Shown here: positions 1 through 64,000 of the stretch, in pieces
Numbering within the stretch: position 1 is the first letter of the stretch
Layout: each line of letters begins with the position of its first letter
Assembly: GCA_947499255.1 (NCBI GenBank)
Contig: CANMNF010000003.1
Location: 62,001-126,000, forward strand
DNA: 64,000 nt
Direction of reading: 5' to 3'
Source of the DNA: an uncultured Sphingomonadaceae bacterium
GTDB taxonomy: Bacteria > Pseudomonadota > Alphaproteobacteria > Sphingomonadales > Sphingomonadaceae
Notes under the pieces: model-generated
What the model saw: the letters and a program-made list of their open reading frames with translations, nothing else
The model's database searches: none
Told to the model about the DNA's origin: nothing
Translations under genes and position numbers: made by a program

Positions 1-2671
1 CAAGCAAGTCAGCAATTTCCTCCGCATTCATGCCATTGATCAAACCTGCAGGCATTGGCGAGACATCGCTTTCCTCGCGGGAGACAATCCTGTTGGTCCG
101 AATGCCTTCACGGCTGCTCAGATCGAACGGATTGTCAGCGATGGTAACCCTCCTGTCATCTTCTTCAACTACGCGCCCGATGACCTGCCTGCCATCATCC
201 AGCGTGATGATGGTGTTGGCATATTGATCAGACAACGCTTCATTGGGATGCACGATCGAACGCAGCAGATATTCTCTGGTGAAACGCGCGCCCGCCCCAT
301 TCAAGTCCGGTCCTACAGCGCCGCCTTCGCCGCCAATGCTGTGGCAGGCCAAGCACATGCCCGCCTTGTACATCTGTTTGCCACGCTCAAAATCAGGCGT
401 GCTGGAAACAGAGGCAAGCGATGATACCAAAGCACTGACCGACCATTGCTGACCAGGCCCTTCTGGAATGGGCAAATTCTGCAGATAACCAGCGACCTCA
501 TTGTTTTCGACAAGGCTACTGCGCAGTTCGTCTGCCTGATACTCCTCGGGCGTGCATTCCAGAGTTACGCGGCGCATCGCGCGAAGGAACCCATCATAGC
601 TGGCACCACCTTCGGCAGCGATGCCCTCCTTGATCCAGTCAAAATAGCGTCGGTATTCATCGACAGACCAATCACAAGCATAGCTGTGCAGGAGATAGGC
701 ATAGAACATGCTTTCAGGTGCCGTTGGATTTTCCAGATAAGCCTGGATGCGGTCACCATAATTGCCGGTTGATGTCCGTTCCAAAAGGTCGCCATCCAGC
801 CCGTCAAAGACCGATGCGTCTGGCGCACTGCCTTGTTCGAGGCGATCAAGCAAAGGCGCACGCATGGCATCCGGGTCAAGATGGACAAGCACCCGCGCAA
901 GCTCACGATCAACCCAGGAATTGCCGCTCGGGAAGTTTGGCCTCAACGCTTCAAACACGCTTTGTTTCGACGCGTCGTCAGCATCCATTCGGATTAAGAT
1001 CAGAGCGTATGCTCGCATGAGATCAAGTCTTTGATCATCATCCAAAGCTTCCCAATCGAGTGCTGACAGACTGCTCAAACCTTCAGCCCCATCGCTTTTT
1101 TGGCCATGCCGCGCGAACGCCGTCATAGCTGCAATTGCTGCACGGGGCCGTGTTTCTGCAAGCGCTCTTTCACGCCAGAAAGAGAAGTCCTGATGTTCAA
1201 CCGCGACGCGGGCAGCATTGCGAAGGAAATCATCTGAACTGTCAAGATAACGCCACGCCTGATCAACTGCCTGTGCCCCGATGGGCTGGTGCAGTTTTTC
1301 AAGCGACTTTCGCGTCGTGAAGGCTTGGGTCTGTTCCATTTCCGCAACAACGGGATCGGTCGCATCGTCGCCTGTGTAGACCACGCGATACAGGCCTGAG
1401 GTGATGTCACGCCCGCCGGTCAGGAAATACATGGCTCCATCGCTGGCAACAGCGCCATCGGTAAGGGCCAAGGACTGGCCTGAGAGAAACTCTTCAGCTT
1501 CAGCCGAATAGCTTGCCCCATCTGGAGACAGGTGCAGGGCGTAAATCGTCCCAAATGTCCAATCGAAAGTGAACAGGGCCTGCTGATATTTCTCAGGAAA
1601 ATTGGCACCGGTCCCAAACAGAACGCCGGTCGGCGAACCAGGGCCGATATTTTTGAGTGCTGGAAGAGTATCTTCAAAATATGACGGCCATTTACCAGAC
1701 CCGGTCCGCCAGCCCATATCGCCGCCGCTTGCCAGATGCAGCACGCGTGTTGGCCGATACCATGGCGTTCCCAAATCCCATTCCATATCGGAATCATATC
1801 CAAAAACATCGCCTTGCGGGTTCACGGCGATGTCATAGGTATTGCGCATGCCTACGGCGTGCAGCACCCAGTTTTCACCATCGAGATCCATTTCTGCAAC
1901 CCAGCCGCCGGGAGCCGTGATATTCGCTGCGTGACCGCGTGGATCGAACAGGTGCGGAGTAAGTTGATCTTCGCCCCAAACTTGTGGGACACGCGAGGTA
2001 TCGATGAAGTCAGGGATGTCGGTCGAGTTGCCGGCAACCAGAAAAAGAGATTCTTTGTTAGGACCAAACACGATCGCATGTGGACCGTGTTCAGATCCAC
2101 CAGAAATCAGCGCCAGTTCTTCGATGTTGTCAAAAGTGTCATCGCCATTGGTATCGGTAAGGCGGTAGAGACCTGATTGCGGGGGAGCGAAGTCGGAACG
2201 CGCTTTTTCGCTGCCTGACTCAAATGCGTCTTTATCGCGGCCCGATGTATTTGCCACCACATATAGCGCGTCATTTGCGAACAAAAGCCCATGCGCATAG
2301 CCCAAATCTACGTCGATTTGCTCGACCACTGTGCCGGAAGGATCAGCGCCAATCGGTGCAGGAGTAATGCGCCATAAATTGCCAGTTTGGTCGCTAGCGA
2401 TCAAACGGCCCTGATCATCGGCCGCCAACGAAACCCACGACCCTTCGGTATCAAGATCAACCGCATGGACCAGCTCGGCTTCAAATCCGGGCAGCATTTT
2501 AAAAGTGGAAGGATCGGTGATCTCCAGTTCCCACGGCACAACCGGCTCCGGCTCTGCACAGGCGGCCACAGCCCAAGGTGCCAAGGCGGCAAGCGCGAAA
2601 CGCAGCCAGCGCTTGCGAAGCGGACTGGTATTGCCTGTGGGCGATTTGCTATCTGTTATCATTGTTTTCAT
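1..2671 (-). CDS. Membrane-bound dehydrogenase-cytochrome c lipoprotein, PVC type (partial)
   Basis: The reading frame is open from an ATG at 2671 to the window edge, so at least 890 residues are present and the C terminus is missing. Residues 1-33 form a lipoprotein signal (LAPWAVAAC lipobox), placing the protein on a membrane facing the periplasm. Residues ~50-420 resemble the beta-propeller of PQQ/sorbosone-type dehydrogenases (repeated VxGMRNxYD, GGDMGW and TGGRD-like turns). A helical middle part follows, and a cytochrome c domain starts near residue 770 with a clear heme site CLACH (residues 773-777) and a downstream Met-rich PMPAGL stretch. This order matches the planctomycete-type putative membrane-bound dehydrogenase/heme-binding family, which is unusual here. 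It is the last gene of a minus-strand operon, 8 nt after the hydroxyacid dehydrogenase stop. It probably oxidises a sugar-like compound and passes electrons to the respiratory chain; the substrate is unknown. ATG at 2662 is an alternative start. Confidence 0.75.
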   Translation of the reverse strand, partial: MKTMITDSKSPTGNTSPLRKRWLRFALAALAPWAVAACAEPEPVVPWELEITDPSTFKMLPGFEAELVHAVDLDTEGSWVSLAADDQGRLIASDQTGNLWRITPAPIGADPSGTVVEQIDVDLGYAHGLLFANDALYVVANTSGRDKDAFESGSEKARSDFAPPQSGLYRLTDTNGDDTFDNIEELALISGGSEHGPHAIVFGPNKESLFLVAGNSTDIPDFIDTSRVPQVWGEDQLTPHLFDPRGHAANITAPGGWVAEMDLDGENWVLHAVGMRNTYDIAVNPQGDVFGYDSDMEWDLGTPWYRPTRVLHLASGGDMGWRTGSGKWPSYFEDTLPALKNIGPGSPTGVLFGTGANFPEKYQQALFTFDWTFGTIYALHLSPDGASYSAEAEEFLSGQSLALTDGAVASDGAMYFLTGGRDITSGLYRVVYTGDDATDPVVAEMEQTQAFTTRKSLEKLHQPIGAQAVDQAWRYLDSSDDFLRNAARVAVEHQDFSFWRERALAETRPRAAIAAMTAFARHGQKSDGAEGLSSLSALDWEALDDDQRLDLMRAYALILIRMDADDASKQSVFEALRPNFPSGNSWVDRELARVLVHLDPDAMRAPLLDRLEQGSAPDASVFDGLDGDLLERTSTGNYGDRIQAYLENPTAPESMFYAYLLHSYACDWSVDEYRRYFDWIKEGIAAEGGASYDGFLRAMRRVTLECTPEEYQADELRSSLVENNEVAGYLQNLPIPEGPGQQWSVSALVSSLASVSSTPDFERGKQMYKAGMCLACHSIGGEGGAVGPDLNGAGARFTREYLLRSIVHPNEALSDQYANTIITLDDGRQVIGRVVEEDDRRVTIADNPFDLSSREGIRTNRIVSREESDVSPMPAGLINGMNAEEIADLL

Positions 2672-2679
2672 ATCCGAAG

Positions 2680-3666
2680 CTAAGCCGCAGGCCGCCCCCC
2701 AAATTTATCGTTGAACATCGAAAGAGCCGCGGGATTGATCAGATTGATCGGCGGATCTCCCTTGAGAATACGCAAAACTTCTTGAACCGCACCAAGGCCC
2801 ATGCGCTTCATGCTTTCGTCTGTAATTCCAGCAAGATGGGGCGTGATCATAACATTTGGAAATTGCAGCAACGGATGATCTTTGTCCAGCGGTTGGTGAA
2901 CAACAACATCAAGCGCTGCGCCTGCAATCTCACCAGCCAAAAGCGCTTGAACCAGATGATCTTCTTCCACAACGGCGCCGCGTGAGACGTTAATCAGGAA
3001 AGCACTGTTTTTCATGAGCTTGAAAGAGTGCTGGCCAATCAGGCCGCGTGTTTCATCCGTCAGGGGACAAGCGAGCGCCACGAAATCTGATTTGGACAGC
3101 ACGTCTTCCAGGCTTACGTGTGTTACCGGTAAATCGGGATTTGATTTTGGAGCGGGGCTGTATCCCAACACCTGCATTCCCAGCGCGTCGGCAAGCTTTG
3201 CAATGTGACCGCCCACATTGCCCAACCCGATAACGCCCATGGTGCGACCATCAATCTCGCGGCCTTCTTCTGCAAAAGAACGACCAGCAAGCCAGCCATC
3301 ACTGCGCAGGCTTTGATCAACGGCGCGAAAGCGGCGCGAAAGGGACAAGGTGCAAAGCATCACATGTTCGGCGACCGAACGCGCATTAACGCCGGGCACA
3401 TTGGCGACAAGCACCCCTGCTTCTGTGGCTTCTTCCACCGGTATCATATCAAGGCCAGCGCCATGCCGCACAGCGGCGCGCAGTTGCGGACGGTCGTGAA
3501 AGATAATTTCAGGTATCGGTGCGCGCACGATAATGGCCGCGGCATCTTGTGCTTCTTTAACAAGAGTATCGGCTGACAAGTCCGAAGCTATGCGAATGTC
3601 AGCTGCACTTTCAAGCAGCGCATGTGCATCGCGATGCAAGGGGTGGGTGGTGAAAACGACAGGCAT
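2680..3666 (-). CDS. D-isomer specific 2-hydroxyacid dehydrogenase family protein
   Basis: A 328-residue NAD-dependent dehydrogenase of the phosphoglycerate dehydrogenase/formate dehydrogenase fold. The Rossmann motif GVIGLGNVGGH is followed by the expected GYSPAP loop, the substrate Arg lies in INVSRGAVVEE and the catalytic His in MITPHLAG. The usual catalytic Glu in the family pattern ALDVFExEP is replaced: this protein reads ALDVVVHQP, so the His-Glu dyad is incomplete and the activity may be altered. The ATG overlaps the stop of the upstream GntR gene by one base (TGATG), indicating translational coupling; GTG at 3669 is an alternative. In context it would interconvert a 2-keto and 2-hydroxy acid made by the dehydratase encoded upstream. 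Confidence 0.85.
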   Translation of the reverse strand: MPVVFTTHPLHRDAHALLESAADIRIASDLSADTLVKEAQDAAAIIVRAPIPEIIFHDRPQLRAAVRHGAGLDMIPVEEATEAGVLVANVPGVNARSVAEHVMLCTLSLSRRFRAVDQSLRSDGWLAGRSFAEEGREIDGRTMGVIGLGNVGGHIAKLADALGMQVLGYSPAPKSNPDLPVTHVSLEDVLSKSDFVALACPLTDETRGLIGQHSFKLMKNSAFLINVSRGAVVEEDHLVQALLAGEIAGAALDVVVHQPLDKDHPLLQFPNVMITPHLAGITDESMKRMGLGAVQEVLRILKGDPPINLINPAALSMFNDKFGGRPAA

Positions 3667-4364
3667 CACGCTTGCCGCGCTTCATCGGCAAACACGGTGT
3701 TCCAGGCTTTTTCCGCGCCTGCAAGGTGGCTCGTCATCGCTGCTTCTGCTGCATCGGCATCACCGCGTTTGATCGCGCTGAAAATGCGTTTGTGATCGCG
3801 ATGAGATCGCGCCTGACGCGCACCGTTGCAGAAATAGAACTGCCGCAGGTTCTCACTCATCGCGTAGAATATCTGCGACAAATTATAAAACACATCATTT
3901 TGCGCCGCCCGGATCACGGCAAGGTGAAAAGCGCGGTCGCATTCAGCCATATTGCCGCCGCTTTCGATCAATGTGTTTTCAACGTCGAGCAAATGCGCAA
4001 GGCGTTCAATGTCCTCATCGGTTCGGTTAAGCGCGGCCATGCGCACCGCGCCGATTTCATGAATGCGCCGCATTTCGACAGCTTGGCGCACAGCCTTTTC
4101 ATCGATAGGGACGCCCAGTTTTGCATATAGCACCATGGCTTCAAGGCTTGGGCCACTTGTCGCGATAAAAACACCCGACTTGGATCGGCGTTCAACGATC
4201 CTCAACGCTTCAAGATAGCTTAAAGCTTCGCGGATCTGGTTGCGGCTGACATTGAACCGTTCGGCCAGTTCACGCTCGGATGGAACACGATCACCAGGCT
4301 GATAGCGCCGCTGTTTGAAGAACGGCACAAGATTGCCGACCAATGCGGGCTGATTGTTCATCAT
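3666..4364 (-). CDS. GntR family regulator, FadR subfamily
   Basis: A 232-residue regulator. Residues ~10-75 are a winged helix-turn-helix (RVPSERELAERFNVSRNQIREALSYLE spans the recognition region), and residues ~90-225 form an all-helical FCD effector domain with the usual metal-binding pattern of Asp/His residues (ECDRAFHLAV, SHRDHKRIF and SHLAGAE). FCD members bind small organic acids. The start ATGA overlaps the stop of the enolase-superfamily gene, so the regulator is embedded in the operon it most likely controls. A palindrome TGGTTGGACCA at 6549-6559, matching the FadR-type pattern TNGTNNNACNA, lies upstream of the isomerase gene and is its probable operator. Confidence 0.9.
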   Translation of the reverse strand: MMNNQPALVGNLVPFFKQRRYQPGDRVPSERELAERFNVSRNQIREALSYLEALRIVERRSKSGVFIATSGPSLEAMVLYAKLGVPIDEKAVRQAVEMRRIHEIGAVRMAALNRTDEDIERLAHLLDVENTLIESGGNMAECDRAFHLAVIRAAQNDVFYNLSQIFYAMSENLRQFYFCNGARQARSHRDHKRIFSAIKRGDADAAEAAMTSHLAGAEKAWNTVFADEARQA

Positions 4365-5584
4365 CCAACACCGTGTGAGACGGTGTGCTGCTGCACAAAC
4401 GCCTCGTTAACGGTAAGACCAAGGCCGGGGCGTTCCGGCAGCGTAATCTGGCCATCTTCGACCAGGATATCTTCTTCAATCATATCTTTGATCAAAGGGT
4501 TCGCCCCAAGCGAATACTCGACAATCCAACCGCATGGGCTGCTCGCCAGAACCGCAAGTCCGGCCATAAAGCCGAATGCACCACCCCACATGTGCGGGGC
4601 AAGTTGCAGATTATATGCCGAAGCCAATGCAGCGATGCGCATCCCCTCGCTGATACCGCCACAAACCGCCATGTCTGGTTGCACAATATCGACACATCCA
4701 GAAGCCATAAGATCGCGGAAATCGAAGCGCGTATATTCGCTTTCACCAGAAGCAATGGGAATGTCTGTGGAGCTTCGCACCATCGCCATGCCGGCATTAT
4801 CATCGGCTGTGACAGGTTCTTCCAGCCAGCCAATATTGCAATCAGCCACCAACCTGCAAAACCGCTTCGCTTCTGACACAGAGAACGTGCCATGCGCATC
4901 ACAGAAAATGGATATGTCAGGGCCAAGCGCCTCACGCGCGGCATGAACACGCGCGGCGGAAATTTCGGGGCGGCCGTCCATCACTCCAACGCGCATCTTT
5001 ACAGCACCAAATCCGCCTGCATCGACATAGGATTGCAGCTGTTCACCGATGCTTTCTGCCGGAGCCCAACCACCCGACGCATAGGCCGGGAAAGTTTCTG
5101 CACGCCTGCCGCCAAGCAATTGCCAAACCGGAACGCCAAGGTCCTTACCCAGCAAATCCCACAAGGCGATGTCGATTGCCGACAGCCCGGCAATGGTGAT
5201 GCCTCGTCGGGATAATTCGGGAAACACCCTGCCGCGCGCCTGCGTGTAATGCGCGCGCACACCATTATATATGGCGTCCCAAATTGCAGCGATATTACGC
5301 GAATCGCGCCCAATGAGATCAGGCGCCATGTCGCGATTGATCAAAGCAGCAAGACCAGAATACGAACCCGCACTGCCAGCCGCATTCTTGGCTTCACCCC
5401 AGCCGACCAGTCCGCCTTCGGTTTCTATTCGGACAAGAACGGTATCAAAGGTTTTGATACGCCCGAAATCGCTGACATGCTGTTGCTCAACATCGATAGG
5501 AACGGAAAGCTCGATAGCTTCTACTGAAGCGATTCTAGCTGCCGCAGTATTTTCGCCTATGTTCAGACGCGAAAGCGTGGCCAC
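4361..5584 (-). CDS. Mandelate racemase/muconate lactonizing enzyme family protein
   Basis: A 407-residue enolase-superfamily enzyme of the mandelate racemase subgroup. Visible residues are the K-x-R pair (FGAVKMRVG), metal ligands in IFCDAHG, WLEEPV and SGESE, and the Asp-His dyad in VQPDMAVCGG and LAPHMWGG. This set abstracts a proton alpha to a carboxylate, normally to dehydrate or racemise a sugar acid. The best start is GTG at 5584; no better ATG exists. It begins 5 nt after the stop of the isomerase gene and overlaps the GntR start by 4 nt. The exact acid sugar cannot be told from sequence alone. Confidence 0.88.
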   Translation of the reverse strand: MATLSRLNIGENTAAARIASVEAIELSVPIDVEQQHVSDFGRIKTFDTVLVRIETEGGLVGWGEAKNAAGSAGSYSGLAALINRDMAPDLIGRDSRNIAAIWDAIYNGVRAHYTQARGRVFPELSRRGITIAGLSAIDIALWDLLGKDLGVPVWQLLGGRRAETFPAYASGGWAPAESIGEQLQSYVDAGGFGAVKMRVGVMDGRPEISAARVHAAREALGPDISIFCDAHGTFSVSEAKRFCRLVADCNIGWLEEPVTADDNAGMAMVRSSTDIPIASGESEYTRFDFRDLMASGCVDIVQPDMAVCGGISEGMRIAALASAYNLQLAPHMWGGAFGFMAGLAVLASSPCGWIVEYSLGANPLIKDMIEEDILVEDGQITLPERPGLGLTVNEAFVQQHTVSHGVG

Positions 5585-5589
5585 TGCGT

Positions 5590-6486
5590 TTAGCGCCCCT
5601 TGCCAATCAAAGGCAGGATCGTCTTCGCGGTTTCTTCTGCCAGCATGGTATAGAATTCTTCGCTCAGCAGGCTGGAGCCGTGATCTTCGATGAATTTGAG
5701 CTGGTCTGCTGAGATATCGACAGGATTGGTTTCAACCTGATCGGGCCAGTGACTAACCGGAGTGCGATCTACCGGCGCGACCACTTCAGCGGTCAGAGCG
5801 CCATCATATCCCATGTCAGTCAACGTATCCACGATCTCTGCCCAATTGAGCGCACCCATTCCAGGTGGCATCCGATTGTTATCAGCGACGTGAAAATCGA
5901 ACAGACGCGAACCTGCTGATCGGATTGCGCCCAACATGTCATCTTCTTCGATATTGAGGTGGAAACAATCGAGGCACACTCCGCAATCAGGGCCTACTGC
6001 TTCTGCCAGAGCGATCGCTTGTTCGGCGCGGTTGAGGAAATAGGTCTCGAACCGATTGAGCGGTTCAATCGCCAAACGCACTCCGAGCTTCTGGGAAAGC
6101 GTATAGACTTCCTGCAAACCTTCGACGACCCATTGCCATTCATTCTCAGGCGTTGAATCGGGGATGACTTTACCGACTGTTGCAGGAACAACGGTTACAT
6201 TGTGGCCGCCAAGATCGTGCGCATATTGCACGATGCTTTTGACATAATCGACAGAGGCGGCACGCTGCGCTTCGTCCTTCGCTGCCAGGTTACGGTCGCC
6301 CAAGGTCAACGTAACGCTGCCCCAGCACTTCATGCCGTATTCTTTTAACGCTGCCCGTACCACCGGAACCGGATATTGCTCCGGCTCACCGCTGATTTCG
6401 ATGCTTTCAAAACCTAGCTGCGAAATGCGCGCGAGCGTGGTTTCAATAGGCTCAGCGCGCATCCAGTTATGTGTGGAAAGGTGCAT
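5590..6486 (-). CDS. Sugar phosphate isomerase/epimerase (AP endonuclease 2 family TIM barrel)
   Basis: A 298-residue TIM-barrel protein of the xylose isomerase-like family. The metal-binding residues of the D-tagatose/D-psicose 3-epimerase type are visible: Glu in LAIEPLNRFETYFLN, Asp and His in VCLDCFHLN, His in FDFHVADNN and a final Glu in GALTAEVV. The ATG at 6486 has a good ribosome site (GGGGAAA, 5 nt away). It is followed directly by the dehydratase gene, and a 151-nt gap with a GntR-type palindrome separates it from the transporter gene. It probably epimerises or isomerises a keto-sugar or keto-acid; hydroxypyruvate isomerase-like activity is also possible. Confidence 0.82.
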   Translation of the reverse strand: MHLSTHNWMRAEPIETTLARISQLGFESIEISGEPEQYPVPVVRAALKEYGMKCWGSVTLTLGDRNLAAKDEAQRAASVDYVKSIVQYAHDLGGHNVTVVPATVGKVIPDSTPENEWQWVVEGLQEVYTLSQKLGVRLAIEPLNRFETYFLNRAEQAIALAEAVGPDCGVCLDCFHLNIEEDDMLGAIRSAGSRLFDFHVADNNRMPPGMGALNWAEIVDTLTDMGYDGALTAEVVAPVDRTPVSHWPDQVETNPVDISADQLKFIEDHGSSLLSEEFYTMLAEETAKTILPLIGKGR

Positions 6487-6548
6487 AAAATTTCCCCTCT
6501 ATCAAATCTTTTGGCCAATCTTTTGGCAAGTCTCTTGGCGGACCAATC

Positions 6549-6559
6549 TGGTTGGACCA
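6549..6559. promoter_or_regulatory. Candidate GntR (FadR-type) operator
   Basis: TGGTTGGACCA is a perfect 4-3-4 palindrome that fits the FadR-subfamily consensus TNGTNNNACNA. It lies 62 nt upstream of the isomerase ATG, in the only sizeable gap of the operon, which also encodes a FadR-type GntR protein. The assignment is by pattern and location only. Confidence 0.5.
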
Positions 6560-6637
6560 TATGATGCAAAAAAGATTCTGACAAGCGGCATTCGTTATTG
6601 TGGAACCAGTGTTGATCTGGACGCGATCAATCTTGCT

Positions 6638-8227
6638 TTAAGGGGTATAGAAAGTCGGTGAACCAGGACCTACCGGTATGCCAAACACGAACGCCCAAAG
6701 ATAAAAGAACACCGACCAAAAGCCCAAGAAGAAAATCGTGTAAGGCAACATCATCGCTATCAATGTGCCTACGCCCAAATTCCGGTCATAGCGGGTTGCC
6801 CACGCCAGAATGAGACCAAAATAGCTCATCATCGGGGTGATGATATTCGTTGTGGAATCTCCAATCCGGTATGCGGCCTGAATAACCTCTGGAGAATATC
6901 CGATCAGCATCAACATCGGCACAAATATGGGCGCGGTGACCGCCCATTGCGCCGAAGCTGAGCCAAGCGACAGATTGATCACCGCGCAAAGCAGGATGAA
7001 AAGGAAGAATATGGCAGGACCGGTAAGTCCTGTATTCAGCAGAAACTGCGACCCGGTTACAGCGGTAATCGCGCCCAAGTTTGTCCAGCCGAAAAAGGCC
7101 ACGAACTGCGCTGCAAAGAACACCAGCACAATATACAGACCAAGCGATGAAAGCGCAGCTGCCATCGCGTCAATCACATCGCGATCCGTTTTCATCGTGC
7201 CTACGACACGGCCATAAACATAACCCAGAACGACAAAGAAAATCAGGATCCACACTACGAACCCTTTGAAGAATGGCGAGTTGATCCTGTCTCCTGTATC
7301 AGGATCACGCAGCACGCCCCATTCAGGGATCAAGGTCAGCGCCATGAAACCCAATACGCCGATCAGCGCAATGCCAGCCCAACGCAGGCCCTTGCGTTCC
7401 TTGTCGGCGATTGTTTCCATCATGCGATCATCAAGGATGGTGGGATCTGCGCCTTTGGGATCGTATTTGCCAAGCTTTGGTTCAACGATAAAGATCGTCA
7501 CCAGTGAACCGATTGCTGTGATCAGGAAGGTGGAGGCCACCATAAAATACCAATTGGCAGTGGCCACCACAATATAGGTAGGGTCGATGAGGCGCGCGGC
7601 CTCCTGCGTGATCCCGGCGAGCAATGGGTCAATTGTGCCGATCAGCAAATTGGCGCTATACCCACCCGAAACACCGGCAAAGGCCGCGGCCATGCCAGCC
7701 AATGGATGGCGCCCCAAAGCATAAAAAATCCCTGCGGCCAGCGGGATAAGGACGACATAACCAACTTCCGATGCGGTGTTGGAAACGATGCCTGCAAAAA
7801 CGATGGCAACTGTCACCATATGGCGCGGCGCAGAAAGCACCATCGCGCGCACCGCTGCGGATAACAGACCGGATTTTTCCGCAACACCGACACCTATCAT
7901 CGCCACCAGCACCACGCCCAGCGGGGCAAAGCCTGTAAAGTTGCTGACTAACCCTGTGAAGATGCGCCGGATACCATCACCATCCATCAGGCTGACGGCC
8001 CTGATCATGCCATCTTCTGCAACGCCGGGCGCACCGGCTGGACGAGGGTCCTCAACCGCAACGCCCATCCATCCAAAAAGGCCTGAAAGCAGGACAATAC
8101 CAAGTGCCAAAATAGCAAATAGCGTAACGGGATGAGGCAACAGGTTGCCCAGCCATTCAACGCCATCCAGAAAACGTGTGAAGCCATTGCGCTTGGCAGC
8201 GCCTTCTTGATTGTCAGCCTTTGCCAT
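6638..8227 (-). CDS. AbgT family transporter
   Basis: A 529-residue inner-membrane protein with many hydrophobic segments spread over its length and the conserved loop GSASAQWAVTAPIFVPM of the AbgT (p-aminobenzoyl-glutamate transporter) family. Family members move p-aminobenzoyl-glutamate or export sulfonamides using proton or sodium gradients; homologues in catabolic operons probably carry other carboxylates. The ATG has a strong ribosome site (GGAGATAGGG). It is the first gene of the minus-strand operon, so it probably imports the substrate of the isomerase, dehydratase and dehydrogenase encoded downstream. That substrate need not be the p-aminobenzoate compound of the family name. Confidence 0.88.
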   Translation of the reverse strand: MAKADNQEGAAKRNGFTRFLDGVEWLGNLLPHPVTLFAILALGIVLLSGLFGWMGVAVEDPRPAGAPGVAEDGMIRAVSLMDGDGIRRIFTGLVSNFTGFAPLGVVLVAMIGVGVAEKSGLLSAAVRAMVLSAPRHMVTVAIVFAGIVSNTASEVGYVVLIPLAAGIFYALGRHPLAGMAAAFAGVSGGYSANLLIGTIDPLLAGITQEAARLIDPTYIVVATANWYFMVASTFLITAIGSLVTIFIVEPKLGKYDPKGADPTILDDRMMETIADKERKGLRWAGIALIGVLGFMALTLIPEWGVLRDPDTGDRINSPFFKGFVVWILIFFVVLGYVYGRVVGTMKTDRDVIDAMAAALSSLGLYIVLVFFAAQFVAFFGWTNLGAITAVTGSQFLLNTGLTGPAIFFLFILLCAVINLSLGSASAQWAVTAPIFVPMLMLIGYSPEVIQAAYRIGDSTTNIITPMMSYFGLILAWATRYDRNLGVGTLIAMMLPYTIFFLGFWSVFFYLWAFVFGIPVGPGSPTFYTP

Positions 8228-8433
8228 GCCCTATCTCCAATCAGGATTATGGTCTCCAACGTGGATTGTGCGATGGTTGCGCAATCGCTGCGCTCGTTAT
8301 GACGATAGTGTTGCTCGGGCGCTAGTGAGGCTGTGCGATGGATAAATGCCGATCACCAACGGCAAAAGCCAGCCGGCACACATGGCGCCGACTGACTTCC
8401 CCCTTGATCCAGGCAGCCCAGACCAATTTCGTG

Positions 8434-11400
8434 TTAGAATTTAATGCGGAAACGAACACCGCCCGAGTGAGACTGATAATCAGAGGCAAGGCGACCGCGA
8501 TATTCAGCGCCGATGGACACATTGCCTTCGCTTACAAAATCCAGTCCCGCGCCAATATCAAACCGCGATTGCGATGCTTCATCAGTGAGCAACTCGAAAT
8601 TGTCCGCGCCGCCATTGAAAGAGCCATTGATCGCCAATGGATCACTGCTCAGATCATAAGCATAATCCACGCTGACAAACGGGATTACGCCCGTTTTTGC
8701 AGCACCTGCGACTTTCAGGCCAACGCGCGCTTCAAAGAACTCGGCACTGTCGCTGCCCAGTGTCAGCCCAAGACCGCCTGTTTCGGTGAAAGTATCACGC
8801 GACAATTCTGAATAGCGCAGGCCGCCATTTGGTGTGATGACCACATTGCCGCTTATGATGTCATATCCAGCATTTACACTGCCGTAAAAGCCATCAACAT
8901 CGCTTTCGCCAAGAATGCGCGAACCCAAAGCATTGCGATTGCTGTCAACCGAGCTGATCGAATAACCAAGCTCTGCATTGATGAAGGCATTGCCCAGATC
9001 GTATCCGGCGTATCCGCCCAACTGGAAGGCATCGATTGCGTTTTGAGCAGCGGCAATACCGTTCGCATCGATATCGATATCCGAATAGTTCAAAAGCGCA
9101 CCGACCGTCGCGTTTTCGCCCAGCTTGGCATCCAGTCCCAGAGTAAAGCTGATCGCATCGCTATCGTATCCCGGAGTGCTGAAGCCTGATGGATCACGCT
9201 CTGCCGTTCGGGCAGATGCCTGACCCCAAAGCCCGATTGCATCGCCTGCCAGACGGTTTTGAACAAGCGAACTTGCCAAACGTTGCGATTCGTAGATCTC
9301 GCGGGTCACACCATCATTGATTGCCGGGAGCAGCGCCAGAGCAGCCGTCTCGAATTCAGTTGCAGATGTGAAAGTGTTGAGAACGTCAAACACATCGGCT
9401 GACAACCGGTTATTGTCGACAGCTGTCGTGATTGCCGCGCCAAAGCTGTTGATATTGGCATCGTTAGAAATCGCAGCAAGATCCGCTGCATCAACCGATA
9501 CCGACACCGATCCCAGATTGACGTTGAAGTCGATCAGGAAATTATCTTCGAGCACGTTCACTGCGGTGCCGTTGTTGGTGAAGCTTCCAGTTTCGCTCAA
9601 AACGTCAAAAGTTGTACCAACACTTGCTGCACTGATTTGCGTTGTTGCAATGTTTATCACGCTGTTTGCGCCAAGTGTTGTATCGCCATCAACCGCCACA
9701 GCATCGACACCAAGATCAAATTCAAGCGTGCCGTTGGCGGTAAAGCTGCCTTCGATCGAACGCTGCCCTTGCACGGTTAGAACATTTGCCTGGTCAGTTG
9801 TTACGTTGACGTTGCCGATAACATCGCTGTTTAGCGTAAAGGCATCTGCACCAATGTTTAGCGTGTCTGCAAACGCGGATCCGACAAAGTTGCCATTAAG
9901 CACACCGCCGTTCTGCACGAAGTTCAGCGCGCTCAAAGCCGCCGATGCATCCACCGCGTTTACAGCGCCAGTGATCGATCCGGAATTCACGACATTGCCG
10001 GTAAATCCAACATTCTCAATCAGCAAACCTGCACCAGTTTGTGAAGATATTGCACCGGTGTTGGTGATGTCCCCTGCTGCCGAGACACCTGCGACGCTTG
10101 AAAACAAACGAACGCCAGAGCTATCACCGCTTGGCAATGCATCTGCGCGCCCATCGATAGTGCCGCTATTGGTGAGGGTAAATGTCCGCACATCACCGTC
10201 GGCAGCGCCCAATTGCAACGATACACCCGATCCAGCAACACCTGCATCGATTGCACCGGAATTGTTGAGAGTAAATGCATTGGCGGTACCGTCTGCATAG
10301 ACGGTGCCATTGCGCTGCGCCCCTGTTCCCAAAATAGCGCCAGTGTTGTTTACCGTCAGGCCCAACCCATCGATGTTCAATGCCCGGCTGCCGGATGAGA
10401 TCGTGCCGGAATTGTTCACCACTGCACCAGTAAAATCACCGCCGCCAGCAGGCGTTGCGTTGCCAAAGTAGAGGCCATTTTGAACGCCGGAAATGGTGCC
10501 CGAATTGGTGATTGTGCCAGTAAAACTCACACCGTTGACGAAACGGATGCCAGCAGCAGTGCCATTGGCCGCTTCACTGTCGATTGTGCCAGCATTGGTG
10601 ATGTCACCAGTAAAAAGGCCGTTGCTTGAACCATCGAGCATGCCGGCATTGCGCATGCGTTCAAATCGCAGACCATCGCCAGCAGTGGCCGCACCCGCAG
10701 ATGCGTTGCCGCGGCCTTGGATGACACCCTGATTGGTTATTGTGAAGGCATTCCCGCCGGTTGCAGCTGAGGCAAGCTCCACAGAAATTCCTGCGCCTTC
10801 ATTGCCATTCCCTGCATCGATGACGCCGTCCGCCATGTTGTTTAGCGCAAAATTTTGCGCCGTGCTGTCTGCATAGACCGTGCCGTTGCGCTGGTTGCCG
10901 GTGCCAAGGATTGCGCCACTGTTGTTGATGACCAATCCTGATCCATCGATGTTGAGCGCGCGGCTGCCGGAACGGATGATACCGCTATTGTTCACCACGC
11001 CGCCAGTGTGATCTGCGCCGCCAACAGGGACCGGATTACCAAAATAAAGGCCGTTTTGCGCCCCTTCGATGACCCCGCCTGCCGCATTGGCTAATGTCCC
11101 TTGAAAGGACACGCCATTAACAAAGCGGATACCAGCCGCGGTTCCCTGCAAGCTTTCTGAGCTAATCAGTCCAGAGTTTGTAATTTCACCAGTGAACAGG
11201 CCGGTTGTTGTGCCATTGAGCATGCCGGCAACACGTGCGCGCTCAAACCGCAATCCATCGCCAGCGCTCGCCGCGCCAGCGCCTGCCTGACCACGCCCTT
11301 GAATAGTGCCGCTATTGTTGATTGCAAAAGCATTGCCCATTTCGCTCAATTCAGCAGAGAAGCCCGCGCCTTCATTGCCTGCGCTTGCATCGATCACACC

Positions 11401-12423
11401 TGTTTGCAGGTTGTTCAGGGTGAAACCCTGTGCGGTGCTGTCGGCATAAACGGTGCCGTTTCGCTGATCGCCTGCGCCGCGGATGGTGCCGGTATTGTTG
11501 ATAGTGAGGCCAAGCCCATCGATGTTTAGTGCACGGCTATCCGATGTGATCATGCCATCATTATTGACAACCCCGCCGGTGTGATCGGCTTCGCCAAAAT
11601 ACAGCCCGTTTTGCGCGCCAGAGATATTGCCAGCTTGTCCGTTGGTAAGGGTGCCTTGAAAGCCAACCCGGTTGGCAAAGCGAATGCCTGCAACAGTGCC
11701 TTGTGTTGATTCAGAATTGATCACGCCAGAATTGGTGATGTCACCTTCGTAAATGTATTTCGGTACCAGACCGGGTCCGAAAAAGCGGATGCCATCGCCA
11801 GCTGTGCCGCCCATTGGCGATGCCTGACCACGTCCTTGGATTGTACCTGCATTAACGATTGCACCGCCACGAGCAGCGCCGCCGCCGCCAACTTCGATCG
11901 CGATGCCTGCGCCTTCCACGCCAGCATCGATTGAACCGGTCGCAGAGTTGTTGATGGCGATATTGTTTGATGTGCGATTGCCGTAAACCGCGCCATTGCG
12001 CTGGCTGCCAGTGCCAAGGATCACACCGTCATTGTCAAGTGCGGCGTCCGCACCATCGAAATTAACGACTCGAGAAGCGCCTTCAAGGCGACCCGATGCA
12101 GCATTGTTGATAACAGCGCCTGTGGTGCCCTGATTGGTTTGAACAGTTTGCGTCACGCCTGTCGTTGCAAGAGTACCTGCATTGTTGAGGGTCACGTCAT
12201 TGTTTTGGACGATTACCACCGGTGCGCTGTCCACTGTGCTGGTGACGCCAGCAGCCGCTGAAATAACGTCGCCATCATCTGCTGACATGACGGTCATATT
12301 GTCGCCATCGCTGATGGTTTGTTGTGCTTGAACAGGGCCAGCAATCATAAGTGCTAGCGATGATGAGGTGAGAAGCAGACGGCCAGTTGAGAGTGCCGCC
12401 TTGCGGGTTTTGGGATTAGTCAT
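8434..12423 (-). CDS. Autotransporter with tandem passenger repeats
   Basis: A 1329-residue type V secreted protein. The start MTNPKTRK at 12423 is chosen because it is followed by a clear signal peptide ending PVQAQQ and preceded by GAAAGGCAG; an upstream in-frame ATG at 12492 would add 23 non-signal residues. The passenger is a Gly/Asn-rich beta-helix made of four ~180-190-residue repeats (each beginning RALNIDG or RVVNFDG). A short linker follows, and the last ~280 residues are a 12-strand autotransporter barrel (LWGQASARTAERD onward) ending FRIKF with the terminal Phe needed for outer-membrane assembly. Function is probably surface adhesion. It stands alone, with ~245 nt of upstream space. 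Confidence 0.9.
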   Translation of the reverse strand: MTNPKTRKAALSTGRLLLTSSSLALMIAGPVQAQQTISDGDNMTVMSADDGDVISAAAGVTSTVDSAPVVIVQNNDVTLNNAGTLATTGVTQTVQTNQGTTGAVINNAASGRLEGASRVVNFDGADAALDNDGVILGTGSQRNGAVYGNRTSNNIAINNSATGSIDAGVEGAGIAIEVGGGGAARGGAIVNAGTIQGRGQASPMGGTAGDGIRFFGPGLVPKYIYEGDITNSGVINSESTQGTVAGIRFANRVGFQGTLTNGQAGNISGAQNGLYFGEADHTGGVVNNDGMITSDSRALNIDGLGLTINNTGTIRGAGDQRNGTVYADSTAQGFTLNNLQTGVIDASAGNEGAGFSAELSEMGNAFAINNSGTIQGRGQAGAGAASAGDGLRFERARVAGMLNGTTTGLFTGEITNSGLISSESLQGTAAGIRFVNGVSFQGTLANAAGGVIEGAQNGLYFGNPVPVGGADHTGGVVNNSGIIRSGSRALNIDGSGLVINNSGAILGTGNQRNGTVYADSTAQNFALNNMADGVIDAGNGNEGAGISVELASAATGGNAFTITNQGVIQGRGNASAGAATAGDGLRFERMRNAGMLDGSSNGLFTGDITNAGTIDSEAANGTAAGIRFVNGVSFTGTITNSGTISGVQNGLYFGNATPAGGGDFTGAVVNNSGTISSGSRALNIDGLGLTVNNTGAILGTGAQRNGTVYADGTANAFTLNNSGAIDAGVAGSGVSLQLGAADGDVRTFTLTNSGTIDGRADALPSGDSSGVRLFSSVAGVSAAGDITNTGAISSQTGAGLLIENVGFTGNVVNSGSITGAVNAVDASAALSALNFVQNGGVLNGNFVGSAFADTLNIGADAFTLNSDVIGNVNVTTDQANVLTVQGQRSIEGSFTANGTLEFDLGVDAVAVDGDTTLGANSVINIATTQISAASVGTTFDVLSETGSFTNNGTAVNVLEDNFLIDFNVNLGSVSVSVDAADLAAISNDANINSFGAAITTAVDNNRLSADVFDVLNTFTSATEFETAALALLPAINDGVTREIYESQRLASSLVQNRLAGDAIGLWGQASARTAERDPSGFSTPGYDSDAISFTLGLDAKLGENATVGALLNYSDIDIDANGIAAAQNAIDAFQLGGYAGYDLGNAFINAELGYSISSVDSNRNALGSRILGESDVDGFYGSVNAGYDIISGNVVITPNGGLRYSELSRDTFTETGGLGLTLGSDSAEFFEARVGLKVAGAAKTGVIPFVSVDYAYDLSSDPLAINGSFNGGADNFELLTDEASQSRFDIGAGLDFVSEGNVSIGAEYRGRLASDYQSHSGGVRFRIKF
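10387..12072 (-). repeat. Three full tandem passenger repeats
   Basis: Repeat units within the autotransporter gene start at 12072 (537 bp, 179 residues), 11535 (573 bp, 191 residues) and 10962 (576 bp, 192 residues). A fourth, shorter and degenerate unit starts at 10386 and fades near 9950. Each unit carries, in order, RALNIDG-type, QRNGTVYAD, GTIQGRG, AGDGLRFER, GIRFVNGVSFQGT and QNGLYFG blocks. Units 2 and 3 are the most alike. Confidence 0.85.
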
Positions 12424-12668
12424 AGTGCTGCCTTTCAGTTCCAAATTGGTTAGAAGACAGACCCGGGGATGATCGGCCTTCGAAGCAGACATTTATGGAT
12501 CGATTGTGCAGCTGTATAATACATGGTTTGGATGGCCGCGATAAGCTGTGACTATGGCGTAAGCTTTTGATTTAATGTAGGAAAAGCAAGATCAACACAA
12601 GCGGCCGACTTGCGTTGGCAAGCCGGCTTATTGGATATAATTTGACGTTGTACTTATGTGTTCGGCAA

Positions 12669-13583
12669 CTACGCCAAAGCGGTTACATCTTGTGGTGGAA
12701 ACGCGCGGATTTGATCGCACAGAGCCATAAGAATATGCTCTCTTGGACAGCCTTTGCGTGACATAAATCCAATGTCGCGGCCAAAGTTTTGTGCGTCTAT
12801 ATCAACAAAACGAATTCCAGAATTTGCTTGCTGCAGGGATTGCCGCGCAAGCGTTGGCATCAAAGCACAACCAACACGCTGCACCAAAAGGTGTGAGGCG
12901 GTGAGAAGGTTGGTCACCAAAGTCTGGTGAGGGATATCAACACCGATGTTCTTGTCTTGACAAAGCGCAATGGTTTCAGCGCGCAAGCAATGCTCTTCAG
13001 TCAATAGAAGAAGTTCTTCAACCGGCACGTCGCTTGCGGCAATCGATCCCGCATTTGCCAGCCGGTGCGTTTGGGCGACGGCCAGCACCAATGGCTCCCG
13101 AAAAACAGGCGTGAACTTGTAACCAGACAGCCTAATCGGCCCACTCACCAGTGCGACATCAATGGTGCGATCTTCAAGTTCTGCCAGAAGCATTTGCGTT
13201 GGTTGCTCCCGATATACGGTAGACAATTCGTCCGAAAGCGCTGTTATCGATGTGCTGATAAACGGGATAATGTACGGCGCCAATGTCGGGATCATGCCAA
13301 TGCGCAGCGGGGCGGCCAATGGATCACGATATTCAGCCGCGGTGTCAGCGATCCGTTGAGCGGAATGCAATACCTCCTTGGCCGTTGCGACAATGCGCAC
13401 ACCGGCATCTGTGGTGAGCACACCATTATTGGTACGCGCAAACAGCTCAACCCCAAGCCGCTCTTCCAGCTTTTTTACCTGTGCGGAAAGCGCAGGTTGG
13501 CTGACGTTGCAAGCTTGCGCAGCCCTGCCAAAATTATGATATCGATCAATGGCCGTGACATATTCCAGATCGCGTATATTCAT
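12669..13583 (-). CDS. oxyR: OxyR-type LysR family hydrogen peroxide regulator
   Basis: A 304-residue LysR regulator. The start MNIRDLEYV at 13583 has a strong GAGGAAA ribosome site. The N-terminal helix-turn-helix (residues ~18-45, VSQPALSAQVKKLEERLG) precedes an effector domain with the redox pair EHCLRAETIALC, placing Cys at residues 199 and 208 with the same eight-residue spacing and numbering as E. coli OxyR. It should therefore sense peroxide by a disulfide switch. No catalase or peroxiredoxin gene is next to it; the ferric iron importer lies upstream on the same strand. Confidence 0.87.
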   Translation of the reverse strand: MNIRDLEYVTAIDRYHNFGRAAQACNVSQPALSAQVKKLEERLGVELFARTNNGVLTTDAGVRIVATAKEVLHSAQRIADTAAEYRDPLAAPLRIGMIPTLAPYIIPFISTSITALSDELSTVYREQPTQMLLAELEDRTIDVALVSGPIRLSGYKFTPVFREPLVLAVAQTHRLANAGSIAASDVPVEELLLLTEEHCLRAETIALCQDKNIGVDIPHQTLVTNLLTASHLLVQRVGCALMPTLARQSLQQANSGIRFVDIDAQNFGRDIGFMSRKGCPREHILMALCDQIRAFPPQDVTALA

Positions 13584-13654
13584 AAATTTCCTCTTCCTAC
13601 GCACAAAGGTTCGTCGAGAAAGAGGGTTTTGTTACAAGATAATCAGGAGAGCGT

Positions 13655-13744
13655 TCAGGCGAGGGCGTTCCGATAATTCTGCGCAATACGATCGCCCATA
13701 TCGTCGGCTCTCTGAAACAGCGCATAGGTGGATTTGGTGATCAT
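13655..13744 (-). CDS. Possible 29-residue small protein
   Basis: A short frame (MITKSTYALFQRADDMGDRI and nine more residues) opens with ATG at 13744, with AAAGGTGG about 5 nt upstream, and ends with TGA. It sits between the iron ABC ATPase gene and oxyR on the same strand. No family is recognised and it may be chance; the ribosome site and position are the only support. Confidence 0.25.
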   Translation of the reverse strand: MITKSTYALFQRADDMGDRIAQNYRNALA

Positions 13745-13838
13745 GCAACCACCTTTCCCAGTGACTTTTAGGGCTTTCAAACTCACCCAGTGTCCGCCCG
13801 TGCGGTGTTTCAGTTTGTGTGGCCGGCCAATTTTCGCG

Positions 13839-14882
13839 CTAATCTCTAACGATATGGACCTTGGCCAAATCCATTGAAACTTCGACATCGCTGCCGGGCG
13901 GTACGGCCAGACCGGGATCGCAATAGCTGATTGCTCTGCTGCCATCGCTTGCCTCCATCACAATACGGCATCTTGTGCCCAAAAACTGGGACTCGCTAAT
14001 ACGGGCTGATACCTCTGACTGTGACCGCGACAGTTGCATCGCGTATGGCCGGATCAGCGCTGTCACTTTCTCACCGTCGGAAAATCCATCGCATGCGATA
14101 GGACCAAACGGCGAGTGTAGCGCGCCATTTTTGATCGTGCCCGCAAAAGCATTGACCTCACCAAGCAGGCTGGCGACCGCAACATTGTGCGGCTGGCAAT
14201 ACACCATCTCTGGCTTGCCCTGCTGCAAAATGCGTCCATGCTCCATAATGATGAGCTCGTCTGCGACCTCCATGGCCTCCTCCGGATCGTGAGAGACGAT
14301 CAGAGTTGCAACACCGGTCTCGCGAAGAAGTGCAATCGTCTCTCGGCGCAGCTGCGCTCTTAAAGAGGGATCAAGGCTGGAAAAGGCTTCGTCCAGCAGC
14401 ATGATTTCCGGTTCGGGCGCAAGGGCTCTGGCAAGCGCGACGCGCTGCTGCTCTCCGCCTGAAAGCTCATGTGGGTACGCAGCACCGCGGTGCGACAATC
14501 CGGCGCGCTCAAGCCAGCTGATTGCAACTTTGTCCTTATTGCTGCCGGTGAGGCCGAACGCCACGTTTTGTTGGGCAGTGAGGTGGGGAAACAGCGAGAG
14601 ATCCTGCACGGCAATCCCGGCGCGGCGCATCTCCGGCGGTGTTGTGCGCGCGGCTGAAGAGACTTGTGTGCCACCAAGGTGAATTGCCCCATCAGACAGC
14701 GGCACAAAACCGGCAATCGCGCGCAGTACGCTCGATTTACCTGAGCCGGATGGCCCCAGAATGGCTACGATTTTGCCGGGCTGCACATCGAAACTCACGC
14801 CATCAACGGCGCGAAATTTGCCGTAATCGATCACCATATCCGCGCAGGACAGAACAGCTTGCTGGTTACTATCGTGAATCAT
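13839..14882 (-). CDS. fbpC: Ferric iron ABC transporter ATP-binding protein
   Basis: A 347-residue ABC ATPase. It has Walker A GPSGSGKS (residues ~42-49), the signature LSGGEQQ, Walker B IMLLDEAFSSLD and the switch His in IVSHDPEEAME. A C-terminal regulatory TOBE-like domain follows residue 240 (LGEVNAFAGTI, ALIRPYAM), as in FbpC/PotA-type ATPases. The start overlaps the permease stop by 4 nt. It energises uptake by the adjacent permease and FutA-like binding protein. Confidence 0.9.
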   Translation of the reverse strand: MIHDSNQQAVLSCADMVIDYGKFRAVDGVSFDVQPGKIVAILGPSGSGKSSVLRAIAGFVPLSDGAIHLGGTQVSSAARTTPPEMRRAGIAVQDLSLFPHLTAQQNVAFGLTGSNKDKVAISWLERAGLSHRGAAYPHELSGGEQQRVALARALAPEPEIMLLDEAFSSLDPSLRAQLRRETIALLRETGVATLIVSHDPEEAMEVADELIIMEHGRILQQGKPEMVYCQPHNVAVASLLGEVNAFAGTIKNGALHSPFGPIACDGFSDGEKVTALIRPYAMQLSRSQSEVSARISESQFLGTRCRIVMEASDGSRAISYCDPGLAVPPGSDVEVSMDLAKVHIVRD

Positions 14883-16483
14883 TTTTCTGAAACTCGTAAG
14901 ACATTGAGCAAGAGAGTTGCCGGGATGGTGATAAGCAGCAGCAGGAGCGATGGCAGAGCCGCCTGCGCCAGCCTTTCATCCGATGCATAATTGTGCGCGG
15001 TCACAGCCAAGGTATCCAGATCGAATGGGCGCAAGATCATTGTTGCTGGCAGTTCTTTGCTGACTTCGACAGCCACCAGCAGCGCTGCAACGGCAACACC
15101 TGTTCGGATCAAAGGAAAGTGTACTTTTGTAAGAACCTCCCACGGGCGCGCGCCAAGCGATCGCGCGATTTCATCCTGCGATACTCTGATCCGTGTCAGC
15201 GCAGTCTCGCATGGCAGGATAGCAACGGCTGCAAACCGAACCTGATAGGCGAACAAAAGCGCAAAAACGCTTCCCCCCGTTAGCAGCACGGGGGCTTGTC
15301 CCGGCAGGGCATCGATGGCCCATTGCAAAGCAACCATGCATGCTAGCACAGCTATTCCCGCAACAGCTCCGGGCACCGCGTAGCCCGCTTGCGCAATACG
15401 CACGGCACTGCGCGATATGCTCTTCCCGGTTCGCAAGGCATAACCGGCAGAAATGCCGACAATTATCGCAATCGCCGCTGATGCAATTGATAGTTGGAAT
15501 GTCCCCAAGGCCGGACCCAAAGCTGAACGCGCGGGCGGAACCTCCCACAGCATATATGCAAGATTCCCAAGGGGAATAAACAGCCCAAGCACAAGCGGGG
15601 TGACGGCTGCCGAAATCGCCGCTGCCTGCTGCCAACCGGCAAGGCGCTGGCGCGTCCGCTTTCCTTTTTGCACGACGGTTGTGCCAAATTTGCGCCGCCC
15701 GCGTGCCGCACGTTCGGCTCCCATCGCCAACAGGCACACAAAAAGCAGGATCACTGCCAATTGCGCAGCAGCGGCTGGATCACCAAAGGATGACCATGCC
15801 CTCACGATCCCCACAGTGAATGTCGATACGCCCAGAAAATCAGCAACACCGAAATCGGCGAGGACTTCCATAATTACCAAAGCCGTCCCTGCGGCGATTG
15901 CCGGCCACACGGTTGGCAAATCGATCCGCCAAAACAGTTGGGCCGGGCGCGCACCAAGGCTTCGCGCTATCTCACGGTGAGCTTCACCATTTAGCCCGAG
16001 CACATTGCGCACGAGAAGATAGATGTAAGGATAAAGCGTAAGCGCAAAGACGAAAGCAGCACCGCTGACGCCTGAGATAGTCGGGAAAAGGCCATCTGTC
16101 GTTCGATAGGCATATCCGCCCGGTGCAGTCAGATCGTACCACGAATAAGCAGCGATATATCCCGGCATTGCGAGTGGCATGACAAGGGCCCAGTCGAGCA
16201 TGTCCCGACCCCAGAAATCATATCTCGAAACAAGCCAGGCACTCCCCAGCCCAAGCATGGCAGCGCCAAACCCTGACATAGCCGCCAAAAGAAACGAGCT
16301 GGATGCGAAATCGGCAAGCCTCGTCGATGCGATGTGGCTGAGATATGCTCCATCACCCATCACTGCGAGACCACCAAGCGCGATCAACGGCACGATGAGA
16401 ATAGCGGCAAGGCCTACGCCCAACCAGCTAGGATCAAAGCCTATCGGGGAACCGGGCCTCACAGATGCCTGTAAATCGCGCAT
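14879..16483 (-). CDS. fbpB: Ferric iron ABC transporter permease (fused, two halves)
   Basis: A 534-residue inner-membrane protein with about 12 hydrophobic segments and two copies of the permease-ATPase contact loop (EIARSLGARPAQLFWRI and EIARSLGARPWEVLTKV). This is the tandem FbpB/SfuB architecture for ferric iron uptake, so one polypeptide supplies both halves of the channel. It lies 27 nt after the binding-protein gene and overlaps the ATPase gene, so the three form one operon. Confidence 0.9.
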   Translation of the reverse strand: MRDLQASVRPGSPIGFDPSWLGVGLAAILIVPLIALGGLAVMGDGAYLSHIASTRLADFASSSFLLAAMSGFGAAMLGLGSAWLVSRYDFWGRDMLDWALVMPLAMPGYIAAYSWYDLTAPGGYAYRTTDGLFPTISGVSGAAFVFALTLYPYIYLLVRNVLGLNGEAHREIARSLGARPAQLFWRIDLPTVWPAIAAGTALVIMEVLADFGVADFLGVSTFTVGIVRAWSSFGDPAAAAQLAVILLFVCLLAMGAERAARGRRKFGTTVVQKGKRTRQRLAGWQQAAAISAAVTPLVLGLFIPLGNLAYMLWEVPPARSALGPALGTFQLSIASAAIAIIVGISAGYALRTGKSISRSAVRIAQAGYAVPGAVAGIAVLACMVALQWAIDALPGQAPVLLTGGSVFALLFAYQVRFAAVAILPCETALTRIRVSQDEIARSLGARPWEVLTKVHFPLIRTGVAVAALLVAVEVSKELPATMILRPFDLDTLAVTAHNYASDERLAQAALPSLLLLLITIPATLLLNVLRVSEK

Positions 16484-16510
16484 CGGCGAGGCCCTAATTC
16501 AAATAGGCAA

Positions 16511-17545
16511 TCAAGGCCATCCAGACCTATCGAAAATCTGCTGAGCCAATCGTTGGTTCGCGCCCAAATCGCTTGCCGGAAGCGGATCGACTGCAAATTC
16601 GCCGAGGCCGGACAGCACCGAATTGTCATATTCCAGACCGGCAACGATGGGATATTCGTTTGTCAGTTCAGGGAACAGGCGCTGGGCTTCGTCAGATACG
16701 GAGAATTCTAGGAATTGCCGGGCCAGTTCGGGGTTGCGCGCGCTGGCAGAGACGCCGCCTCCCGAAATGTTGACATGTACGCCTTCACCCTGTTCAGGCC
16801 AGGCGATTGTCACGCCTGCCACACTGTCGGGTTCTTCTTGCGCCATCCGCGCGAAGTAATAATGGTTCACCAGCGCAATATCGCATTCGCCCGCCGCCAC
16901 CGCTGCAATCTGATCGCTATCGCCGCCTTGAGGCGCGCGCGCAAAATTGGCAGCCACGCTCGAAGCCCAATCCTGTGCGCGCTCTTCGCCCCAGCGGGTG
17001 ATCAATGCGGACAGCAAGGAGATGTTGTAGATATTGCCCGATGATCGCGCGCAGATACGCCCTGCAAATTGCGGGTCGGCAAGGCTCTCATACCCTTCCA
17101 GATCTTCTGCATTTACGCGCTCCTGCGCATAGACCAGCACGCGCGCGCGGCTGGACATGCCAAACCAGTTTCCATCGGGGTGGCGGAATGCTGCAGGAAC
17201 TCTTTTGTTCAGAAGTTCGGAATCAACTGGTGCAAAAAGGCTTTCCTCGTTCGCACGCCAAAGCCGCCCAGCATCGACCGTAATGATCACGTCAGGCGGG
17301 CTGCTGTCAGCGTCAGCTTTGACCCGTTCGATCAACAAATCGCCATCGGCTTCGACAACATTAACCTCGACGCCGGTGGCTTCCTTGAAGGCGTCATAAA
17401 GGGCGTAATCGGAATCATAATGCCGGGATGAGTAGATCGTCAGAGTTTGCGCATCGGTAGCGCCATCTGCTGACGTTCCCGCCTCGCCGCAGGCTGCAAG
17501 CCCCAGCGCGAGTGGTAAAACGACCAAAAGGTGTTTGGTGTTCAT
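16511..17545 (-). CDS. fbpA: Ferric iron ABC transporter substrate-binding lipoprotein
   Basis: A 344-residue periplasmic binding protein of the FutA/FbpA family. Residues 1-19 are a lipoprotein signal with lipobox LAAC. The mature N terminus carries the family pattern LTIYSSRHYDSDYALYDAF, and the C-terminal lobe has NEYPI with iron-coordinating Tyr candidates. First gene of the fbpABC operon. A Fur-like box at 17645-17663 and a palindrome at 17580-17593 lie upstream, which supports an iron role over the thiamine or phosphonate binding seen in related families. Confidence 0.9.
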   Translation of the reverse strand: MNTKHLLVVLPLALGLAACGEAGTSADGATDAQTLTIYSSRHYDSDYALYDAFKEATGVEVNVVEADGDLLIERVKADADSSPPDVIITVDAGRLWRANEESLFAPVDSELLNKRVPAAFRHPDGNWFGMSSRARVLVYAQERVNAEDLEGYESLADPQFAGRICARSSGNIYNISLLSALITRWGEERAQDWASSVAANFARAPQGGDSDQIAAVAAGECDIALVNHYYFARMAQEEPDSVAGVTIAWPEQGEGVHVNISGGGVSASARNPELARQFLEFSVSDEAQRLFPELTNEYPIVAGLEYDNSVLSGLGEFAVDPLPASDLGANQRLAQQIFDRSGWP

Positions 17546-17644
17546 TCGATTATCCTACCCTTCAATATGCAACATGGATCGTGTGGTCACACGGCCCATA
17601 GATCAGGCGCGTAAGCTGCAATTGCCCATTCTAGCGCCTATTTA

Positions 17645-17663
17645 GCGAATCATTCGCATTATC
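17645..17663 (-). promoter_or_regulatory. Candidate Fur box
   Basis: Read on the minus strand the 19-mer is GATAATGCGAATGATTCGC. It matches the classical GATAATGATAATCATTATC at 14 of 19 positions and contains the near-palindrome GCGAATGATTCGC. It lies about 100 nt upstream of the iron-binding protein start and about 165 nt upstream of the divergent LysR gene, so it could affect both. Confidence 0.6.
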
Positions 17664-17827
17664 ATTTACGAGCAAAGCGGGTTGCGGTCTAGCAATGCCT
17701 AAAGAAACCATGACATGACCGATCCGATAGCGCTTGACGGCTGGATCGCGACACATTTGCGGGCTTGGGTGATGCGCGCAGCGAGAACATTTGCGTAATC
17801 ACCAAAGCCCGCACTAAGAGTGCAGGT

Positions 17828-18700
17828 GTGGCGTTAAACTATAATCATCTTCGCTATTTCTGGGCGGTCGCGCGTGAAGGTCATCTTACGCGTGCGGCCG
17901 AGCGGTTGAACGTTTCGCAATCTGCGCTTTCGACCCAGATCAAGAAGCTTGAAGAACAGTTGGGGCATCGACTGTTTGAACGCAGCGGCAGGCGCCTTGT
18001 CCTTAGCCCTGCTGGCCGTATCGCCTTGTCGCATTGCGAAGTGATCTTCCAAAGCGGCGATGCAATGCGGCGACGGCTGAGTTCTGAGCGAGCAGAAGCC
18101 ATGCACCCTTTGCGTATCGGTGCTCTGTCGACGCTTTCGCGCAATTTTCAAATGGGTTTTCTCGTGCCGCTTTTGGGCGAGGAGGCGACGCCTTTCGTTG
18201 TTCGGTCGGGATCAATCTCTGAACTGCTCCCCGCGCTTGAGGCGCATCTGGTGGATCTCGTTTTGGTCAATCAGGTTCCCTTTCGGGATGCTGCAACCAG
18301 TTGGACAGCAAGGATCATCGACACCCAGCCGGTGGGGATAGTGGGTACACCGGAACGGATCGCTGGACGCAGCGATTATGCCGAATTGCTTTCTAGCGAG
18401 CCTCTTATCCTGCCAAGCCGTGACAGCGGTTTCCGCAATGGCTTTGACCTCTTAATCGAAGGACTAAGCCAGCCAATCAACATCGCTGCCGAGGTTGACG
18501 ACATGGCGATGATGCGGCTGCTGGCACGGGCCGATGCCGGGCTTGCGGTCTTGCCGCCAGTGGTTGTTCAAGATGAACTTTCGTCAGGCAAGCTGGTCGA
18601 GGCGGCGAGCTTGCCGGGCGTGTCCGAACAATTCGCAGTACTCATCCCCGAACATCATTTCCTTCACCCAGCGGTGCAGCGCCTTGTGGATACGATCTAG
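17828..18700 (+). CDS. LysR family regulator, NhaR-like
   Basis: A 290-residue LysR regulator whose N terminus NYNHLRYFWAVAREGHLTRA and helix-turn-helix VSQSALSTQIKKLEEQLG resemble the NhaR branch. GTG at 17828 is preferred because it puts the family start a few residues before NYNHL; the frame is also open from 17765. NhaR proteins respond to sodium and pH. It is followed 122 nt downstream, on the same strand, by the SbtA-type sodium/bicarbonate transporter, so it may control that gene pair; CbbR-like control by carbon status is another possibility. Confidence 0.83.
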   Translation: MALNYNHLRYFWAVAREGHLTRAAERLNVSQSALSTQIKKLEEQLGHRLFERSGRRLVLSPAGRIALSHCEVIFQSGDAMRRRLSSERAEAMHPLRIGALSTLSRNFQMGFLVPLLGEEATPFVVRSGSISELLPALEAHLVDLVLVNQVPFRDAATSWTARIIDTQPVGIVGTPERIAGRSDYAELLSSEPLILPSRDSGFRNGFDLLIEGLSQPINIAAEVDDMAMMRLLARADAGLAVLPPVVVQDELSSGKLVEAASLPGVSEQFAVLIPEHHFLHPAVQRLVDTI

Positions 18701-18822
18701 CGACCAGCAGACTCATTCGTTTTTTAGAACGAAACCTTCCAAACAATATATTTTACTGATTGAATGAAGGCGCTCTATTGCGCGGAAATATCTTTAGTCC
18801 GCCATAGTTGGAGCCAGCCACC

Positions 18823-19830
18823 GTGGAATCACTCGCCTATTTCGCAGCAAGCTTTGTTACGCAATTACAATCCCCGATGCTTGCATTCCTGTTTGGTGGG
18901 TTTGCCTTGGCGGCATCGGGAAGCAAACTTGCGATCCCGGATGCGATTTATCGTTTCATCATCTTCATGTTGCTGATGAGTGTGGGGCTGCACGGGGGGA
19001 TCGAGATCCGCGATTCCAACTTAAGAGAGCTCGCACTGCCTGCTTTTTTCGCAGCCCTTATAGGGTGCCTGATCGTGTTGATTGGCAACTTTACTTTGGG
19101 CCGCCTGCCCAAGGTCAATCGTGACGACGCATTGGCGACCGCGGGCCTGTTCGGCGCAGTCAGTGCATCGACATTGGCAGCGGCAATGGTGGCGTTGGAC
19201 GAGCGGGGGATCGCGTTTGAAGCATGGGCGCCCGCGCTCTATCCCTTCATGGATATCCCGGCCCTGATCCTCGCGATTGTGCTGGCGAGCATGCACAAGA
19301 AGAAGACCGCCAAAGGCGGCGGGGCAACCATCACCGTGCGCAGTATTGTCGTAGATTCCTTGCGTAGCTCGGCCTTGTCGGCGTTGCTGTTGGGGCTTGT
19401 CATCGGCTTTCTGGTTCAGCCTCAGGAGCTTTATGAGGGGTTTTATGACCTGCTATTCCGCGGATTTCTCTCGATCCTCATGTTGATCATGGGGATGGAG
19501 GCGTGGTCGCGCCTTTCGGAGCTGCGGCAAGTTGCGCAGTGGTTTGTTGCCTATGCGTTGATCTCGCCAATTGTTCATGGACTGCTGGCTTTTGGGCTTG
19601 GCTATATCGCTCACGTCATGGTTGGATTTAGCCCCGGCGGCGTGGTCTTGCTGGCCGTGATCGCAGCGTCAAATTCCGATATCTCCGGCCCGCCAACTCT
19701 GCGCGCCGGGATACCGGGAGCCAATCCGTCTGCTTTCATTGGTTCGTCCACCAGCGTGGGCACGCCAATCGCTTTGGTGGTGTGCATCCCGCTTTTTATC
19801 GCGCTTGCCGAGATAGTCTTTGGCGTGTGA
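18823..19830 (+). CDS. sbtA: Sodium-dependent bicarbonate transporter, SbtA family
   Basis: A 335-residue inner-membrane protein with about 10 hydrophobic segments. It carries the SbtA hallmarks SPMLAFLFGGFALAASGSKL near the N terminus, FGAVSASTLAAA in the middle and AASNSDISGPPTLRAG late. SbtA imports bicarbonate with sodium in cyanobacteria and is found scattered in heterotrophs. GTG at 18823 is chosen as start because TTGGAG lies about 9 nt upstream; a TTG at 18808 would add five residues. The next gene encodes the cognate PII-like protein 39 nt later. The LysR gene upstream is a likely regulator. Confidence 0.88.
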   Translation: MESLAYFAASFVTQLQSPMLAFLFGGFALAASGSKLAIPDAIYRFIIFMLLMSVGLHGGIEIRDSNLRELALPAFFAALIGCLIVLIGNFTLGRLPKVNRDDALATAGLFGAVSASTLAAAMVALDERGIAFEAWAPALYPFMDIPALILAIVLASMHKKKTAKGGGATITVRSIVVDSLRSSALSALLLGLVIGFLVQPQELYEGFYDLLFRGFLSILMLIMGMEAWSRLSELRQVAQWFVAYALISPIVHGLLAFGLGYIAHVMVGFSPGGVVLLAVIAASNSDISGPPTLRAGIPGANPSAFIGSSTSVGTPIALVVCIPLFIALAEIVFGV

Positions 19831-19869
19831 TCGCCGCTTAACGCATATATTTGCTTCAGGAGAATGATC

Positions 19870-20184
19870 ATGGCTTTCGCCGCAACAACAGTGACCATCA
19901 TTGCCGAACGCTTGCTACAAGATCGCATCACCAAATTGTTGGATGAAACAGGCGCCAGCGGTTACACTTTGGTGGAGGGCAGCGGGAAAGGTCATCACCT
20001 CACCCGCACCCATGACAGGCCTTCAATCGTTCGCGATTTTGATATCGTCCGGATCGAATTTGTCATGCTCGATGGAGATCATGCCCGCGAAATCGCCCAG
20101 CAAATAGCGGACGATTATTTCACCGATTATTCGGGCATTATCTACATTACACCTGCAGAGGTGCTGCGTTCAGAGCGGTTTTGA
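19870..20184 (+). CDS. sbtB: SbtB-like PII family regulator
   Basis: A 104-residue PII-fold protein. TVTIIAERLLQDRITKLLDE forms the first strand and helix, GSGKGHHLTRTHD matches the T-loop base, and the last part gives the final strand IIYITPAEVLR. SbtB binds cyclic AMP or adenylates and gates SbtA in cyanobacteria. This copy lacks the CGPxGC tail (R-loop) of some cyanobacterial SbtBs. The second of two close ATGs (19870) is preferred because it lies 6-8 nt after CAGGAGA; the first, at 19864, nearly touches it. Confidence 0.85.
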   Translation: MAFAATTVTIIAERLLQDRITKLLDETGASGYTLVEGSGKGHHLTRTHDRPSIVRDFDIVRIEFVMLDGDHAREIAQQIADDYFTDYSGIIYITPAEVLRSERF

Positions 20185-20327
20185 ACCAGGAGCGCGATAA
20201 CCGTAATCTGGCGCAAATAACGACCGCGAATTGGCGGTTCGTTTGCGTACCATTGCCGCAATAATCATCCGCTTTTGGCTGAGGACTTGATCGCTTTTGT
20301 CACTATGATGATCTAACATGTGATCAG

Positions 20328-20960
20328 ATGGCAAACCGGTTCACCTCTCAAGTTCCAGATTTTCTGGACGACGCGATGATTTTGGAACTTCCGGCCAAGG
20401 CAACGGTGTTTCAAGCGGGGCAACCTTGCGACAAATTCCTTTTCGTTGTGTCTGGTTTGGTGCGCGTCGATCTGCATTCGCTTAGCGGCAAGTCAGTGAT
20501 GCTTTATCAGATCGGGCCGGGACAATCCTGTGTCATAACGACCAGCTGCCTGATGGCTGGCCGCGATTATGCCGCCGAAGCGGTAACCGAAAGCGAAACG
20601 GTTGCGTGCGCGCTTTCTGTTGATCAATTCAACGCGCGGTTAAATTCCTCCAGCGAATTTCGCGCCTTCGTGTTTGATGTATTCAACCAGCGACTTGGCG
20701 ACATGATGGCGAAAATAGAACAGGTAGCTTTCAGCCCTCTCGATCAAAGGCTGGCAAAGCGGATCGCACAAATTAGCGGGCAGAATCCCTTGGTGCATAT
20801 CACTCACGAACAACTCGCCGCTGATCTTGGCAGCTCTCGCGAAGTCGTCTCCCGGCGGTTGGCCAAATGGGAAGATCATGGCCTGATCAAGCGCGGTCAT
20901 CGTACTGTACTTGTCGTTGATCCTGCCCAAATCGCTCGACTTGCTCAGCTTGGTGACTAA
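20328..20960 (+). CDS. Crp/Fnr family transcriptional regulator
   Basis: A 210-residue regulator. The cyclic-nucleotide-like domain spans residues ~10-125 and the winged helix ~145-195 (HITHEQLAADLGSSREVVSRR). It lacks an Fnr-type iron-sulfur Cys cluster at the N terminus but has Cys in SCVITTSCLMA (two, six apart) and in VACALS. Relatives with this Cys pair often sit beside rhodanese and DUF2892 genes, as here, which suggests thiol or persulfide sensing (inference). It precedes the DUF2892 gene by 63 nt on the same strand. Confidence 0.85.
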   Translation: MANRFTSQVPDFLDDAMILELPAKATVFQAGQPCDKFLFVVSGLVRVDLHSLSGKSVMLYQIGPGQSCVITTSCLMAGRDYAAEAVTESETVACALSVDQFNARLNSSSEFRAFVFDVFNQRLGDMMAKIEQVAFSPLDQRLAKRIAQISGQNPLVHITHEQLAADLGSSREVVSRRLAKWEDHGLIKRGHRTVLVVDPAQIARLAQLGD

Positions 20961-21023
20961 GTCACAGAAGCACCGCTCCCTATCCGCTAAAACCAGTTTC
21001 TCAAAAGCAATTGGAGAAGCTAA

Positions 21024-21239
21024 ATGAAATTCGCAAATGTAGGCAGAGCCGACCGTATGATCCGGCTCGTTCTGGGTCTGGTATTCGCAGCCATACCGTT
21101 TCTGGTTGGAAGCATTGAACCAGCAAGCGCTCTGGGCATTGCAAGCTTTGTCGCAGCGGCCATCATGTTTGTCACCGCGACGGTTAAATTCTGCCCTGTT
21201 TACGGCCTATTTGGAATGCGCACTGCGCCGAAGGAATAG
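21024..21239 (+). CDS. DUF2892 (YgaP transmembrane-like) membrane protein
   Basis: A 71-residue protein starting MKFANVGRADRMIRLVLGL, with two hydrophobic segments (residues ~12-30 and ~35-55) and a C-terminal KFCPVYGLFGMRT motif typical of the DUF2892 domain. In E. coli YgaP this domain is fused to a rhodanese; here the rhodanese is the next gene, 2 nt away. The ribosome site GGAG is well placed. Role: probably membrane partner in sulfane-sulfur handling. Confidence 0.85.
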   Translation: MKFANVGRADRMIRLVLGLVFAAIPFLVGSIEPASALGIASFVAAAIMFVTATVKFCPVYGLFGMRTAPKE

Positions 21240-21241
21240 TC

Positions 21242-21619
21242 GTGGGTTTGCTCAAATTTCTGGGACTTGGCGGGAAAAGCTCTGAGACTTTTCCCGCCAT
21301 CAACTGTGCGCAAGCGTTTCAGGAGTTGAACGACAACGCACTGGTCTTGATTGATGTTCGCACGCCTGGCGAGTGGGCCGATACCGGGGTTCCTGCCGTA
21401 GCGAAATGCAAGACGCTGCAAGATCGCGATTTTGCAGACTATGTGAAGTCTTGTCTCACAAAGGCTAAACACCTGCCAATCGCGTTTTTATGTCTTTCAG
21501 GAGCGCGATCTTCCAAAGCGGCTGAACTTGCGCGAAAAGCAGGCGTTGAGAATATTCTAATCGTACGCGGCGGGGTTGAGGCTTGGCGTAGAGCAGGGCT
21601 GCCGCTTGAGGACCGCTGA
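21242..21619 (+). CDS. Cytoplasmic rhodanese-like protein
   Basis: A 125-residue single rhodanese domain. The motif ALVLIDVRTPGEWADTG opens the fold and the active loop reads CLSGARSSKAAELA, giving a Cys persulfide site. No signal peptide is visible. It starts with GTG 2 nt after the DUF2892 stop, as if the two-part YgaP protein were split. It would transfer sulfane sulfur to acceptors such as thiols. Confidence 0.87.
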   Translation: MGLLKFLGLGGKSSETFPAINCAQAFQELNDNALVLIDVRTPGEWADTGVPAVAKCKTLQDRDFADYVKSCLTKAKHLPIAFLCLSGARSSKAAELARKAGVENILIVRGGVEAWRRAGLPLEDR

Positions 21620-21684
21620 TCGTTATACTGTGCGGCGATATGTATCGTTGCGCGCACGACAAACTGTATGAAAGGGAAATACAA

Positions 21685-22125
21685 ATGAAGCCGAACTTCC
21701 TTACCGCAACAGCTGTGGCCTTGGCTTTGTCGGCTTGCTCCGCTCAGGGGTCAGCTCAAGGAGCAGACACACAAATGGCTACGGATCCTGCGCTCAGCTC
21801 AACTGACATAGTCAATGTCAGCGCGGCTGATGCCGATGAAGTGATTGCCGGTGATGCCTCGCTTGTCGTTCTGGATGTCAGAACGCCTGCTGAATTTGCG
21901 CAAGGGCATATCAAGGGCGCAATCAATGTTGATTTCAGGTCAGACGATTTTGCGAATAATCTGGCCAAGCTGGACAAGTCTCAACGCTACCTGCTCCATT
22001 GTAGGTCGGGAGCGCGCAGCAGCGGAGCATTGGAGATTATGCAAGCACAAGGCTTTGGAAGTGTTGTCCATATGAATGATGGTTTTGAAGCTTGGAAGGC
22101 GGCCGGCAATTTGGTGGCGCAGTAG
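21685..22125 (+). CDS. Exported rhodanese-like lipoprotein
   Basis: A 146-residue protein. The start MKPNFLTATAV at 21685 is preferred over the open frame from 21640 because it begins a lipoprotein signal (LALSAC lipobox) and follows AAAGGGAAA. The rhodanese domain has LVVLDVRTPAEFAQGHI and the active loop HCRSGARSSGALE. It is therefore the periplasmic counterpart of the preceding cytoplasmic rhodanese, in the same operon. Confidence 0.87.
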   Translation: MKPNFLTATAVALALSACSAQGSAQGADTQMATDPALSSTDIVNVSAADADEVIAGDASLVVLDVRTPAEFAQGHIKGAINVDFRSDDFANNLAKLDKSQRYLLHCRSGARSSGALEIMQAQGFGSVVHMNDGFEAWKAAGNLVAQ

Positions 22126-22164
22126 GTCCAATACGGGGCTGCGCATATCTGTGATTGGATCATT

Positions 22165-22617
22165 GTGAAACTTCTCATACCTCCGCCGCTTGTCGCTCTC
22201 ACTTCAGCGTTGCTGATGTGGGCCATTGCGTTTCAATTCGACGCTTTGGAGTTCGCGTTTCCCTTCCAAAAAGCGATAGCTTTTGCGCTGATTGGTTTGG
22301 GGGCATCGCTCGATATCGTCTCGCTCGTGGCGTTTCGCAGGGCGAAGACAACCGTCACTCCGCTATCGCCTGAAAAAGCATCAAGTCTGGTGGTGTCCGG
22401 CCTTTATAGCGTCACCCGTAACCCGATGTATCTGGGATTGCTGATCATCTTGTGCGGCATCGCGATATTTCTCGGATCGCTTTTCAACGCAGCTATTGTT
22501 GTAGCATTTATTGGGTACATTACCGCATTCCAGATCAAGCCAGAAGAAGATCGGCTTGAGGACATTTTTGGAGCGCAATATCTTTCCTACAAGAAGAATG
22601 TGCGACGCTGGTTATGA
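22165..22617 (+). CDS. Isoprenylcysteine carboxylmethyltransferase-like membrane protein
   Basis: A 150-residue inner-membrane protein of the ICMT/PEMT family. It has four hydrophobic segments, the motif GLYSVTRNPMYLGLL and the C-terminal SAM-binding part EEDRLEDIFGAQYLSYKKNV. It starts with GTG at 22165. Bacterial members methylate unknown small molecules or proteins. It lies 40 nt after the exported rhodanese, probably in the same transcript. Confidence 0.8.
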   Translation: MKLLIPPPLVALTSALLMWAIAFQFDALEFAFPFQKAIAFALIGLGASLDIVSLVAFRRAKTTVTPLSPEKASSLVVSGLYSVTRNPMYLGLLIILCGIAIFLGSLFNAAIVVAFIGYITAFQIKPEEDRLEDIFGAQYLSYKKNVRRWL

Positions 22618-22651
22618 CGTTGAGATTGCCGCAAATCTTCATCTGCCCCCT

Positions 22652-22900
22652 TCAATCCCTCGCCTGAAGTGGCGGACCGATCGTGACGATGCGCATCGGG
22701 TCACTGGTGCAATTATCTGAGACCTGTGTCAGCGACCAATATCCAGCATCAGCGAATTGTCCTGTAGCCAAGCTTCAGACACAGGCACCAACATTGCTGC
22801 GCACTTGTGGTAGAACTCGGCATGCAGCACCTCTTGACAAGCCATTGGTCACGACGGCGAGATCAGAGAAAGAAGCGCCGCCAATCAATGCAAACAGCAC
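22652..22900 (-). pseudogene. Short frame after the sigma gene, interrupted by one TGA
   Basis: Directly after the sigma factor gene, a GTG at 22900 shares its G with the sigma TAG stop. It opens 41 codons (LFALIGGASFSDLAVVTNG...) that end at TGA 22775-22777. The same frame then continues 40 more codons (SLATGQFADAGYWSLTQVSD...) to a second TGA. Both parts look protein-like, with several Cys. This may be a decayed gene, a sequencing error or chance. No family is recognised. Confidence 0.35.
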
Positions 22901-23418
22901 TATGCGGCAAGATATTGTTCAAGCCATAACCGTGCAGCTTCCCAGCGTCGCTTGGCGGTGCTTAGTGATATTGCCTGCACTTGCGCAATTTCACTCATCG
23001 TCATTCCGCCAAAGAACCGCATTTCAACCAGCGCAGCGCGGTCAGGATCGATTTCATTTAGACGCGTAAGTGCTGCGTTCACTTCAAGAACATCGACACG
23101 TTGATATTCCGGCATTGTGGTCAACAATGTCACGCGTTCGTGATTGCGTTTTTCGGCGGCTTTTCGCCGCGCATGATCAACCAGAGCTTGCCGCGCAATA
23201 TGCGCTGAATATCCAAGTATCCTTGCTCTATCACTGGGGCTTCCGCCGGCCTTTAATAGGCGAACCATAACCTCATTGACGAGATCCTCAGGTTCGAGCG
23301 AGCAATTATACTCAGCACGCAAACGGCGCGCAGCAATGGCGCGCAGCTCCGGTTCAATCTCGCTTGCCATCGCGTCGAAACCGTTGTCATCACTTATGAT
23401 TTTACCACCTGCGGTCAT
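22900..23418 (-). CDS. ECF-type RNA polymerase sigma factor
   Basis: A 172-residue sigma-70 family ECF protein. Region 2 carries LEPEDLVNEVMVRLLKAG and region 4 carries MTMSEIAQVQAISLSTAKRRWEAARLWL. The preferred start is MTAGGKIISDD at 23418; the open frame from 23544 would run into the kinase gene and begin with non-sigma sequence. This ECF type (Sigma70_ECF family) is often paired with Ser/Thr kinases rather than anti-sigma factors, which fits the gene just upstream on the same strand. Confidence 0.88.
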   Translation of the reverse strand: MTAGGKIISDDNGFDAMASEIEPELRAIAARRLRAEYNCSLEPEDLVNEVMVRLLKAGGSPSDRARILGYSAHIARQALVDHARRKAAEKRNHERVTLLTTMPEYQRVDVLEVNAALTRLNEIDPDRAALVEMRFFGGMTMSEIAQVQAISLSTAKRRWEAARLWLEQYLAA

Positions 23419-23485
23419 TACTGACACGCTATTGCGCGTTCGAGGTATCGTCAATCCAACGATTTGGGGCAGGAGGTCGTTTGCT

Positions 23486-25870
23486 TTAACCGCAAGTGCG
23501 GGCAATGCGTTCAGGTAAATCGCCGAAAATTGTTTCGCGAACATATTTCACAAGCGGACCTTCTTGGATCAATTCACGTCTTAGCGCATCTGCCCGGCGG
23601 TTCATCGTGCATGCACGCGCCGCGCTACCTGATTTCTCGAATGTTTCGGCTGCCAGTATCTGTATCGTGGCAAGCTGCGTTTTGTGTGACCGGTTTTCAG
23701 GCTCGAATTCCAGTTGTTGAGTGAAAATGGAAACCATCTCATTCGCATCAGAAACGCTGGCTGAAGCACGGCCTATATTGGCCAGCATGATCACCTTTTG
23801 ACTTAGCAGCGTGGCCAGCTGCCGTGGTGCCTCGCGATCTGCTGCGTCCTCTCTTATCGAAATGCGCATCAGGTTCTCCCCGCGGGATATCTGCGCCAGC
23901 GCTTCGTTTTCGCGTCGCAAATCTGCGAGGACCAAAGCCTTTTCGTAGATCGAGATGGCGATGTTTCGCCGCGCTGTTTTTGGCCTTAGCCCCAAACGCT
24001 CGCTTTCCTCATATTTCGCGATCGCGGCGTCGAATTTGGCCAATGCGCGGTTAGCGGTTGCGGTTTCCCCCGTCTCTTCAAATTCAAATGCCAGCGATTG
24101 TCCCAACTGGCCATCAAGTTTTGCGGCCAAAGCCAGCATTTCTATGGTGCGTTCCTCTCGAGAGAACCGCTGATCAAACATAGCGCTGGCGGACTGCAGG
24201 AGTTCTGTAGATTTGGCAGCTTGGCCGATCCAAGGCAGAGGGGCAGCACGTTTCATCGCCGCTTCTATGGCGAGCAAAGCCAAATCTGCGTCGACCGGAT
24301 CGCGCAATGCCAGCTCTTCTGCCTCTTGTGCCGTCTGCAATGCCTGATCAACATCGTCCAATGCCAGATTGGCAAATTCGCTTTGACTGATCAGGGCTTT
24401 GACCAGCTCTTTGCGGAAGCGGACTTCATCGGGGTTGTTGGCCGTAAGCTTGCGCAAATCAGCCACCGCGATGCTGCGGCTTTGCTGCGAAAGATCACGC
24501 TGGCCCAAACTGCCGCCCAGCGCGTTGCCCTGAATTTGGGAAAGGCGCAAATATGCCACCGCAGTTTCGAAACTTAGTTCAGCATCCAGCGTATCGCTCG
24601 AACGCAAACGGTCAAGATACAGACGCGACTTTTCGCTGAGATCGGCAAGAACCTGAGTGCTTCCCGGTTGCCCGATCAATGCATCGTGAACATCGAAAAG
24701 CTGGAAGTTGGCCAGATCCCGAACGGCCAAAAACCGTTCATCCGCGAGCTGCCTTGCTTGCCGCTCTTTATCGTAAGCGGTTGCAAGCAGGACGCCGCCT
24801 ACCAAAAGAAGCGCAACAAAACTGCCAGCAAAGGACACCAGTGCCAGGTTGCGCCGACAAAACTTCTTTAACCGATAGCCGGGCGCGCGGGAATAGGCGG
24901 GCACGCCATACCCACCGCGATAACGCTGCACTGCTTCAGCAAGCTGGGCCACCGTTGAGTAACGATCATCAGGATCGGGTTTGTGGGCTTTGGCGGCGAT
25001 TGCCAGCAGTTCGGGATCCGCGAAATCGCCAAACAAAAAGCTGATAATCTTGCCAAGCGCATAAATGTCGACCGACACATTTGGTTCTGTTTCGCGGTTC
25101 AATTCAGGTGCCGTAAAACCGGGCGTGCCACTTCTTCCGGTGCGCAATGTTGATGTGTCGCCAGTGTTATCTTCGGGAAAAGACTGAAAACTGGAAAGAC
25201 CAAAGTCGATCAGTTTTGCCTTGTCCTCACTAGTCACGATAACGTTCTCGGGTGTTAAGTCCCGGTGGATGATCAGATTGCTATGCGCAAATTGCAGCGC
25301 ATCCATCAATTGTTCGAGGATTGACAGGCGTTGTTCGCGGTTGGGGTTTGTCTTTTGCACCCACGCGCTCAACGGCTCACCATCGACCAGTTCCATGATC
25401 ACATAGGGCACGCCATCCGCCGTTTCGCCGCCGTCGAAAAGCTGCGCGATGTTGGGATGATTTAGTTTGGCCAGCGCCTGCCTTTCATACCGAAATCGAT
25501 CGACCAGCCTTTGCGATAAGGCACCTGTCAGGATCATTTTGATTGCGACGCGGTGTTCAAAATCGCCAGCTTCCCGTTCGGCCAGATAGACCGCTCCCAT
25601 CCCGCCACGTCCAATCTCGTCGCGAATGGCGTACGCCCCGATCCTTTCTGGAACCGATGTAAGCGGGCCAGAGACATCGGCAGCCCCGGCAGTCTTGACC
25701 TTTTGGCGTGTGCTCGATTGCTGGCGTAAAAGCTGTTTTACCCTCTCGGTGACCCGGCTCGACATGTCGGACGCATCAATAAAGGCCGCGCGCTCGGCGT
25801 CAGGCAAGTCAAGCACTTGCTCAAGCAGCGCAATAACAAGCCGCTCCTCAGCATTGGACAAGTTGGACAT
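23486..25870 (-). CDS. Transmembrane serine/threonine protein kinase with helical-repeat sensor
   Basis: A 794-residue Hanks-type kinase. Residues ~78-340 form the kinase domain: P-loop GRGGMGAV, Lys111 in VAIKMI, catalytic HRDLTPEN (Asp204; the usual Lys two residues later is Thr), DFG at 222-224 and TAPELN. One membrane segment lies at ~341-365, so the C-terminal ~420 residues, probably TPR-like helices, face the periplasm. The ECF sigma gene follows 67 nt downstream, and the autotransporter gene is divergent. It probably controls the sigma factor by phosphorylation in response to an envelope signal (inference from the family pairing). Confidence 0.88.
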   Translation of the reverse strand: MSNLSNAEERLVIALLEQVLDLPDAERAAFIDASDMSSRVTERVKQLLRQQSSTRQKVKTAGAADVSGPLTSVPERIGAYAIRDEIGRGGMGAVYLAEREAGDFEHRVAIKMILTGALSQRLVDRFRYERQALAKLNHPNIAQLFDGGETADGVPYVIMELVDGEPLSAWVQKTNPNREQRLSILEQLMDALQFAHSNLIIHRDLTPENVIVTSEDKAKLIDFGLSSFQSFPEDNTGDTSTLRTGRSGTPGFTAPELNRETEPNVSVDIYALGKIISFLFGDFADPELLAIAAKAHKPDPDDRYSTVAQLAEAVQRYRGGYGVPAYSRAPGYRLKKFCRRNLALVSFAGSFVALLLVGGVLLATAYDKERQARQLADERFLAVRDLANFQLFDVHDALIGQPGSTQVLADLSEKSRLYLDRLRSSDTLDAELSFETAVAYLRLSQIQGNALGGSLGQRDLSQQSRSIAVADLRKLTANNPDEVRFRKELVKALISQSEFANLALDDVDQALQTAQEAEELALRDPVDADLALLAIEAAMKRAAPLPWIGQAAKSTELLQSASAMFDQRFSREERTIEMLALAAKLDGQLGQSLAFEFEETGETATANRALAKFDAAIAKYEESERLGLRPKTARRNIAISIYEKALVLADLRRENEALAQISRGENLMRISIREDAADREAPRQLATLLSQKVIMLANIGRASASVSDANEMVSIFTQQLEFEPENRSHKTQLATIQILAAETFEKSGSAARACTMNRRADALRRELIQEGPLVKYVRETIFGDLPERIARTCG

Positions 25871-26119
25871 CGCGCTCCTTCCAAATGATTGCTTAGTTAT
25901 TACAGCGCGGTGAGCAAATGGAACGGTTCAAAATTCTTTGGGCAGACATTTCTCTTGCCAGCCTGCGTTCGCGACACATTGTTCACCCAAACTCACAAAA
26001 ATTTTGAACCTTTTGCCGTGCGCGCTGCGCAATCCCTTTTGAAGCCTGTGCCATCGAGCATGGGAAAGTCTCCGCTGCAGATCCGCATTGAGAGGCGATT
26101 ATCACAACGGGGATTGATC

Positions 26120-29100
26120 ATGACCAAGCAGCCATCAAACCGCACTCCTGCATCGCGCGTTCGAGCACATCTTGCATCAGCGAGTATTTTGGCAATGGCT
26201 GTTTCAGGGCTGATGGCGCCGGGTGTAAGCGCACAACAGGTGGTGCCGGGCAACGATCCACGGTGCCCTATCGTCAATAACACAGCGACTTGTGAAGGTG
26301 ACTTGTCCGACGGCATTATTTCGCAGGCGAGCGATGCTTCGTTCGATGTGCTGGTGGTGGAAAATGCAGCAGGCGATATTGCGCCGTCTGGAACAGCGGG
26401 CATCACGGTATCGCGCAATAGTGATAATTTTCGCGCCGACATCGCCGATGATATCGTCATTGTAACTCGAGACGATCAGGGCATCGCCGGTGCAGCACAC
26501 GGAATCTCGCTGAGCACCGCAAATGCGTCGATTGAACTAAACAACGCAGCTGACATCACCTCCGATGGTGTTGATCAGTCGATAGCGGGTTCCCAGGTGG
26601 TGGTTTCTGGAAATGGCAATATCGCGATCACCAATCAAGGCGATATTGCGGCACAATCCGATGCGCAGTTCGCCAATGGTATTTACGCATTGGTAGAAGG
26701 CGCTGGCGCGGTCACCATAAACAATAGCGGCGCAGTAACCGCCGTTTCCCGCAGCACTGGTGAGCGCGAGATAAACGCTTCGGCTTTGTTTGCAGGCACA
26801 CAGGCAGGCGGCAACATCACGGTTGAAAACACCGGTCAGCTTTCAGTGCAAGCGACGCCCAATAATATCGATACCGATTTCAACGGCGTTGTGGGCGGGA
26901 TCGTTACCAGCGCATCGGGCGCATCTGCGACAACACGCATTCGTCATACCGGCAGCGACGCTTCGATTGTGGCATCCGGCATTTTAGGCGATGCAACGCA
27001 GGTGAACGGTATCGTCGCAATTCAGTCCAACAATGACGATGGACAAGGCGTGCTGGCCATCGAGACAGGTGCTGATACTCAGATCCTTGCTTCCGGCAAT
27101 CAGAGCTTTGGCATTCTGGCCCGCGCTCTTGGCAATGATATACTGGTCGATCTGGCCATTGCCGGCGATATCACGACCGATATGGCAAATGGAGCTGGCA
27201 TCTTCGTCGCCGCGGATGCAGCCGAAAACCGGGTCAGTCTGGTTAACGCAGGAGATCTGACAGACGGACCTGATGCGACCATCAGCACCGGCATTTTTGT
27301 ATCACCGATCAACGATATCGGAGCTGTTTTCGATATCGATATTACCAATAACGGCCAGATCTCCTATGATGCGGCCACCGCACGCGGCATCGATGTGAGC
27401 CTGCCTTCCTCCAGTCGCGCGGATATCGATATCACCAATACGGGCATCATCGAGTTGATTGAGGCGACCGGCGAGAATGGCGCAAGCGCTGGCATCCGTA
27501 TCTCAACAGGAAGTACAGGCACACAGCGCCAGATCGCCAATGTCAACAATAGCGGCGCAATAGCGGTTGCCGACGGTGTTGGTATTCTGGTGACTGCCCG
27601 ACAGGCAAATATCATCAATTCCGGTGTAATCACCGCCAATCAAACCGGAATTGTCTTATTAGGGGCTTTGGCGCCTCATACCATAACCAACAGCGGAACG
27701 GTTGGTTCGCGCGCAGAATTCGCCGGAATTTTGGTGCAGGCCCCCGGAGGGACGACGATTACCAATAGCGAAGATGGCAACATTGTTGGAGCAAGAGGGA
27801 TTGTCGAAAGCGCAGCGACGGACGGCGATTTGCGGATTGAAAATGCTGGATTGATCGCTGGGAGCGGCCAAGCAGGCGATGTCGGTGTAGCTATAGAAAT
27901 TGCCGGCGAAGGCGAACTGCGGCTAACCAACACCGGGCGCATCAGCTCTCAGCAAAGCCCGGATAACACCGATGTGGGTATCGCTGTGCTGGCGACAGAC
28001 ACGACCGGCGATATTGATATCGACAACAGAACAGGAGGTGAAATTCGCGGAGATATCAGAACCGGCGCGGGTGATGATTCCATCTCGCTGCGCAGTGGTT
28101 CCATGCTGGTTGGCGATATCGCGACAGGCGCTGGCGACGATAGTGTCGGGGTACTGCTGCTATCATCCACCGCTGATGGTGATGGTCTGGCCACGTTTGG
28201 GACGGTCGATCTGGGCTCAGGCGATGATAGATTCGCTTTGGCATCCGCTGACTTCTCCCAGTTTGTTTTGAATGCTGGCGACGGAATGGATACGTTCGCT
28301 CTGGGATCGCTTGGGGGAGATAACAATGTCGCGGTTGCGCTTGATTTGAACCCGGATACCTTCACTGGTTTTGAAAGGTTCGTAAATACCTCTGGGGGTC
28401 GGTACGTCGTTGCACAAGACGGCTCGCAGTTTCAGTCTGCGCTTTTGCGCAATGGCAGCTATGTTTTCAATGCGGACCTTGCCAGCCTGACGGTAGATTC
28501 TCTTGAGATAACCATTGGCGGAACCGGAACGATTGGTGACCTTTCGCTTGATCGGTTTGGATCGCTAAGGCCGGGCGATATCGACGCCGATGGCAATTCC
28601 TTGATCGGCACACTGACAACCGGTGACGTGATAATCGATGGACTGGGCAGTGATAATCGCGTGTTTTACGATGTGCAGGTGAACGATCAGGGCCAAAGTG
28701 ATCGATTGAATGTTACAGGGACGGTAACGCTTGAAAATGTGGGCTTGCGTGTATTTGACAGCGCGGGTGGTGCCTTCAACTCAAATGATCCGTTCACATA
28801 CCTCATCATCGACAATGATGGCACAGATGCAATTGGCGGAACCTTCACAAGCATTCAAAACGAACTCGCATTCCTGACCCCCACGGTCAGCTATACAGGC
28901 GGTGATGGCAACGATGTCATGCTGACTTTACTGCGCAATAATGTTGGCGGTGGTGGTACTGGCGGCGGTAATAGTGGCGGTGATGGCGGTACACTGGGCT
29001 GTAGCCCGTCGGCGGCCAATGGCGTTACAGCTATCTGCCGCGGCCTGGTCAGCAATCAGGACGATCCCAACGGATATGGCAACGGCGAAAATAATGTCAC

Positions 29101-31687
29101 ACTGACCATCGCTGAAAACGCCACCTTGCAGGGCAGTCAATCTGGTGTCTCGCTTGGCAATGCAGCCATTATCACCGTTGAGCAAAACGCGACTGTCGAA
29201 GGCGGCTTTGTTGGCAACGGGTCGCCCAACCTTGCTACACCAAACGGCCACGGCATTCGTTTGCGCGATGGCAGCGTGCGCGTCGATGGCACTGTGATTG
29301 CCAGCGCCCTAAACGGTGATGGCATTCGCAGCGATGCCGGTCCGGTTGAAATTCTCATCCCGTTATCAGGGCGGATCGAAACAGCAGGCGATTTTGGCAA
29401 TGGCATCGAGATCTTTTACGATCAAACCACACAAGCCATTGGTTCAGTGACTGTGGATGGAACAATCCAAACCGTTGGAGAGCAAGCCCATGGTATTCGC
29501 GCAATTTACTTAGCGGGCAATGCGGGAAATGCAGGCACGGTCACTGCCAGCGGCACTATCTCGGCTTCAGGAACAAATGCCGATGGTATTCGCGCAGAAC
29601 TTAGCAACAACACAGGGGTTGTCGTCACACTTCGAGAAGGCGCAAGGGTATTTGCGACGAATGCAAACTCCAGTGGGTGGGGTATCTATCTTGCCAGCTA
29701 TGAGCCCCAAACTGGCGGCACTGCGACTGCTACAATTAATATCGAGGAAGGTGCCAGCGTCTCTGCCAACACCAAAGCCGCTGTCGCTGAAGGTAGTCAA
29801 TCCACCAATCCGACGACCATTATCACCGATCTCACACTGGGCGGCGAAGTCACCGTTGGGGCGAGCGACCGAATGGCAATCGCTTTAGACAGCGGTGATG
29901 ACACGCTGCGCTTGCTGGGTACTTATGCCATTACTGGCATCACCGATCTTGGTATCGGCAATGACACACTTGTGCTTGGTGCAGGATCGCGGGCTGATGA
30001 AAGTGTCGCGCGGATCAATTTCGATCAACAAACCTTCCGCAATTTTGAACGTCTGGAAAAGCTCGCCACCAATTCCTGGTTGCTGGAGGGTACCAACCAA
30101 GATGCGTTCGATATCGTTGTTGGCGATGGCACTTTACGAATGTTTGCCAATCTGGCCAATTCCGATGCAATGATCACAGGCGGAGAACTGGCAGGTTCGG
30201 GCAATCTTGGCGATGTAATAGTCCAAGGAGGCGTGCTGGGCGCGTTTGATCGCGATGATCTTACCGGCACCCTCACGGTCGATAGCTTGACGCTTACCGA
30301 TCAAGGCACTTTGTCAGTGCTGCTGTTTGATACCGGCGAGGCAAGCCAGATTGTTGCAACACAGGCCGTGACCCTTGGCAATTCCACCGTTTCTATTGAA
30401 GCGCGCGGTAATTTTGAAGGGGCTGACCCGTTCAACTATACTATCATCGATAATCAGTCTGACAGCGCCGTAAACGGCGTTTTTGGTACCATCAATCTGC
30501 CAAACTTTGCATTTCTTGATCCAAGTTTTGCCTATGATGCAGGCGATGGCAATGATGTGGTTCTTACCCTGCAACGCAACGACATTGTGCAGCCGCCCAC
30601 CGGGCCGCTTTTCCCCATGGCTGCAAACACTTTCAACCAGCGCAACGCAGCAATGGGGTTGGATAAATTTGATGAAACTGCAGGAACGGACACCGCCGAC
30701 GTGTTCAACACAATCCTGTTTCTGACCAATGACGAAGCGCCACTTGCCTTTGATGCTACGTCGGGCGAAATTTATGCGTCGCTGCTATCTGGTCAATTCG
30801 AACAGGCATCGCTGCGCTCGTCTCGCCTGATTGCTCGTGCGACCGAGCTAGGCGTTGAGGGTTGGTCGATGTGGATCGATGGTGCCATTGGTTCGGGCTC
30901 TCTTGATGGAGATGGCAACGCGGCATCGGTTGACGCTGATAGAATTGGTGGCGGTATCGGGATTGATTATCGCGGCGAAGGCAATCGCTGGGCATTGGGT
31001 GCGAACGTGAATTACAGCGATCAGGAGCTCACCATTCCAAGCCGCAATTCCTCTGCCACCGGCGAGAGTTGGAGCATTGGCGGCTATGCGCGATTTGGCA
31101 CAGGCGGGGCAGGGTTCACTGCAATTGGTGCGGTGAGCTACGAAAATGCGGCCAGCGATGTTACACGGGGCATCCAAATCGCTGATCTCAACCGCTCGGT
31201 TTTGGGCAATTCAGATTTGGACAGCTTGGCGCTGGAAGCGACCGCGCGATACGGGATAAATCTTGGCGGCGGCTGGTCTGCCGGGCCTATCGCGACTGTT
31301 GCGTATAGCGAAGCAAATATTGATCCGCTGTCAGAGCGGGGCGCGCAAAGCCTAAACCTTGTGATTGATAGAGCAAGCGTACATCGCACTAAGGCTGGCG
31401 GCGGATTGTTTGCCAATTGGCAAAAGCAAGACAGCACCTTTGATCTGGCCGCGCGGTATCTTGCCGGCTCGGACAGGCTGGCGGAAATCGGATTTGCTTT
31501 TGAAGGAAATGCTGACACCGCGTTGCGGGTGCGCGCACCGCGAATGGATGGTTCTGCTCTTGTGATGGATGCAAATGGTTCGATCGGCGTAGGTGGTGGA
31601 TGGCATCTTGGCGGCGCAATCCAAAGTGCCTTTGGCAAAGATTTGGACTGGGTATCGGCTAATATAACGGTCTCCTTCACGTTCTAA
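26120..31687 (+). CDS. Large autotransporter with duplicated passenger
   Basis: An 1855-residue protein. The start MTKQPSNRTPASR at 26120 is chosen because it opens a long signal peptide (cleavage near VSA-QQ, residue 38); the frame is open from 25889 without such a signal. Passenger module 1 (residues ~40-940) begins with a Cys pair (CPIVNNTATC). A Gly-rich linker at 28945-28990 follows, then module 2 (~958-1490), which again begins with a Cys pair (GCSPSAANGVTAIC). Both modules end with a related block (YLIIDN or YTIIDN, then GGDGNDVMLTL or AGDGNDVVLTL). The barrel occupies the last ~280 residues and ends VSFTF. Probably a surface adhesin. It is divergent from the kinase-sigma operon, which may regulate it. 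Confidence 0.9.
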   Translation: MTKQPSNRTPASRVRAHLASASILAMAVSGLMAPGVSAQQVVPGNDPRCPIVNNTATCEGDLSDGIISQASDASFDVLVVENAAGDIAPSGTAGITVSRNSDNFRADIADDIVIVTRDDQGIAGAAHGISLSTANASIELNNAADITSDGVDQSIAGSQVVVSGNGNIAITNQGDIAAQSDAQFANGIYALVEGAGAVTINNSGAVTAVSRSTGEREINASALFAGTQAGGNITVENTGQLSVQATPNNIDTDFNGVVGGIVTSASGASATTRIRHTGSDASIVASGILGDATQVNGIVAIQSNNDDGQGVLAIETGADTQILASGNQSFGILARALGNDILVDLAIAGDITTDMANGAGIFVAADAAENRVSLVNAGDLTDGPDATISTGIFVSPINDIGAVFDIDITNNGQISYDAATARGIDVSLPSSSRADIDITNTGIIELIEATGENGASAGIRISTGSTGTQRQIANVNNSGAIAVADGVGILVTARQANIINSGVITANQTGIVLLGALAPHTITNSGTVGSRAEFAGILVQAPGGTTITNSEDGNIVGARGIVESAATDGDLRIENAGLIAGSGQAGDVGVAIEIAGEGELRLTNTGRISSQQSPDNTDVGIAVLATDTTGDIDIDNRTGGEIRGDIRTGAGDDSISLRSGSMLVGDIATGAGDDSVGVLLLSSTADGDGLATFGTVDLGSGDDRFALASADFSQFVLNAGDGMDTFALGSLGGDNNVAVALDLNPDTFTGFERFVNTSGGRYVVAQDGSQFQSALLRNGSYVFNADLASLTVDSLEITIGGTGTIGDLSLDRFGSLRPGDIDADGNSLIGTLTTGDVIIDGLGSDNRVFYDVQVNDQGQSDRLNVTGTVTLENVGLRVFDSAGGAFNSNDPFTYLIIDNDGTDAIGGTFTSIQNELAFLTPTVSYTGGDGNDVMLTLLRNNVGGGGTGGGNSGGDGGTLGCSPSAANGVTAICRGLVSNQDDPNGYGNGENNVTLTIAENATLQGSQSGVSLGNAAIITVEQNATVEGGFVGNGSPNLATPNGHGIRLRDGSVRVDGTVIASALNGDGIRSDAGPVEILIPLSGRIETAGDFGNGIEIFYDQTTQAIGSVTVDGTIQTVGEQAHGIRAIYLAGNAGNAGTVTASGTISASGTNADGIRAELSNNTGVVVTLREGARVFATNANSSGWGIYLASYEPQTGGTATATINIEEGASVSANTKAAVAEGSQSTNPTTIITDLTLGGEVTVGASDRMAIALDSGDDTLRLLGTYAITGITDLGIGNDTLVLGAGSRADESVARINFDQQTFRNFERLEKLATNSWLLEGTNQDAFDIVVGDGTLRMFANLANSDAMITGGELAGSGNLGDVIVQGGVLGAFDRDDLTGTLTVDSLTLTDQGTLSVLLFDTGEASQIVATQAVTLGNSTVSIEARGNFEGADPFNYTIIDNQSDSAVNGVFGTINLPNFAFLDPSFAYDAGDGNDVVLTLQRNDIVQPPTGPLFPMAANTFNQRNAAMGLDKFDETAGTDTADVFNTILFLTNDEAPLAFDATSGEIYASLLSGQFEQASLRSSRLIARATELGVEGWSMWIDGAIGSGSLDGDGNAASVDADRIGGGIGIDYRGEGNRWALGANVNYSDQELTIPSRNSSATGESWSIGGYARFGTGGAGFTAIGAVSYENAASDVTRGIQIADLNRSVLGNSDLDSLALEATARYGINLGGGWSAGPIATVAYSEANIDPLSERGAQSLNLVIDRASVHRTKAGGGLFANWQKQDSTFDLAARYLAGSDRLAEIGFAFEGNADTALRVRAPRMDGSALVMDANGSIGVGGGWHLGGAIQSAFGKDLDWVSANITVSFTF

Positions 31688-31908
31688 TGGGGAAGCCTTG
31701 ACGTGCGAGCGGAGTATCGGTGACTGTTGGCCAACCGTCCGAGCCTTGGTGAAATCGTTGGAGCCGATATTCGCAGCCGATGTCGGGTGAATAGCGCCAG
31801 CATGAAAGGCGTTATGCCAACTGGCGCTTGCAGGGTTGGGACGGGGCACTCCGACAGGGCCTCGCCAATGGTCCGCGGCAGCGCAGTGAGCTTTTCGCGC
31901 ATACGCAG

Positions 31909-32928
31909 TTAGGATCCGTAGTCCTCCAGCATTGCAACAAGACCGCGCTCCTCGCGGCTCATATACTTGGTTTTGCGTGGAAGTTGCAGCCCCTTACGCC
32001 ACGTGTTTTGATCGCCTTTGGTCAAGTCGATCAAGGCGGGGTGAATATAAGATTTTCTCGCAATCGCTGGAGTGTTTCCCAGATGACCGGAAACATGCTC
32101 CAGCAAGGCTTTTAGCGTCACATCCTCCTTTGCATCGGCCAGCAGCTCGAAAGCCATGAGCGAGCCAGACCACGTGCGAAAGTGCTTTGCGCTGAAATCG
32201 GCGCCCATCGCCTCTTTAATGTATGCGTTGACTTCGGATGATCCGACCGGGCGCGGCTTGTCGTTTTCATCGAGATATTGAAACAATTGCTGGCCAGGGA
32301 TGTCTTGCAATCGCTTGATCAAAGAGCTCAGGATGCGATCAGTAACATTGACTTCGCGCAATTTACCGGACTTCGCTTTGTAGCTTAACGTCACCTGTTT
32401 GCCGGTCAATTTCGCATGGCGTCTGCGCAGCGTGGTAGCTCCAAAACTGCCATTGGTTTTGGCATAACGATCATTGCCCACGCGCAACGCGCAAACGTCA
32501 AGCAACCTTACGATTGCTGCTACAATAGCTCGAAAATCAAGCTGTTTTCCCTGTAAATCCTGCGCAACGCGCGCCCGAAGCAAAGGCAGGGATTTGCCAA
32601 AACTGACACAATTGGCATATTTTTCCGCCTCCATCTGAGCGCGAAAATCGGGATGATAGCGATATTGCTTGCGGCCTTTGGCGTCATATCCCGTGGCGAG
32701 AATATGGCCATTGCTGGCAGGGCAAAACCACGCATCCTGATATGCCGGCGGCAAAGCTATGGCATTAAGCCGTTTGATTTCAGCGGTTTTGTTTATCGGC
32801 TCTCCACTGGCGGCGATATAACACCAGTTCTCGCCCTTCTTTTTACGAGTGATACCCGGCAAATCGTCATCGACGAAAATCAGATCGTTGATCTGGCTCT
32901 CATCAGTCGTTTTCTGCACCGTGGTCAT
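31909..32928 (-). CDS. DNA topoisomerase IB (poxvirus type)
   Basis: A 339-residue type IB topoisomerase. Catalytic residues are visible in VGNDRYAKTNGSFGATTLRRRH, KAKSGK, KHFRTWSG and the nucleophile region ARKSYIHPALI (Tyr in KSYIHP). It relaxes supercoils by a 3'-phosphotyrosyl intermediate. The start MTTVQK at 32928 is preferred because GAGGAG lies about 13 nt upstream; the frame is open from 32985. It is divergent from the radical SAM-UdgX repair pair, so it may belong to a DNA-damage locus. Confidence 0.88.
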   Translation of the reverse strand: MTTVQKTTDESQINDLIFVDDDLPGITRKKKGENWCYIAASGEPINKTAEIKRLNAIALPPAYQDAWFCPASNGHILATGYDAKGRKQYRYHPDFRAQMEAEKYANCVSFGKSLPLLRARVAQDLQGKQLDFRAIVAAIVRLLDVCALRVGNDRYAKTNGSFGATTLRRRHAKLTGKQVTLSYKAKSGKLREVNVTDRILSSLIKRLQDIPGQQLFQYLDENDKPRPVGSSEVNAYIKEAMGADFSAKHFRTWSGSLMAFELLADAKEDVTLKALLEHVSGHLGNTPAIARKSYIHPALIDLTKGDQNTWRKGLQLPRKTKYMSREERGLVAMLEDYGS

Positions 32929-33166
32929 TGCGAGCGCTCGCTCCTCAGGCTGGCCGACCTGAACAGCTGTTGAGAGAACCTGCACGAGGTGAGTAGGAGG
33001 CTAAGTCTTATTATGATCATACAAAGGGTTAATCGAAATAGCGGCCCAAGTGTTCCACGCGGCTCGTAATAGGCGGGTTTGATCAACCTTACACTCCCGG
33101 AAAATCAGTCTAATGAGAGCAATTAGAATTCTTGATAAAAAACAAACCTTTGCAAATTGTGTTGGA

Positions 33167-33181
33167 GAACATATACAGAAC
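33167..33181 (+). promoter_or_regulatory. LexA-type SOS box
   Basis: GAACATATACAGAAC is a perfect GAAC-N7-GAAC direct repeat, the alphaproteobacterial LexA recognition pattern. It ends 2 nt before the ATG of the radical SAM gene, so LexA bound here would block transcription of the radical SAM-UdgX pair. The presence of lexA cannot be checked in this window. Confidence 0.75.
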
Positions 33182-33183
33182 TT

Positions 33184-34428
33184 ATGGCAAAGTTACCGAT
33201 TCTGGAAAAGCTCAAAATTCTGGCGGATGCAGCCAAATATGATGCATCCTGCGCATCATCGGGGACGGCGAAACGGCATTCGAAAAACGGTACTGGGATC
33301 GGCTCAACAGAGGGGATGGGCATTTGCCACGCTTATGCCCCTGATGGCCGTTGCATCTCCCTGTTAAAGATCTTGCTGACCAATCACTGCATTTTCGATT
33401 GCCATTATTGCATCAACCGCAAAAGCTCCAACGTCCGACGAGCGCGCTTTACCCCACAGGAAGTTGTTGATCTCACTTTGAGCTTTTATCGCCGGAATTA
33501 TATCGAAGGACTGTTCCTGTCCTCAGGCATCTTGAAAAGCTCAAGCCACACGATGGAACAGATGGTGGAAGTGGCGCGAATATTGCGGGAAGAGCATGAT
33601 TTTCGCGGCTACATCCACCTCAAATCCATTCCTGAAGCTGATCCTGAACTGGTTTATCGCGCGGGGCTCCATGCAGATCGGGTGTCGATCAATGTGGAAT
33701 TACCCACGGATAAGGGGCTCACCAGGCTGGCACCAGACAAAGATGCCGGGGTCATAGCGGGCGCGATGGGGGCGGTGAAAACGTCCATCGTAGAAGCCAA
33801 AGACTCGCGCAAACGTTTTCGTCATGCCCCGCGCTTTGCCCCGGCCGGGCAATCCACACAAATGATCGTCGGCGCAGATGGCGCCAGCGACGTGCAAATC
33901 ATTGGCAAAGCAAGCCAGCTCTACGCAAATTTTGGCCTGCGACGTGTATATTATTCAGCGTTCAGCCCTATTCCCGATGCAAGCGCGGTGCTGCCGTTAC
34001 AGCGCCCGCCGCTGGTTCGCGAACATCGCTTGTATCAATCAGACTGGTTGATGCGGTTTTATGGTTACCGTCAGGATGAAATCGCTCAGGCGGCAGATGC
34101 AACGGGAAATCTGCCTTTGGATATTGATCCCAAATTGGCCTGGGCGCTGAAGTTTCGGGGGCTTTTTCCAGTTGATGTGAACCGCGCACCGCGCGAGATG
34201 TTGCTGCGGGTTCCAGGGCTTGGTGTACGAGCGGCAGGCCATATCCTCGCTGCCCGCCGCCAACGGTCATTGCGGTTAGAGGATGTCGCTAGAATGACCG
34301 TTTCGGTCATCAAGATAAGACCTTTTATTTGCACCGCAGACTGGCAGCCCGCTTCGCTGACTGACCGGGATGATCTGCGCGCAATGCTGGCACCCAAGCA
34401 AGAGCAGCTTGAATTGTTCGCCGCATGA
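33184..34428 (+). CDS. Putative DNA modification/repair radical SAM protein
   Basis: A 414-residue radical SAM enzyme of the family that is co-located with UdgX-type uracil-DNA glycosylases. The cluster motif CIFDCHYC (C-x3-C-x2-C) binds the 4Fe-4S centre, and the C-terminal part has a helix-hairpin-helix element VPGLGVRAAGHI that would touch DNA. The start MAKLPILEKL at 33184 is used; the frame is open from 33157. It overlaps the UdgX gene by 4 nt. The reaction is not known; the operon and LexA-type box point to repair or tolerance of damaged DNA. Confidence 0.88.
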   Translation: MAKLPILEKLKILADAAKYDASCASSGTAKRHSKNGTGIGSTEGMGICHAYAPDGRCISLLKILLTNHCIFDCHYCINRKSSNVRRARFTPQEVVDLTLSFYRRNYIEGLFLSSGILKSSSHTMEQMVEVARILREEHDFRGYIHLKSIPEADPELVYRAGLHADRVSINVELPTDKGLTRLAPDKDAGVIAGAMGAVKTSIVEAKDSRKRFRHAPRFAPAGQSTQMIVGADGASDVQIIGKASQLYANFGLRRVYYSAFSPIPDASAVLPLQRPPLVREHRLYQSDWLMRFYGYRQDEIAQAADATGNLPLDIDPKLAWALKFRGLFPVDVNRAPREMLLRVPGLGVRAAGHILAARRQRSLRLEDVARMTVSVIKIRPFICTADWQPASLTDRDDLRAMLAPKQEQLELFAA

Positions 34429-35855
34429 GTGCCAAGGCACAAACCACCAATGCGCCGCTGATCGAAGTCGCTTTGCCTGCGTCTGACGACTTTACACATT
34501 GGCGCGACATCGCTCGTCTGCTGGTGCAATCCGGCGTGGAGCCCGAATGCGTATTGTGGAATGAGCCAGGAGGAGATGCAGGCCTTTTTGCCAATACGTC
34601 GCAACTGCCCGATCCGGCGCCCGGCGCGCCGCCTCCGCGAGCGAACCGTAAATTTATGCAAATGGCGCAAAATGCCATTCTGCACTCAGACCCTTCAAGG
34701 TTTGCTCTGCTTTACAGATTGTTATGGCGGCAACAGAGCAATCTGCAGGTTTTGGACGACCATGCTGATGCCGATGTCAGGCTGCTTGAGCAATTTGATC
34801 GAACGGTGCGCCGAGACAAGCACAAGATGCGCGCTTTTTTAAGATTTCGCGCTGTCGAGGATAAGGATACCGGTGGTGAGCATTTCGTCGCCTGGTTTGA
34901 ACCTGATCATCATATCGTGCGTGCCAACGCGTCATTTTTCATTCGCCGCTTTGCCAATATGCGCTGGTCAATCCTGACCCCGCAATTGAGCCTGCACTGG
35001 GACGGCACTGTGTTGCGTGAGGGGCCGGCTGCGCAGCGCGAAGATGCGCCATCTGGTGATCCGACCGAAGATCTTTGGCGCAGCTATTACGCAGCCATTT
35101 TCAATCCGGCGCGATTGAAAGTCGGTGCGATGTTGAAGGAAATGCCAAAGCGATATTGGAAAAATATGCCCGAGGCGGAACTGATCCCTGAGCTTATTGC
35201 AGGAGCACAGCACCGAGAAACACAAATGGTGCTGGAAGGCGAAGACCTTCGCGACCCTGCACCGCTAACTTTAAAAGAAACGCACCGCGCGGTTATAGAA
35301 TGTCGCCGCTGCGCAATTTGTGAATTGAATACGAATGCGGTCATAGGCGAGGGGCCAGAGGACGCGCCATTGATGATTGTTGGCGAACAGCCGGGAGATC
35401 AGGAAGATCGCACCGGGCGACCGTTTGTTGGACCGGCAGGCCAATTGCTCGATCAGCATCTGACACAGGCCGGGATAGAACGGCGGGCCGCTTATGTGAC
35501 ATCAGCGGTCAAGCATTTCAAATACGTTCAGCGCGGAAAGCGAAGACTTCATCAAACCCCGCACGCCAAAGAAATTGATATGTGTCGCTGGTGGCTGGAA
35601 GCCGAGCGTAGCATCGTAAAGCCAAAACTCGTATTGGCGCTAGGCGCTAGTGCGGCTCGCAGTCTGCTTGGTAAAACGGTTAGCATCGCTTCGGCTCGTG
35701 GACGTCCACAAACTTTGGAAGATGGGAGCGAATTGTGGATCACAGCGCATCCGTCCTACCTTCTGCGATTGGGCGATGATGCGCGGGCGCACCAAGCACA
35801 TTTATTCGCTCGCGACCTTACCGCTGTGCAACAACGTTTGGAAGAATTAACGTAG
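34425..35855 (+). CDS. udgX: UdgX family uracil-DNA binding protein with N-terminal DUF4130 domain
   Basis: A 476-residue two-domain protein. Residues ~1-230 match the DUF4130 partner domain of the radical SAM protein (MPKRYWKNMPEAELIPEL near its end). Residues ~280-476 are an iron-sulfur uracil-DNA glycosylase domain: Cys pair CRRCAIC, motif GEQPGDQED, the UdgX-specific insertion QRGKRRLHQTP, whose His forms a covalent bond to uracil-derived abasic DNA in studied UdgX, and the final ITAHPSYLLR. Its ATG overlaps the radical SAM stop. In the family it tightly traps uracil-containing DNA. Confidence 0.9.
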   Translation: MSAKAQTTNAPLIEVALPASDDFTHWRDIARLLVQSGVEPECVLWNEPGGDAGLFANTSQLPDPAPGAPPPRANRKFMQMAQNAILHSDPSRFALLYRLLWRQQSNLQVLDDHADADVRLLEQFDRTVRRDKHKMRAFLRFRAVEDKDTGGEHFVAWFEPDHHIVRANASFFIRRFANMRWSILTPQLSLHWDGTVLREGPAAQREDAPSGDPTEDLWRSYYAAIFNPARLKVGAMLKEMPKRYWKNMPEAELIPELIAGAQHRETQMVLEGEDLRDPAPLTLKETHRAVIECRRCAICELNTNAVIGEGPEDAPLMIVGEQPGDQEDRTGRPFVGPAGQLLDQHLTQAGIERRAAYVTSAVKHFKYVQRGKRRLHQTPHAKEIDMCRWWLEAERSIVKPKLVLALGASAARSLLGKTVSIASARGRPQTLEDGSELWITAHPSYLLRLGDDARAHQAHLFARDLTAVQQRLEELT

Positions 35856-36071
35856 GCGATGAGAACAGACGAACACGTTCGTGGGCCCTGAGCTGTATGT
35901 CGAATGTTCCCCGATTTTGTCAGGCGAACTTTATAGTGGGGGACTGGATCAAATAGCGTGCGCTAAAAATCAACTGAGCTGGATTGCAAGCTACAGCATA
36001 CAAAACACCGCCATATAGAGCATGCGCGAAACCAATTTGTGATCGCGTGAAACTAGACACATGGCGTAATG

Positions 36072-36089
36072 TGATATAACAACATATCA
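36072..36089. promoter_or_regulatory. Candidate Zur-type operator
   Basis: TGATAT-N6-ATATCA is a perfect inverted repeat ending 2 nt before the ATG at 36092. The overlapping TGTGATATAACAACA resembles the Zur pattern TGTTATAATATAACA and shares TGTGATA with a site before the MerC-like gene. No ribosome site is visible between it and the ATG. Confidence 0.45.
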
Positions 36090-36091
36090 GT

Positions 36092-36412
36092 ATGAAGACG
36101 GTCGCAATCACAGCAGCTGCAACATTATCGGCGGTAGCATTCGCTCCTGCTGCAAATGCGTGTGAGTTCGATGGTTTGCCAGGCATGCATCGGTTCAATC
36201 CGTTTTTGCATGATGCCAAGAAGAGCTGGCCCAAAGTACCTCCGGTCGCGCCGATTGTGCAACCCCAAAACGCGCAAAATCAGGATGGCGAATTGGTAAT
36301 CGAGGATGGGGCCAAAACCAAAGTCTCTACGGCCACCAACACGCAGGTTGATACGACGGTTGTGCAAGGCATAGCCAAGGACAAAACCAACGATAAAGAG
36401 ACTGCGACGTAA
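36092..36412 (+). CDS. Exported protein of unknown function, first gene of zinc operon
   Basis: A 106-residue protein with a signal peptide (residues 1-23, cleavage near ANA-CE). The mature part begins CEFDGLPGMHRFNPF and ends Lys/Thr-rich. No family is recognised. It occupies the place held by the His-rich protein ZrgA (PA4063) in Pseudomonas zinc operons but is shorter and His-poor, so equivalence is only positional. It precedes the ABC ATPase gene by 3 nt. Confidence 0.7.
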   Translation: MKTVAITAAATLSAVAFAPAANACEFDGLPGMHRFNPFLHDAKKSWPKVPPVAPIVQPQNAQNQDGELVIEDGAKTKVSTATNTQVDTTVVQGIAKDKTNDKETAT

Positions 36413-36415
36413 GCC

Positions 36416-37084
36416 ATGCAATTGTCCGCCAAAGGGGTTGGAAAGTCGTTTGACGGTCAGCAGGTGCTGTCCAACGTCACTTTTGCATTGGATGATTGCG
36501 TTCATGCGCTTTTGCTTGGACCGTCGGGCTCTGGCAAATCGACGCTGTTGAACATCATTTGCGGCCTGCAAACGCCTGATGCTGGCACGGTGCAGATTGG
36601 CGATGACATCATTGCTTCGTCCGATCATGCGGCCAATTCCGACGCGATCCGCAAACGATCGATGGGCATCATTTTTCAGACATTGCGCCTTGTTTCCGCT
36701 CTTAACGTGCGGGCCAATCTGGCGCTTGCCCAAAAATTGCAGACCGGCGCCGTTGATGCTGCATTGATCGACACAACGCTGGAGAGGCTGGGTATTATGC
36801 ACCGCGCTACAGCTCGCCCTTTTGAGCTTAGCCAAGGTGAAGCCCAGCGTGCCGCTATTGCGCGTGCCTTGGTGGTAAGGCCGCAGGTTCTGATTGCCGA
36901 TGAACCAACCTCCGCGCTTGACCACGCCAACACGCGGGCCGTTGCGGAACTGCTGCTAGAAGTGGCGAAAGAGGCTGAGGCGACTTTGCTGGTCGCCACG
37001 CATGATGACCGGCTCACGCCATTCTTTGCGCGCACTCTCACGCTAACAAATGGCGCGTTGACTGAAGAAGCTTTGGCAGCATGA
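36416..37084 (+). CDS. ABC transporter ATP-binding protein, LolD/MacB type
   Basis: A 222-residue ABC ATPase with Walker A GPSGSGKST, the MacB/LolD-type loop IRKRSMGIIFQTLRLV, signature LSQGEAQR, Walker B VLIADEPTSALD and switch His in VATHDD. It overlaps the FtsX-type permease gene by 4 nt. It matches PA4064 of the Zur-regulated Pseudomonas zinc operon in order and type. It probably drives release or trafficking of zinc-binding material across the inner membrane, not classic ZnuABC import. Confidence 0.88.
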   Translation: MQLSAKGVGKSFDGQQVLSNVTFALDDCVHALLLGPSGSGKSTLLNIICGLQTPDAGTVQIGDDIIASSDHAANSDAIRKRSMGIIFQTLRLVSALNVRANLALAQKLQTGAVDAALIDTTLERLGIMHRATARPFELSQGEAQRAAIARALVVRPQVLIADEPTSALDHANTRAVAELLLEVAKEAEATLLVATHDDRLTPFFARTLTLTNGALTEEALAA

Positions 37085-38391
37085 TCAGCCTTGCCATTGC
37101 TTATCTGCGGGACCGTCCTCTGACCACCGCACTCAATGTGCTGTTGCTGGCGATTGCAGTGGCGATGTTAGTGCTGCTTTTGCAATTTGGCAAGCAAGCG
37201 AGTGAGCGGTTTGAGCGGGATGCGCGCGGTGTTGATCTGGTGGTCGGGGCCAAGGGATCGCCTTTGCAGCTTATCTTGTCGAGCATCTTTCATGTCGATC
37301 AGCCGACCGGCAATATTCCGCTAAGCAGCCTTTCGGTGCTGGAACGCGATCGCGCCGTGGCGCGCGTTGTTCCGCTTGCTTTGGGCGACAATTTCAACAG
37401 GTATCGCATTGTTGGCACTGATGAACGTTTCGCCGATCTGTACCAGACCAAAATCGCGAGTGGGCGGACGTTTGATGGGCCAATGGAAGCGGTCATGGGT
37501 GCAGCGGTCGCTTCCGAAACAGGGGCCCAGATCGGCCAGAAATTTGTTGGCAGTCACGGGCTGACCGCAGATGTCGATGCCTCGCAAGATCATGTCCATG
37601 CCCCGTTTGAAACTGTGGGTATACTCGCCCCGACAGGGACTGTTGCTGACCGGCTTATTCTAACATCGGTGGAGAGTGTCTGGAATGTCCATGGGATCGG
37701 CCATGACCGTTCTCATGACCATGATCACGGGGCCGAGGGGCATTCGCATGACCTTCGTGATCATGAGGGGCACAGCCACGATCTGCAGCCAGCCGCAACA
37801 ACGCAGCGCGGTAGCTCTGTCTTGCAAGCGCAGGGTTCCGGCCTTGAACCTGAGCTCACCGCGCTTCTGGTAACCTATCGCAATGCGTCCGCTGCGATCC
37901 GCATTCCTGCAATGATCAACCGACAAACCGAAATGCAGGCCGCAGTGCCGGCAACACAAACCGCACGCTTGCTCAAATTGCTGGGTGCCAGCTTTGATGG
38001 CATTCGCATTTTTGCATGGGTTTTGGCGATCACCGGGGGGTTGGCGATCTTTGTCGCTCTGCTCAATATGGCGCGCAATCGGGAAAGTGATCTGGCCTTG
38101 CTGCGCGTTATGGGCGCAAGCCGCGTTCAGGTGTTTGCAACAGTGATTATGGAAGGTGTCATCACAGCGGCTTTGGGAGCAGGCGCAGGCTGGATCGCAG
38201 CGCATGGCCTGATCACAGTGGCAAGAGCGAATTTTCCGACACTTGCTGATCTGGGCCTTGCGCCTTGGCAACCGGTTGCTGCGGAAGGTGGATTGCTGCT
38301 CGCAGTTTTGGGAATTGGCGCAATCGCGGCACTGATACCGGCCTTGCGCGTTTATCGAATTGATCCAGCCCGCACGTTGGCGCGCGGATGA
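37081..38391 (+). CDS. FtsX-type ABC permease with His-rich loop
   Basis: A 436-residue membrane protein with one N-terminal membrane segment (residues ~8-30) and three C-terminal ones (~305-425), with a large periplasmic domain between. The C-terminal part shows the FtsX pattern (ALLRVMGASRVQVFATVIMEG). Residues ~205-240 are His/Asp-rich (SHDHDHGAEGHSHDL and EGHSHDL), a likely zinc-binding stretch. It corresponds to PA4065 in the Pseudomonas zinc operon and overlaps its ATPase gene. Confidence 0.87.
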   Translation: MISLAIAYLRDRPLTTALNVLLLAIAVAMLVLLLQFGKQASERFERDARGVDLVVGAKGSPLQLILSSIFHVDQPTGNIPLSSLSVLERDRAVARVVPLALGDNFNRYRIVGTDERFADLYQTKIASGRTFDGPMEAVMGAAVASETGAQIGQKFVGSHGLTADVDASQDHVHAPFETVGILAPTGTVADRLILTSVESVWNVHGIGHDRSHDHDHGAEGHSHDLRDHEGHSHDLQPAATTQRGSSVLQAQGSGLEPELTALLVTYRNASAAIRIPAMINRQTEMQAAVPATQTARLLKLLGASFDGIRIFAWVLAITGGLAIFVALLNMARNRESDLALLRVMGASRVQVFATVIMEGVITAALGAGAGWIAAHGLITVARANFPTLADLGLAPWQPVAAEGGLLLAVLGIGAIAALIPALRVYRIDPARTLARG

Positions 38392-38423
38392 TCCGCGTCA
38401 AAAAACTCACGGAGACGAACAAG

Positions 38424-38930
38424 ATGACTTGGTGGAAAACGACGTTGACGGCATTCGCTGTTTTGGTCGGAACAGCATTTACGGCAACATCGAGCACCGC
38501 GATCCAGATCACCGATATGCAAGCGCCAGAAGATATCTGGCAACCCGCCGATACCCCGCGCGGCGGCGTTTCGTGGGAGGTTTTGGAATCCACAGGCGAA
38601 ACGACCCGGCTTGATGATGAAGGATTCATCGTTTCCAAGCCGCAATTCACACAGCAGGTCCGCGCTTTGGCTGGTAAGAGAATCAAGGTTGCAGGTTGGA
38701 TGTTGCCTTTGGAAAATGGAGCCAAGCAAAGCCGTTTCGTCCTGCTCGCCTATCCGCCGGGATGCCCTTTCCATTTTCACGCAGCACCCAATCAATTTAT
38801 CGAGATATTGGCCGATACACCGTTCCCAACTGATGAAGCCGGCGTGCATGTTGTAAGCGGCGTACTTGAGTTAATCGGGCAAGATGAAAGCGGCATATTC
38901 TACCGGTTGAAAGCATCACGCCCGGGTTGA
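38424..38930 (+). CDS. DUF3299 domain exported protein
   Basis: A 168-residue protein. MTWWKTTLTAFAVL at 38424 is chosen as start: it opens a signal peptide and follows CGGAGACG. The frame is open from 38388 inside the permease gene. The mature part contains KRIKVAGWMLPLEN and AYPPGCPFHFHAAPNQF, the DUF3299 core with a Cys/His group that could bind a metal. It corresponds to PA4066 in the Pseudomonas zinc operon. Confidence 0.82.
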   Translation: MTWWKTTLTAFAVLVGTAFTATSSTAIQITDMQAPEDIWQPADTPRGGVSWEVLESTGETTRLDDEGFIVSKPQFTQQVRALAGKRIKVAGWMLPLENGAKQSRFVLLAYPPGCPFHFHAAPNQFIEILADTPFPTDEAGVHVVSGVLELIGQDESGIFYRLKASRPG

Positions 38931-38965
38931 TTTCCTCCGTCTCTATTAAAAAGATTATCGCGCCC

Positions 38966-39568
38966 ATGACGACAACACTTGCTTCAATCGCGCAGACCTC
39001 GCTCGATGCCGATGTGCTTCATGCTATTCGTGATGATGAGTGCAGCCTTGCCATCTGGCGCCGTCAGCCGCTCCCTCTGGTTGAAGAGCGTCTGGGCGAA
39101 GCGATACAAGACATCCGTTTTGAAACGTCACTTGCGACGCTTGGCAATGATGTGCGCGCCGCAATGCTCAAGGCTGGTTATGCAAAGCTTGGCGATTGGA
39201 GAAATCTCATCGACGATATTGGCAATCTTGCGACGCGTTATTGCGATATCTTGCGAATGGATCGTTTCGAATTGAGGCTTGAGCTTGTCACCGGCGATGC
39301 GTGTCGCAAATTTCACGCCGATTTTGTGACCGCGCGATTGATCACCACCTATCTTGGCGAAGGGACGCAATGGTTGGAAGCTGACGATGCTGCGCGTATG
39401 GCACAAGGTTTAGAGCCCAGAACAATTCGCACCCTTTCCGCCGGTGACGTCGGCATTTTCAAAGGCAAGTTGGCCACTAAGCAGCCTGCCATACATCGCT
39501 CACCTCCCATTGGTTCGAGCGGATCAAAAAGGCTTCTCCTTGTGCTCAACCCGCTGGACAGCGAGTAG
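38966..39568 (+). CDS. DUF1826 domain protein
   Basis: A 200-residue cytoplasmic protein. The family core CRKFHADFVTARLITTYLG, followed by EGTQWL, is clear (residues ~115-140). DUF1826 genes are recurrent members of zinc-starvation regulons. ATG at 38966 is preferred over an upstream TTG at 38927; neither has a strong ribosome site, so coupling to the preceding gene is likely. The Cys/His/Asp residues in the core may form a metal site, but the activity is not known. Confidence 0.82.
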   Translation: MTTTLASIAQTSLDADVLHAIRDDECSLAIWRRQPLPLVEERLGEAIQDIRFETSLATLGNDVRAAMLKAGYAKLGDWRNLIDDIGNLATRYCDILRMDRFELRLELVTGDACRKFHADFVTARLITTYLGEGTQWLEADDAARMAQGLEPRTIRTLSAGDVGIFKGKLATKQPAIHRSPPIGSSGSKRLLLVLNPLDSE

Positions 39569-39616
39569 CTCGGAACTACCGAGATTGACGTCTTTGATCT
39601 TCAGAACTAGATGGTA

Positions 39617-39631
39617 TGTAACATTATCACA
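39617..39631. promoter_or_regulatory. Candidate Zur-type operator before MerC-like gene
   Basis: Read on the minus strand it is TGTGATAATGTTACA, an imperfect palindrome close to the Zur pattern TGTTATAATATAACA. It lies 10 nt before the ATG of the MerC-like gene and resembles the site at 36072, suggesting that one regulator acts at both. Confidence 0.45.
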
Positions 39632-39641
39632 TCGAGTCGCT

Positions 39642-39998
39642 ATGTCCTCTATCGCCAACGTTGACCGAGCCGCTGCGGCGTTAAGCTTTGCATGTATCGC
39701 GCACTGCATCGCCTTGCCGATTATCGGAATGGCTCTCCCTTTCTTCGGGGCGCTGGCCGAGGCGGAATGGCTTCATTGGGTGTTTACCGTGCTCGCTATC
39801 GCCGCATCTGGAACCGTGATAGCATCGGTGCATTCCGCGCGGTCACCGAAATTTCTGGTGCCCGCATTGTTGGGCATTGGCCTTATCACCAGTGCCTTGT
39901 TTGCGCAGAGTTTCGGTTTTGATGAGACTATCCCGTCGGTCCTTGGCGGATTGCTGATTGCATCGGCACACCTCTATCGCTTGTTCAAGCACAAGTAG
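39642..39998 (+). CDS. MerC domain membrane protein
   Basis: A 118-residue protein. The start MSSIANVDRAAAALSFAC at 39642 is chosen because a regulatory palindrome lies just upstream and because the open frame from 39444 lies inside the DUF1826 gene. It has four hydrophobic segments and a Cys-x3-Cys pair (FACIAHCIALP) in the first, like MerC mercury-uptake proteins. With DUF1826 and DUF3299 neighbours, a zinc or divalent-metal role is more likely than mercury transport. Confidence 0.82.
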   Translation: MSSIANVDRAAAALSFACIAHCIALPIIGMALPFFGALAEAEWLHWVFTVLAIAASGTVIASVHSARSPKFLVPALLGIGLITSALFAQSFGFDETIPSVLGGLLIASAHLYRLFKHK

Positions 39999-40438
39999 CG
40001 CTAGGGTGGCGTATTACGCGTTCCTTCGATCTACGTCTTCAGCGGATCGGAGTGGTCTTGTTCGCGATGGTAGGTGGCCTTCCCTCTTCATCCGCTCTCA
40101 AGCCGCGGGTACTCAAGTCCAACAATCGCTCACCTAGAACTGAACCGCAAGGTCGCGGGGGCGTAGGTGCGCGCCCTACGCTTGCCATCGATAGCAGCGA
40201 AGTCCGTTAGAACCCGACCGCGCGAGGGACCAAGAAAATCCACGCAAAGGCAGCTAAAGTAGCATGTCAGAATGCGCAAGAACGGGCCGGGCTGGGATAG
40301 TTCGATTCTTTCGATCGACCCCGGTTTGAGATCAACAAAAAGTCACAAAATCGATCCGTGTTTAATAGTTAAATACCGAACTACCTACGCCTCGCTCAGG
40401 TCCCAGAAATATCCTTTAGTGGTACACAAGAGGGACAG
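39999..40438. other. Gene-free region with strong hairpin
   Basis: No convincing coding frame is found in these 440 nt. GCGTAGG (40161-40167) and CCTACGC (40175-40181) form a perfect 7-bp stem with a 7-nt loop, extended by G-U pairs. An outer GGTCG (40151) can pair with CGACC (~40215). This could be a structured RNA or a remnant of a mobile element. It matches no tRNA, tmRNA, RNase P or SRP RNA signature that I know. Confidence 0.4.
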
Positions 40439-41503
40439 ATGAATCACGTAGGCAAAAAGGGTTGTATGATGAACAAAGAAACACCTGGTGAACAAAGCTC
40501 ATTAGCGTCAGAATTTGAATCGATGGCGGGATCTCGGCGCTCGATGCTGAAAGGTATGGCACTAATGGGCGGCGGCGCTGCGATTATGCAGCCATATGAT
40601 GTCATGGCCATGGTCGAACAACAGCACAATCAGAAATCTGGCGAGAATGCCGTTATTCAGCAGGTTAGCGAACACGCGCGCGCCGAAGATCTGCCAGAGG
40701 GTGCCTTTGATTTGCCGCGGTGGAAGCCATCGCGCACCGGCAATTACAATCTTCAGCGCCCGCTGGACAACCATTATGCCTTTGCCAAGGTTCAAGCCAA
40801 TCTGGCCGGCGAATATACGTTCATGGCCAAATATGGCATGGTATTCTTGTGCCCTCCAGGAGAGCCCGCCTATCCATGGCTTGGAGTAGTCACGCTTGTG
40901 CAAGTTTTTGTGACCGAGGCAGATGATGATTTCGTGCCCGATCGCGGCGAACATGATTATGTAATGTGGGGTACGTTCAGCACGGTTTATTGCAACCCCC
41001 GTACTTTTGAACCGCTTGAAACGGCTTACAATCCTTATCTCGATAAGATGATCAACGTAAACAACTTCAACTATGCGGACCGGCTGGCCTATCGTCTGGG
41101 CAAGTCCATTATTGTGCCCGGCGTTGACCCAGCTTTTTATGATCAGCCATGGGACCGCGATGGCGGCTACTCGCAGCATCATGTCGATACTGGTCATGAA
41201 ATCGCCTATGGCGTGTTGGGTTCAGCGCAGCATTCGGGTCCGCATCAACCGCGCATCGATTATGCGTGGTGGGCAGCCAAGACAGACGATGTGATGGATC
41301 CAACCAAGCGCGCGATCGATTGTAATCGCAGCTATTCCTCGCTCATGAAGCTTTCTGAGTATCCTTGGATGGGTGCAGAGCAAGGCGATCAGGCGCAGAT
41401 TTTCCAGCTCGCCAACAGCGTAAAGACGCAAAATCCTGCGCGTTTGCCTGATTTCATCAAGCCGATAATTCTGGATCGTTATCCTGGCCGGTTTGCTCTT
41501 TAA
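40439..41503 (+). CDS. DUF1838 family exported protein, copy 1
   Basis: A 354-residue protein. A Tat-like signal (SRRSMLKGMALMGGGAAI, residues ~32-50) predicts export in folded form. The body contains FAKVQANLAGEY, CPPGEPAYPWLG, YADRLAYR and VPGVDPAFYDQPWDRDGGYS. These blocks are nearly identical in the second copy at 52.6-53.7 kb. The family is DUF1838 by recall; its biochemical role is not established. ATG at 40439 follows AGAGGGAC; ATG at 40466 or 40469 is possible. The IclR gene follows on the same strand. Confidence 0.8.
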   Translation: MNHVGKKGCMMNKETPGEQSSLASEFESMAGSRRSMLKGMALMGGGAAIMQPYDVMAMVEQQHNQKSGENAVIQQVSEHARAEDLPEGAFDLPRWKPSRTGNYNLQRPLDNHYAFAKVQANLAGEYTFMAKYGMVFLCPPGEPAYPWLGVVTLVQVFVTEADDDFVPDRGEHDYVMWGTFSTVYCNPRTFEPLETAYNPYLDKMINVNNFNYADRLAYRLGKSIIVPGVDPAFYDQPWDRDGGYSQHHVDTGHEIAYGVLGSAQHSGPHQPRIDYAWWAAKTDDVMDPTKRAIDCNRSYSSLMKLSEYPWMGAEQGDQAQIFQLANSVKTQNPARLPDFIKPIILDRYPGRFAL

Positions 41504-41589
41504 TGAGATAATTTTGGTTCGGTCATTCCTCTTTTTGTGTGTTTAGCCGCAATGCTTGGCGCCCGTGGGTCGATGACGATCTTTGATCT

Positions 41590-41601
41590 GTCAAATTTGA
41601 C
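41590..41601. promoter_or_regulatory. Candidate IclR operator
   Basis: GTCAAATTTGAC is a perfect 12-bp palindrome 68 nt upstream of the first IclR gene. Its place fits autoregulation. The evidence is sequence symmetry only. Confidence 0.35.
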
Positions 41602-41669
41602 TCCGGGCGTTCAAACAGAGCACTGTTCAAAGAGTAAACGCTGTGACGTTTGTCTTTGGAGGGGCGCGT

Positions 41670-42473
41670 ATGCTTGCTGACGCGGAAAAAGAGGATTTGG
41701 CTCACGGAGTTCCGATCAGGGCTGCCAGCCGAGCACTTGAAGTCTTAGAGGCTATCAATCGGCTTGGCAGCCCAACGATCATGGAAATCAAGGAAGAGAT
41801 ACAACTTCCTTACCCCACCATCTATCGGATCATCATGACGCTGGTTCATGAAGAGTGGATCGAGCAAGAGCCTGCCCGCAAGCGTTACCGGCCAACACAG
41901 CGGGTTTGGTCGCTGGTTAGTGGTTTTCAAACGCAAGATCTTTTGGTTGCATGTGCGCGAAATCCTCTGGTCGAATTGACCAACGAGGTGCTTTGGCCTG
42001 CGACACTTACAGCGCGCGTGGGTGACAGGATGATGGTGAAGGATTCCACCCACTCGCTGACCAGTCAGACCTTCGCTGTCTATTATCCCGGCTACACGCT
42101 ACCACTTCTGGATAGCGCGGCCGGCAAAGCGCATCTCGCTTTTTGCTCAGAGAACGAGCGGCGGATCATCCTCGATTCTGCAAAAGCAAAAGTGGATGAG
42201 GAAACAGAATTGCCGCTGCAGATCGTGAATGAAAGCGGCTATCTGGAATCGATAAGAACGGATGGGTTCGCGACACAAGCGCGCCTGCGCCACAATGATA
42301 GCCCCGGAAGAACATCTGCCATCGCCGTCCCGGTATTCGTGGCCGGAAAGCTCGAGGCTTGTCTGGGGCTTGTCTATTTCTCGCTGGCTATGAGCGAGGA
42401 GGAGGCGATCACCCAATATGTGACCCGGCTGAAGGAAACGGCAGAGCGTATCGGCGCAGCGGCCGCAGCTTAA
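41670..42473 (+). CDS. IclR family regulator, copy 1
   Basis: A 267-residue IclR-type regulator with an N-terminal winged helix (residues ~20-80, LPYPTIYRIIMTLVHEEWIEQ) and a C-terminal effector domain (~90-265, AGKAHLAFCSE and PGRTSAIAVPVF). The start MLADAEKED at 41670 follows GGAGGGG. It resembles the second IclR at 46.3-47.0 kb: shared PYPTxxRI and FxxYAPGYTLPLL-type blocks. It probably controls the nearby catabolic genes. Confidence 0.88.
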   Translation: MLADAEKEDLAHGVPIRAASRALEVLEAINRLGSPTIMEIKEEIQLPYPTIYRIIMTLVHEEWIEQEPARKRYRPTQRVWSLVSGFQTQDLLVACARNPLVELTNEVLWPATLTARVGDRMMVKDSTHSLTSQTFAVYYPGYTLPLLDSAAGKAHLAFCSENERRIILDSAKAKVDEETELPLQIVNESGYLESIRTDGFATQARLRHNDSPGRTSAIAVPVFVAGKLEACLGLVYFSLAMSEEEAITQYVTRLKETAERIGAAAAA

Positions 42474-42607
42474 GCCTCACAGGGTACTATGAGCTACTAC
42501 GCTCCCGCGCAGCAGCTCATATCTCAGCATTCAGGACAAAGGCAGGGCCGCCGACCTATCACAAGCGCATCGCATGAATAGGCAGCGACCCATGCCTCTA
42601 GCTGATC

Positions 42608-43300
42608 TTAATCTTCACCACGCAATTCGCGACGCTTATATTCGCGCCACATTGGAAGCGTACCATTGCGACGAAGCTCTTTAGCGCGCGCAACCCAGTC
42701 AATCGGGCCAACTTCAAGGGCATATTGGAAATGCGCAAGGACACGGTCCCAGCCGCGCAAATTGTATGCGTATGCGTCATGCCAGTCTTTCCCCAGACCG
42801 TATCCCACATTAATGAGATCAACCTGTGTCCGGGCACCGTCATCAATGGGTGTGAAGTAAAGGGTGACGAAGGTAGAATTGCCTGTCAGCTCGCTCATGT
42901 GCATCGGCGTCATCCAGGTGAATGACAGCATACGCTTTGGCTCGATCGCAATGATTTCACCGTCATTGCCACGCCCAATGGCCGTCTCGGCATTGGTCAC
43001 GAAGATAACTTGATACGCGCCACCGGCTTCTGGCTCGATATTGGCGTCAAATCCCATGAATTCGAGCATCCTCTTTTCATCCGTCCAAAGAGCCCAGGCC
43101 TCGTCCACTGGTGCATTGACGATGATGGAGTTGACAATGGGGGGAGGGGTGACGCGCAGGACTTGCCAGTGATCTGCAACGGTCATCGCATTGCTGTCTG
43201 GTGAGGCAATTGAGACCTCCTCCTGCGCCATCGCCGGGGAAGAAGCGGCCATTGCACCAGCTACCGCACACAATACCGAATTTCGAATTAGGTTTGGCAT
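42608..43300 (-). CDS. Exported SRPBCC (START/AHSA1-like) protein
   Basis: A 230-residue protein with a signal peptide ending SPAMAQ, followed by a ligand-binding SRPBCC fold (SIIVNAPVDEAWALWTDEKR opening, FTWMTPMH and LINVGYGLGKDW later). The start MPNLIRNSV at 43300 follows AAGGACA. Periplasmic members bind hydrophobic ligands; here it may receive a substrate taken up by the receptor encoded just upstream. It reads toward IclR copy 1 (convergent). Confidence 0.82.
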   Translation of the reverse strand: MPNLIRNSVLCAVAGAMAASSPAMAQEEVSIASPDSNAMTVADHWQVLRVTPPPIVNSIIVNAPVDEAWALWTDEKRMLEFMGFDANIEPEAGGAYQVIFVTNAETAIGRGNDGEIIAIEPKRMLSFTWMTPMHMSELTGNSTFVTLYFTPIDDGARTQVDLINVGYGLGKDWHDAYAYNLRGWDRVLAHFQYALEVGPIDWVARAKELRRNGTLPMWREYKRRELRGED

Positions 43301-43339
43301 TTTTTTGTCCTTTAAAGATGTTGGTATCTTGACAAACAC

Positions 43340-43367
43340 GGGGGGCAGAACTCGCGTCCCGCCCCCC
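43340..43367 (-). terminator. GC-rich hairpin after the TonB receptor gene
   Basis: GGGGGGC (43340-43346) and GCCCCCC (43361-43367) form a perfect 7-bp stem with a 14-nt loop, 56 nt after the receptor stop on the minus strand. The following T content is modest (GTGTTTGTC), so it may be a weak terminator that lowers expression of the SRPBCC gene. Confidence 0.5.
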
Positions 43368-43422
43368 TATTTCTTTCAGATTGCTTCAGAAACCGATGGT
43401 CTGAAACGATCAGTTCCGAGCG

Positions 43423-45747
43423 TTAGAAGCGCTGGAGGAGGGTAACCCCTACTTGGCGACCATTGCCAGGATAGATGTTTTCCTGACGTACCGAACAACG
43501 GCGGCCACAGTTGCCCGCGGTGTTTGCCTCGGTGCTTGAAATCGTAAGCACATTGGCGATCCACGCAGTATCAAACACGTTGTTCACCCAGAAGGCAATT
43601 TCTGTCTCTGGTGTTTCGAACGTTAGACGATAGTTGAACAAATTGGTCGCAGGAATAGTCGCTGCACCGATGCTCGTGGTTTTGCGGTTGCCTTCATGCG
43701 AGAAATTGAACCGGTTGCGCATGTCGAAATCACCAAAGATCGATGGAACCGTATGCGTAACGGATGCAAAAGCCTGCGTATTGGAAGCTTTGAAAATGCG
43801 ATTCCCGCTAACATCACCGGTACAGGTGCTGTTTACGAAATCATCCGTTTGCGCGATACAGGCACGATCAAATGCGCCATCAACAAATCCTTCATTATAG
43901 GTAGGATCAAGCAATGTTCCCGAGAAGTTGAACATCAGATTGTCGGTAGCGAAAATCGTGGCATCCAGTTCAACACCAAGCGATGTCGCACCAGGACCGT
44001 TGAAGACACCGCCGGAACCAATCGTCAGATCACCTGGTGCAGGTGTTTGCAGATTTGTCCAATCGATAAAGTAGAAGGCGGTGTTCAAAATCACATTGCC
44101 ATCCAGCAGTGTTGACTTTGAACCGATCTCATATGTCCAGTTCGTTTCTGGTTCAAAGGTGAAGAAATCCAGACCTTCGCGACCAGCATTGATACCGCCA
44201 GTTTTTACACCGTGTGCGGCATATGCATAGATCAGGTGATCATCGTTCGGACGGAACTCAACTGTACCCCGACCGGCGAAATAATCGAAGCCAACCGATT
44301 CTTCGGTGTCGGCGAGGATCAGGTTGAAGAGAATGAAATTCTGGAAAACGTCCAGAGTTTGCTCTTCGTCAGTGTAGCGAAGCTCACCACCAATGGTCAG
44401 CTTGTCGTTCAAGTCGATCGACAATGCGCCAAAGAACGATGTGATTTCCTGCTCAAGTGTTTCGCTGAAATCACTGATGACAACAAGGTTGTCGATCTCA
44501 CCCAGAAGCGCGCCTTGGCTTGCAGTTTGCAGGCTGGAAGACGAATCATAGTAGGTCGCGCCAAGCAACCATTCGATGGGTCCGGCATTATTTGATGCCA
44601 GTTGCAGTTCATAAGACTGTTGTTCGGCAGAATCGCCGGCAGTGTCTGTCAAGAAGAAGGAAGACACAGGTCCAGCCAGCACACGGTCAACCGCGGTAAT
44701 GTCACCAACGTTATCGAAGAAACCGTCAAAGCCTGATTCTGTATGCGACACCATCGCGCTCAAGGTCGCGCCAGCAAAGTCATATTCTGCGCGGGCATAG
44801 CCAAGGAACAGGTTACCGGTATTACCAAAGCCGCGATTGTCCAGTGCAACCGAGTCAGGAATTGGCAGCTCGCCGCTCAGCAACGTGAAAAACGTACCGT
44901 TGTCGTTTTGATATTGAGCACCAGCATCGTTGTCACGGAAATTTGGCGCGAACAGCGCTGGCTGATCTTCTGCCACGCTGTTGCGTACGCCGAAAACCTT
45001 GATCCTGAAGTCAGGCGTAGCTTCCAGAAGAAGCGATGCACCAATAGACTGGCGTTTATCCCAACCGCCAAGGTTCTGGCCGCCACGATCGTTTTCGATT
45101 GTGCCATCAAAGGTGCTGATGCCGCCGAATACGCGGATCGCAGCGCTATCGCCCAGAGGAAGGTTCACAGAGCCACGAATTGCTCCGCGCTCATCCGTGC
45201 CGCCTTCAACCTGAACATAGCCTTCGACCTCGCCGAGGATCGGTGCGCGCGACACGTAATTGATCGCGCCTGCAAATGAGTCGCGACCGTAAAGTGCGCT
45301 TTGCGGGCCTTTGGCGACTTCGATACGCGCCAGATCCATATTGCCGAATTCGAAACCGGAACGGTTGTTGATATACACACCGTCCAGGAAGATGCCGACA
45401 TTCGTTTGGATGCCGCCACCATCAGTTTGCGCCAGACCACGAATGGTTGGTGCGCCAAGCGCGCGGGTGTTTGTGAACTGGAGGCCTGGCGTAGCTGCTG
45501 CGAGATCTTCAAGTCCCTGAATATTCGCTTCGCGCAGCCCGTCATCGTCGAATGCAGAGATTGAAAGTGGAACGTCCTGCAAGCTTTCTTCGCGACGACG
45601 CGCGGAAACGAGAATTCTGTTATCCTGCGATCCCTCTGCTGTGTCGGTAGCTTGTTGACTGGTACCTTGTGCGTGCGCTGGTGCCGAAATACCCACTGCA
45701 ATAACCGCAGCAAGTGATAGACCCGAAATTTTTACGATCCGCCTCAT
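43423..45747 (-). CDS. TonB-dependent outer membrane receptor
   Basis: A 774-residue receptor. The start MRRIVKISG at 45747 follows AAGGGGTGAC and opens a signal peptide ending APAHAQ. A TonB-box-like DNRILVSARR precedes the plug (residues ~45-160, LQDVPLSISAFDDD, TPGLQF, VYINNRSGFEF, GPQSALYGRDSFAGAINYVS). The barrel follows and ends VTLLQRF. In sphingomonads such receptors import hydrophobic or plant-derived compounds. It is transcribed ahead of the exported SRPBCC gene and within the IclR-flanked cluster. The upstream 504-nt gap up to 46251 holds no clear gene. Confidence 0.9.
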   Translation of the reverse strand: MRRIVKISGLSLAAVIAVGISAPAHAQGTSQQATDTAEGSQDNRILVSARRREESLQDVPLSISAFDDDGLREANIQGLEDLAAATPGLQFTNTRALGAPTIRGLAQTDGGGIQTNVGIFLDGVYINNRSGFEFGNMDLARIEVAKGPQSALYGRDSFAGAINYVSRAPILGEVEGYVQVEGGTDERGAIRGSVNLPLGDSAAIRVFGGISTFDGTIENDRGGQNLGGWDKRQSIGASLLLEATPDFRIKVFGVRNSVAEDQPALFAPNFRDNDAGAQYQNDNGTFFTLLSGELPIPDSVALDNRGFGNTGNLFLGYARAEYDFAGATLSAMVSHTESGFDGFFDNVGDITAVDRVLAGPVSSFFLTDTAGDSAEQQSYELQLASNNAGPIEWLLGATYYDSSSSLQTASQGALLGEIDNLVVISDFSETLEQEITSFFGALSIDLNDKLTIGGELRYTDEEQTLDVFQNFILFNLILADTEESVGFDYFAGRGTVEFRPNDDHLIYAYAAHGVKTGGINAGREGLDFFTFEPETNWTYEIGSKSTLLDGNVILNTAFYFIDWTNLQTPAPGDLTIGSGGVFNGPGATSLGVELDATIFATDNLMFNFSGTLLDPTYNEGFVDGAFDRACIAQTDDFVNSTCTGDVSGNRIFKASNTQAFASVTHTVPSIFGDFDMRNRFNFSHEGNRKTTSIGAATIPATNLFNYRLTFETPETEIAFWVNNVFDTAWIANVLTISSTEANTAGNCGRRCSVRQENIYPGNGRQVGVTLLQRF

Positions 45748-46251
45748 AATGTCACCCCTTTTAAAGTAGCGTACGACGAACCCTAATTCCGCCGTAGTTC
45801 TTTTAAGTTGGCACACAGGCCGGTGGATCGCGACGATGACCTTGTTTGTGTTCACTCTTTAAATATTTGTCCGACTCGCGCCCGTTGGGTGCATTGCCCC
45901 GTCTTCTTTATCGGTGATTGACCCTGAATTGCAGTGTTCGGGTGCTAGGTGATTTGGAACTGTAGTGCCTATGCGTTGCAGATTGAGGCAAAGTGAATGA
46001 GCTGAGCAACATCGCGCCAGAAATGCGTACATTATTCGCGACAGCTGCGGGCGTTGCAGCGTTGCTGTCGAAACTGGCCTGTCTAAACGGCTACGCTGCG
46101 CTGCGCGATGTGATAGAACATGCCTGCGAACGTACCGCGGTGTTTATATTGGCCACAGGCGTTGGTGATGCCTTGGTGTAGATGTCGGCTGACATTGCCC
46201 TGCGCCTCTGGTCGCTGACCTTGCATTGGCAGCGATTTTCACAGCTTTCGA

Positions 46252-47040
46252 TCAGCCATCCTCTTGTGCGATTGCTTCGCTGATCCGTGCTGAGGTCGCC
46301 TGCATTTTCGCGACGTATTTCTCGGCTGCTTCTTCCACTGACATGGTTGATGAAAAGAACACCAGACCCAAAGCGCCCGCTAACAACTCGCCGTCGAAAA
46401 TGGGGACGCCCAATGACGATGTTCGCCCAGGGTCGCTGGTAAATTTGTTGTAGGCATGTGTCGCAAATCCATCTTTGCGAATACTGTCCAGAAGGTCATC
46501 GTCGGAGAGCAGAACTTGCGCCATCTGATTGACTTCGCCCTCTTGCATATCGAGGCTGGAGACCACATTCTTGCGCTCAATTTCCGGGCAGAACGCAAGA
46601 TACGCTTTACCAACCGAACATTCCAAAAGCGGCAGCGTGTAGCCCGGTGCATAGTTGTGAAAGGTCAACGTTGTCAGCTTGTGAGTTGAATCGCGGATCA
46701 TCATGTGATTGCCAACGCGTGTGGCAATAGTGATGGGCCAACCGACATCTGAACACAATTCTTCGATGATTTTGCGCGCTTTGGTAACGAGGAACTCATC
46801 TTCCTGAAAGCCAACAGAAAGCGTTCTGACCAAGGCGGTTGGACGATAGTTGCGGCTTGAACTGTCCCGCTCGATCATGCCTGCATCTTTGAACGTATCG
46901 ACGATCCTGCAAACCGTTGGATAAGGCAATCCGGTTGCGTTGCTGATATCCTGCAGGCGGGTAAGCCCGGCGCGATTGATAACTTGCAATACTTCGAGTC
47001 CACGTTTGATTGAACGAATAGACTCATTTTCAGCAGCCAT
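46252..47040 (-). CDS. IclR family regulator, copy 2
   Basis: A 262-residue IclR regulator: winged helix in residues ~8-70 (ISNATGLPYPTVCRIVDTFKDAGMIERD) and effector domain after ~85 (TFHNYAPGYTLPLL, AYLAFCPEIERKN, GRTSSLGVPIF). It is paralogous to copy 1 at 41.7 kb. It is divergent from the FAD monooxygenase gene and also upstream of the receptor operon on the same strand, so it can act on both. Confidence 0.9.
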   Translation of the reverse strand: MAAENESIRSIKRGLEVLQVINRAGLTRLQDISNATGLPYPTVCRIVDTFKDAGMIERDSSSRNYRPTALVRTLSVGFQEDEFLVTKARKIIEELCSDVGWPITIATRVGNHMMIRDSTHKLTTLTFHNYAPGYTLPLLECSVGKAYLAFCPEIERKNVVSSLDMQEGEVNQMAQVLLSDDDLLDSIRKDGFATHAYNKFTSDPGRTSSLGVPIFDGELLAGALGLVFFSSTMSVEEAAEKYVAKMQATSARISEAIAQEDG

Positions 47041-47158
47041 AGCCCGCCCCCCTTATTTCACCCCGAACCAATGGATTTCGAGTGTTCGGCAATTGATAAC
47101 GGCACCCTCAACAGCAAAACATTCGACAGGCGATAATAGCAGACTAACGCATGTGGTT

Positions 47159-47189
47159 GTCAACGCTGCTTGGAATAGTGATCGTTGAC
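47159..47189. promoter_or_regulatory. Inverted repeat between IclR and monooxygenase genes
   Basis: GTCAACG (47159-47165) and CGTTGAC (47183-47189) form a 7-bp inverted repeat with a 17-nt gap in the divergent region. The GTCAA half-site also appears in the palindrome before IclR copy 1. A possible operator; the wide spacing lowers confidence. Confidence 0.3.
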
Positions 47190-47243
47190 GAGCCGGGGGA
47201 AAAGACGCTGGCGCCATTTAATGTTCGGGGAAAGGTGCAAAAC

Positions 47244-48470
47244 GTGAGTGTTTCCAGCAACGTATCGGATATACCGCCAGTTTTGATTTCTGGTGCGGGT
47301 CCTGTGGGATCAGTTTGCGCGCTATATCTGGCTCAACAAGGGATCCCTGTGGTCCTGTTTGAGAAAGAGCCGGATTTAACAATGGATCTGCGTGCTTCGA
47401 CTTTCCACCCGCCCACCCTCGATCAACTCGACGAGTTGGGAGTGACTGAGCGAATCGTACCCAAGGGCTTGATCGTGCGGGAATTTCAGTACCGCGAACG
47501 CCACACCGGCACGCGCGCATTGTTTGATCTTGGCAGATTGGGTGAAGAAACACAGCATCCCTATCGCTTGCAATGCGAGCAATACAAGCTGACCAAAACG
47601 ATCGTCGAGATGCTTGAAGATTACCCACATGCCAGCGTCCAGTTCGGGACCAGCGTGATAGGCTATCAAGAAACAGATGGCGGCGTTGCGGCGCTGGTAT
47701 TCGATGGCGTTAATGAAACCCGCGTCAAAGGCAGCTTCCTTATCGCCGCAGACGGCGCGAATAGCCGTATTCGGCAAGCTTCGGGCACCTTGTTTGAAGG
47801 GCTGACCTATCCAGAGCGCTTTTTAGTTGTTTCAACCCGCTTCCCGTTTGAAAAACACATGGAAGAATTGAGCTGGGTCAATTACGTTTCCGATCCGGAA
47901 GAATGGTGCGTGATGCTCAAGACAGTTGATCTTTGGCGTGTTCAATTCCCGGTCTCCGGTGAACAGGACGCAGATGATTTGCTTGAAGAGGAATTTCTGC
48001 AGAACCGTTTGCAGCGCTTGCAGCCCAAAGAGGGCCGTTATGATATCGAGCACCGCACGCTTTACAAAGTGCATCAACGCGTCGCTGAAAAATACCGTGT
48101 TGGTAGCCGGGTCTTGCTCGCTGGTGATGCTGCTCATGTGAACAACCCGCTTGGCGGGATGGGCATGAACGGGGGCGTCCATGATGCCATCAACCTTTCT
48201 GAAAGGCTGGTTGCCATCATCAAGCAAGATGCAGACCTCGATGAGCAGCTTGACCTTTATGATGTGCAGCGCCGCGAAATCTGCGTCGATTTCATTCAGA
48301 AGAAGACCAAAGAAAACAAAGTAATGATGGAAACTGAAGATGCGGACTTGCAAGAGAAGCGGCGTCGCCGCTTCTTGGAACTCGCGAGCGATCCAGTTCT
48401 GCAAAAGGCCTATCTGATGGAATCATCGATGATAGATTGCCTGCGCGATTCCTATGAAATCGCTGCCTGA
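47244..48470 (+). CDS. FAD-dependent aromatic monooxygenase-like protein
   Basis: A 408-residue group A flavin monooxygenase of the phenol/p-hydroxybenzoate hydroxylase type. It has the dinucleotide motif GAGPVGSVCALYLAQQG (residues ~16-32), FEKEPDLTMDLRASTFHPP and the second FAD motif LLAGDAAHVNNPLGGMGMNG. GTG at 47244 is chosen because GGGGAAAGG lies 8 nt upstream; the frame is open from 47151. It probably hydroxylates an aromatic or cyclic substrate with NAD(P)H and oxygen. It heads the plus-strand operon of the cluster. Confidence 0.87.
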   Translation: MSVSSNVSDIPPVLISGAGPVGSVCALYLAQQGIPVVLFEKEPDLTMDLRASTFHPPTLDQLDELGVTERIVPKGLIVREFQYRERHTGTRALFDLGRLGEETQHPYRLQCEQYKLTKTIVEMLEDYPHASVQFGTSVIGYQETDGGVAALVFDGVNETRVKGSFLIAADGANSRIRQASGTLFEGLTYPERFLVVSTRFPFEKHMEELSWVNYVSDPEEWCVMLKTVDLWRVQFPVSGEQDADDLLEEEFLQNRLQRLQPKEGRYDIEHRTLYKVHQRVAEKYRVGSRVLLAGDAAHVNNPLGGMGMNGGVHDAINLSERLVAIIKQDADLDEQLDLYDVQRREICVDFIQKKTKENKVMMETEDADLQEKRRRRFLELASDPVLQKAYLMESSMIDCLRDSYEIAA

Positions 48471-48486
48471 TTAAGGACCCAGAGAT

Positions 48487-49356
48487 ATGAGCGAAGACCT
48501 TCTCCTCCTTTCGGGCGCCAATGGGCGTACCGGCCGGGCCATCCTCAAAGCAATGGTTTCACGCGGGATTCGTGTACGCGCGTTTATCCGTGATGCCGGG
48601 CAGGCTAGCGAACTGGAAGCGCTGGGCGCGGCGGAGTGCTTTGTCGGCGACATGACCGATGCGCAGTCAATGGAAGCGGCGGTGCAAGGTTGTACCAAGC
48701 TGCTCCATATCGGCCCGCCAATGCATCCTGAAGAAATCGAGATCACACAGCGGTTCATTGATGCGGCCAAAAAGGCTGATCTTGATCACTTCATCTATTA
48801 TTCGGTGATGCACCCGTTGCGGCGCGATGTGCGTCATCATCGCCTCAAACTGGAATGTGAAGAGGCTCTGGTCGAATCCGGTTTGCAGTACACGATCTTG
48901 CAGCCAGGCCGTTATATGCAGCATTTCGTTCCGCAATGGCCGAATATTCTGGAAAAGGGTGTGATCACCATGCCTTTCAGTACGCAGCAGGAATTCAGCA
49001 TCGTAGACCTCGCTGACCTTGCCGAGGCCGCCGCTGTGGTCGCATCATCCAACGAGCATCATTACGCCACGTATGAACTTTCGGGCCCTGAATTGCTCAG
49101 CCATGACAACATCGCTGAAATCATGAGTAAGGCCCTTGATAGGCCAGTGCGCGCTGAACAAGTCAGCCTTGATGCAATGGCTGACAAAGCGCGTGCTGCG
49201 GGCGCCAACGAGGATCGCATTGGGCAAATGGTCGCGATGAACGGACATTATGACAGGCACGGTTTTCGCGGCAATTCGAACGTTCTGCAAATGCTGCTTG
49301 GACGTCCGGCCACGCGTCTGAAAAGCTATGTCCAAGATCTGGCCGACAAAGGCTGA
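48487..49356 (+). CDS. NmrA-like NAD(P)-binding protein
   Basis: A 289-residue atypical short-chain dehydrogenase. The N-terminal pattern LLLSGANGRTGRAILKAM is the glycine-rich nucleotide site, and GVLQ-type and YSVMHPL blocks follow. The SDR catalytic Tyr-x3-Lys is not obvious, as in NmrA and quinone-reductase-like relatives. It lies 16 nt after the monooxygenase gene, so it may act on the same pathway as a reductase or redox sensor. Confidence 0.83.
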   Translation: MSEDLLLLSGANGRTGRAILKAMVSRGIRVRAFIRDAGQASELEALGAAECFVGDMTDAQSMEAAVQGCTKLLHIGPPMHPEEIEITQRFIDAAKKADLDHFIYYSVMHPLRRDVRHHRLKLECEEALVESGLQYTILQPGRYMQHFVPQWPNILEKGVITMPFSTQQEFSIVDLADLAEAAAVVASSNEHHYATYELSGPELLSHDNIAEIMSKALDRPVRAEQVSLDAMADKARAAGANEDRIGQMVAMNGHYDRHGFRGNSNVLQMLLGRPATRLKSYVQDLADKG

Positions 49357-49442
49357 TTGCCTTTTTTCCAATAGTCCGGTCGAACGCTTTGTCGTTTTGA
49401 CGTTCACTTGTTGCCGTCTTTGCCCAATTCTGGAGCTTAATT

Positions 49443-49733
49443 ATGCCGCTTTTCGCAATTATAACACTCGATGCGCCCGGATCAGACGAAGCACGAGCAA
49501 CCCATCGCGAAGGCCATCTTTCGCATTTTCGCGATAATGCAAAAGACATTGCTGTGGCAGGCCCGATCTTCAATGACGATGGGACCAGCAAGGGATCATT
49601 GGTGATTTTGCGTTCAGAAAGCGCAGATGCCGCCCGCGCATGGATTGAGCGTGATCCCTTTTATCCTGCCGGTGTGTGGCAGAACATTGATGTCTCTGCT
49701 TTCAAAGCAGCATCGGGTGACTGGGCAGCTTAA
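49443..49733 (+). CDS. YciI-like protein
   Basis: A 96-residue alpha/beta barrel protein of the YciI family, with the core THREGHLSHFRDNAKDIAVAG (His and Asp of the family site) and WIERDPFYPAGVW. It lies 86 nt after the NmrA-like gene and ends overlapping by 4 nt the convergent serine hydrolase gene. YciI-family proteins are small dehalogenase- or isomerase-like enzymes in catabolic operons; the precise reaction is unknown. Confidence 0.86.
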   Translation: MPLFAIITLDAPGSDEARATHREGHLSHFRDNAKDIAVAGPIFNDDGTSKGSLVILRSESADAARAWIERDPFYPAGVWQNIDVSAFKAASGDWAA

Positions 49734-51004
49734 TCAAGCCCGCGCATAATCATATTGGGCAACGCGCTTAGATCCCATGGGTTTTCTTCCGAAGGCCAGC
49801 TGCCTGTGCGCAGAATCACCAGATCCTCTGACTGGCTGATATAGACGGTCTGATTGCTGTTTCCACCAAAGTAAAAGATATCAGCATCATCGAACGGTTC
49901 GGCCTGTGGCATCCGCAGGAATTGTCGCGCGACGCTATCTTCGGCAAAGTCTGGCCCTTCGAACGGGCCGGGTACAAAGACGCCCATTCCGCTAAACGGA
50001 TTTTCGGCAGCTGGCGCGCGCATTGCATCTACATAGCCCTCTGGAAGCAAGCGTTCGCCTTCCCACACGCCGTCCTGCAACAACAAGATGCCAAGTCGCA
50101 AATAGCTCTCTGCTGGCAATTGAATGCAGCACCCTGCGTGGACAACACCCTCGGGACGGTTGATCCAGATTGTCCCGCCCTTCGCGCCAAGCGGGGTGAA
50201 GACTTCCTGCGTCAGATAATCTTGATAAGCTTCACCGGTGGCGCGTTCAATCAGCACGGCAACCAGCTCGCTATTGGCGTTCGCATATTGGAATTTGGTT
50301 CCCGGCTCTGCTGTCAACGGATAGTCGTTGACGATCACATCCTCATGGAAGGGATGCAGATATGCCCGGTTCAAAATATCTTCAGGTTCAGGTGCGCGCG
50401 CCTGCTGCAATAGGCCACTGCGCATATCAAGCAGGTGGCGAACCTTGATCTTCGATTTGCCAGGATCCTCTTTCCATTCGGTAATGAAATCTGCGACCGG
50501 TTGATCCACCGACGAAATATGCCCACCCATAATTGCACGCCCTACGGCAATCGCCGTCAACGGCTTGGCAAGGGATTTTGCATTAACGAGATAATCGGCA
50601 TCCGCATCACCGAAATATTCTTCATGAACGATCGCGCCGTTTTGCCAAATCATGAATGCAGATGTGTTGCGTTTGGCGACAAAGTCCTGCGCTGCGGAGA
50701 GGGCTTCGCTGTCGATTTGCGCCTCACCTGTTGGCAAAGGTTGATAATCTGCGGTACCCGCAATCTCGATCAAAGGATCATAGCTTGGCAATCCGCCCCC
50801 TTGTAGCGCGGCTTCAGACTGTTTTTGAAAACGTGCAAGATAAACCTCTTCGCCTTCTTCGCGGGTCATATCAGCGGTGCCGGAATAAATCGTCGCGTCC
50901 GTGAGTGAGCCTTCGGTTACCGTTGCTTCGCATGCCGCCAGAGTAAGTCCGGCAAATGCGGTCGCGGCAAGAAACTGAAATTTCGACAGATTTTTCAAAG
51001 GCAC
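49730..51004 (-). CDS. Serine hydrolase (class C beta-lactamase family) lipoprotein
   Basis: A 424-residue protein. GTG at 51004 is preferred: AGGAGAAA lies just upstream and it opens a lipoprotein signal (LTLAAC). The frame is open from 51115. Family residues are SLAK (nucleophile Ser, catalytic Lys), YANANSE (YxN) and a late GGNSN motif. Members are D-amino peptidases, esterases or beta-lactamase-like enzymes. Its position in the cluster suggests hydrolysis of an ester or amide precursor outside the inner membrane. Confidence 0.85.
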   Translation of the reverse strand: MPLKNLSKFQFLAATAFAGLTLAACEATVTEGSLTDATIYSGTADMTREEGEEVYLARFQKQSEAALQGGGLPSYDPLIEIAGTADYQPLPTGEAQIDSEALSAAQDFVAKRNTSAFMIWQNGAIVHEEYFGDADADYLVNAKSLAKPLTAIAVGRAIMGGHISSVDQPVADFITEWKEDPGKSKIKVRHLLDMRSGLLQQARAPEPEDILNRAYLHPFHEDVIVNDYPLTAEPGTKFQYANANSELVAVLIERATGEAYQDYLTQEVFTPLGAKGGTIWINRPEGVVHAGCCIQLPAESYLRLGILLLQDGVWEGERLLPEGYVDAMRAPAAENPFSGMGVFVPGPFEGPDFAEDSVARQFLRMPQAEPFDDADIFYFGGNSNQTVYISQSEDLVILRTGSWPSEENPWDLSALPNMIMRGLD

Positions 51005-51107
51005 GGAATTTCTCCTACAGGGGCCACTTTCGTACGTCTTCCCCGGCTTAGTCAAAATAGATATTGAGGAGACGTCCGCCAGCCGGAGAATGTCAGATAG
51101 CGCCGCG

Positions 51108-52259
51108 TTACCCAATCGTCTGATCGGCGATCTGCAAATGATTGTTGATCGAAGACGTTATCGAGTATTTCGCGATGAATGTTTGATCGCACAGTGCACT
51201 GGCTCTCTTCTCCATGGATTGTTGAATAGCAGATGTTAGCCCATCAACATCTCCGACCCCGACTGTTTCCTGCCCGATTTGGGCCAACAATTCTGTAAGC
51301 CCGGGTGAACAGTCCGTTGCGATCACTTGGCAACCGCAGGCCATCGCTTCGAGCGGAACGGCAGGCAAACCTTCCCAGCGCGATGATAGGATAAGCGCAT
51401 CGTGCTGCGCGTAATAAGGAATGGCGCTTTTGACGAAGCCCTCAAACGCAATCTGGTCTGCTATGCGCAAATCGCTCGCCAGTTCTTCCAGTTCAGAGCG
51501 TAGCGGACCGTCGCCCAAAATGGTGAGGTGCCAGGAAGGGGTATCAAGTTTCGCAAGCGCTGCGAACATTGTGTGATAATCCTTTTGCACCGCCAGCCTT
51601 CCAACCGCCAGAAACCGCATCGGTTCGTCTGGCTTGCGGATTGCGCGGTTCTCTCCGGTTTGTAGCATTTCGTCCGATACATAAGCATTGTATACCGGCC
51701 TAAATCGCTCCTTTGCCGACGGCATGCTTTCTGCATAATCGCGCGCATCTGCAGCGCTGAGAGTGAGGCACACGTCGCCAAGCCGGGCGGTCATTGCAAA
51801 GCGTAATCTGCGAAAATAAGACAGCCATCTGCCCATGCCGGGGCGTTCAACAGGGTTGGTGATCTTTTGTATGATCTTGGTTGACGGCCGCCGGGCTATC
51901 ATCCGGCCAAGTGCAAGCGTGAGGTTGCTCTGATTGCCAGCGGAGAAAATCGCGGCTGGACGATGTTCGCGGATCAACTTCGCCAATGCCGGCAATTGCA
52001 GAAGTAACCGCAGGCCACGACCACCGATTGGCGGAGTAGGGATTGTTCGAACTGTCACCCTCTCGCTAATCAAGCTGCTGGTGGGACCATCACGATTTGT
52101 CAGCCAAAGCTCGGTATCGAAGTTCTGATCAGCCATGCCGTTGGCTAGCAGAATTGCCACACGGTCCAGCCCGCCATCGCCCGGCTCGTAAAGGAAGTGG
52201 ACAATCTTTTTCACACGCGGCGCGGGATTTCCTGAACGAGGCTCAGTCGGTTGCGGCAT
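51108..52259 (-). CDS. Glycosyltransferase family 4-type protein
   Basis: A 383-residue glycosyltransferase. The N-terminal Rossmann half has FLYEPGDGGLDRVAILLANG, and the C-terminal donor domain has LAVGRLAVQKDYHT, ILGDGPLRSELEEL and EGLPAVPLEAMACGCQVIATD. The start MPQPTEPRS at 52259 is used; the frame is open from 52340. Probable role: sugar addition to a cell-surface polysaccharide. It looks unrelated to the catabolic genes around it. Confidence 0.87.
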   Translation of the reverse strand: MPQPTEPRSGNPAPRVKKIVHFLYEPGDGGLDRVAILLANGMADQNFDTELWLTNRDGPTSSLISERVTVRTIPTPPIGGRGLRLLLQLPALAKLIREHRPAAIFSAGNQSNLTLALGRMIARRPSTKIIQKITNPVERPGMGRWLSYFRRLRFAMTARLGDVCLTLSAADARDYAESMPSAKERFRPVYNAYVSDEMLQTGENRAIRKPDEPMRFLAVGRLAVQKDYHTMFAALAKLDTPSWHLTILGDGPLRSELEELASDLRIADQIAFEGFVKSAIPYYAQHDALILSSRWEGLPAVPLEAMACGCQVIATDCSPGLTELLAQIGQETVGVGDVDGLTSAIQQSMEKRASALCDQTFIAKYSITSSINNHLQIADQTIG

Positions 52260-52641
52260 ATTCAGCAGGTAAGAAAAGTGATGGGATGGCGGGGCCGCAA
52301 AAACGCAATTTGTCCAGATTGGCAATAACCCAAATAGCACCTTCGGCCTTCTTTAAAGAGAAGGGATTCATCTGGCTTATTGGCTGAGGTGCAAACCGTT
52401 TTTGGAAGAGATGCAAAACCACAATGGCAAAAACCCGTAATGCAGCGGATGGGAAAAGCGGTACAAGCATGTGCCTGTCACCTTGGCGATATTGCGCCGC
52501 GAACCAAACTGCAATTCAAACTTTCCGGCTCGGCATATGGCGAGGATAAAGGCGTGAGATTGTAGCCGGGCTATCCGCTTGAATTTGTCTTAGCAGGTTA
52601 GCCCGTGCGGCGTTGATCGGTCCTTTGCGCAAACCCACCGG
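52260..52641. other. Intergenic stretch without recognised genes
   Basis: No protein-like frame with a good start, no tRNA-like fold and no strong hairpin were seen in these 382 nt. A 62-residue frame at 52380 uses TTG and lacks family support. Confidence 0.4.
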
Positions 52642-53670
52642 TCAGATTACGAACCGCCCGGGCTGCGCGTCTACCGTCAAGGATTTCACCACATCGGGAA
52701 TACGCGCCAGTTTTTGTGTTTTTAAACCGCCAAGGTGCATGATGATCTGCGTGGGATCGCCTTTTGGAATATCGTACCAGGAATATTCCGATGCCTTCAT
52801 CACAGCAGAAATGTCCCGGCGACAATCGATTGAACGCAGCGACGGGTTCATGATGTCAGCGCGTTTCGCTGTCCAATGTGCGGTATCCACGCGCGGCTGC
52901 ATTGGCCCGGGTGCCTGCGCTGAACCAAGAACGGTATACGCGATGTCATCGTCGGCATCGATGAAATGTTGCGAAAATCCACCATCGCGGTCCCAGGGCT
53001 GCTCGTAAAATGCTGGATCAACTCCTGGAACTAAAATCGATTTTTCAAAACGGAAAGCAAGGCGATCGGCATAGTTCATCACCGGCGGCTCCATCATGCG
53101 TCCGGTATAGGGGTTCATGATCTTGGAAATCGGATCAAACGTACGGGGATCGGCATAGGTCGTGGTGGCAGTTGCCCATAGTACGTAATCAAGCGGACCG
53201 GCATCAGGCACAAGTTCTTCATCCGCTGGAGTGACGAAATACTGCATCAAAGTGATGCTGCCAAGAAACGGGAAAGCTGGCTCACCCGGCGGAGCGAGCA
53301 GGACCCAGCCATAATTTGCTAACCAGGAATATTCACCTGCCAGATTGGCTTGTACCTTGGCCCACGCGAAGTGATTATCGTACGGCTGCGATAAGTCGTA
53401 TGGACCAGTATGATCAGGGATCCAGCGCGGCAGGGAATGCACCTGCGGCGGATGACTGATCGGGCGTGCATGTTCACTCACCGATTGCTGTACCAGACCG
53501 TCAGACCCCGCTTCATCTTGCGGTGCGATTGCCATCACATCCTTGGACTTGACCATCGCTCCAAAGCCACCGGTTGCAACAGCCGCACTCATCATGAATT
53601 TGCGCCGGTCCAATGCCTTTGGCTCAGCTGGATGAGCCGAATTGCGCGGGAAAAGGTTAAGCTGAACCAT
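52642..53670 (-). CDS. DUF1838 family exported protein, copy 2
   Basis: A 342-residue paralogue of the protein at 40.4 kb. A Tat-like signal (DRRKFMMSAAVATGG) is followed by the shared blocks FAWAKVQANLAGEYSW, PPGEPAFPFLG, YADRLAFR, VPGVDPAFYEQPWDRDGGFS and QPGRFVI. The start MVQLNLF at 53670 is preferred; the frame is open from 53691. That two copies flank the receptor, monooxygenase and IclR genes implies that they serve the same pathway, possibly on related substrates. Confidence 0.8.
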   Translation of the reverse strand: MVQLNLFPRNSAHPAEPKALDRRKFMMSAAVATGGFGAMVKSKDVMAIAPQDEAGSDGLVQQSVSEHARPISHPPQVHSLPRWIPDHTGPYDLSQPYDNHFAWAKVQANLAGEYSWLANYGWVLLAPPGEPAFPFLGSITLMQYFVTPADEELVPDAGPLDYVLWATATTTYADPRTFDPISKIMNPYTGRMMEPPVMNYADRLAFRFEKSILVPGVDPAFYEQPWDRDGGFSQHFIDADDDIAYTVLGSAQAPGPMQPRVDTAHWTAKRADIMNPSLRSIDCRRDISAVMKASEYSWYDIPKGDPTQIIMHLGGLKTQKLARIPDVVKSLTVDAQPGRFVI

Positions 53671-53859
53671 AATCTGATCTCTTGCGGCCATGTAGGAAGC
53701 AAAATGCTACCCCATTGTGCAAAGCGCACTGAATCTCGGTTTTGACTTACCGGAGTGCGAGAATCCTGGCGCTAGGAGAAACCTGCCGAATGACTATTTG
53801 ATGCTGTCATAAAGCCGCCTTCTTGTGCGTGTGAGTACATATGATAATTGGCGCATATT

Positions 53860-54825
53860 ATGAGCTCATCCAAACTCCCTATCTGTGTTGTTGCGCTGTA
53901 CAATTTTGTGCGGTTCGATGACTGTGCTTCCTTGCGCGAACCCTTGGCGCAATTGTGCAAGGATAAAGGTGTAAGAGGCACAGTATTGCTCGCAAAAGAG
54001 GGTATAAACGGCACGATCGCCGGCTCTGATCAAAGCATTGCCGCTGTCTTGGAACATATCCGCGCGATGCCTGGATGTGCTCAGATCGAAGTCAAATTTT
54101 CCCGCGCCAAAACCATGCCGTTTCACCGCATGAAAGTTCGTCTCAAACGTGAGATCGTCACGATGGGAGAGCCGGATATCGATCCAATTGAAGGGGTGGG
54201 CCATTATGTTGAACCGGACCAGTGGAACGCACTTATCAATGATCCGGGCACTATCGTGATCGATACTCGCAACGATTATGAAGTCGCTACCGGCACATTT
54301 ACCGGTGCCATTAATCCACGCACAGAAACATTTCGCGACTTTCCCGCTTGGTTTCGGGAAAACCGGGAAGCGCTGTTGGGCCAAGAAACGCCGCCAAAGA
54401 TCGCCATGTTTTGCACAGGCGGAATTCGATGCGAGAAATCGACTGCGTTTCTCAAAGCCGAAGGGATTGAGGATGTCTTTCACCTCAAGGGCGGTATTTT
54501 AAAATACCTTGAAACAGTGCCCGCTGAACAAAGCGTGTGGGAAGGCGAATGTTTCGTGTTCGATCAACGCGTAACTGTTGGCCACGGGCTCGTTCCCGGC
54601 TCCTATGTGCAATGCCATGCGTGCCGTTTGCCAATAACGCCGGAAGACTGCGCCTCTGCGCTTTATGAAGAGGGGGTGAGCTGTCCGGCCTGTTATCATG
54701 AACGAAGCGATGACAATCGCGAACGCTATCGCGAACGCCAGCGACAAGAGATGCTGGCACAGCAAAGAGGCGAGCAGCATTTGGGCGCCGATATGCGTGA
54801 ACGGATGGAGCAAAATGATGGATAG
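53860..54825 (+). CDS. trhO: tRNA uridine 5-oxyacetic acid hydroxylase, rhodanese domain
   Basis: A 321-residue protein of the TrhO/YceA family, which hydroxylates uridine 34 of tRNA. It has the N-terminal acylphosphatase-like part ([13 protein letters not shown]), the rhodanese domain with [17 protein letters not shown], and the active loop [13 protein letters not shown] (Cys). The C-terminal Cys-rich part ([14 protein letters not shown]) is also typical. ATG at 53860 is preferred over TTG at 53848. It overlaps the following glutathione transferase-like gene by 8-11 nt. Confidence 0.92.
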
Positions 54826-55447
54826 GCCCATCCTCTACAGCTTTCGGCGCTGTCCTTATGCGATGCGCGCAAGGTTGGCTTTACTTGTCAGCGGCGCGGT
54901 TTGTGAACTGCGTGAAGTGAAATTGGCCGATAAGCCCGAAGCGATGCTCGAAGCCTCGCCCAAAGGGACCGTTCCTGTGATGGTGCAAGGCGATGGGATC
55001 GTGATTGATGAAAGCCTGGATGTGATGCGCTGGGCTTTGGCCAGATGCGTTCCAGAAGGATGGCTTGACCGGATCGATGATGGTTTGATCGAAGCCAATG
55101 ATGGCCCGTTCAAACATGCGCTGGACCGGTATAAATATCCCAGCCGCTATGACAGCGATCCGGCAAAGCATCGCGCCGACGGCTTGGCTCTATTGCAAAA
55201 GCTTGAAGAGCGTTTGGCCTGCAACCCAAACCTGTCTGGAGAGCGGCCGGGCTTCACTGATGCGGCGATCATGCCGTTTGTGCGTCAGTTTGCTGCAACG
55301 GATCGTGATTGGTTTGATGCACAAGACATCCCCAAGCTGCGCGCATGGCTGGACCGCCATCTGCAAAGCGATTTGTTTCGCCGCTGTATGGTAAAGCATA
55401 AGCCATGGCGAGATGGCGATGCGGTAATTACATTTGGCGGCGAATAG
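54818..55447 (+). CDS. Glutathione S-transferase family protein
   Basis: A 209-residue protein. The thioredoxin-like N-terminal domain has [15 protein letters not shown] (Cys-Pro-Tyr site) and PKGTVPVMV. The helical C-terminal part carries [18 protein letters not shown], a GST-C hallmark. ATG at 54818 is preferred because GGAG lies 7 nt upstream; ATG at 54815 is possible. It overlaps the trhO stop, so the two genes are coupled. Substrate unknown. Confidence 0.86.
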
Positions 55448-55563
55448 GCCTGTAGCCACCCACGCTCATCTGCGCTCTACCTTCCAGTAGCTGGCCTTGG
55501 CTCTACCTTTAAAGCCCAAGGGCTTGATATTGCGAATATCCAGAACGCGTCACCTACCCCAGA

Positions 55564-56742
55564 TCAACCCAGGCTTTCATCTGGAAACGGCTCAAAGGTT
55601 TGTTCTTTGGCCGGTTCCGGTGGATCCCAGGGGATATGCCGATCATCAAGACTGGTGAGGTTGTTCAATTCTACCAGCACCGCTTTTGAGTGATAGCCCA
55701 AGAGCTGCTTCACCGGCATATCGCAGTTGCGCACCAGTATTTCTGTTTCCTGCGAACTGAAATCTGTCATACCGCGAGCGCGCTCAAGGCCATTTTCGTC
55801 ATAAATATGAATGACATCGCCCTTTTTGTAATTGCCTTCGATGGAAATGACATCTTCGCGTTTGATGCCGCATTCATCATTGGCAACAGCTTCCGCAGCT
55901 GCGGAACTAACAACAATGCTGCCCGCCACATGCAGCCTTTCAGAAAGCCATGTGGACCAGCTTGTCAAAGGTTCAGAATGGGCAATGCAAATCGTACGCG
56001 GGCGTTCGCCATAAAGCGCAGATGAGATCGGGCTTTCCGCTTCGCCATTTGCAATAATCGTGTTGCAACCGCTGTTCTGCGCCATATTGGCGGCTTGCAG
56101 CTTTGTCAGCATTCCGCCGCTGCCTAATGCGCTAACCCCATCGGCGACTGACAGATACTCGCTCACATCATGCAGTTCCTCAACCAGCCTCGCACCGGGC
56201 TCAGACGGATCGCGATCATACAGGCCATCAACGCTGGTGAGAATGATTAGATGCTCGGCCAAAGCCATCTGCGCTACTTTCGCGGCAAGTCGATCATTAT
56301 CACCCACGCGGATTTCTTCTGTGGTGATAGTGTCATTTTCATTGATGATCGGGACCACGCCGGCTTTTAACAAACGATGGAGTGTGTTCTTGGTATTGAG
56401 GAAGCGCGAATGCACTTCAAAGTCACCCAGTGTCACCAGAATCTGGGCGATGTTGAGATCGTACTCATGCCCGATTTGTTTATACGCGTTGAGCAGAAGT
56501 GGCATACCGCAAGCTGCGGCTGCCTGTTTGTCGCGCAGGCCTGCGGTATCGGGTTCGACCCCGATCATCTTCATACCAAGCGCAACGGCTCCCGAAGAAC
56601 ACAGGATAACATCGTAACCCTGTTCACGAAGAAGCGCGAAATCCTCCATGATGCTTTGAATAAAAGCCCACCTTGGAGTAAGTCGTTTTGCATCAGTTAG
56701 AAGGCTTGAACCAATTTTTACGACGATCTTTTTTCTTGGCAC
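55564..56742 (-). CDS. proB: Glutamate 5-kinase with PUA domain
   Basis: A 392-residue enzyme catalysing the first step of proline synthesis. It has the kinase N-terminal KIGSSLLTD and the family pattern VILCSSGAVALGMKMIG, the INENDTIT and VGDNDRLAAKVA blocks, and a C-terminal PUA domain (residues ~285-370, GNYKKGDVIHIYDENG). No proA is adjacent, as is common. It is divergent from the proline transporter gene putP, so both ends of proline supply share the 278-nt promoter region. Confidence 0.92.
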   Translation of the reverse strand: MPRKKIVVKIGSSLLTDAKRLTPRWAFIQSIMEDFALLREQGYDVILCSSGAVALGMKMIGVEPDTAGLRDKQAAAACGMPLLLNAYKQIGHEYDLNIAQILVTLGDFEVHSRFLNTKNTLHRLLKAGVVPIINENDTITTEEIRVGDNDRLAAKVAQMALAEHLIILTSVDGLYDRDPSEPGARLVEELHDVSEYLSVADGVSALGSGGMLTKLQAANMAQNSGCNTIIANGEAESPISSALYGERPRTICIAHSEPLTSWSTWLSERLHVAGSIVVSSAAAEAVANDECGIKREDVISIEGNYKKGDVIHIYDENGLERARGMTDFSSQETEILVRNCDMPVKQLLGYHSKAVLVELNNLTSLDDRHIPWDPPEPAKEQTFEPFPDESLG

Positions 56743-57020
56743 TAGAAAAACCTACAAAACTGAGAGTTAAAAGAATAGAGGCCTGAGCAAAATGGGCCAA
56801 TCGTGTCTATATGGTTGGACGATTTGCTCGTCCCTTTTCGGTGCGACGCCCGTACCCGGTTTGGGGCATTATTGGCAAGGCTCCTTGATATAATCTCAGG
56901 TTCATCTAGCTGCTGTGAGCAGATCTCAAAGCAACCCGCGGGCCGCTGGGCATTTGCATCACCGCTGCGCTGCCCAATTTCGAAAAATCTGCTTTGAAAA
57001 ATAGTGGAAATTGCATCAAT

Positions 57021-58508
57021 ATGAATTTCGAAACTGGTTTGTCGCTTGGTGCATACTTCGTCCTGATGCTGGGCATTGGGTTATATGCGTGGAAAAAATC
57101 CACCAGCACTGTTTCCGAATTCATGTTGGGCGGGCGCCAATTGAGGCCATCTGTTGCGGCTTTATCGGCTGGTGCTTCTGACATGAGTGGTTGGATGTTG
57201 ATGGGGCTTCCCGGAGCAATTTATATTGCGGGCCTCAATGCGGCATGGATCGCGGTTGGGTTGGTGATCGGTGCCTGGGCCAATTACCTCCTCGTGGCAC
57301 CGCGTTTGCGGGTCTACACCGAAATCTCAGACGATGCTGTCACCATTCCGGATTATCTGGAAAAGCGTTTTGGCGATACCAGTCGGCAGCTGCGTATCAT
57401 TGCCTCGCTCGTCATCGTGATATTCTTCACGCTTTACACCTCTGCCGGTCTTGTGGCGGGTGGCAAACTGTTTGAAGCGTCCTTTGGCTTTGAATACACA
57501 ACGGGCCTTTACGTCACGGCCCTCGTGGTTCTTGCCTATACGCTGTTTGGCGGTTTTCTTGCAGTGAGCCTGACCGATTTTGTCCAAGGCTGTATCATGT
57601 TCGCAGCGCTTGTTCTGGTCCCCATTATCACTATCGCCAATCTGGGTGGCTGGGCGCAAACGCAATCCATCGTCTCGTCGGCCAATCCGGATTATTTTGG
57701 CTGGCTTTCGGGCGTCACGCTGCTTGGCGTGATGTCCAGCCTTGCATGGGGCTTGGGATATTTTGGCCAGCCTCATATCATCGTGCGCTTTATGGCGGTC
57801 CGGTCAGTTGCAGATATGCCTGCTATGCGCAGGATTGGCATGTCATGGATGATAGTGACGGTTGTTGGCGCGGTGCTGTGCGGGGTTTCAGGCCTAGCTT
57901 ATGTGACTGCGCGGGGCCTTTCGCTTGATGATCCAGAAACGATCTTCATCGTGCTTTCACAAACGCTTTTCCATCCATACATTGCCGGCTTCCTGCTCGC
58001 CGCCATACTCGCCGCAATCATGAGCACAATTTCCTCGCAGCTGCTGGTGTCTTCCAGCTCGCTTACGGAGGATTTTTACAAAACCTTCTTCCGCCGCGAA
58101 GCAGGGCAAGGGGAGTTGGTGACCATCGGGCGATTGGCCACGCTTGCAGTTGCGATTGTGGCTGTGTTGCTGGCGATGGACAGTTCCAGCAGTATCTTGT
58201 CTTTGGTCGGTAATGCCTGGGCCGGATTTGGCGCAGCTTTTGGCCCGGTAATCCTTCTCAGCCTGCATTGGCGCGGGATCACGCGCAATGGTGCGCTGGC
58301 TGGCGTTGTTACAGGCGCCGCAACGGTTTTGATCTGGCTCTACGCCCCGTTCACTATTGGCGGTGAGGCACCCTCAGCGGTGATATACGAGATCATTCCA
58401 GGCTTCGTGGTGAGCATGGTTGCAGCGATCATCTTTAGTAAATTGGGTGCTGATGTGGCTGATCCCATCGATGCGCGCTTCTCGCAAATGTTGGCAGCGC
58501 GCCGGTGA
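57021..58508 (+). CDS. putP: Sodium/proline symporter
   Basis: A 495-residue inner-membrane protein of the sodium/solute symporter family. It has about 13 hydrophobic segments, the SSF motif LSAGASDMSGWMLMGLPG in segment 2, the FGQPHIIVRFMAV loop and the AAIMSTISSQLLVSSSSLTED stretch that binds sodium and proline. ATG at 57021 is preferred over TTG at 56994. It would import proline, used as carbon source or osmolyte. Confidence 0.9.
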   Translation: MNFETGLSLGAYFVLMLGIGLYAWKKSTSTVSEFMLGGRQLRPSVAALSAGASDMSGWMLMGLPGAIYIAGLNAAWIAVGLVIGAWANYLLVAPRLRVYTEISDDAVTIPDYLEKRFGDTSRQLRIIASLVIVIFFTLYTSAGLVAGGKLFEASFGFEYTTGLYVTALVVLAYTLFGGFLAVSLTDFVQGCIMFAALVLVPIITIANLGGWAQTQSIVSSANPDYFGWLSGVTLLGVMSSLAWGLGYFGQPHIIVRFMAVRSVADMPAMRRIGMSWMIVTVVGAVLCGVSGLAYVTARGLSLDDPETIFIVLSQTLFHPYIAGFLLAAILAAIMSTISSQLLVSSSSLTEDFYKTFFRREAGQGELVTIGRLATLAVAIVAVLLAMDSSSSILSLVGNAWAGFGAAFGPVILLSLHWRGITRNGALAGVVTGAATVLIWLYAPFTIGGEAPSAVIYEIIPGFVVSMVAAIIFSKLGADVADPIDARFSQMLAARR

Positions 58509-58781
58509 TCAGATAACTCGCAATTGACCAGGTGGCGTGGAAATCGAACCGCCCCAAACGAGTTACAATCAGGCTCCATCAGATGCATATGCCCTGACAA
58601 CGCAGTTGCCCCCGCGTGATCCATTTGCGCGAATTTCGGGACATTCCCAATCCTGTTGCACACTCGCTGCGTCCATTGCGGTGCGAAATCCGACGTGAAA
58701 ATTGCGAGCTTTAAGTTTCTCTCGCAACCGGACCAGAATCATGGCAAGCGTGATAGCTTGTGGAATCAGGAGCGGCGCATA

Positions 58782-60416
58782 ATGCCATCGGCATATTGGA
58801 ACAAAGTACTCTCAACACTGGCGTTTGCATTTTTGGGTTTGGCCCTTGCAAGTTGTAGCCCCCGAGAGAGGGAAGCTGATATCGCCGCTGCGCAAGGCAT
58901 TTTGCTGATCGGCAATGGTTCTGAACCAAAATCGTTAGATCCCCATCTGGTAACCGGCGTTCCGGAAAACGCGATCATCCAATCTCTGATCGAAGGTCTG
59001 GTCACGTACCATCCCACCGATGATACACTTGCCGAACCTGCTATGGCGCAAAGCTGGGAGCATAATGACGACTTCACCGTGTGGACTTTCAATCTGCGCG
59101 ACGATGCCAAATGGACCAATGGCGATCCGGTTGTGGCAAGCGATTTTGTCTATAGCTGGCAGCGCATACTCAGCCCGGCACTTGGCGCAGAATATGCCGA
59201 GTCTCTTTACGTCATCGAAAACGCGATGGCTTTCCATCAAGGCGAGATCGAGGATTTTTCACAAGTCGGCGTAAAGGCACTGGATGATCACACGCTCGAA
59301 GTCCGCTTGAAGGGTTCAACCCCGCATTTTCTCTTGATGCTCAAGCATTACAGTTTCTACCCGGTGAACCCCAGAGTAGTAGAAGAATTTGGCGGTATGA
59401 CAGATCGCCAAAGCGGCTGGTCCACGCTTGAGAATTATGTGGGCAACGGCGCGTTCCGGCTGAAGGAATGGGCAACCAATGACTTCCTCGAAGTTGAGCG
59501 CAATCCAGATTACTGGGATGCTGAAACCGTGAAGCTTAATGGCGTCCGCTTCTTCCCGATTGAGAACGTAAATACAGAAGCCACAGCATTTCAAGGCGGC
59601 AGGCTACACATTACAAATGAAGTGCCTGCCGATCGTATCCCATCCTTGCAGCAAAGCAATTCAGACGCTTTGATGATCGAGCCATATCTGGGTACCTACT
59701 TTTATCGTGTGAACACGACGCGCGAGCCATTTGATGATCCTCGTGTTCGCCGTGCACTGGCATTGACTATTGATCGTGAACTTTTGGTAGAGCGCGTGAC
59801 CCAAGGCGGTCAGGCACCGGCAACAGGGTTCGTGCCGTCTGGCATCACCGGATACACGGTATCCAAAGCGGTGGAGTACGATCCAGAACGTGCTCGTGAG
59901 CTGTTGGCCCAAGCCGGGTATCCAGGAGGTGAAGGCTTTCCCGAAGCTGAAATCTTGATCAACACCAGTGAAAATCATCGCCGGATCGCCGAAGCTATTC
60001 AGGCCATGTGGCGTGAAAAACTGGGCGTTGAAATCGGCATCTTCAATCAGGAATGGAAAGTCTATCTCGATAGCCAAAGTTCGTTGAATTACGACATTTC
60101 GCGGAGCGGCTGGATCGCTGATTATGTGCATCCAATGACGTTCCTTGAAATATTCACATCGGGCAATGGCAATAACGACACTGGCTGGTCGAACGCGCAA
60201 TACGATCAACTGATCAGTCAGGCCCAGCGCGCAACGACAGAAGAAGCGCGCTTTGCAGCGTTGAACGAGGCAGAAGCGATCATGATGGATGAACTGCCCG
60301 TTTTGCCGATCTATTGGTACACGCGGGTTTACATGAAAGATCCCCGGGTCGAAAACTGGAACCCCAAGCTGCTTGATAACCGGTCTTACAAATATATCAG
60401 CATTGCTGGCAGCTGA
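58782..60416 (+). CDS. oppA: Oligopeptide ABC transporter substrate-binding lipoprotein
   Basis: A 544-residue family 5 solute-binding protein. The start MPSAYWNKV at 58782 follows AGGAGCGG and opens a lipoprotein signal (LALASC). The mature N terminus has GSEPKSLDPHLVTG, and the body has WTFNLRDDAKWTNGDPV, NGAFRLKEW and VRRALALTIDRELL, all typical of OppA/peptide-binding proteins. First gene of the opp operon; the frame is open from 58656. Confidence 0.9.
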   Translation: MPSAYWNKVLSTLAFAFLGLALASCSPREREADIAAAQGILLIGNGSEPKSLDPHLVTGVPENAIIQSLIEGLVTYHPTDDTLAEPAMAQSWEHNDDFTVWTFNLRDDAKWTNGDPVVASDFVYSWQRILSPALGAEYAESLYVIENAMAFHQGEIEDFSQVGVKALDDHTLEVRLKGSTPHFLLMLKHYSFYPVNPRVVEEFGGMTDRQSGWSTLENYVGNGAFRLKEWATNDFLEVERNPDYWDAETVKLNGVRFFPIENVNTEATAFQGGRLHITNEVPADRIPSLQQSNSDALMIEPYLGTYFYRVNTTREPFDDPRVRRALALTIDRELLVERVTQGGQAPATGFVPSGITGYTVSKAVEYDPERARELLAQAGYPGGEGFPEAEILINTSENHRRIAEAIQAMWREKLGVEIGIFNQEWKVYLDSQSSLNYDISRSGWIADYVHPMTFLEIFTSGNGNNDTGWSNAQYDQLISQAQRATTEEARFAALNEAEAIMMDELPVLPIYWYTRVYMKDPRVENWNPKLLDNRSYKYISIAGS

Positions 60417-60455
60417 TCCAATGACATTGCGATCATCGCGCATCAAGGTCATGCC

Positions 60456-61376
60456 ATGTTGAAATTTATCGCCGCGCGTTTTGGGCAAGGGCTTCTGGTT
60501 CTGCTTGCGATTTACGCGCTCACCTTCATGCTGGTTGCCTTGACGCCGGGCAGTCCGTTCAGCACAGAACGCGCGATCCGGCCTGAGATCCTGGCGCAAA
60601 TTGAAGCGTTTTATGGCTATGACAAGCCGCCGCTTGAACGGTTTTGGACTTCGTTGACCAATGCCTTGCAAGGCGAGTTTGGACCATCTGCAGTTTACGC
60701 CAACCGTTCGGTGACCGACATCATTTTAGAGGCTTTCCCGGTATCGCTTACATTGGGAACCATTTCGCTGCTCGTGGCACTGTTCATTGGTATTCCTGCG
60801 GGCATTCTGGCGGCGGTAAAGCGCAACACCTGGCTCGATTATTTGCCGATGTCGGCATCCATGGTGGGCATTTGTTTGCCAACTTTTGTGTTGGGACCAA
60901 TTCTGGTTCTGGTGTTTGGGATCATCTTCCAATTGCTGCCAGTGTCCGGCTGGTTCGGCCCTGATTATATGGTCTTGCCCGCTGCGACTTTGGGTCTTTT
61001 TTATGCTGCTTATTTCGCTCGGCTCACGCGCGGCGGCATGCTGGAAATGCTCAATCAGGATTTCATCCGGACTGCCCGTGCGAAAGGCGTGCCGGAATCG
61101 ACGATCATCTGGAAGCATTGCCTCAAAGGCGGGTTGATCCCTGCCATCACCTATCTTGGCCCTGCATTGGCGGGCATTATCTCCGGCTCCTTTGTGGTGG
61201 AAACGATTTTCCAGATTCCCGGACTTGGGCAATGGTTTGTGAAGGGCGCGCTCAACCGCGATGACTTCCTGATCCTTGGCCTGACCGTTCTTTTTGCAGG
61301 CTTGATCGTGATCATGAACTTGCTGGTGGATATAATCCAAGTCGCTTTGAACCCGAGGCTCAAATATGATCGATAA
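60456..61376 (+). CDS. oppB: Oligopeptide ABC transporter permease OppB type
   Basis: A 306-residue inner-membrane permease with about six hydrophobic segments. The N-terminal amphipathic start (FIAARFGQGLLVLLAIYALT) and the contact loop FIRTARAKGVPESTIIWKHC with the downstream ETIFQIPGLG are OppB/DppB hallmarks. It follows oppA by 39 nt and pairs with the OppC-type permease encoded next. Confidence 0.9.
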   Translation: MLKFIAARFGQGLLVLLAIYALTFMLVALTPGSPFSTERAIRPEILAQIEAFYGYDKPPLERFWTSLTNALQGEFGPSAVYANRSVTDIILEAFPVSLTLGTISLLVALFIGIPAGILAAVKRNTWLDYLPMSASMVGICLPTFVLGPILVLVFGIIFQLLPVSGWFGPDYMVLPAATLGLFYAAYFARLTRGGMLEMLNQDFIRTARAKGVPESTIIWKHCLKGGLIPAITYLGPALAGIISGSFVVETIFQIPGLGQWFVKGALNRDDFLILGLTVLFAGLIVIMNLLVDIIQVALNPRLKYDR

Positions 61377-61400
61377 GAGCTGGCAGGTGAGCTTCGCGAT

Positions 61401-62324
61401 ATGAGCAGAACAGCCGATATCGTATCCGCTACCGAAGAGCGTTTGAGTGCGCCTTTGGCGGTTGAAGAGTTCGAGAAAGGATCGTCCCTGTGGGATGATG
61501 CCTGGCACCGGTTAAAACGCAATCGCCTCGCGATGATCAGCCTGTTTTTGTTCATCGCCATCGTGCTGTTTTGCGTCGTTGGCCCTTTGTTATCGCCCTA
61601 TGATGGTGAGCAGCAGGATTTGTTAAAAGGCGCACAAGGTCCGTCGGGCGAACACTGGTTTGGCACTGATACGCTGGGCCGTGATCTGATGGTTCGCACT
61701 ATGGAGGGTGGCCGGATTTCGCTGCTCGTTGGCATGGTTGCCACTTTCGTCGCGCTGATGATTGGCGTGGTTTACGGGGCGACGGCTGGATATCTTGGCG
61801 GCAAGGTTGATGCGGTGATGATGCGTATTGTCGATACGCTTTATGCGCTGCCTTTCACCATTTTTGTGATCCTTTTGATGGTCGCCTTTGGTCGCTCTTT
61901 ATGGCTGATATTCGTAGCGATTGGCGCGGTGGAATGGCTCAGCATGGCGCGTATTGTTCGTGCTGGCGTAATTGGCCTCAAAAAACAGGAATTTGTCGAG
62001 GCGGCGGTTTCGCTTGGTTATAGCCACACGCGGATTATCCTGCGCCACCTGATCCCCAATGTGCTCGGCCCGGTGATCGTGATCGCGACGCTTACGGTGC
62101 CTGCGGTTATGCTGCTTGAGGCGTTTTTGAGCTTCCTTGGTCTTGGTGTTCAGCCGCCCAATGCTTCATGGGGCGTGCTTATCAATGAAGGTCAGCAGAA
62201 CATGGAGATTTTCCCATGGCTGCTGATGTTCCCGGCCTTCTTCTTTGCTCTTACGCTGTTCTCGCTAAACTTCCTTGGCGATGGCTTGCGCGATGCGCTT
62301 GACCCCAAAAGCGCAAAGGATTGA
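61401..62324 (+). CDS. oppC: Oligopeptide ABC transporter permease OppC type
   Basis: A 307-residue permease. It has a cytoplasmic N terminus, the first membrane segment at ~45-65, the family sequence HWFGTDTLGRDLMVRTMEGG and the contact loop KKQEFVEAAVSLGYSHTRII. LLEAFLSFLGLGVQPPNASWG near the C terminus is diagnostic of OppC/DppC. It lies between the oppB and oppD genes; oppD begins 2 nt after its stop. Confidence 0.9.
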   Translation: MSRTADIVSATEERLSAPLAVEEFEKGSSLWDDAWHRLKRNRLAMISLFLFIAIVLFCVVGPLLSPYDGEQQDLLKGAQGPSGEHWFGTDTLGRDLMVRTMEGGRISLLVGMVATFVALMIGVVYGATAGYLGGKVDAVMMRIVDTLYALPFTIFVILLMVAFGRSLWLIFVAIGAVEWLSMARIVRAGVIGLKKQEFVEAAVSLGYSHTRIILRHLIPNVLGPVIVIATLTVPAVMLLEAFLSFLGLGVQPPNASWGVLINEGQQNMEIFPWLLMFPAFFFALTLFSLNFLGDGLRDALDPKSAKD

Positions 62325-62326
62325 AC

Positions 62327-63352
62327 ATGCCGCTTCTTGATGTTCGCAACCTTAGCACCTCGTTCCATTTGCGCAGCGGCATTGTCCGCGCTGCGCAGAA
62401 TATCAGCCTGACGCTGGAAAAGGGGGAGACGCTGGGCATTGTTGGCGAATCCGGATCTGGCAAATCGGTCACGTGTTATTCGATCCTGCAGCTGATCCCG
62501 CAACCTCCCGGCCGCATTGAAAGCGGGGAAGTGTTGTTTGAAGGGCGGGATCTTCTCAAGCTTTCAGAATCGGAAATGCGCTCGATCCGTGGGAAACGAA
62601 TTTCGATGATCTTTCAGGATCCGATGACGTCGCTAAACCCGTATTTGCGCATCTCAACACAGCTTATTGAGGCGATCCGTGTCCATGACAATATGGATGA
62701 GGATGCCGCGCTGAAAAAAGCGATCACTGCGCTTGAAGAAGTCGGCATTCCCGATGCCGCAAGCCGCGTGCGTAGTTACCCGCATGAGTTTTCCGGCGGT
62801 ATGCGTCAACGTGTGATGATCGCAATGGCGCTGGTCAATGATCCCGATTTGCTGATCGCTGATGAACCGACAACGGCGCTGGATGTGACCGTGCAAGCGC
62901 AAGTCCTCGACATCATTAAAGAGCGTCAGCGCCGTTTGGGCACTGCGGTTATCCTTGTAACGCATGATCTGGGCGTTGTGGCTGGCACGTGTGACAAAGT
63001 GCAGGTCATGTATGCCGGGCAAGTGGTGGAAAGCGGCACGACGGATCAAGTCTTCTACAATCCGCAGCACGCCTATACCCGCTCTTTGCAGAAGGCGATC
63101 CCCTCGCTTCAGGCCAAGAATGAGGCATTGTATACGATTGCGGGCACTCCGCCTGACTTGTCCAAGCCTGTTCTAGGCTGCGCTTTCTATCCGCGATGCC
63201 CGTTCCCCAAGGTCAAAGATCAGGATGGTCCTGCACCGGAACTGACTGAGCTGAGTGGCGGGCATTGCGTTCGCGATTGCGGTTATTGCGATCGCACCAA
63301 GCCGATAGAGACGGTATTGGCGCAGGACGTGGTGGCGGAGGAAACACCGTGA
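62327..63352 (+). CDS. oppD: Oligopeptide ABC transporter ATP-binding protein OppD type
   Basis: A 341-residue ATPase with Walker A GESGSGKSVTCYSILQLIP, signature FSGGMRQRVMIAMALV, Walker B LLIADEPTTALDVTVQAQ and the C-terminal oligopeptide/dipeptide extension with a Cys cluster (GCAFYPRCPF, HCVRDCGYC). ATG at 62327 with AAGGA is preferred over TTG at 62321. Its stop overlaps the GTG start of the OppF gene. Confidence 0.9.
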   Translation: MPLLDVRNLSTSFHLRSGIVRAAQNISLTLEKGETLGIVGESGSGKSVTCYSILQLIPQPPGRIESGEVLFEGRDLLKLSESEMRSIRGKRISMIFQDPMTSLNPYLRISTQLIEAIRVHDNMDEDAALKKAITALEEVGIPDAASRVRSYPHEFSGGMRQRVMIAMALVNDPDLLIADEPTTALDVTVQAQVLDIIKERQRRLGTAVILVTHDLGVVAGTCDKVQVMYAGQVVESGTTDQVFYNPQHAYTRSLQKAIPSLQAKNEALYTIAGTPPDLSKPVLGCAFYPRCPFPKVKDQDGPAPELTELSGGHCVRDCGYCDRTKPIETVLAQDVVAEETP

Positions 63353-64000
63353 GCTCTGCGCAAACTGATCTGCGCGAGGACTTCCTTGTTCTCGATAACG
63401 TGACCCAGCATTTCGATCTGGGGAGGCACTTGTTTTCGCGAAAGAGCAAAGGCGTGGTGAAAGCAGTCGATGGCATTTCGCTGACGATCAAACAGGGTGA
63501 AATCCTTGGCATTGTGGGCGAATCTGGCTGCGGGAAGACAACGCTGAGCCGCACGATCATGCAGCTTTTGCGGCCGACATCAGGCCAGATATTTCTTGAA
63601 GGCAAAGAACTCAGCGCGCTTAGCGATGCCGATATTCGGGCTGAGCGAATCAATTTCCAGATGATCTTTCAAGACCCCTATGCCTCGCTCAATCCGCGGC
63701 TAACGGTTTTTACAACTTTGAGCGAAGCGATTGGGCGCCGTCATCCTGATTTGCGCGGAGAAGACCTGCGCGCCCGCGTGATTGAGCTGATGCGAACGGT
63801 GGGCCTCAACCCTGCGCAAATGAACCGATATCCGCATGAATTTTCCGGCGGGCAGCGTCAGCGTGTGGCGATTGCACGCGCGCTTGCGCCCGAACCCAAA
63901 CTGGTAATTGCCGATGAGCCTGTTTCAGCGCTCGACGTTTCCATCCAGTCGCAGATCCTGAACCTGCTAAAGCGGTTAAGCTCAGAAATGGGACTGACGA
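63349..64000 (+). CDS. oppF: Oligopeptide ABC transporter ATP-binding protein OppF type (partial)
   Basis: The frame starts with GTG overlapping the oppD stop and is open to the right edge, so about 217 residues are seen. Walker A is GESGCGKTTLSRTIMQL, the signature YPHEFSGGQRQRVAIARAL and Walker B LVIADEPVSALDVSIQSQ. The N-terminal stretch has VTQHFDLGRHLFSRKS, typical of OppF/DppF. Its C-terminal oligopeptide extension lies outside the window. With OppD it forms the ATPase pair of the importer. Confidence 0.92.
   Translation, partial: MSSAQTDLREDFLVLDNVTQHFDLGRHLFSRKSKGVVKAVDGISLTIKQGEILGIVGESGCGKTTLSRTIMQLLRPTSGQIFLEGKELSALSDADIRAERINFQMIFQDPYASLNPRLTVFTTLSEAIGRRHPDLRGEDLRARVIELMRTVGLNPAQMNRYPHEFSGGQRQRVAIARALAPEPKLVIADEPVSALDVSIQSQILNLLKRLSSEMGLT

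Follow-up and report, generated by a model that had tools for sequence, protein, structure and literature searches.

A conserved LexA box at the start of a radical SAM-UdgX operon points to SOS control in Alphaproteobacteria

We report that an operon encoding a radical SAM protein and a DUF4130-UdgX fusion in an uncultured Sphingomonadaceae bacterium appears, with a probability of about 0.8 as judged by sequence comparison, to be under SOS control. The operon lies in a stretch of 64,000 nucleotides, the whole of which was analysed and is called the window here. In agreement with the original prediction, which had placed a perfect box 2 nt before the radical SAM ATG, GAACATATACAGAAC at positions 33167-33181 of the plus strand reads GAAC-N7-GAAC and is followed by TT and then by that ATG at 33184-33186. 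Since the box stands at the start codon and is matched by boxes in distant relatives, these repair proteins are very probably made upon DNA damage. The box, its conservation, the switching of the operator between classes, the spacing, the gene families, the catalytic motifs and the linkage to dnaE2 are all read directly from sequence. The features of the locus, by position in the window, are:

31909..32928, minus strand: DNA topoisomerase IB (PF01028, PF21338), the divergent neighbour, with its ATG at 32928 and its ORF open to a GTG at 32985
32961..32979, plus strand: GAAC-N11-GAAC pair (halves at 32961-32964 and 32976-32979) with a spacing unlike that of a LexA box, from the sequence
33149-33154, plus strand: alternative -35 hexamer TTTGCA with a 17-bp spacer, from the sequence
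33150..33155, plus strand: -35-like hexamer TTGCAA with a 16-bp spacer to TATACA, the counterpart of TTG(A/G)CA aligned at -35 to -30 in 97 loci
33167..33181, plus strand: LexA box GAAC-N7-GAAC, from the sequence and its conservation in relatives
33172..33177, plus strand: predicted -10 hexamer TATACA within the LexA-box spacer, at -12 to -7 from the A of the ATG
33184..33186, plus strand: radical SAM ATG and predicted (leaderless) transcription start, 7 nt past the -10 hexamer
33184..34428, plus strand: radical SAM protein, TIGR03916, 414 aa (NCBIfam 579.6 bits, cut-off 343.5)
33388..33411, plus strand: CIFDCHYC, the CxxxCxxC iron-sulfur motif of the radical SAM protein, from a motif search
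34425..35855, plus strand: DUF4130-UdgX fusion, 476 aa (TIGR03915 over residues 20-251, TIGR03914 over residues 253-468; PF13566, PF03167)
35538..35552, plus strand: KRRLH, the R-loop with the covalent histidine of UdgX, from a motif search

The family models TIGR03916, TIGR03915 and TIGR03914 bear out the earlier reading of the two genes as a radical SAM protein and a UdgX fused to DUF4130. The radical SAM family TIGR03916 is, we assume, the one called COG4277. Its iron-sulfur pattern C...C..C was present in all 80 radical SAM relatives from named genomes (the best 80 of 591 loci), and the window's protein carries near its C-terminus a segment that, by eye, resembles a helix-hairpin-helix. 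The end of the first ORF and the start of the second share 4 nt (ATGA, 34425-34428). The UdgX part scores 305.2 bits against TIGR03914 (cut-off 189.95) and contains motif A (GEQPG), the R-loop KRRLH and HPSYLLR; with the covalent-trap motif in place, the protein would indeed be of the type predicted to trap uracil-DNA. Among 72 parsed UdgX sequences, the window's included, three were truncated or misparsed and were left out, and the R-loop histidine was retained in 68 of the 69 that could be read. The single readable sequence in which asparagine replaces the covalent histidine (KRRLN) is that of locus L102. Sequence search for solved structures gave significant relatives for the UdgX part (6ajo, 6iod, 8iie and others), and none for DUF4130 or the radical SAM family. 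The three structures named are presumably those of mycobacterial UdgX.

The divergent topoisomerase IB gene is probably not part of this operon, and a topoisomerase IB gene was found divergently upstream in 4 of the 80 named relatives (best 80 of 591). Its ATG lies about 240 bp from the LexA box, and the GAAC pair near 32960 has the 11-nt spacing noted in the original prediction, which does not fit a LexA box; on both grounds the topoisomerase gene is plausibly outside LexA control.

By count alone the box is unremarkable. GAACN7GAAC occurs twice in the window where 1.32 matches are expected, and 37 of 100 shuffled sequences reach two; the other match, at 44140-44154, is deep within an 811-codon ORF and is probably due to chance. 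Across the 2.96-Mb genome there are 74 sites of this type (31 + 43), compared with 157 (74 + 83) for a reversed control pattern, and many of the 74 fall inside long ORFs and are probably chance occurrences too. Enrichment by count was therefore rejected as evidence, because the raw numbers in window and genome do not exceed the controls. The box is special by its place and its conservation, and it is on these two that the case for SOS control rests.

Conservation was followed first in a nearer set, mostly of Sphingomonadales. In a protein search of 61 genomes, the window's among them, 23 had the radical SAM gene (24 rows); a 53-residue match in G028 (locus L093) was left out of the box alignment and start-region counts. 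Named genomes (Erythrobacter, Qipengyuania, Novosphingobium, Sphingomonas and others, with some metagenome-assembled genomes titled only by class or phylum) were scanned as well and added 80 further loci, the best 80 of 591. After removal of 3 duplicates from 103, this gave 100 distinct loci including the window's own. The original prediction had held that absence of the box from close relatives would refute SOS control; the exact GAAC-N7-GAAC box is kept in 97 of these 100 loci, a set that includes the best 80 of 591 named loci. Two of the remaining three are one-base half-site variants, and one, at 65% identity, has a 6-nt spacer.

The survey was also extended to the class (190 genomes, 10 over the TIGR03916 cut-off, with matches below it in 7 genomes dropped) and to the phylum (398 genomes, 84 over the cut-off, with matches below it in 15 genomes dropped). 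As a control, Caulobacter crescentus gave matches to both TIGR03916 and TIGR03915. With a duplicate genome (G072) counted once, reducing 61 rows to 60 alphaproteobacterial loci, the two surveys together comprise 89 distinct loci outside the own genome, 60 from Alphaproteobacteria and 29 from other classes; one locus of the nearer set, that of G010, is also in this wider set. An alpha-type box was defined as GAACN7GAAC or GTTCN7GTTC, in either orientation, between -200 and +45 of the start. Such a box is found near the radical SAM start in all 60 alphaproteobacterial loci, which carry 14 family labels, and in none of the 29 others, whereas the E. coli-type box CTGT-N8-ACAG is found in 19 of the 29 and in none of the 60. 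About 0.9% of randomised 245-nt start regions contain an alpha-type box in either orientation; the rates by dinucleotide walk were 0.9 and 0.6% for this box and 0.1 and 0.3% for CTGT-N8-ACAG. Five more of the 29 other-class loci have CTG-N10-CAG with the second half one base off, and the last five have no recognisable LexA-type box. Among the 60 alpha-type boxes a few have a high GC content or extend over the start (L258, L244, L264). The split of the two box types by class suggests that the operator switches from one class to another while SOS control itself appears to be kept.

In three non-alphaproteobacterial loci (L226, L227 and L231, from G530, G330 and G614) a palindrome, TCTCATCCAATGAGA (TCTCAT-N3-ATGAGA), lies upstream of the radical SAM gene. 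As it has one occurrence per genome, always at this gene, we did not count it as a further LexA operator.

It could be argued that the window's box is a chance GAACN7GAAC and that the operon is constitutive or obeys another regulator, and the counts in window and genome, being no higher than chance, would allow this. We regard it as very improbable, given that the box recurs in all 60 alphaproteobacterial loci of the wider surveys and in 97 of the 100 nearer ones, and that an E. coli-type box takes its place in 19 of the 29 loci from other classes. The same three tallies favour SOS control of the pair, as had been proposed from the window's sequence.

Boxes elsewhere in the genome, where the original prediction had recommended scoring them, are found upstream of lexA, recA, uvrA, rmuC, radA and an MmcB-like gene (mmcB), among others. 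Ahead of the lexA gene (TIGR00498, 172.4 bits, cut-off 110.95) stand two boxes with a common half-site, at distances of 33 and 44 nt from the ATG; in pcrA/uvrD a box lies 4 nt before a GTG start, and in pdeM it lies over the first codons. The genes lexA, recA, radA and pdeM pass their NCBIfam cut-offs and MmcB passes the Pfam cut-off, while uvrA and pcrA are cut by the end of the locus, and rmuC and an S24 peptidase gene score below the NCBIfam cut-off. In this S24 gene (L069:1500-1888 on contig C4; PF00717, UmuD-like), 2 nt separate a box from the first ATG. At rmuC (L004:1501-2864), GTTCGCGCTATGTTC stands 5 nt before the ATG, with TTGGCG 17 bp upstream of TATGTT, a promoter layout that would give a leaderless start as well. 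A second spacing rule, by which a box in the GTTC orientation would stand 5 nt before the ATG, was considered and rejected; rmuC fits it in the own genome, but the gaps are scattered across 26 genomes. A further box precedes a gene at L015, 2.3 kb before dnaE2 on contig C1. This gene matched no family among the NCBIfam and Pfam models, and we call it imuA, provisionally, by its position and the likeness of its start to those in relatives.

The distance from the box to the first in-frame start codon is 2 nt in 80 of the 97 nearer loci with an exact box, 3-4 nt in 7 and 7-27 nt in 10. When these 97 loci are aligned on the box, columns -57 to -43 hold almost no information (at most 0.15 bit), and two conserved regions stand out: T at -35 (87 loci), G at -33 (89) and C at -31 (74), and then T at -12 (97), A at -11 (97), T at -10 (72) and A at -9 (81). 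From this alignment we predict a promoter of the sigma-70 type in the relatives' start region, with a spacer of 17 bp, its -10 element inside the LexA spacer and its +1 on the A of the ATG. At a spacer of 16-18 bp, 76 of the 97 loci had a hexamer agreeing with TTGACA in 4 or more of its 6 positions, as against 9.5% of shuffled upstream regions. The window's own hexamers are weak, TATACA and TTGCAA each matching the consensus at 4 of 6 positions across a 16-bp spacer, and a strict promoter scan of the window reported no promoter at the radical SAM start. Across 26 genomes, the pattern GAACNTANNNNGAACN{0,20}ATG, which requires TA in the box spacer, gave 69 matches, compared with 9 for its reversed control; apart from the start of the radical SAM gene, one site that recurs is at the imuA-like gene, where the leader contains GGAG.

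A -35 element together with a TATA inside the box would place transcription on the A of the ATG, and a leaderless start on the A of ATG 33184 is probable. The operon might instead be SOS-controlled and have a leader, the second half of the box together with the preceding bases (e.g. AAGGAAC) serving as a weak ribosome site for a transcript that starts further upstream. AGGA in the box region of 22 of the 87 short-gap loci (2-4 nt), which could be such a site, would suit this arrangement, as would the longer leaders of 10 of the 97 loci, 2 of which have a core resembling a Shine-Dalgarno sequence. Yet conservation is weak at the two spacer bases that would complete AGGA (0.62 and 0.19 bit) and strong at the -35 and TATA elements; GGAG or GAGG precedes the start in none of the 87 short-gap loci, and all 87 begin with ATG. 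We therefore think a leadered transcript unlikely in the window. Mean pairing with the anti-Shine-Dalgarno sequence is -6.1 kcal/mol in the 10 later-start loci, as against -3.2 kcal/mol, but since an AGGA, GGAG or GAGG core precedes the start in only the 2 mentioned, this leadered minority is not clearly explained. In five loci with a later start codon (L105, L106, L107, L112 and L114) the leader after the box looks, by eye, capable of forming a hairpin (GGAACAC...GTGTTCC-like).

Beyond the window's family, 14 of 47 alphaproteobacterial loci have the 2-nt gap, 12 have the box in the other orientation and 21 have scattered gaps, which indicates that the merged architecture of box, promoter and start codon recurs without being universal. 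One locus of the wider survey (L235) has the 2-nt gap in front of a GTG start.

The radical SAM and DUF4130-UdgX genes co-occur in the same 23 of the 61 genomes, although in one of these (G015) they are some 380 kb apart. In 19 of the 23, by comparison of coordinates by hand, dnaE2 lies directly downstream of udgX; it does not follow udgX in the own genome, G015 or G020, and the locus of G038 ends at a contig border. The gene taken as dnaE2 matches the model of an error-prone DNA polymerase (NF004225, 1384 bits, cut-off 939), and its position after udgX in these relatives ties the pair to SOS mutagenesis. Among the 80 named loci (best 80 of 591), udgX is next on the same strand in 75 and is followed by dnaE2 in 24, while imuB is upstream in 25 and both imuB and dnaE2 are present in 23; the right flank of 6 of the 80 was too short to judge. 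We use the names imuA and imuB by position, together with Y-family polymerase domains in the case of imuB and, for imuA, one weak match, below the cut-off of the ImuA model, in the imuA of one relative. In the window's genome the pair stands alone on contig C3 beside topoisomerase IB, and dnaE2 is on contig C1.

Two variants of this neighbourhood may be mentioned. In G001, which lacks the pair, dnaE2 itself stands behind the same promoter with a 2-nt gap. This had suggested that radical SAM-udgX replaces dnaE2 behind a shared promoter, an idea we rejected because dnaE2 comes after udgX in 19 of 23 genomes. At L142 a hemerythrin-type gene (4321-4740; PF01814, 59.5 bits) lies between the radical SAM gene and udgX, and other Sphingomonas loci have a gap similar to that of L142 between the two genes.

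We infer LexA binding, induction, the transcription start, the substrates and the order of events along the following lines. The box would be a working LexA operator, and LexA bound to it would cover the -10 region and reach the start codon, keeping the operon off. RecA filaments on single-stranded DNA would trigger self-cleavage of LexA, allowing RNA polymerase to use the -35 element and the TATA inside the box; transcription would then start on the A of the ATG and yield a leaderless mRNA for both genes, whose translation is probably coupled through the ATGA overlap. UdgX would remove uracil and remain attached covalently to the abasic site, which it would protect from strand breakage during gap filling or bypass; in many relatives this step would fall to the co-transcribed error-prone polymerase. 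The radical SAM protein would act by radical chemistry, its target being a damaged base or the capped site.

That UdgX caps uracil or abasic sites during the SOS response is a tentative proposal, for which we hold somewhat less than even odds. A protection by UdgX of AP sites, and of the genome against fragmentation, with later resolution by a RecA-dependent or a proteolytic route, is proposed in the accessible part of PMC10359453 and would fit both the SOS timing and the linkage to dnaE2. The fuller picture, in which the pair is an accessory of the ImuAB-DnaE2 mutasome, must be called doubtful as a whole: UdgX would cap uracil or abasic sites in single-stranded gaps against breakage, the radical SAM enzyme would process the lesion or the capped site, DnaE2 would complete the bypass, and a one-piece switch of LexA operator, -10 element and leaderless start would gate expression. 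The SOS role could also be one of ordinary base-excision repair, cleaning up residues misincorporated by SOS polymerases, with the covalent capture by UdgX incidental. A role against ribonucleotide misincorporation by SOS-induced polymerases is suggested in the part of PMC8565304 available to us, and the presence of dnaE2 right behind the pair in 19 of 23 relatives and in 24 of the 80 named loci (best 80 of 591) would accord with it; the covalent histidine kept in 68 of 69 readable sequences, on the other hand, suggests that capture is under selection. Such a clean-up role seems to us less likely than not.

A conserved SOS switch together with the linkage to dnaE2 would say when UdgX acts and with which partners, so that its role becomes testable in laboratory strains. 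The merging of operator, -10 element and start codon is a compact design in which repression and translation start can be tested in one reporter.

How far is this pair known already? In its accessible part, PMC8565304 describes, on the basis of motifs, a two-gene COG1573-COG4277 operon of Bacteroidetes as SOS-regulated, and states that SOS regulation of such a system has been reported in Verrucomicrobia and Alphaproteobacteria. As in our locus, a uracil-DNA glycosylase gene and a partner there form a two-gene operon under LexA-type control, and with this in print SOS control of the pair is not new in kind. The portion of PMC3765255 at hand presents DUF4130 as a predicted mutagenesis-related enzyme associated with SplB-like radical SAM and UDG genes; it differs from the present analysis in being a figure-legend remark, without an operator analysis of the operon. 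For LexA itself, the available text of PMC12700426 gives GTTCN7GTTC as the Caulobacter motif and that of PMC9380542 names one radical SAM gene as a member of the Streptomyces LexA regulon, and the radical SAM-UdgX pair is not mentioned in the accessible parts of PMC1839093, PMC6120978 and PMC13384398. In the titles and abstract openings of a largely open-access literature we found no description of a LexA operator merged with a leaderless start.

With mycobacterial UdgX, whose motifs are named as GEQPG, KRRIH and HPS in the accessible part of PMC10359453, a source that calls the precise physiological role of UdgX largely unknown, the window's protein shares GEQPG, KRR[IL]H and HPS, and covalent capture of uracil sites is likewise to be expected of it. 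It differs in its fusion to DUF4130 and in its radical SAM partner gene, the pair being preceded by a LexA box. The imuA-imuB-dnaE2 cassette has LexA-type boxes as well, and imuB and dnaE2 flank the pair in 23 of the 80 named loci (best 80 of 591), whereas the window's pair on contig C3 is detached from dnaE2, which lies near the L015 box on contig C1. Neither a merged operator, -10 element and start codon nor a linkage to dnaE2 is described for the COG1573-COG4277 operon in the part of PMC8565304 available to us. What appears to be new, then, is that many relatives have the pair placed with imuB on one side and dnaE2 on the other, and the one-piece element in which the operator, the -10 element and the start codon of a predicted leaderless mRNA coincide, together with the extent of its conservation.
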